From a virus, in IMG/VR virus record IMGVR_UViG_3300033388_002426, positions 1 through 21,203 of that record: a DNA stretch of 21,203 nucleotides; one strand, 5' to 3'. Below the pieces are notes generated by a model. That model did no database searches, was not told the DNA's origin, and saw nothing but the letters and a program-made list of their open reading frames with translations. Positions 1 through 21,203 of the stretch are shown here, in pieces (position 1 is the first letter of the stretch; each line of letters begins with the position of its first letter). Both the position numbers and the translations under genes were made by a program.

Positions 1-280
1 CGGCGATCGCCGCGCCTGCCGCACCTAAACCCCCGACCCACACCACAAAGCGCTGGAGCGCTAGCCCTACACGGGCCGCTGCCTGTAAATCCCCGTACAA
101 CTCAACGATCCCCCGGGTGCTCTCGGCGAGCTGAGTCACCGCGTCGGTGTTCGCCTGGGTGGCGGTGAGCAAGTTGCCCATCGCGCTCTGCTGTTCTTGC
201 CTGTGGATCTCGAAGTCTGTGCGCAGATCGTCGAGTGTGTCGTCGGCGTGTCGCCGGTTTTGTTTGACGGAGTCATTCAT
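1..280 (-). CDS. Small coiled-coil membrane protein, C-terminus cut by window edge
   Basis: An open frame runs from ATG at 280 to the window edge, giving at least 93 residues. It begins MNDSVKQNRRHADDTLDDLR. The first 65 or so residues are polar and probably alpha-helical or coiled coil. They are followed by a hydrophobic stretch (LQRFVVWVGGLGAAGAAIA) that looks like one C-terminal membrane span. Small phage proteins with this layout often sit beside tail-fiber and lysis genes, and some are holin or holin-accessory proteins. The start overlaps the end of the DUF1353 gene by 8 bases, which implies translational coupling. The stop lies outside the window. A holin role is inference from layout and position only. 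Confidence 0.72.
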   Translation of the reverse strand, partial: MNDSVKQNRRHADDTLDDLRTDFEIHRQEQQSAMGNLLTATQANTDAVTQLAESTRGIVELYGDLQAAARVGLALQRFVVWVGGLGAAGAAIA

Positions 281-725
281 GGCCGTGGGCCTCCCCTTGT
301 TTGCATTTATTCCAGAACATCCACCCGAATGCACGGACGCCCGGGTACATGGACCAGGCCTTTAAACGTCCGACGCCAGCTGCCCGCATGTCCGTGTAGA
401 ACAACAGGTCCGCATCTTTGCGGGTGTATATGATGTGTTTCTTGCCTACCAGGGCGATGGCGGCCTCCTCGTGGAACGCCTGGTCGACGTCTAGGTGGCC
501 TCCGCAGCGGTAGAGCCAGTCGTGCAACAAGGCCGAGAGCCTGTGCTTGCCGTTGACCTGGAAAAGAATGCGCAGAGGGCGCGGTATGCTTGCGAAATCT
601 GTCTCGAATCCGACGGGGATGCGGATCACGACAAGCATCGCGGCCCACCCGTAAGCCATAACAGTCGCGACCCGGAATATGCCCGGATCTGTGTCGACTG
701 AGAACGTCGGCTCCCGCAATATCAC
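273..725 (-). CDS. DUF1353 family phage protein
   Basis: 150 residues. The family signature is visible: FETDFASIPR near residue 40 and LLHDWLY near residue 66, the conserved acidic, Arg and HDW positions of DUF1353. The family is widespread in tailed phages, usually beside lysis or tail-fiber genes, and its biochemical role is not established. The start is GTG at 725, overlapping the stop of the upstream lipoprotein gene (GTGA overlap at 722-725). The product ends 8 bases inside the next gene. There is no signal peptide. Confidence is high for the family and nil for a specific activity. Confidence 0.88.
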   Translation of the reverse strand: MILREPTFSVDTDPGIFRVATVMAYGWAAMLVVIRIPVGFETDFASIPRPLRILFQVNGKHRLSALLHDWLYRCGGHLDVDQAFHEEAAIALVGKKHIIYTRKDADLLFYTDMRAAGVGRLKAWSMYPGVRAFGWMFWNKCKQGEAHGHE

Positions 726-1195
726 AACAGCTGCGCCGTCTTAATTACGGTTTTAAGCAGATGCTTGAGGCCGATCACAGCGTCCTCGCTGACGACCCCC
801 TCCCGTTGTCTCTGCTGCAGTCTGGATTCGATTGCGCCGAGTATGCCCTTGATGAGAGCCTGGTCGCTGTCGTCCACCTGGGTCCAGTCGATGTGCGTGT
901 CGATCACGGACATGATGGCCGCCGTCGAGACGTCCGCATCGGCGTCCAGGACCTTGTCCACTTTCTTGGCAACCTCTGCCACTCGGATCGCTCGCTGGCC
1001 TTTCTCCGCTGCCGTGTCGGCTGCGTCCACGTACTTGAACACGGCCTGGCGAACTGCCGCGTCGACGATCACGTCCTGGTTGTCCTTGAGTACATCGCCA
1101 AGTCGTTCCAGGTGCGAGCACCCGAACGCACCCAGGGCGAACAGTATCAACAGGAACATGGAGAGCAGTCGGTTTTTAAAGTTTACAGGGATCAT
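722..1195 (-). CDS. Predicted phage lipoprotein
   Basis: 157 residues. The N-terminus has basic residues (Lys7, Arg9), a hydrophobic run (LLSMFLLILFALGAFG) and Cys26, a lipobox-like AFGC that is acceptable though not ideal. The mature part is mostly helical, acidic and rich in Ala, Asp and Val, with no recognisable domain. The expected location is the periplasmic face of a membrane. The start ATG at 1195 has an AGAGG Shine-Dalgarno about 6 bases upstream. Phage lipoproteins at this position may be spanin subunits or exclusion factors, but the length exceeds a typical Rz1 and there is no nested partner. I see no basis for choosing a function. Confidence 0.75.
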   Translation of the reverse strand: MIPVNFKNRLLSMFLLILFALGAFGCSHLERLGDVLKDNQDVIVDAAVRQAVFKYVDAADTAAEKGQRAIRVAEVAKKVDKVLDADADVSTAAIMSVIDTHIDWTQVDDSDQALIKGILGAIESRLQQRQREGVVSEDAVIGLKHLLKTVIKTAQLL

Positions 1196-1243
1196 GTGGG
1201 GCCTCTTTTAGTTTAGTTATTTTCTGCAGTATAGCGTCCAGGG
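1196..1243 (-). other. Short spacer between tail fiber and lipoprotein genes
   Basis: This 48-base gap is one of the few non-coding stretches in the window. It holds the AGAGG ribosome binding site of the lipoprotein gene. I see no convincing hairpin with a T-tract and no promoter. Confidence 0.5.
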
Positions 1244-2623
1244 TTATCCTAGCAAGTGCGGCGAACCGGTTGACAGTACGAACGAGCCGCGCCACAGTCT
1301 CAACTGACTGCTGCTGTCGAAGTACACGAAGTCCGTCCCGTTCACCGCTGCCACCGTAGCGCCGCCCCCTCCTACGGGTCCTGCGACCACTGGACCGTTC
1401 TGCGTCCACCCGCCCGCCCCTGCTGACCGCAGGATGCGGAAGTCTTGACTTGTGGCGTCGTAGTACACAATATCGGTGAGGTTGAGCACCGCTGCTGTGA
1501 TCGAGTTGGTGCCCGCCACTGCAGGCAGCACGAATCCCGCCCCCACTGCCGTCCACCCGCCTGTTGAGAGGTCCGCCTTGTACCGGCGCATCTCCCCGTT
1601 GCTTATGTCACTGAACGCGACGTCGGTACTCGACAGGGATGTCAGGGCCAAGCGAGCGCCGGTTCCTGCGATAGCTGTGCCCGAGCCGCCCACTAAAGTC
1701 GTGACGCCCGTGCCCAGCACTACGGTGTACAGCCGCAGCTCCTGGTTGCCTGCGTCGAACATGGCGAACGATGTCTCGCTCAAGGACGCCAGCGCGGGGG
1801 CCTCGCCCACACCATAACCGGCGACCGCGTTGCCTACGCCAACGAGCGCGAAGTCTGTGCCGTCAAAGGAGTACACGCGCAGCTCCTGGTTGTTTGAGTC
1901 GAGCATGACGACCGTGGACTCATTCATGGCGCAGATAGCGACCCGAGTACCCCCCACGCTTGCGATGCTCAGGGAGTTACCCACCTGCGTGATGGTGTCC
2001 GTGCTGTAGTCGATGTCGAACGCTGTCAGGGTGTCGGTGCTGTTAGCTCTGAGTACCGCCAAACGGGTGGACGACATGGCCGCGACTGCGTTGGAAGCTG
2101 CAGCGGTAGGCCCCGTGTCCGTGAACTCCTCAGTGAGGCCGGTCCATGTCGGTCGCAGTGCAACCTGGCTTATAAGCGGGACGCTAAACTCCAGCGCGAA
2201 GTTCGTGCCGTCGTATATGAGCGTCACCTGTCCGTCGATCATACCGGGCAGCACGTCCTCGCTGCCTCCGTACTCCTGGACGATGTTCTGCGCACCTAGT
2301 CCGTCGACGTCGACGGTGGCGCTGGAGCCGTTCACGTTGCCCGGTACGAATCGCACGCGCATCCCGGCAAAGTATCCAGGGGGAGCAACACGTGCCCCGC
2401 CGGTGGACAGGACGTACGCGCTGGACGTGCCGCTGTCCGTGTAGAAGTCACCGCCGGCCGCATAGTACGCGACGGCTTTGTGCGACTGCTGTCTGTCGGC
2501 GTCGTCCAGGATCTGCCCGGAGCCCTCGATCAGGTTGTTGTTCTCAAGTTTAAACCCGTTCAGGTCGACGTCCTCGCACTGTGGTGGGTTGTTGTTTGTC
2601 CAGTTCTTTACTGTGGCCGCCAT
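1244..2623 (-). CDS. Tail fiber protein with C-terminal beta-propeller repeats
   Basis: 459 residues. The N-terminal part (about 1-150) resembles attachment regions of phage fibers, with a GMRVRFVPGN segment at 87-96 and a TLIYDGTNFALEF segment near 134-146. From residue 182 onward the protein consists of regular repeats starting near 182, 232, 280, 329, 379 and 426, a period of 47-50 residues. Each carries a pattern like (L/M)SxTxVAxxDxxxQELRxY followed by a Gly-rich turn. The last repeat is short, and residues about 161-181 resemble its missing end, as in a closed beta-propeller. The probable role is host receptor binding at the tail tip. The start ATG has AGGAG about 10 bases upstream, and the gene follows the gp48-like baseplate gene by 2 bases. 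No fiber-assembly chaperone gene follows within the window. Confidence 0.85.
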   Translation of the reverse strand: MAATVKNWTNNNPPQCEDVDLNGFKLENNNLIEGSGQILDDADRQQSHKAVAYYAAGGDFYTDSGTSSAYVLSTGGARVAPPGYFAGMRVRFVPGNVNGSSATVDVDGLGAQNIVQEYGGSEDVLPGMIDGQVTLIYDGTNFALEFSVPLISQVALRPTWTGLTEEFTDTGPTAAASNAVAAMSSTRLAVLRANSTDTLTAFDIDYSTDTITQVGNSLSIASVGGTRVAICAMNESTVVMLDSNNQELRVYSFDGTDFALVGVGNAVAGYGVGEAPALASLSETSFAMFDAGNQELRLYTVVLGTGVTTLVGGSGTAIAGTGARLALTSLSSTDVAFSDISNGEMRRYKADLSTGGWTAVGAGFVLPAVAGTNSITAAVLNLTDIVYYDATSQDFRILRSAGAGGWTQNGPVVAGPVGGGGATVAAVNGTDFVYFDSSSQLRLWRGSFVLSTGSPHLLG

Positions 2624-2625
2624 TG

Positions 2626-3204
2626 CTATGCGCTCCTAAAAATGAATTGAGTGTCTGCTTGTTTTTGTTTTTCCAGCAAGCAGGTGAGGATCACCTCGCC
2701 AATGTCCAGCGAGAACGGGACATCGTACGGCGGCACAAAGCTCGCCAGGTCGTCGCCCTCCACGACTGCCAAGTACCTCGACTCCACAGGGGAGAACCCG
2801 AGGGACGCTGCCAGGACCGGGTCATCGGCCAAGGGGGTGACGGTGATCGGCAGCCCGTAGGTCACGCCGAGCGCCTCAAAGTCCAGGACTGTCTGCAGCC
2901 CCAGGGACGAAAGCTTGACCAGGACATCGCGCAGCCTTTCGGTCTGCGTGCCCGTACCAGGAAAGCAGCCGTCCGGAATCGCCAGCGCTTGCTCCCACTC
3001 CTGCAGGAATAGAGTGCCGGCCCCTGGGAAGTATTCCGCCTCCAGGGTCGTGATGTAGCCCTGCGCCGTGAACAGCTCGAAAGCTATGCCACGCAGCAGC
3101 TGCCTGAAATTGGAGTCCTGTATATTCTTTGCCTCGAACAGGCGGCCGTTCGGCATGTAGTCCGCTAAGGCCTGGGCGTGTAGTTCGCGACTAGGTGTGC
3201 TCAC
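2626..3204 (-). CDS. Mu gp48-like (YmfQ) baseplate protein
   Basis: 192 residues. Segments typical of the YmfQ/DUF2313 family are visible: an N-terminal YMPNGRLF, then EYFPGAGTLFLQEWEQALAIPD at about 56-77 and a TQTERLRDVLVKL helix. In phage Mu, gp48 is a baseplate component between the gp47 wedge and the tail fiber, and this gene lies in the same order. The start is GTG at 3204 in a GTGA overlap with the upstream baseplate J stop. The Shine-Dalgarno is weak, so translation is probably coupled. The C-terminus is beta-rich and ends in a short basic tail. Confidence 0.87.
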   Translation of the reverse strand: MSTPSRELHAQALADYMPNGRLFEAKNIQDSNFRQLLRGIAFELFTAQGYITTLEAEYFPGAGTLFLQEWEQALAIPDGCFPGTGTQTERLRDVLVKLSSLGLQTVLDFEALGVTYGLPITVTPLADDPVLAASLGFSPVESRYLAVVEGDDLASFVPPYDVPFSLDIGEVILTCLLEKQKQADTQFIFRSA

Positions 3205-4754
3205 GGGAACGCCACCAGGCCGAGAGTGGCAATTTGGCCAGAGTTCACTGTGATGTCACCGGACGGGGCGCTCAGCGTAAACGATGAAAGCTCGGCGCCG
3301 TTCGACGGGTCGACTGTGTTCTGGATCGCTGCGCGGTACGCATCCTCCTCGATCGAGGCACCCACCTGGGTCTGCTCGTCAAAGAACTGCTGCAGGTTGG
3401 CTGTCACCGCGTCACGCATCGACTGGTTGTCGGGGGTGATCGCTGAGAACGTGAAGTCCGTCGGCACTGCGACAGGTGCGGCCACGATGTTGTTGTCGTA
3501 GGACGTTGTCGCTGGTCGTATGGTGTCTATAGCTGCCCGGGTGTCGTCGACTTCCGAGGTGCTCGGGATCGGGTCCGCGTCGTTGTCGCGCATAAAGAAC
3601 GTGCGCACCTGGCCCAGGGCGATGGTGGCTGCAGCGGTGACGGTGCCTGTCGCGGGTGTGACCGGCGAGCCTGACACCAGGTAGTAAAACGTCACCGAGT
3701 CGGCCACGATGATCGGAGCGTTGTCGACGTTGTACTCGGCCTGGTCTGCGCCGTTGACCGATGTGCGGTTCCCGTCCTCGAATCCGTGCGGCGTTGCGGT
3801 CACGGCTTTGGCTATGGTGTCGATCCTGGTCAGCGTGGTGATCGCAATGGTGCCGACCTCTGTGCCCGCCTCCTCGACGAATACCCGCGTCACGCCGGCG
3901 ACCTCTTTGGCCTTTGCGACTATGTCCGCGACGTTAAAGTGTGCGACCGGGTCCCGTATTTTCTCCAGGTATCGGTCCTTGTACGCGTCCGTCCCCTCGG
4001 CATCTGTTCCACCGCCGACTGCGCCCTGTGTGACGTAGAACGTGTCGTCCACGTTGACGATCGGCGACTGGAGTGTCGCAGGTGCGTCCGCGTCCAGGTT
4101 CGTGTTGGCCCCGAAGGATGTACTCTGCACCTCGACCAGGGCCGTGGTGTAGTCCGCCTGGGGGGCTCCCGTGGCCGGAGTGGTCGGGGTCCCTTCGACC
4201 GTGTACTGGAAGGTATCCGGGCCGGTGACTGTGATCTCTGCCGCTGCGACGTTGTACTCGGGCTCTGTCGCCCCTGAAATTGCCACAGGGATGGCGCTGG
4301 CCAGGTTGTGATCGGATGCTGTGGTTGCTGTCGCTGTCGAGCCTGAGCGGGTCAACGATGTGATGACCAGGTTCTGCGCAGTGACGCTCGCACCAGGGGC
4401 CTGGACCTCGTAGTCGACCCCGTTCGCAGACAGCAGCGCGCCCGGAGCCACCACTCCGCCGACGGTTCCGCCGGCCACCATAGGGCCGCCCGCAGGTGTC
4501 GAGGTGTTTGGCGGTCCGATGTAGATGTTGCCCCAGATGGGCGCTGTCTCATCGTCTGCCGTGTCAGGAAAAAGGCGCAGCTCTGTGCGATTTAAGTCCC
4601 GATAAAAGTCGAAAATGCGGCGGCCTACGCCAGCAAGTAGCGAGCGCAGCCAGTGCACTGCCAGGTATGGGTTCGAGTCCGGTGCCTCTCTGGCCACGTC
4701 GGCCTTGAGGCGCTCCTCGACTTGCGCTGCTGTATCTGGTGTCCCGACTGCCAT
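3201..4754 (-). CDS. Baseplate J family protein (Mu gp47-like) with two inserted modules
   Basis: 517 residues, longer than typical members. The core fits baseplate wedge J proteins: an N-terminal helical region, the FGANTNLDADAPATL segment near 214-228, GGGTDAEGTDAYKDRYLEKI near 247-266, and a C-terminal helical and beta domain. Two similar inserts account for the extra length. Residues about 129-206 begin VITSLTR and end near ATGAPQADYTTALV. Residues about 302-378 begin AITTLTR and end near ATGTVTAAATIAL. Both contain a GA.. EYNV core and a PxTPATG turn. The second insert interrupts a core strand between VGTI and GQVRTFFMRD. The role is peripheral baseplate wedge in tail contraction. The start ATG at 4754 lies 2 bases after the gp46-like stop. 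Confidence 0.92.
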   Translation of the reverse strand: MAVGTPDTAAQVEERLKADVAREAPDSNPYLAVHWLRSLLAGVGRRIFDFYRDLNRTELRLFPDTADDETAPIWGNIYIGPPNTSTPAGGPMVAGGTVGGVVAPGALLSANGVDYEVQAPGASVTAQNLVITSLTRSGSTATATTASDHNLASAIPVAISGATEPEYNVAAAEITVTGPDTFQYTVEGTPTTPATGAPQADYTTALVEVQSTSFGANTNLDADAPATLQSPIVNVDDTFYVTQGAVGGGTDAEGTDAYKDRYLEKIRDPVAHFNVADIVAKAKEVAGVTRVFVEEAGTEVGTIAITTLTRIDTIAKAVTATPHGFEDGNRTSVNGADQAEYNVDNAPIIVADSVTFYYLVSGSPVTPATGTVTAAATIALGQVRTFFMRDNDADPIPSTSEVDDTRAAIDTIRPATTSYDNNIVAAPVAVPTDFTFSAITPDNQSMRDAVTANLQQFFDEQTQVGASIEEDAYRAAIQNTVDPSNGAELSSFTLSAPSGDITVNSGQIATLGLVAFP

Positions 4755-4756
4755 CT

Positions 4757-5203
4757 CTAAAAATTCCCCGTATTATTCCAAAGCTCAAAGAACCGGCGAT
4801 CCACAGGAGAGCCGTCTCGAAAGAGGTTAATATACACGCACACCTTGCCGTTGCGCAAAAAAGGCGTTTCGACTTGAACGTCCTCAGCGATGCCGTCGTC
4901 CAGGAGAGGCTGCAGGCCGTTGCGAATTACAGGCCCCAGGTCAGCCAGAACGGACCCGAGGGCACGCTCCTGCTCGAACATCCAGGCCTTGCTCCCTTGT
5001 TGGAACCCTGGCGTGGTCTCGTTGCCGATCCACCCCCTGCGCAGCTCGTTGGCCGGGACCTCCGCAGGTGTCGCCCGGAACTCCTCAAAGATGCACATCA
5101 GGATAAAAGTGTCGAGGGTCTGCGCTGTCGAGATGTCGCCCTCAGGCGTCCAGTCGAAATCGTAGTACCCCTTTGTCTGGTTCAGTGTCACGTCTGTGGT
5201 CAT
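4757..5203 (-). CDS. Mu gp46-like baseplate protein
   Basis: 148 residues from ATG at 5203 (MTTDVTLNQTKGYYDFDW). The frame stays open further upstream to 5260, but ATG 5203 forms an ATGA overlap with the spike gene stop at 5200-5202 and gives the usual family start, so it is preferred. Features of the GP46 family: an aromatic N-terminal segment followed by GDISTAQTLDTFILMCIF, RRGWIGNE near residue 55-62, and a C-terminal beta segment ending in an FFELWNNTGNF tail. It is a small baseplate wedge protein, equivalent to T4 gp25-like or P2 W-like components. It lies between the gp45-like and gp47-like genes exactly as in Mu. Confidence 0.88.
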   Translation of the reverse strand: MTTDVTLNQTKGYYDFDWTPEGDISTAQTLDTFILMCIFEEFRATPAEVPANELRRGWIGNETTPGFQQGSKAWMFEQERALGSVLADLGPVIRNGLQPLLDDGIAEDVQVETPFLRNGKVCVYINLFRDGSPVDRRFFELWNNTGNF

Positions 5204-5697
5204 GTTGACGTATTGCCTCCGCCGCTGGTTATGGTGCCCTCTCCGGGCGCCCCGTCCCACGACTCGCCTGGGTCCTCCAGGGTGATCGCGACAGTGTCGC
5301 CCAGCCGTGCGATAGGATCGCCTCCCACGCCGATGTTCGTCGTGCTGGCGTCGATATTAACAGTATCCGCCACGATGTTCACGTCGCCGCCGTCGCCTTT
5401 CAGGATGTCCAGGTCGCCGTTGTTCCTGGCGATGATTCGCGTGTTCGTCTCAGGGTGAAAGAACACCGGCTCGCCCTGTTCGCTGTCGTCAGGTCGCAAC
5501 ACTGTCACAGGCATGACGACGCCGTCTGCGATGTGGATGTACAGCTGGTCCTGGGGTGCGTCCGCATAGAACCCGAACGGGTAAACGATCGAAAGGTCCC
5601 CGACTCGGCTCAGCGTCGAGCCTTGCTGGACGGGGTACTGTTTGCGCTTGTCCGCTCCGGTGATCCTACCCCAGAGCTTCGAGATCTTTGTACGCAT
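5200..5697 (-). CDS. Mu gp45-like baseplate spike protein (gpV family)
   Basis: 165 residues. The central part alternates short beta strands (VVMPVTVLRPD, GEPVFFHPETNTRIIARNNGDLDIL), followed by a repetitive beta-helix-like stretch (DGGDVNIVADTVNIDASTTN) and a GDPIARLGDTVAI turn. The C-terminal tail is rich in Gly, Ser and Thr. This fits the membrane-piercing spike of contractile tails, a trimer with an OB-fold and a beta-helix needle. I do not see a clear HxH iron-binding tip, so how the needle end is sharpened is unclear. It overlaps the gp44-like gene by 32 bases. Confidence 0.85.
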   Translation of the reverse strand: MRTKISKLWGRITGADKRKQYPVQQGSTLSRVGDLSIVYPFGFYADAPQDQLYIHIADGVVMPVTVLRPDDSEQGEPVFFHPETNTRIIARNNGDLDILKGDGGDVNIVADTVNIDASTTNIGVGGDPIARLGDTVAITLEDPGESWDGAPGEGTITSGGGNTST

Positions 5698-6778
5698 CGT
5701 TCTGACTTCCTGCGGGTTTTTGGGCCAGCACGGCCTCGTTGATTGTGTAGACGTTACGCTCGACGAACTGCAGCGAGCTGGCCGTCGGGCTGCCCTCTGC
5801 CTGGGAGAATGTCACCGAGTCGAGCAGCATCTTGCGAGATATGTCCGCCGCCTCCGAGTTGATCTGGACGAGGGTGTTCGGGTTCCACACTTCGCCTGCG
5901 CTGCTGGTGTGGCCTTTGGCTGTGCAGCTGAACTGCGTCGCCTCCGCCTCAGCGAGCTGCCTGGCCCACTTCGCGCGGTTGAGGAGTTGCTCCGAGCTGT
6001 AGGAGTCCGACTCGACCTGCACCTGCTGGCGGCCGACGCGGACAGTGTTGTCCACCTTGACGCCCGACTGGTTCTCGACAGTTCCCGCGCCCGTGTCCCC
6101 TGAGAAGTTCAGCGCCCGGGGTTCCAGCTGGCCGCGTCGCACGTAGCGATTGAAGCGCACCGAACTCTTGAGCGACCAGTCCTGCGTCAGGATGTTGTTC
6201 GTGTCTGATGCCGCCTGGTACTGCAGGACCGCGTCCGAGTCGATTGGATCTGCCTGGGTGATGGTGATCCGCCCCTGGCCGTCAGATGTGAGGAGCGCCT
6301 GGCGTTTTCGTGCGTAGGCCATCAGGAACTCGATGGCGTCCTGGCCTACCTCGGGGGCGATGATGTCCTCCGCCTGGTTGAACGGTGCCGGCTCGAAATT
6401 GTCCACCACTTCGATGTCCAGCTTGAGGTGGTCCAGCACGATCTGGATCAGTTTGCTGAGTGTCAGGCTGGCCGACGCACGTATGTCAGCCAGGACGTCG
6501 ATGTTCGAGTCGATCAAGTCGCCCGTCTTGTCGCGGCCTGTGTATGTGATTGTGTGGGAGCCCTCGCTCAGCCGGCCGTTAATCTCCTCGACGCTGCCCG
6601 TCAGAATGAGCTCGTCGTCGACCAGGACCTCGACAGTGTCGCCCTCTTTGACATCCGGGAACCCGGTCACTGCTGAGGCCGTGAACGCGAAATCGTTGGC
6701 CAGTGTACGCAATGCGCGCGTGGCCGACGCCGATGTGAAGCCGGTGTACGGTGTGCCGTTTACGACGAGCAGCATCAT
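5666..6778 (-). CDS. Mu gp44-like baseplate hub protein (gpD family)
   Basis: 370 residues. The N-terminus (VVNGTPYTGFTSASATRALR, then FAFTAS) matches the strand pattern of the first hub barrel. It is followed by GDTVEVLVDDELILTGSVEE and an HTITYTGRDKTGDLID segment, which is characteristic of gpD and gp44-type hubs. The product forms the trimeric hub that connects tube and spike. Two ATG codons stand in tandem (6776-6778 and 6773-6775); the first is used here because it makes an ATGA overlap with the preceding stop. The C-terminus runs 32 bases into the spike gene. Confidence 0.9.
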   Translation of the reverse strand: MMLLVVNGTPYTGFTSASATRALRTLANDFAFTASAVTGFPDVKEGDTVEVLVDDELILTGSVEEINGRLSEGSHTITYTGRDKTGDLIDSNIDVLADIRASASLTLSKLIQIVLDHLKLDIEVVDNFEPAPFNQAEDIIAPEVGQDAIEFLMAYARKRQALLTSDGQGRITITQADPIDSDAVLQYQAASDTNNILTQDWSLKSSVRFNRYVRRGQLEPRALNFSGDTGAGTVENQSGVKVDNTVRVGRQQVQVESDSYSSEQLLNRAKWARQLAEAEATQFSCTAKGHTSSAGEVWNPNTLVQINSEAADISRKMLLDSVTFSQAEGSPTASSLQFVERNVYTINEAVLAQKPAGSQNDAYKDLEALG

Positions 6779-7965
6779 GTGGTCAGGATCCGCAGCTCAC
6801 CCTCGACAAAGGCGTTCTGCTTGACGTTGTTCAGGTCCGCGATCGTGTCGACCAGGTCCGTGGACCCGTAGTACGAGTACACCAGGACCGACAGCGGTGT
6901 GCGTTTTGTTTCGATCGTGACCGTGGTCCGTGTGTTGACACGTTCCTGGTCCAGGGTCGCCTGCGCCTGCACGCGCAGCCTGTCGAATAGTTCCAGCGTG
7001 TTGTTCGAGATCAGCTGGTTTGTGCGGAGGTCAACGTACGCCGCCTCCAGATCTGCCTGCGCCTGGTCCAGGTCGTCGGTGGTTGTGTAGGTCGACTCGG
7101 CCGCGTTTAAGTACGCCAGGCTCAACGCTCTGCCGCGCAAATTAGCCCTCACCAGGTCCCGGTTCTGCTTGCGCTGTTCCAGGCCCCCCGTCGTCGGATT
7201 GACCACCGGATCGGTGCTGCCAAAGCCGAACAGGGACTTGAATGCTGCCAGGGCGTCGCCGGGCGCTGCGAACATGTTGTTGAGGTCTGCGTACAGCCCG
7301 TCGATGGTCGCTGCAAGTGCGGCAGGTGCCAGGATCAGCTCGCCGACCGTGCCGGTGATATTTTGAACACTGGCCCGGAACTCTGTCAGGTTCTCCGTGA
7401 TGGGTGTCACGACTTGAGTCGCTGCCACCATGCTGTCCAGGGCGCTGTTGACGTTGTCTAGCGCGTCGCCGAAGTTGCCCGCCTTGTCCAGGCCTACGTC
7501 GTAGCCGTCGGCCAGGTCGCCCTCCAGGGCTGCGTTGACGAGGTCGCTGGCTGCCTGAACCTGAGCGGGCAGTGCTCCAGCTTCCTGAGGTATGCCAGGC
7601 GAGTCGTCGATCTCGAATGTGACAGTGAGGGGGGTGCGGCCCAGGACAGTGATGTCCTCGTCCAGGCGGTACTCGCCCGTGATGACGTTCTCAATGTCGC
7701 CGTCGATCGGGTGCGTGAACACTCCGACCTCGCCGTCCTCCAGCACGCGCTGCAGGTTGGCTTTTTGTGTCAAGTAGTCGTTGTGCGGGATCCAGATCGT
7801 GACCGGGTAGCTGCGGGGGCGTTTGCCTTGGCGCTCGATCGACTGTTTGTCGGATCCTGGAAAGTTGAATTTTATCAGCCTATTGCCGCCGACTGTGGTG
7901 GCGTCTGTGAATAGGAACTCGACACCCTTATACTTTGCCGTTTTCAGCTGCAGTATGTCAGCCAT
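6775..7965 (-). CDS. DNA circulation / Mu gp43-like protein
   Basis: 396 residues. The N-terminal 110 or so residues match the DNA_circ_N pattern: KGVEFLFTDATTVGGNRLIKFNFPG, then RSYPVTIWIPHNDY, GEVGVFTHPIDGD and RTPLTVTFEID. The middle is long, helical and Ala/Asp/Leu-rich. A C-terminal segment of about 45 residues (RTPLSVLVYSYYGSTDLVDT) ends the protein; in Mu-like phages such a C-terminal region is LysM-like. Despite the family name, this protein is a tail or baseplate-associated component in Mu-like clusters, always between tape measure and hub. The start ATG shares one base with the tape measure stop (TAATG) and follows an AGGGGTGA ribosome binding site. Confidence 0.88.
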   Translation of the reverse strand: MADILQLKTAKYKGVEFLFTDATTVGGNRLIKFNFPGSDKQSIERQGKRPRSYPVTIWIPHNDYLTQKANLQRVLEDGEVGVFTHPIDGDIENVITGEYRLDEDITVLGRTPLTVTFEIDDSPGIPQEAGALPAQVQAASDLVNAALEGDLADGYDVGLDKAGNFGDALDNVNSALDSMVAATQVVTPITENLTEFRASVQNITGTVGELILAPAALAATIDGLYADLNNMFAAPGDALAAFKSLFGFGSTDPVVNPTTGGLEQRKQNRDLVRANLRGRALSLAYLNAAESTYTTTDDLDQAQADLEAAYVDLRTNQLISNNTLELFDRLRVQAQATLDQERVNTRTTVTIETKRTPLSVLVYSYYGSTDLVDTIADLNNVKQNAFVEGELRILTT

Positions 7966-9482
7966 TAGTTCACCCCTACGTCAGCGCGGCGCAGAGGACC
8001 CTGTCCTTGCACCTCCGCCGGTCCTTTTTGTTCCAGGCCTTTGGCCAGTCCGACATTCACCCCGACGTCAAGCTTCGACTGAGCCACTGCAGGCTCCGCA
8101 GGTGCCCCCAGGAACTCGGCCTTGATGGCTGCGACGTCAAAGTTCGAGAAGTCCATCGTCACAGCTGCAGCGACTACCTGGCCCAGGATCGCGCCTATAC
8201 CCGATAGGCCGTTGATTAGCAGGCGCAGTGTCTCTCCGACCACGTTGCCCACGAACTCGCCAATGTTGGCGAACTGTTGCATCGACTTGTTTGCCTCCCC
8301 GCCATCGCCGAACATGCTCGCGATGACCTTGCCGGCTTTCATAAAATCGCCGGCTAGCTTTGAGAGGGTAGGGCCGAACGTGGAACTGATCCCCGTGGCG
8401 AACCCTTGAAAAAATGCGCTTATCTCGTCCCAGAAAACCAGAACCAGTGCGAACGCAGCCCCGAGAGGACTCAGCGCCAGGCCGACCCCCGCCAGTGCGG
8501 TGCTGGCCGTGATGCCGAACAATGCGGCGCCGGCCACAAGGGCGGGCCACACGAGTGCCATCGAGCCCAGTGCGAGCAACAACGGCCCGATCACTGCGGC
8601 CAGGCCTGCCACGACTAGGATGGCCTTTTTGGTTCCAGGGCTCATGGATAGCATCGCCTCAGCGACGCCCCGCATGGCCTGGGTGACTTTGAGTGCGACG
8701 GGCAGCAAGATCCTGCCGAACGACTCCTTGAGGTCCTGCAGCCGTGAGCCCAGGATCCTCTCCTGGTTCGCCAGCTGGTGCTGCGTTCGGGCAAAGTCGC
8801 CGATCGCATTCTTTGACTGTTCCATCGCCAGGACAAGTGTGGCCTGGGCTTTCGCTTGGCGTAGTGACGCGAAGGTATGACCGTCGGCCAGCATCTGCGA
8901 GACCTTGCGCTTGACGTCCGTCTCCAGGATCGAGATGCCTAGCGACTTGATCGACTCACGCTCACCGAGCAGGGCCTTTGTCAGTGCCGCGCTGGCGCCC
9001 TCGGCTCCGCCTGAAAAGTTGGTAAATGACGCCAGGTCGACTGCGAGCCTGTTCACTCCCGTGGACAGTTCCAGGGCTTTCTCCTGAGTGAACCCGAACC
9101 CGGTCAGCAGGTCGCCGGTGTCCCCGAGCAGTTGCATCGACTTGCTGGAGGCTAGGCCGTAGTTTGTGGCCAGGCTTTGTGCGGCCGCGTTGGCCTCGCC
9201 GGATATGCCCTTGAAAACGGTGCCAAACTTCGAGCGCGTCTCCTCCGCATCTCTGGCTGCATTCTTTAAGGATAGGCCCACCATAGCGATGGGCAATGTG
9301 ACGCCGGCGGTCATCAGTGCGCCGGTCTTGCGCATTTTGGCAGCGGTCTCGGAAAAGGTCTTTTTAGCTTTTTCCATCTCCTGCCGCATCTTGCGGGTGG
9401 CCACGCGGGTCTTGTCCGCTGCCTCCGCAAACTGCTCGCGCGCTTTTATAAGATACTGTACGACAAACGTCTTGCTAGCCAT
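7965..9482 (-). CDS. Tail tape measure protein
   Basis: 505 residues. The N-terminus is helical and charged (about 10-55), followed by a Gly/Ala-rich TMP core with SLGISILETDVK near 180-190. A long hydrophobic region at about 287-352 could form two or three membrane-spanning helices, typical of tape measures that enter the host envelope. The C-terminal tail has two DVGVN motifs. The protein sets tail length; at roughly 1.5 angstrom per helical residue it predicts a tail of about 75 nm, which is an estimate. The start ATG lies 8 bases inside the frameshifted end of the chaperone gene, behind a strong GGAGGAG. Confidence 0.93.
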   Translation of the reverse strand: MASKTFVVQYLIKAREQFAEAADKTRVATRKMRQEMEKAKKTFSETAAKMRKTGALMTAGVTLPIAMVGLSLKNAARDAEETRSKFGTVFKGISGEANAAAQSLATNYGLASSKSMQLLGDTGDLLTGFGFTQEKALELSTGVNRLAVDLASFTNFSGGAEGASAALTKALLGERESIKSLGISILETDVKRKVSQMLADGHTFASLRQAKAQATLVLAMEQSKNAIGDFARTQHQLANQERILGSRLQDLKESFGRILLPVALKVTQAMRGVAEAMLSMSPGTKKAILVVAGLAAVIGPLLLALGSMALVWPALVAGAALFGITASTALAGVGLALSPLGAAFALVLVFWDEISAFFQGFATGISSTFGPTLSKLAGDFMKAGKVIASMFGDGGEANKSMQQFANIGEFVGNVVGETLRLLINGLSGIGAILGQVVAAAVTMDFSNFDVAAIKAEFLGAPAEPAVAQSKLDVGVNVGLAKGLEQKGPAEVQGQGPLRRADVGVN

Positions 9483-10100
9483 CGCCCCGGAGCTCCTCCG
9501 CTATTGTTCGAGAATGTTCGCTAAGCTCTTTTATACGTGCGGCGCCAGCGGTTTGCAAGTAGTCCATCTCGATGCCCCCCCGAAAGGCAGCAGCTATCCG
9601 GCTTATGTTGAGCTGGTAGTCCCTGTCGCCGACGACTATCAGCCCAGGATAAAATTCGCCGTATAGACTCCGATCATGCTCCGCAGATCTTTGTGCGCCA
9701 TGTCGTCGAGACGTGGCAGCGTGATCTGTTTCTCGCCACCCATCCAGGCAACCTGGCGGAATAGTTCTTTGAAGTGGAGCGTCAGCTTGCCCATGTCGAC
9801 GCCGCTGCTGTGCATCACTGTGAGCATCGCCTCGCCGTCCTCGACTGTTTTCTCCTGGTCCTCGCTGCCGCTGGCTGGTGTTTTCTCGCCGGCCGCATCT
9901 TTGGCTTGCTCCAGTACGTCGTCACCCAGGCGCTCGGCCATGTCCATGATGGCGGACTTGACCATGCCCTCGATGTCGGCGCAGATATGCGACACGCGGC
10001 CAGTGGGCTCTCTGAGCTCAATGTGGCTGCACTCGATCTCTGTGCCAGATGGTCCTGCGTACTTGAAGGGGGTTTTTAGTTCAAAATTTATAGGGTTCAT
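9475..10100 (-). CDS. Tail assembly chaperone, long form made by probable -1 frameshift
   Basis: The 156 bases between the chaperone stop and the tape measure start are open in the -1 frame and end with TAG at 9475-9477, inside the tape measure start. The extension reads YPGLIVVGDRDYQLNISRIA and continues through a charged helix to EELRGDG. It has no initiation codon until an ATG 26 residues or so from its end, and it has normal coding character. The best slip is on TTT at 9651-9653 (T TTT), giving 150+58=208 residues. A second option is GGC next to the UGA stop at 9639-9644. Neither is a perfect X XXY YYZ heptamer. Programmed frameshifts at this locus are conserved in lambda G/GT, P2 E/E' and Mu, which supports the call; the exact slip site is inference. 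Confidence 0.75.
9639..9656 (-). promoter_or_regulatory. Candidate frameshift site of tail chaperone
   Basis: The coding strand reads AAT TTT ATC CTG GGC TGA here. The TTT codon can re-pair perfectly one base back (T TTT), while AAT re-pairs poorly. The GGC codon before UGA can also re-pair as GGG. The tandem stop that follows could pause the ribosome. The site is placed by the point where the -1 frame takes over and by the position of the zero-frame stop; it has not been shown experimentally. Confidence 0.5.
9639..10100 (-). CDS. Tail assembly chaperone, short form (Mu gp41-like)
   Basis: 153 residues. It shows a beta-rich N-terminus with an ELREPTGRVSHICADIEG segment and a helical C-terminus ending QITLPRLDDMAHKDLRSMIG, the pattern of the Mu gp41 / P2 E tail chaperone group. 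Its position between the tube and tape measure genes is diagnostic: such chaperones coat the tape measure while the tube polymerises. The start ATG at 10100 has AGGTAA 8 or so bases upstream. The zero frame ends in tandem stops TGA (9639-9641) and TAG (9636-9638). A second frame continues past them (see the long form). Confidence 0.85.
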   Translation of the reverse strand: MNPINFELKTPFKYAGPSGTEIECSHIELREPTGRVSHICADIEGMVKSAIMDMAERLGDDVLEQAKDAAGEKTPASGSEDQEKTVEDGEAMLTVMHSSGVDMGKLTLHFKELFRQVAWMGGEKQITLPRLDDMAHKDLRSMIGVYTANFILG

Positions 10101-10117
10101 GCAGTTACCTGTTTAAG

Positions 10118-10525
10118 TTAGCTAGCTGTTAAAGGTGCCCCCGCGAACTCGACCGGGATCTTGCCCTCGTTCTGGATCGCTTTCTCGGGATCGTTGGACA
10201 TGACGCCCTGCGTCAACACTCGGCCCAGGCGGTTGCCTGCAGCGTCTGTGCCTGACACTCGCACGACTCGACCAGGTCCTCTGGCTTTAAAGTCGCGCGA
10301 CACGTTCATGCTGTTGATTGACGCAGGCATCTCGAACTTAACCATCCCCACCTTTGTGGTGATGTCCTCCGAGTGCACTGCCACTACGGTGCCGCCGTTG
10401 CTGGCCCCGCGTGTTGTCGTTGTGCCTTGACCCTCGACGAGCACGACTGTGTTGCCCTCGACTGTCACGGTCTCGTCGTCAACTTCGACAGACGCATTCA
10501 CTAAAATGATTTCTTGATCGGCCAT
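10118..10525 (-). CDS. Tail tube protein
   Basis: 135 residues, mostly predicted beta strands. The order is a short N-terminal segment (IILVNASVEVDDETVTVEGN), a charged acidic hairpin, a central GMVKFEMPASINSMNVSRDF and a C-terminal RVVRVSGTDAAGNRL. The length and beta content fit the Mu gp40 / gpM tube family. The position between the sheath and the tail chaperone is the strongest evidence. It would form hexameric rings inside the sheath. The start ATG at 10525 has GAGGTG 6 bases upstream, 2 bases after the sheath stop. Confidence 0.82.
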   Translation of the reverse strand: MADQEIILVNASVEVDDETVTVEGNTVVLVEGQGTTTTRGASNGGTVVAVHSEDITTKVGMVKFEMPASINSMNVSRDFKARGPGRVVRVSGTDAAGNRLGRVLTQGVMSNDPEKAIQNEGKIPVEFAGAPLTAS

Positions 10526-10527
10526 GA

Positions 10528-12081
10528 TTACACCTCAAAAGCGACGGCTAGGTCATAAACCACATCGCGCATCTGTGTCACAATATACAGTTTGCACGAC
10601 ACGATGAACCGGCCTGTGGTTGGATTTAATGAGACGCTAAGGTTCTCACGGAATAGTTTGTCGTAGTCTACCTGCTCGCCGTCGATCGTGCCCACGCCTG
10701 TCACGGTCAGAGCTAAGTCGCCCAGGGCCGCGTTCATTTGTGTGACAAAGCTCGCAACGCTTGCCTCGTTCGCTGAGTCCTTATTCGGGATCAACGCGCC
10801 GCCAGTGGCCCGGAACTGCGGGTACTGCGCTCGGGTGTTGTTGACGATGTACTCACGAGCAGCAGAGGCCGTGTCGATATAGTTCAAGAACGTGAACGTC
10901 GGGTCCGGGTTGCCGGCCGCGTCTGTTTTGTAGGTGGTCACAATCTCGCCGGCGATGACTGCTGTCAATGCGCGGTTTGAGTCGATCACCCAGACGCCCG
11001 CAGCTTGTAGCTGCTCGACTTCGGTGCCCTCGAATGCGTCGCCCAGGTCTGGGTTCTCCAGGTCAGGGAATGGCGTGTTAAAATATGGCTTAGAGTTCTG
11101 CCACGGGCCGCCGAACGAATCGTCGCGCGAGCGCGAGATCACTAGGGAGCCCAGCACAGCGTCGTCGGTACGTCTCAGCGCACGAACGCCTGCGAACTCC
11201 GCGACCTTAACGAACGGAACATCGAGAACGCCTGGCCCTTGATGGTCAGCTCGCGCCACAAGCTTGCCGCCTGCGATGGTCAGGCTGTTGCTGTTTAAGG
11301 CACCAGCTAAGCTCAGGAGGTTGGCGTGCGTGTCGGTTACACCTACAAAGGCGCGGCCGTCCAGCACGTCGTTTGTCACGTTGAATCGTGCGTCCAGAAA
11401 GTCGACAACCTCGTCAAGCTCCTGGTCAAATTGCCACACGACGCCCTGGTACCTCTGAGTCCCGACAACGTCGAATACTCCAGTCAGGGTCGGGTCGGTT
11501 GCACCGCCGCTCATGGCTGTGATGGTGGCCGTCAAGCCAGCGATCACGCCGTCAATGCGCAGGCCGATCGTGTTGCCGAACGTGCCGCCGTTGATTGCTT
11601 CCAGGTCGACATCATTGCCGCCGTCTGCAGCTGTCACCAGGACAGTGTCGTCCAGGGCCACGGCCGCCACGATTGCGTCGACTATGTCTGCGGCAGTGTC
11701 GCCGGTAGTGACTGCGATCGTGTAGCTGTTGAATTTTTTGGACCCTAAGTACACGACGTACTCGCTGTCCTCTGTTGCCGCACCCACAAAGGCGATCGTG
11801 CCTGTGGCTTTGGTTGCGCCGCCAGCGTCGTCCAGTGCGATCGCATCGAACTGTGTCGCGCCGTTACGTCGACGGGCTCTGCGGATCGCTGTGGCGATCG
11901 GTGAGTCCTCGCCGAACAGAGCGTCCTCTGCGCCGTCGTTTAGAATGTTTTGAACCAGGGCGCCGCTAACAGCAGAGCCTCCGTTCTTTGAGCCTACGAA
12001 AAGCAGGCGCTCGGGTGCTAGTCCGACTGTGACGCCGGCAGCTCTCAAGCTTGCAGTGACTGATGGGTTCGCGAGTGACAT
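10528..12081 (-). CDS. Tail sheath protein (Mu gpL-like)
   Basis: 517 residues. The N-terminal VGLAPERLLFVGSK segment and the region around 93-175 (GTIAFVG.., TAADIVDAIVAAVA, FGNTIGLRI) are typical of Mu-type sheaths. The C-terminal domain contains NKDSANEASVASFVTQMNAAL and ends RFIVSCKLYIVTQMRDVVYD, consistent with the conserved strand that links neighbouring subunits. The product forms the contractile outer tail layer. The start ATG at 12081 has AGGAGG 7 bases upstream. The gene order DUF2635-like, sheath, tube, chaperone matches Mu. Confidence 0.93.
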   Translation of the reverse strand: MSLANPSVTASLRAAGVTVGLAPERLLFVGSKNGGSAVSGALVQNILNDGAEDALFGEDSPIATAIRRARRRNGATQFDAIALDDAGGATKATGTIAFVGAATEDSEYVVYLGSKKFNSYTIAVTTGDTAADIVDAIVAAVALDDTVLVTAADGGNDVDLEAINGGTFGNTIGLRIDGVIAGLTATITAMSGGATDPTLTGVFDVVGTQRYQGVVWQFDQELDEVVDFLDARFNVTNDVLDGRAFVGVTDTHANLLSLAGALNSNSLTIAGGKLVARADHQGPGVLDVPFVKVAEFAGVRALRRTDDAVLGSLVISRSRDDSFGGPWQNSKPYFNTPFPDLENPDLGDAFEGTEVEQLQAAGVWVIDSNRALTAVIAGEIVTTYKTDAAGNPDPTFTFLNYIDTASAAREYIVNNTRAQYPQFRATGGALIPNKDSANEASVASFVTQMNAALGDLALTVTGVGTIDGEQVDYDKLFRENLSVSLNPTTGRFIVSCKLYIVTQMRDVVYDLAVAFEV

Positions 12082-12083
12082 GT

Positions 12084-12320
12084 TTATGCCTCCTGGTTAG
12101 AACTTGCGGCGGCCGGTTTGCTGGCCTCCTTTTTGGGTTTAGGTGTAGGCAGGGAGACGGACTGATCGAGCTCCGCCTCCTTGAACCTGTTGCGCCAGTA
12201 GCGGTCGACAGGAACCCCGTCTCGGCAGGTGACGTCGACAGTGGTGCCGGCTTTCACTTCGAGGGCCTTTGCCAGGGCCTCGTTGTTTATGGTTACTTTT
12301 AAAACTGTTGTTTTGCTCAT
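12084..12320 (-). CDS. DUF2635-like small tail protein (Mu gp38-like)
   Basis: 78 residues. The central part reads VKAGTTVDVTCRDGVPVDRYWRNRF with an acidic follow-up (KEAELDQSV), close to the Gly, Val-Pro and tWRRR spacing of DUF2635. In Mu-like phages this tiny gene sits directly upstream of the sheath gene, as here. The C-terminus (PTPKPKKEASKPAAASSNQEA) is a low-complexity Pro/Lys/Ala tail. The start ATG at 12320 is in an ATGA overlap with the gp37-like gene. The function is not established. Confidence 0.7.
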   Translation of the reverse strand: MSKTTVLKVTINNEALAKALEVKAGTTVDVTCRDGVPVDRYWRNRFKEAELDQSVSLPTPKPKKEASKPAAASSNQEA

Positions 12321-13450
12321 TGTTCCGGCTCCGCATCTGCGTCCAGGTTCACGTTGGCGCTCAGCTCCCCTGTCCCCAGGCTCGTGGTGAGCGCGTAGCT
12401 TACGTCCCGCATGGCGACACTGTCGTCGATCACTGCGGCGTCCACTCCGGTCAGTTGTACGATCTGTTCGAACGTGACCTCGTGAACGTATAGGGCCTTA
12501 TTCTTGCCGTTTTCGTCCGAATATGCAAACACCCCGTGACCTGTGAACGTGGCCCTGTAGTCTGAGTACGTGAACCCTGTCGGGAACTTCGCCCGCATAA
12601 TGGCGTGGAATATGGCCGGGACGTACTCCTCCTCGACTTTATCGCGTGCCTGGTAGCCGGTCAGCTGGTCCGTGGTGTTCTGGATTATGTACAACGAGAA
12701 CGGCTGGATCAGCGTGGTGTTGAATGAATACTGGCCGGAGGCGGACATGTCTGCGTCGGTCAGTTCGTCGCGCGACTTGCTGGTGATTACGTCCCCCAGC
12801 TGCACGACGAGCGTGTCCTGGCCGATGTTTCGCTTCGTGAACACGTCCTGCAGGTACTGCGTAATGTCTAGCACCCCCGCGATGCGGATCGCTGTCTGCA
12901 CCAGGGCGTTGTTGAGTACCGGGTCGACCGTGTAGGCCTCCGGGATCGTGTAGTCGAAAGTCGTGGCGGCGACGTTGCTCACCGGGAACAACCCGTTGAA
13001 CAGGCTGCCGTTCGCATCGTTCACCAGGGGGGTGCCTGAGATAGTGGTCGGGCCGCTGTCCGTGACTGCGATCACGAGCTTGTTGCGGTTCGGCACACCG
13101 ATCAGCTGGAACGTGCCAGTGAACTCGGCCTCGTTGGCCCCGCTGATGGTCAGCGTCTTGCCGCCCTGGGCTTTGTCTCGTTCTGACAGAGTGAAGTCGT
13201 GCTCCTGGTCCGTCTCGAATGTTGCCGAGCTGCCGGTGCGCAAAAAGCTGGCCACGTTGATCTGGACCGGGGCCTCCACGCCGTCGATGACTACGTTCTG
13301 GCCGGCGACCAGGTTGTGTGCTGCGCTGGTGGTCACTGAGACCAGGGTCCCTGCGACTGTCGCGCCGGTGATATTGACCGAATCGCTGAACCCGGACGTG
13401 TACCGGGGCAGAACCTTCGACAGCTGGTCGATGACGTCCTGTGCTTTCAC
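12317..13450 (-). CDS. Mu gp37-like tail protein with nested beta-module insertion
   Basis: 377 residues. The first 25 residues (MKAQDVIDQLSKVLPRYTSG) and the region from about 177 onward (NNALVQTAIRIAGVLDITQY) form the likely gp37/tail-terminator-like core. Between them, about 36-176, lies an insert built of two related modules. One half (36-65, 144-176) has TSAAHNLVAGQNVVIDGV and NGLFPVSNVAATTFDYTIP. Inside it, 66-143 repeats the same plan (TDQEHDF.., KTLTISGANEAEFTGTFQLI). Position between the HK97 gp10-like and DUF2635-like genes supports a neck/tail-terminator role. The start is GTG at 13450, sharing one base with the upstream TAG, behind GAGGAGG. Confidence 0.78.
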   Translation of the reverse strand: MKAQDVIDQLSKVLPRYTSGFSDSVNITGATVAGTLVSVTTSAAHNLVAGQNVVIDGVEAPVQINVASFLRTGSSATFETDQEHDFTLSERDKAQGGKTLTISGANEAEFTGTFQLIGVPNRNKLVIAVTDSGPTTISGTPLVNDANGSLFNGLFPVSNVAATTFDYTIPEAYTVDPVLNNALVQTAIRIAGVLDITQYLQDVFTKRNIGQDTLVVQLGDVITSKSRDELTDADMSASGQYSFNTTLIQPFSLYIIQNTTDQLTGYQARDKVEEEYVPAIFHAIMRAKFPTGFTYSDYRATFTGHGVFAYSDENGKNKALYVHEVTFEQIVQLTGVDAAVIDDSVAMRDVSYALTTSLGTGELSANVNLDADAEPEQ

Positions 13451-13917
13451 TAGAGTGCCTCCTCGATCTCACGGTACAGGTGGCGCTTGATGTTGCGCTC
13501 CGATGCCTTGATCGCATTGCCCAGGCCTGGGCGTTTTTTCATGCGGCTGGTGCCTACCTCCAGCCAGAGTGCGTGCGGGGCTGTGTCGCCGATCGCGAGT
13601 TCATGCTCGCCGCGCACCTTAAAGTCGAACCCCTTGCGGTACTGGCCACCCCCTACGGAGGGCGGTCTGCTGGCCGGGGTCTGCCCAGGACCAGAGGCCC
13701 TGTGCTTGCGTGTTTTTCCACCAGGTGCTCGCAGCAAGTACAGGCGCCCGGTCTTATCTTTGGCGATCGTCTCGCGCTCGAACTGGCCCTTGATGTCCTT
13801 GCCCGACTTCCACCAGGCCTGCTCGATGCCGTACCGGGTGCGGATCGCCAGGTTCTCTGCGGACTTTATGAACTCGCGCTCCTCGCGTTCAAGTGTGGTC
13901 TTAAGCTCTATTGACAA
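13450..13917 (-). CDS. HK97 gp10-like neck/tail completion protein
   Basis: 155 residues. The C-terminal motif APHALWLEVGTSRMKKRPGL near 111-130 is the family signature (a Tyr/Leu-E-x-GT turn followed by a basic RP segment). The N-terminus is helical and charged (ELKTTLEREEREFIKSAENL). A basic loop rich in Gly and Pro lies at about 65-90. These proteins form the neck between the head portal complex and the tail. The start is TTG at 13917, chosen because no ATG or GTG lies nearby and GGGGAGG lies about 10 bases upstream. The gene overlaps the preceding one by 17 bases. Confidence 0.84.
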   Translation of the reverse strand: MSIELKTTLEREEREFIKSAENLAIRTRYGIEQAWWKSGKDIKGQFERETIAKDKTGRLYLLRAPGGKTRKHRASGPGQTPASRPPSVGGGQYRKGFDFKVRGEHELAIGDTAPHALWLEVGTSRMKKRPGLGNAIKASERNIKRHLYREIEEAL

Positions 13918-14293
13918 CCTGCGCGTCCTCCCCTCGTTCGGTGCACATCAGGATCAGCACCTTGTCGTCCTCGCAGCAGTTCTCTGCTGTCAGGATCCGC
14001 AGGCGCTTGCCCTTCAATGTGACCCACTGCTCGGCCCCTACGTCGTCGCGCCAGTTGAGGCGGAACTCGTGAGTGGCCACGGTCTCGGTGTTTGTCGAGT
14101 CGAATACTTTAACGCCGCGCAAAGTGCACACCAGGGCCACGTCGTTGAACGGGTCCTCCTGGTCGGGCCTCGCGGCACTCTTTGGCAGCTCCGTGAACAC
14201 CTCAGAGGTGGCCCCGTTGATCGTGCGGTGGTTGCGGTCCTCCAGGACCACCGGCTTGCCGCGCTTGGCTAACTGTCGAGTGAATAGGCTCAT
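13901..14293 (-). CDS. Head closure / head-tail adaptor-like protein
   Basis: 130 residues, largely beta. The layout is a short helical N-terminus (SLFTRQLAKRGKPVVLEDRN), a central strand-rich region and a WVTLKGKRLRILTAENCCEDD segment near 90-110. Such small beta-barrel proteins directly after the DUF4054-type adaptor gene are usually head closure proteins of the SPP1 gp16 type. No diagnostic motif was seen, so the assignment is mainly from size, fold impression and position. The start ATG at 14293 overlaps the preceding stop (ATGA). Confidence 0.62.
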   Translation of the reverse strand: MSLFTRQLAKRGKPVVLEDRNHRTINGATSEVFTELPKSAARPDQEDPFNDVALVCTLRGVKVFDSTNTETVATHEFRLNWRDDVGAEQWVTLKGKRLRILTAENCCEDDKVLILMCTERGEDAQVVNRA

Positions 14294-14688
14294 AAGCAGA
14301 CATCATTCCCGTGGGTGCCGATGCTGAACAGGTTGGCCGGCGTCTTGTCTAGTTCTGCCAGGCATCCCCTGGACAACGTGTTCGCCATCTGGCCGAACGG
14401 GGTGCCCTTGATGCCCTCGCCGAACTGGAACCCGTACGTGACGGATGAGTCCGAGCAGCCATCCTTTTCCGACTTGATGGTCATCGTGTTGTCTGACACT
14501 GCAGCAAAATGTGCGGCCAGGTAGGTCTGGACCTGTGCCTGGCACGTTGACGTCATGCCAGGGTTGCATACGAGTACGTCCGGCATCATGCAGGCCGCGC
14601 TGGCGATCGCCATCTCGATGGCTTGTTCTGTTAGCTCGACGCCGTCTGGCAAAATGTCGAGAACGTCCTGTACTTTGATGCAGGTCAT
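14290..14688 (-). CDS. DUF4054-like head-tail adaptor
   Basis: 132 residues. The pattern QAQVQTYLAAHFAAVS (about 51-66) is the characteristic helix of DUF4054 adaptors, and the C-terminal TPFGQMANTLSRGCLAEL fits their end. These proteins attach below the portal. The protein holds seven Cys, which is high for this group. The start ATG at 14688 has GGAGG 7 bases upstream. It is followed by the head closure-like gene in an ATGA overlap. Confidence 0.75.
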   Translation of the reverse strand: MTCIKVQDVLDILPDGVELTEQAIEMAIASAACMMPDVLVCNPGMTSTCQAQVQTYLAAHFAAVSDNTMTIKSEKDGCSDSSVTYGFQFGEGIKGTPFGQMANTLSRGCLAELDKTPANLFSIGTHGNDVCL

Positions 14689-14701
14689 GGTTGTGCCTCC
14701 G

Positions 14702-15385
14702 CTATTCGCTCACATGTTCCGGGTGGTCTGTGACACTAGCATACTCTAACACGTCGAGCATGTAGTCCCGCATATCAATCAGAGGGGCGTGGGCGACAGG
14801 TGTCGCTGCCCAGGAGTACGCAGGGTCGGTGGCGTCCATCGTTGCGATAAACGCCTGGAAGCCCTCGAACCCGTAGTCGATAAAGCCCTTTTCTAGCGCC
14901 CCGGTGGCCGCCGCGAAAGGTATGCCCATGTTGACGATGTCCCTCTCGCTCATCTCGGGGTTAGCTATCGTCAGCCCGACTAAAACGTCGGCTTTGATTT
15001 TGTCGACCAGGTTCTCCCTGGCTCGCCGTTTTTCTTTCACCACTTCCACGAGGTCGAGGTATGCGTACACCTTGTCGAATATGCGGATCGCAGGCCCTTC
15101 GCTGCCGTCGTTCTTGATGTAGGTCAGGTCCTTTGTCTTACGCTGGACCATGCCCCCGCCGTCAACCAGCCACCAGGTGCGCACGATTCCGTACACCACC
15201 CCGGCCGGGTCTGTCAGGGTCTTGAAAGTTGGCCGCCCGTCCTCTCGCATGGACGCGTGCTTTGCCAGGGTCGCGTCGGCTTTTAGGTGCGTTTTAAAAT
15301 TTAAGTCACAGACCTGGGTCGCGTCGTGCTTTTCTGACACCAGGCTGCGGATCTTGTAGTTCTCAATATCCCACTCGCTAGACAT
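14702..15385 (-). CDS. Unrecognised 227-residue protein between fiber and neck genes
   Basis: No family was recognised. Visible features are a beta-rich first half with a GVVYGIVRTWWLVDGGGMVQ segment near 62-81, a basic helix (VKEKRRARENLVDKIKADVL) near 114-133 and a C-terminal helix ending in a His/Glu tail. There is no signal peptide and no membrane span. The start ATG at 15385 overlaps the fiber gene stop by 8 bases. The gene is co-oriented with structural genes and is most likely a virion or assembly protein. An assembly chaperone for the upstream fiber is one possible role; this is a guess from position. Confidence 0.7.
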   Translation of the reverse strand: MSSEWDIENYKIRSLVSEKHDATQVCDLNFKTHLKADATLAKHASMREDGRPTFKTLTDPAGVVYGIVRTWWLVDGGGMVQRKTKDLTYIKNDGSEGPAIRIFDKVYAYLDLVEVVKEKRRARENLVDKIKADVLVGLTIANPEMSERDIVNMGIPFAAATGALEKGFIDYGFEGFQAFIATMDATDPAYSWAATPVAHAPLIDMRDYMLDVLEYASVTDHPEHVSE

Positions 15386-16301
15386 TTGCTTTGTGCCCCA
15401 CTTTTAGGCCGCCCCGGTAGCAGGCCGCCTCGTTGCCCGCACTAGAGCAGGCGATCTCGATGTATATGCTGTAGTCCCCTGCAGTCAGCGACTGCAAAGC
15501 GAACCCACTGCACGGGTGTCTCTGGTTTGTCCCGGAGTTAATCGTCGCCGGCGGCGGGTTCAGGTTCGGGAGATCTGCACCGCCACCCCCTGAGTCCTTT
15601 GGCTCCTGCACATGCTCGCACAGCGTCACAGGGGCGCTCGGCGGGTTGGTGTCCAGGATGACGTTCGCCTCAAAGTCTGACGTCGCCGAGTTGTATGACC
15701 AGACGTAGAACCAGTCCAGCGGGTAGTCGCCGTCCTCTGTCACGGTAAAGTCGAGCTGCAGGTACGTGGCGAACGCGGTCGTGTTGTTTATTGCGCCAGC
15801 AGTGTCCGAGATCATCTGCAAGTACGGGAGCACCTTGCCCAGGAGCACGTTGCCGCTGTCGTCGGTGTACATGCTTTTTTGATCTGCGACTGTTCCGTCG
15901 TTGCGAGTGTTCTGCGGGTACGCACTGGCCAGCAGGTTGCCCGCAGTGTCGATCGCCCACCGGACGATGCCGCCAAGTGTCACCAGGAAGGTCCCGACGC
16001 TAATGGCCGCCGAATTATTGGCGCCGTCTGTGATGAACGCATGACGGTGCAGGGGGTCCGCGTTGGATCCGTCGCGCAAGGTTGTGAGGTCCACCCGCTC
16101 GGCAGGCAAGAACCACACCCGGCTCGCGGTCTCGTCGATGTTGTCGGCATTCAGGACGACGGTGCCCGTCTGGCCGTTTACGCTGAGCACGTCGTCTGTG
16201 TTGTCTAGTTTGAACCAGTTGCCCGCCAGGGTGTCATCCCACACGGCCAGGTCTGTGGCTCTCCAGTTCGTCTCGCCGTTCAGGTTCGTGCTGCCGTCCA
16301 C
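15378..16301 (-). CDS. C-terminal part of capsid-side fiber protein
   Basis: 307 residues if read from GTG at 16301. It contains the fiber motif DDVLSVNGQTGTVVLNADNI near 37-56, a HRHAFITD turn near 86-93, and a C-terminal beta-rich domain with TYLQLDFTVTEDGDYPLDWF and four Cys. The real coding frame extends upstream as LTLNQGEAYIVS, with no ATG before the in-frame TAA near 16425, so independent initiation is doubtful. Joined to the upstream ORF by a +1 shift near 16338, the protein would be about 590 residues. Either a recoding event or an indel in the sequence explains the split. The stop overlaps the 227-residue gene. Confidence 0.7.
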   Translation of the reverse strand: MDGSTNLNGETNWRATDLAVWDDTLAGNWFKLDNTDDVLSVNGQTGTVVLNADNIDETASRVWFLPAERVDLTTLRDGSNADPLHRHAFITDGANNSAAISVGTFLVTLGGIVRWAIDTAGNLLASAYPQNTRNDGTVADQKSMYTDDSGNVLLGKVLPYLQMISDTAGAINNTTAFATYLQLDFTVTEDGDYPLDWFYVWSYNSATSDFEANVILDTNPPSAPVTLCEHVQEPKDSGGGGADLPNLNPPPATINSGTNQRHPCSGFALQSLTAGDYSIYIEIACSSAGNEAACYRGGLKVGHKANV

Positions 16302-17151
16302 GCTGACGATGTACGCCTCGCCCTGGTTGAGCGTAAGTGCCGACCTTGTTTGCTGTTTGTTCTGCAGTGGCCAGGGTCGACTGGATCGTGTCCAGGTTGG
16401 CCGGTGCGGTCACTGTTAAAAAATCGGTTTTTACTTTATCCGCTGCAGGCATGGCGCCGTCAGTGGTGGGGGTGGCCAGGTTGACCTGGATCTCCTGGTT
16501 CGCCAGGTTGAGTGTGTCCTGGGTTGTGCTGTCCGCGTTCAGTGTGACGGCGTCATGGCGGGCCGCAGTGTTGGCTGCGATCTCTCCGCGTTCGATAGCG
16601 GTCAGGATCTTGGCGGTGGCCGTCTCGGCCATGTTGCCCATGCTGAACGCATCGCCCTCCACATTTGTCGGATCATATACCGCCTTGAGCATGTCGCCAG
16701 GAACGCCGAGTCCCGTGTCGACCCACAAGGGGGAGCTGTTCACATACCAGAAAGTCTGCGTGCTAAGCACCGCAGCAGTGGATCCGATCGCCTGGTCGGC
16801 CGCCGGGAACTGTGTCTCCAGGTCGGCGGGGTCAGCAAATACCCCTAAAAAACGGGCGGCAGCACCACTCGCACAGCATTCTCTCATGTTCACTTTGCCC
16901 TCCTGGTTCGGGCAGAAAGCCCATAGACCTGCCTCACCTTCGCAAACATCGAAGGGGACAGATGGCCATCGGCGGACGATGTTGTACGCGTCGTGGTCCG
17001 TTGCTGGTTGTGCGGCCTGTTTGGCCAGGTAGACATCCGCCGCGCCGATATTATCGACGACCACTGCCGTGCCCACTGCCACGCCGGTGAGCGCGTACAG
17101 GTCGATCCATTCCCCCTCGGGGACGGTGATATTCGGGAGGGTGTCTGCCAT
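16234..17151 (-). CDS. N-terminal part of capsid-side fiber protein, apparently frameshifted
   Basis: 305 residues from ATG at 17151. The N-terminus (ITVPEGEWIDLYALTGVAVG) looks like a virion-anchor domain. It is followed by a LSTQTFWYVNSSPLWVDTG module near 129-147, YDPTNVEGDAFSMGNM near 159-174 and APANLDTIQSTLATAEQT near 249-266, all of the type seen in trimeric phage fibers. The last 35 or so residues (from Thr272) turn Arg/Gly/Gln-rich and look like out-of-frame translation of the second half's reading frame. Four Cys lie between 70 and 93. The gene lies between the capsid and neck genes, which suggests a head or neck fiber rather than a tail fiber. Confidence 0.72.
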   Translation of the reverse strand: MADTLPNITVPEGEWIDLYALTGVAVGTAVVVDNIGAADVYLAKQAAQPATDHDAYNIVRRWPSVPFDVCEGEAGLWAFCPNQEGKVNMRECCASGAAARFLGVFADPADLETQFPAADQAIGSTAAVLSTQTFWYVNSSPLWVDTGLGVPGDMLKAVYDPTNVEGDAFSMGNMAETATAKILTAIERGEIAANTAARHDAVTLNADSTTQDTLNLANQEIQVNLATPTTDGAMPAADKVKTDFLTVTAPANLDTIQSTLATAEQTANKVGTYAQPGRGVHRQRGRQHEPERRDELESHRPGRVG

Positions 17152-17172
17152 GTTGTTCTTTGCCTCTTAAAG

Positions 17173-17207
17173 AAAAAAGGCGACACACTTCTCAGCGGGC
17201 CGCCTTT
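17173..17207 (-). terminator. Predicted intrinsic terminator after the capsid gene group
   Basis: On the minus strand AAAGGCG (17201-17207) can pair with CGCCTTT (17176-17182), a 7-bp stem with an 18-base loop that includes a smaller GC-rich segment. The stem is followed by a T-run (TTTTTT up to 17173). The loop is long, so the structure is moderate. It lies just after the coiled-coil protein gene and 22 bases before the fiber ATG, so it would separate high-level capsid expression from the fiber and neck genes, probably partially. Confidence 0.6.
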
Positions 17208-17236
17208 CCATTCTCACACACTAACTAGAGCGGGGT

Positions 17237-17545
17237 CTAGCCTGCAGCTTTTTTGAGCTTTGCGACTTCCTTCTCAAGGTCGGCATTTTTTGCCAGGGCT
17301 CCGGATAGCTGAGCTGTAAGCTCTGCCACGTTGCCGCCGGCGCTGGAGTCAACCAGCTGGCCACCTTTGAGAGCTTTCGCGTCTCCTTTAGCTGCGAGCT
17401 TTACGCCTGCACGTTCTGCCTGGGCCTCTGTCACTTCCACCTCAGTGCCAGGAGCGACGTGGACCATCACCCCCTTTACTTTCTGGTAGTAGCGCGGATG
17501 CACCACGACTCGGGTCACTTTTTTATCGGCTTTTTTATCAGTCAC
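17237..17545 (-). CDS. Small coiled-coil protein following the major capsid gene
   Basis: 102 residues. A basic N-terminus (MTDKKADKKVTRVVVHPRYY) leads into a short beta part with VHVAPGTEVEVTEAQAERAG, a pattern (Gly then Val-E-V then an EA helix) seen in several small phage head proteins. The C-terminal 35 or so residues (VAELTAQLSGALAKNADLEK) form a likely coiled coil. Many phages carry a similar small gene after the capsid gene, of uncertain role. The start is GTG at 17545 behind TAGGGGGGACTTGAATC, a motif shared with another head gene. A terminator follows. Confidence 0.7.
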   Translation of the reverse strand: MTDKKADKKVTRVVVHPRYYQKVKGVMVHVAPGTEVEVTEAQAERAGVKLAAKGDAKALKGGQLVDSSAGGNVAELTAQLSGALAKNADLEKEVAKLKKAAG

Positions 17546-17562
17546 GATTCAAGTCCCCCCTA
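17543..17562 (-). promoter_or_regulatory. Stop-SD-GTG initiation cassette, copy 1
   Basis: The coding strand reads TAGGGGGGACTTGAATCGTG. It holds the major capsid stop TAG, a G-rich Shine-Dalgarno and the GTG start of the coiled-coil gene. It is nearly identical to the cassette at 19101-19118. Confidence 0.65.
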
Positions 17563-18633
17563 TGCCGAAGCGTACAAGGCGCAGGTGTTGCCGAAATAGT
17601 CGGTCTTAACCTGGAACCCTATGGCGCCCCACACTGCAAACTCATAGTTCGAGTTGTACATCGGGCGAGGCATTGCCACGGTGTTGATACCCATGCCGAC
17701 AACAGGACGAACACTCTCTTGATCGAGAGGGAAGCCCATCAGCTCGTTGCCCACAAGCTTGTTCGTAGCTTTGATCGTAGCAACGCCACGCAAGCCACTC
17801 AGCTCCTGTTCAATTAACTGCGCGTCGTACTGCTGAGAGAACCTGCGCTCGAAATTCGAGGCGATCTCCTCAGACACATAGTACACCGCGTCCTTGCCGC
17901 ACTTGTTGTCGATGCGTAGAACATCACGCAGCTGAATGAACGCCGCCTTGATTTCCTCGCCCGACTTCGTGTTGTCGGTAAAGTCGAAGTTTATACCACC
18001 AGCGCCCAGGTCAACCTGTGCCACTCGCGAGTCGTTTCGCATACCGCCCCAGCTCAAGCCATCCACAACGATGATCTGGCCGTTCGCGTCAACGTGACCG
18101 TCAAGGAACTGATCGGCCGCATGGCGTCGAATCGTCGCAACGCTTTCGCGCTGGTCGTCGATCAATGCGTCGAAGCCCTCAGACTGCTGCGCGTTCCACT
18201 CTCTCCAGTTACGGAAAAAGCCTGTGTCATGCACAGGAACGATCGCGCCGTCATACTTGTACTCGACCTGGTCCAGACGTACACCTGTTTGCCCAGTCAT
18301 GGACGTTTTGGCGTTGCCTGCATCAGATGCCTGGCGGAACTTGCTCACGAGCTTGCCTATGCTCACAGAACGAGACAATGGCAGCAGATCATTCAAGAAC
18401 GCGTCCCCGTCGTCTAGTCTCATGCGCTCGACAGTTACGTTGTCAAACTCCTGGTAGACTTCCTCGGGGATGATCCCCTCGTTGCCGACAAGTTGCTGCT
18501 GGCCGTTGGCCTGTAGCATCGCTGCCATGTGTAGTGCTTCGCTTACTTCAAAAGCTCGGCGTGCGTTGCGCACCTCATCCCACTGCTGAGATCCGGCGCG
18601 ACTGTTTCCAATGATAGTTTGTTCAAATATCAC
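17560..18633 (-). CDS. Major capsid protein
   Basis: 357 residues. The N-terminus is helical (about 1-50), followed by a LPLSRSVSIGKLVSKFRQAS strand-turn region near 84-103 and TGQTGVRLDQVEYKYDGAIV near 113-132. A RRHAADQFLDGH helix lies near 168-179. The C-terminal region has VRPVVGMGINTVAMPRPMYN near 310-329 and a final FAVWGAIGFQVKTD strand. This organisation fits an HK97-fold capsid protein; its place after protease/scaffold and decoration genes supports it. The start GTG at 18633 follows an AGGGGGTGAT sequence, one of the strongest Shine-Dalgarno matches in the window, consistent with high expression. Confidence 0.88.
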   Translation of the reverse strand: MIFEQTIIGNSRAGSQQWDEVRNARRAFEVSEALHMAAMLQANGQQQLVGNEGIIPEEVYQEFDNVTVERMRLDDGDAFLNDLLPLSRSVSIGKLVSKFRQASDAGNAKTSMTGQTGVRLDQVEYKYDGAIVPVHDTGFFRNWREWNAQQSEGFDALIDDQRESVATIRRHAADQFLDGHVDANGQIIVVDGLSWGGMRNDSRVAQVDLGAGGINFDFTDNTKSGEEIKAAFIQLRDVLRIDNKCGKDAVYYVSEEIASNFERRFSQQYDAQLIEQELSGLRGVATIKATNKLVGNELMGFPLDQESVRPVVGMGINTVAMPRPMYNSNYEFAVWGAIGFQVKTDYFGNTCALYASA

Positions 18634-18647
18634 AATATCACCCCCTA
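18631..18647 (-). promoter_or_regulatory. Strong SD and GTG start of the major capsid gene
   Basis: The coding strand reads TAGGGGGTGATATTGTG. The decoration gene stop TAG runs straight into GGGGGTGAT, which nearly matches the full anti-Shine-Dalgarno, then the GTG start. It resembles the two neighbouring cassettes but lacks their TTGAATC. Confidence 0.7.
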
Positions 18648-19103
18648 TGCTGCGCGACAGCGAACAAGTGCATCGGCGCCGCTGACGTTCACAATCTCGT
18701 CAGAGTACGCAACGATGTTCTCGGTGCCATCAGTTGCTGCGATAGCGAGTTTACCCGCTGCGGTCCACGACAAGGCCGTGTTCTTTGTGGTGATGTTGTT
18801 ACCATCAGCCACTATCGCGTTGAAAAATTCCCCAGAGCGCGGCTGTATTGCCACCATGTTCTCGTTCTGGGTCCAGGCGTCGTCGACGCTTCGCGTGCGT
18901 TGCTGATCTTTATCAGCTACAAGCAAAGGGCCACCGAACACAGTCGCCGCGCGTGAATTAAGCTGCAGCCCAGTTGCTGCTTGCTCGATCACACTGCCAG
19001 GCAAAGTGCTGGCGCTAAGGGCTACACCCTCCACGTTCAACGGCTTGCAGTTCGCTACGCCTGCGGGTCCGACATAAATTGTGCGTTTTCCAATAATAGA
19101 CAC
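18645..19103 (-). CDS. Probable capsid decoration protein
   Basis: 152 residues, predominantly beta. The N-terminus (MSIIGKRTIYVGPAGVANCK) is followed by SASTLPGSVIEQAATGLQLN and a central loop with DDAWTQNENMVAIQPRSGEF. No catalytic motif is visible. Its position directly before the major capsid gene, its size and its beta content fit a head decoration or cement protein, but no family motif was recognised. The start is GTG at 19103, with a GGGGGA Shine-Dalgarno overlapping the upstream stop. Confidence 0.65.
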   Translation of the reverse strand: MSIIGKRTIYVGPAGVANCKPLNVEGVALSASTLPGSVIEQAATGLQLNSRAATVFGGPLLVADKDQQRTRSVDDAWTQNENMVAIQPRSGEFFNAIVADGNNITTKNTALSWTAAGKLAIAATDGTENIVAYSDEIVNVSGADALVRCRAA

Positions 19104-19118
19104 GATTCAATCCCCCTA
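19101..19118 (-). promoter_or_regulatory. Stop-SD-GTG initiation cassette, copy 2
   Basis: The coding strand reads TAGGGGGATTGAATCGTG. The protease/scaffold stop TAG, a GGGGGA Shine-Dalgarno and the GTG start of the decoration gene are merged. It matches the cassette at 17543-17562 over GGGGG and TTGAATCGTG. Confidence 0.65.
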
Positions 19119-19580
19119 GTTTACAGCTGGAGCGCTGCCGGGCATACCGTAGTCATGCTTTTGAGCAGCACTAGCGGGTCCCTGGTTTACGTTTAACGGC
19201 AGACCGTGAGAACTTTGGCAGTTAGCGGCCATTGTTTTCAGGGTGTCGAGTGGGATGGCTTTCGCCGCTTCCACGTCAATGCCAGGGAACTTGTCACTGT
19301 TGCCGACTAAATCAGCAAGCTTGTCCAGCTCCTCGGTATTCCGTTCGTTTAATTGAAGCACTACGCCGTCCAGTTTTTCTGTCAACGGCGCCAGGGCATT
19401 CGCGACAGCCTCAGCCACAGCGTCGCCGCCTGCTGGTGGTTGCGCGGCCGGGCCTGGCTCGTCGTCAGTATTCTGTTTGGCTAAATGCTCGTTATACTTC
19501 GCCATCAGCGCAGCGTCGTCGATGTCTGCATTCACAGTCACCCCGGCGTCGGCCAATGCTTTCAGCATTAACTCTTTCAT
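19116..19580 (-). CDS. Scaffold protein from internal start within protease gene
   Basis: 154 residues, in frame with the protease gene. ATG at 19580 is preceded by AAGGTGA with about 4-5 bases of spacing, a much better ribosome site than expected by chance, and the reading changes at this point from a Asn/Gln/Pro-rich linker (QPRNNNQPQGDA) to a helical MKELMLKALADAGVTVNADI. The product is acidic with predicted helices, typical of scaffolds. The arrangement is like lambda C/Nu3, in which the scaffold is translated separately from the protease C-terminus. Independent expression is inferred. Confidence 0.65.
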   Translation of the reverse strand: MKELMLKALADAGVTVNADIDDAALMAKYNEHLAKQNTDDEPGPAAQPPAGGDAVAEAVANALAPLTEKLDGVVLQLNERNTEELDKLADLVGNSDKFPGIDVEAAKAIPLDTLKTMAANCQSSHGLPLNVNQGPASAAQKHDYGMPGSAPAVN

Positions 19581-20522
19581 AGCATCACCTTGTGGTTGGT
19601 TATTGTTTCTAGGTTGGTATGTGACCTCGCGCTTTACTGGCAGCGGCAAGCTCACGATCGTGGCCCGTCCATTCTCATCGAGAACGTACGAAGCCTCGAA
19701 CAGGTTGTCCCCTTCCGCTGAGTAGATCACGCGGTCCGGGAATATATCGTCGATGTACACCCACTCGGCCATGCCGGCTGTGGGGTCACGTTTTAAAGCA
19801 TCGAGCAAGGCGTCGCGCAGGTTATCCACGGACATCTCGTTCGGTTGTGGGGTGTGCGAGTATGATGTCACCAGGTGCGTCTGCACCTCGATCTCCTCGC
19901 CGTTACTGTTCACGGCCATGCCGACGCCCTGGTGTGGCTGAGCCGCACCTACAGAGTCGAGCAGGATGGCGTCATGGTCGAACTGCATGTTCCTGGCGAT
20001 CCAGGAGAACTGCTGCCCGGCTGCATTAGCCTGGGGGGCGGGCAGGGTTTCGACCTCTACGAACACGCCGACAGATGTGTGGATCGGCCGGGCGTCTGGG
20101 TTGTTTTCGATTTCTGCTACACGGTCCAGGAGGCGCTTGCCTCTGTCCGTTTTCATGGCCTCGGCCACGTTGATGACTTTGCCCACAGCGACGCGACCGT
20201 TCTCTCGGCGCACGTTCTCGTTGTAGGCTCCTGCATAAAAATTATGAATTGCTGACGGATCGGTCGCGGAGATAAAGTTCCCGGCGGTGTCCGTGGGGTG
20301 TTCTACTGGTGCGAGTGTTCGCTCTAGGCTCTCGTAGGACTTCTCGATCTCATCGGCAGGGTACAGGCCCCCGTTCATCACGATGTCGTCCGGCAGAGTC
20401 ATGGAACTGATGACAACGTGCTCCACGCCGTCGATGTTCATGCGCTTGACCGCCTCGCGGGCGATTCGTGTGGCGCATTCCCTCAGGTCGCCTGTGCAGA
20501 CGTCCGTCCCTATAACCGACAA
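19116..20522 (-). CDS. Prohead protease fused to scaffold domain
   Basis: 468 residues. Residues about 30-200 form the protease part, DUF2213-like: VMNGGLYPADEIEKSY near 48-63, APVEHP with His75, PIHTSVGVFVE near 146-156 and FDHDAILLD near 181-189. Ser150 in the S-x-G motif and His183 are the likely catalytic pair, with His75 a further candidate; this is inferred from other phage prohead proteases. Residues about 315-468 are acidic, Ala-rich and helical, with AEAVANALAPLTEKLDGVVL, as in scaffolds. The start is TTG at 20522, as no ATG or GTG occurs in frame downstream of the preceding stop before Met28. An AGAGG lies 11 bases upstream. A later start at Met28 is possible. Confidence 0.82.
   Translation of the reverse strand: MSVIGTDVCTGDLRECATRIAREAVKRMNIDGVEHVVISSMTLPDDIVMNGGLYPADEIEKSYESLERTLAPVEHPTDTAGNFISATDPSAIHNFYAGAYNENVRRENGRVAVGKVINVAEAMKTDRGKRLLDRVAEIENNPDARPIHTSVGVFVEVETLPAPQANAAGQQFSWIARNMQFDHDAILLDSVGAAQPHQGVGMAVNSNGEEIEVQTHLVTSYSHTPQPNEMSVDNLRDALLDALKRDPTAGMAEWVYIDDIFPDRVIYSAEGDNLFEASYVLDENGRATIVSLPLPVKREVTYQPRNNNQPQGDAMKELMLKALADAGVTVNADIDDAALMAKYNEHLAKQNTDDEPGPAAQPPAGGDAVAEAVANALAPLTEKLDGVVLQLNERNTEELDKLADLVGNSDKFPGIDVEAAKAIPLDTLKTMAANCQSSHGLPLNVNQGPASAAQKHDYGMPGSAPAVN
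19578..19591 (-). promoter_or_regulatory. Internal ribosome binding site for scaffold
   Basis: The coding strand reads AAGGTGATGCTATG. AAGGTGA is complementary to the 16S rRNA tail and stands at suitable spacing from the in-frame ATG at the boundary between protease and scaffold regions. Confidence 0.6.
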
Positions 20523-20582
20523 AAACTGCGCGCCTCTTGATGCGTATCTGACCGCATTCTGGCCGCAGAGTCAAGCCAGGCG
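20523..20582 (-). other. Leader between acidic protein and protease genes
   Basis: This 60-base gap has an AGAGG Shine-Dalgarno before the TTG start. The protease frame stays open through most of it, back to a TGA near 20571, but holds no start codon. I saw no promoter or terminator. Confidence 0.45.
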
Positions 20583-20783
20583 TCACAGGGCCACCTCGGG
20601 CGCGACTTTCTCCTGGAAATCTGAGTCCGTCAGGGGGGTGTCTGCCACGATAGCGGCCAGCATTTTCCTGGCGGTCTCCTCCTCCTCCTCGTCGAGTGCG
20701 GTGTACAACACGTCCATCGTCAGGGAGTGCGGGAACTTCTCCTGGTACGCGAACACGATGTCGTCTGTGGTCTGAGTTGTCAT
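20583..20783 (-). CDS. Small acidic protein upstream of prohead protease
   Basis: 66 residues, strongly acidic with DEEEEETARK near 31-40 and two helices likely. No family was recognised. The start ATG at 20783 has GGAGG 7 bases upstream and an ATGA overlap with the upstream gene, which supports that it is a real gene. The stop is TGA at 20583-20585. A role in head assembly is only suggested by its position. Confidence 0.7.
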   Translation of the reverse strand: MTTQTTDDIVFAYQEKFPHSLTMDVLYTALDEEEEETARKMLAAIVADTPLTDSDFQEKVAPEVAL

Positions 20784-21203
20784 AGTAAGTCCTCCATTAT
20801 TTCGACGAGATTCGGTGCGAGCTCGTCTACCATCACGCGGCCCAGAGGCCCCGCGTCTGTTGCGTTCAGGCTGAACACCTGGGCGAATGCCTCCAGGTTG
20901 TTGCCGTAGCGAATTGATCCACGTTTAAAGCTTTTATAATACGCATTCGAGTGACCGCCGCCCTGCTTGTTGTTCGTGATCGCGCTCACCAGGTCGGTGA
21001 TGTGGCCGGCCTCCCTGTATGAGTCTTTCAGCAGGTACGATCCGCCACTGTCCCACAGGGCCGACACGTACCCGAGAGGCCTGTCCGCTCGCTCTGCCGC
21101 CACCACTGCGATGACCACGTCGTCCAGACGCCTGTCGGTGATTACCGCGCCAGACTCCTCCAGCTTGTCGATTATCATGCGGCCGGTGCTGCCTTTTTTC
21201 GTA
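20780..21203 (-). CDS. C-terminal part of a probable minor head protein, cut by window edge
   Basis: The open frame runs from the window edge to TGA at 20780. ATG at 21178 is probably internal because the frame stays open upstream and reads TKKGSTGRM before it. The visible 140 or so residues contain SYREAGHITDLV, close to the zincin HExxH pattern but with Arg in place of the first His, and a later NLEAFAQVFSLN helix where such proteins carry a third metal ligand. Phage minor head (SPP1 gp7/MuF) proteins often have a metallopeptidase-like C-terminal domain with this spacing. The next gene begins in an ATGA overlap. The assignment is moderate; the N-terminal part is outside the window. Confidence 0.6.
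   Translation of the reverse strand, partial: TKKGSTGRMIIDKLEESGAVITDRRLDDVVIAVVAAERADRPLGYVSALWDSGGSYLLKDSYREAGHITDLVSAITNNKQGGGHSNAYYKSFKRGSIRYGNNLEAFAQVFSLNATDAGPLGRVMVDELAPNLVEIMEDLL

Follow-up and report, generated by a model that had tools for sequence, protein, structure and literature searches.

A small all-beta module of ~77 residues occurs twice in the baseplate J protein of a Mu-like phage and twice more, one copy nested within the other, in its gp37-like protein. Sequence comparison indicates that the two J copies (M1 and M2) are homologous modules inserted into a conserved J core, and that the module recurs as an insertion domain in virion proteins that are not related to one another, i.e. 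is a widespread plug-in.

Results

The window (the whole stretch of DNA analysed here) is a 21,203-base IMG/VR virus record (IMGVR_UViG_3300033388_002426) that carries, on its minus strand, a Mu-like contractile tail cluster comprising capsid genes, the gp37-like gene, sheath, tape measure, hub, equivalents of gp45 to gp48 and a fibre, those genes without a family match being named from their position. The J gene (Table 1) lies between gp46- and gp48-like genes; its product scores 86.1 bits against Baseplate_J (PF04865), above the cut-off of 21.1, the same family is matched by 10/10 of its relatives, and its predicted structure matches Mu gp47 in Foldseek at 5.5e-9. Two further observations concern the window. 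The 459-aa protein in the tail-fibre position (1244-2623, minus strand) has repeated motifs and no Pfam or PHROGs match. In the interval 15378-17151 (minus strand) two ORFs in different frames, 16237-17151 and 15378-16301, overlap; the end of the former looks out-of-frame, the region upstream of the start of the latter reads on sensibly (ALTLNQGEAYIVSVDGSTNLNGETNW), and the two may be a single gene broken by a frameshift, either real or an assembly error. No match to ORF 15378-16301 was found in nine related records.

Table 1. Positions of the J and gp37-like genes and of their modules in the window.
Feature	Coordinates	Strand	Evidence
Baseplate J / gp47-like wedge gene, 517 aa	3201-4754	-	Pfam Baseplate_J 3.1e-24, Foldseek, neighbours
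M1 module, J residues ~129-206 (alignment gap 129-203 = 4146-4370)	4137-4370	-	hhalign, gaps, profile, model
M2 module, J residues ~302-378 (alignment gap 307-386)	3621-3851	-	hhalign, gaps, profile, model
gp37-like gene, 377 aa, upstream of sheath gene	12317-13450	-	Foldseek neck/terminator matches; gene order
Outer terminator module, first half (profile positions 2-35)	13277-13378	-	profile E 5.2e-6
Inner terminator module, inside outer one	13022-13264	-	profile E 2.9e-10
Outer terminator module, second half (profile positions 35-63)	12929-13015	-	profile E 1.6e-5

A first-pass annotation of the window had proposed that one module occurs twice in the J protein, and that both copies interrupt its conserved core. 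The motifs quoted in support of this are present, in M1 (J residues 129-206) as ITSLTR...DHNL...GATEPEYNV...DTFQYTVEGTPTTPATG and in M2 (302-378) as ITTLTR...PHGF...GADQAEYNV...VTFYYLVSGSPVTPATG, and comparison of the two family alignments with hhalign bears out the repeat (E 6e-29 over 76 columns, 42% identity, probability 99.8); as controls, M1 or M2 was compared 12 times with pieces of the J or terminator core, and the best E was 0.001, over 24 columns. A profile of the module, with most of its sequences drawn from other phages, recovers both copies, at 4152-4367 (1.4e-27) and 3624-3851 (5.6e-25), and the coordinates originally proposed for them prove correct to within a few residues.

Comparison with J proteins lacking the inserts, the check suggested at that stage, provided the module boundaries and located both modules within the core. 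Neither module is present in five compact J proteins of 346-371 aa, encoded by phages of Bordetella, Pseudomonas, Acetobacter, Microcystis and Silvanigrella, whose flanks still align, with gap 129-203 in 5/5 and gap 307-386 in 4/5, the fifth being ragged at the second site. Similarly, the J family profile aligns to Mu gp47 (9ki1) as three collinear blocks that skip query residues 123-201 and 306-381, opposite which Mu gp47 has 4 residues and none, respectively. Change counts on a tree cannot alone separate gain from loss, which leaves room for a reading in which the M1 and M2 segments are ancestral J core strands that were lost elsewhere. Nevertheless, we reject this reading, which we regard as extremely improbable, on the alignments of Mu gp47 and the compact J proteins, which represent varied hosts and run through both sites; the presence of the same module in unrelated proteins, and the absence of M2 from 15 J proteins that carry M1, likewise stand against it.

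Across 42 J proteins, both modules are present in 22, M1 only in 15 and neither in 5, counts that are not frequencies because module-bearing J proteins were recruited using the module as query; one J protein without M2 reads ...TRVFVQEITPAVGQVTIYFMRDN across the empty site. Module-bearing J proteins form one group in a tree of the core (100/99), a topology consistent with a single gain of M1. The two-module J proteins are not one clade in this tree (AU p 0.002), which implies that M2 was gained or lost repeatedly, or moved by recombination; since the M2 copies form one group in the module tree (99/88), loss or transfer is favoured over independent gain, and M2 may have passed between J lineages by recombination. 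The M2 copies of two loci (L097:5602-7164 and L020:9950-11557) are sisters in the module tree (99/89) whilst their J cores are far apart, a possible trace of recombination that spans only ~80 columns. One truncated contig (L023), labelled J1 in the module tree, was excluded from the core tree and from the AU test.

The earlier suggestion that the repeats could mark a mobile domain holds in part. Reuse in unrelated proteins, and the existence of J proteins with 0, 1 and 2 copies, speak for it; recent movement is contradicted, as within the window clade M1 and M2 form separate lineages (100/99), and copies from the same phage are no more alike than copies from different phages (identity 0.446 vs 0.434), giving no sign of recent copying. 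By these comparisons M1 and M2 are old copies, each with its own line of descent, and no concerted evolution was seen in the window family. The surface-exposed decoration that had also been suggested stays a conjecture for modules that are predicted to sit at the tips of hairpins. Derivation of M2 as a duplicate of M1 is unsupported, the deep forks of the module tree being without resolution.

Four copies in two unrelated virion proteins had been claimed for the window, and one profile finds all four. In the gp37-like protein they form the nested pair that had been described, an outer module being split by an inner one (Table 1). Aligned with hhalign, the inner module matches M1 at 4e-9 and M2 at 1.2e-7, and the outer module, its halves joined, matches them at 1.4e-10 and 6.4e-12, respectively; the direct match of inner to outer module is weak (2e-4). 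The nested arrangement is kept in 12/12 family members of the gp37-like protein, and three distant relatives have the same nested look, as judged by eye.

Foldseek searches with the gp37-like model gave top matches that are mostly neck or terminator proteins (812, Milano, A-1(L), R4C, lambda gpU and T4 gp15), with prob mostly 0.8-1.0 but every E at or above 1.3e-3, and with a model core of low confidence. Downstream of the gene lie a 78-aa ORF and then the sheath gene, an order that matches gp37-gp38-gp39 of Mu, in which gp37 is the tail terminator (PMC11915804). Fold and gene order together make it very probable that the gp37-like protein is this phage's tail terminator, which would place copies of the module at both ends of the tail. 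Mu gp47 (BW2) and gp37, encoded in the same gene order (PMC11915804), are the counterparts of the two proteins that host the module; unlike the window J protein, Mu gp47 is without both J modules.

A search for the module in other phage structural proteins, also proposed in the first-pass annotation, uncovered many carriers. Querying IMG/VR with a consensus gave at least 459 matching stretches, and the 79 new loci that were kept include, among the matches listed, J proteins, a head-closure Hc3 protein, a protein ending in an S74 endosialidase chaperone and a SPRY protein; many of the carriers at these loci are of unknown type, and some have two to four modules. PHROG 9998 is the commonest family match of the module-bearing proteins, mainly via the module region. 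Against phage records, tblastn of single modules gave almost no matches, and the consensus gave weak matches in cyanophage, Klebsiella, Yersinia and other structural proteins. At one locus (L034:3349-6612) two adjoining ORFs bear the module, the first with up to four matches and the second with an Hc3 head-closure region and one copy, and at another (L096:3808-6615) up to four module matches share a 936-aa protein with a strongly scoring SPRY domain (2.6e-20). The modules of J and of the terminator also recur on a 41-kb contig (JAGLON010000050.1) in a Candidatus Zixiibacteriota MAG, either a prophage or a co-binned phage, and the sole host hint seen; no further carriers were found in 132 other genomes of that phylum.

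Promiscuous Ig-like domains in phage structural proteins, reportedly described by Fraser et al. in 2006 (cited in PMC10684548), resemble the module in being small beta-domains that are shuffled among unrelated virion proteins and whose function is unclear. The module differs from them in belonging to another sequence family and in being inserted in hairpins and in itself; neither J module matched any of the Ig families, and one of 16 diverse modules matches Ig_3 at 3.8e-4. A literature search returned no account of this domain in phages, nor any that links the FCCH domain considered below with phages in this way.

Both modules are kept in all J proteins of the window clade that span both sites (19/19), and M1 has a length of 74-77 residues in 19/19 of those that span M1. 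Mean identity is 62% for M1, 55% for M2 and 58-62% for the J core, with dN/dS between 0.02 and 0.25 where measurable, many pairs being saturated; dN of the window M2 lies above that of M1 in most pairs compared. This difference in dN, along with J proteins of zero, one and two copies, might be expected if the modules were nearly neutral passengers, harmless hairpin insertions that persist. The low dN/dS and near-constant length, and the retention of both J copies throughout the window clade and of the nested pair in every terminator of its family, make this improbable. Since the evolutionary rate of the modules is about as low as that of the J core, a role in structural contacts fits better than arms-race host recognition; typical host-range adhesins, by comparison, evolve fast.

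M1 and M2 are predicted to be all-beta, with local pLDDT of about 85-91 and about 75-89, respectively, within models whose whole-chain confidence is low (pTM 0.36 for J and 0.50 for the gp37-like protein), and the predicted strands of the J core continue into the modules (E125-137/E196-211 for M1, E299-311/E370-377 for M2). Foldseek of the J model lists phage J proteins first and then E1 ubiquitin-activating enzymes (6dc6, 7sol and 4p22, 5e-4 to 9e-4, prob 1.00, with low TM-scores and matched residues not printed), and J also matches, at 2.1e-5, a viral library entry named 'Ubiquitin-activating enzyme E1, FCCH domain containing protein'. The nearest non-phage fold to the module by Foldseek is E1_FCCH (PF16190), the first catalytic cysteine half-domain of ubiquitin E1. 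The best score against this family, obtained using a hand-made consensus, is 21.7 bits vs a cut-off of 29.5, which is exceeded in 0/11 records; Pfam searches with 16 diverse modules matched E1_FCCH most often (3/16), in every case below the curated cut-off. The FCCH name reflects fold, not function, and neither an adenylation domain nor a ubiquitin system was found in the window. Module profiles detected nothing above noise among PDB sequences, so that the link to known folds is structural only; matches to PD-L1, a nanobody and lyxose isomerase were set aside as chance-level.

Foldseek also lists the endosialidases 3gvj, 4hiz and 1v0e for both the J and the gp37-like models, more weakly than E1, and one of the 16 diverse modules matches End_beta_barrel (PF12195) at a sub-threshold 5.5e-4, the window's own modules giving no match. 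The models thus suggest E1 FCCH and, more weakly, the endosialidase glycan-binding beta-barrel as the nearest folds, both below the thresholds for membership. The endosialidase barrel (K1F, endoNF, phi92) is similarly a small beta-barrel within a phage tail protein, but belongs to an enzyme tailspike and binds polysialic acid, being in K1F one of three sites for this glycan (PMC12632334), whereas the module is hosted by wedge and terminator proteins. Such likeness, and the occurrence of modules in S74 chaperone-ended and SPRY proteins, would fit glycan-binding domains that make many weak contacts with capsule, LPS or another surface sugar, as the K1F barrel does. We consider this possible, if rather doubtful: the endosialidase likeness is sub-threshold and confined to a single member, the terminator copies, at the head end, are poorly sited for host contact, and M1, conserved like the J core, lacks the rapid divergence that host-specific binding should bring.

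Discussion

The best explanation of these data as a whole, which we hold with slightly better than even confidence, is that an FCCH-like barrel has been inserted at J hairpins and in the terminator, and there braces the tail by lateral contacts. The module would be an all-beta, beta-barrel-like domain of ~75-80 residues, nearest in fold to FCCH, inserted into two beta-hairpins of the J wedge and, as the nested pair, near the N-terminus of the terminator. Its N and C ends would lie on adjacent strands that prolong the host hairpin, such that the module could be gained or lost without disturbing the host fold. The predicted structure suggests that the modules sit at the hairpin tips and project outward and, given that the Mu virion contains 12 J proteins and 6 terminators (PMC11915804), ~36 of them per virion would be arrayed around baseplate and neck. 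Conserved lateral contacts (wedge-wedge, wedge-fibre and neck-sheath) would brace the machine, rather than pick the host; on the slow evolution of the sequences and their position, we favour such bracing or docking between baseplate and neck neighbours over host recognition. A bolder proposal, which we think unlikely, is that a single FCCH-like beta-barrel serves tailed phages as a general plug-in at hairpin tips and even within itself, kept at both tail ends because its copies act together, e.g. by binding one common partner such as sheath, fibre or a surface glycan.

Among related J proteins the insertion sites occur empty, half-filled and filled; together with the nesting of the module within itself, this illustrates clearly how a domain has entered the contractile tail core. 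This one domain joins the scattered PHROGs 9998, 5838, 701, 19630 and 529, and may account for the 'ubiquitin E1 FCCH' labels found on phage proteins. The J hairpins at which a whole domain is tolerated are now marked, and can serve as a guide for annotation and for engineering the tails of laboratory phages.
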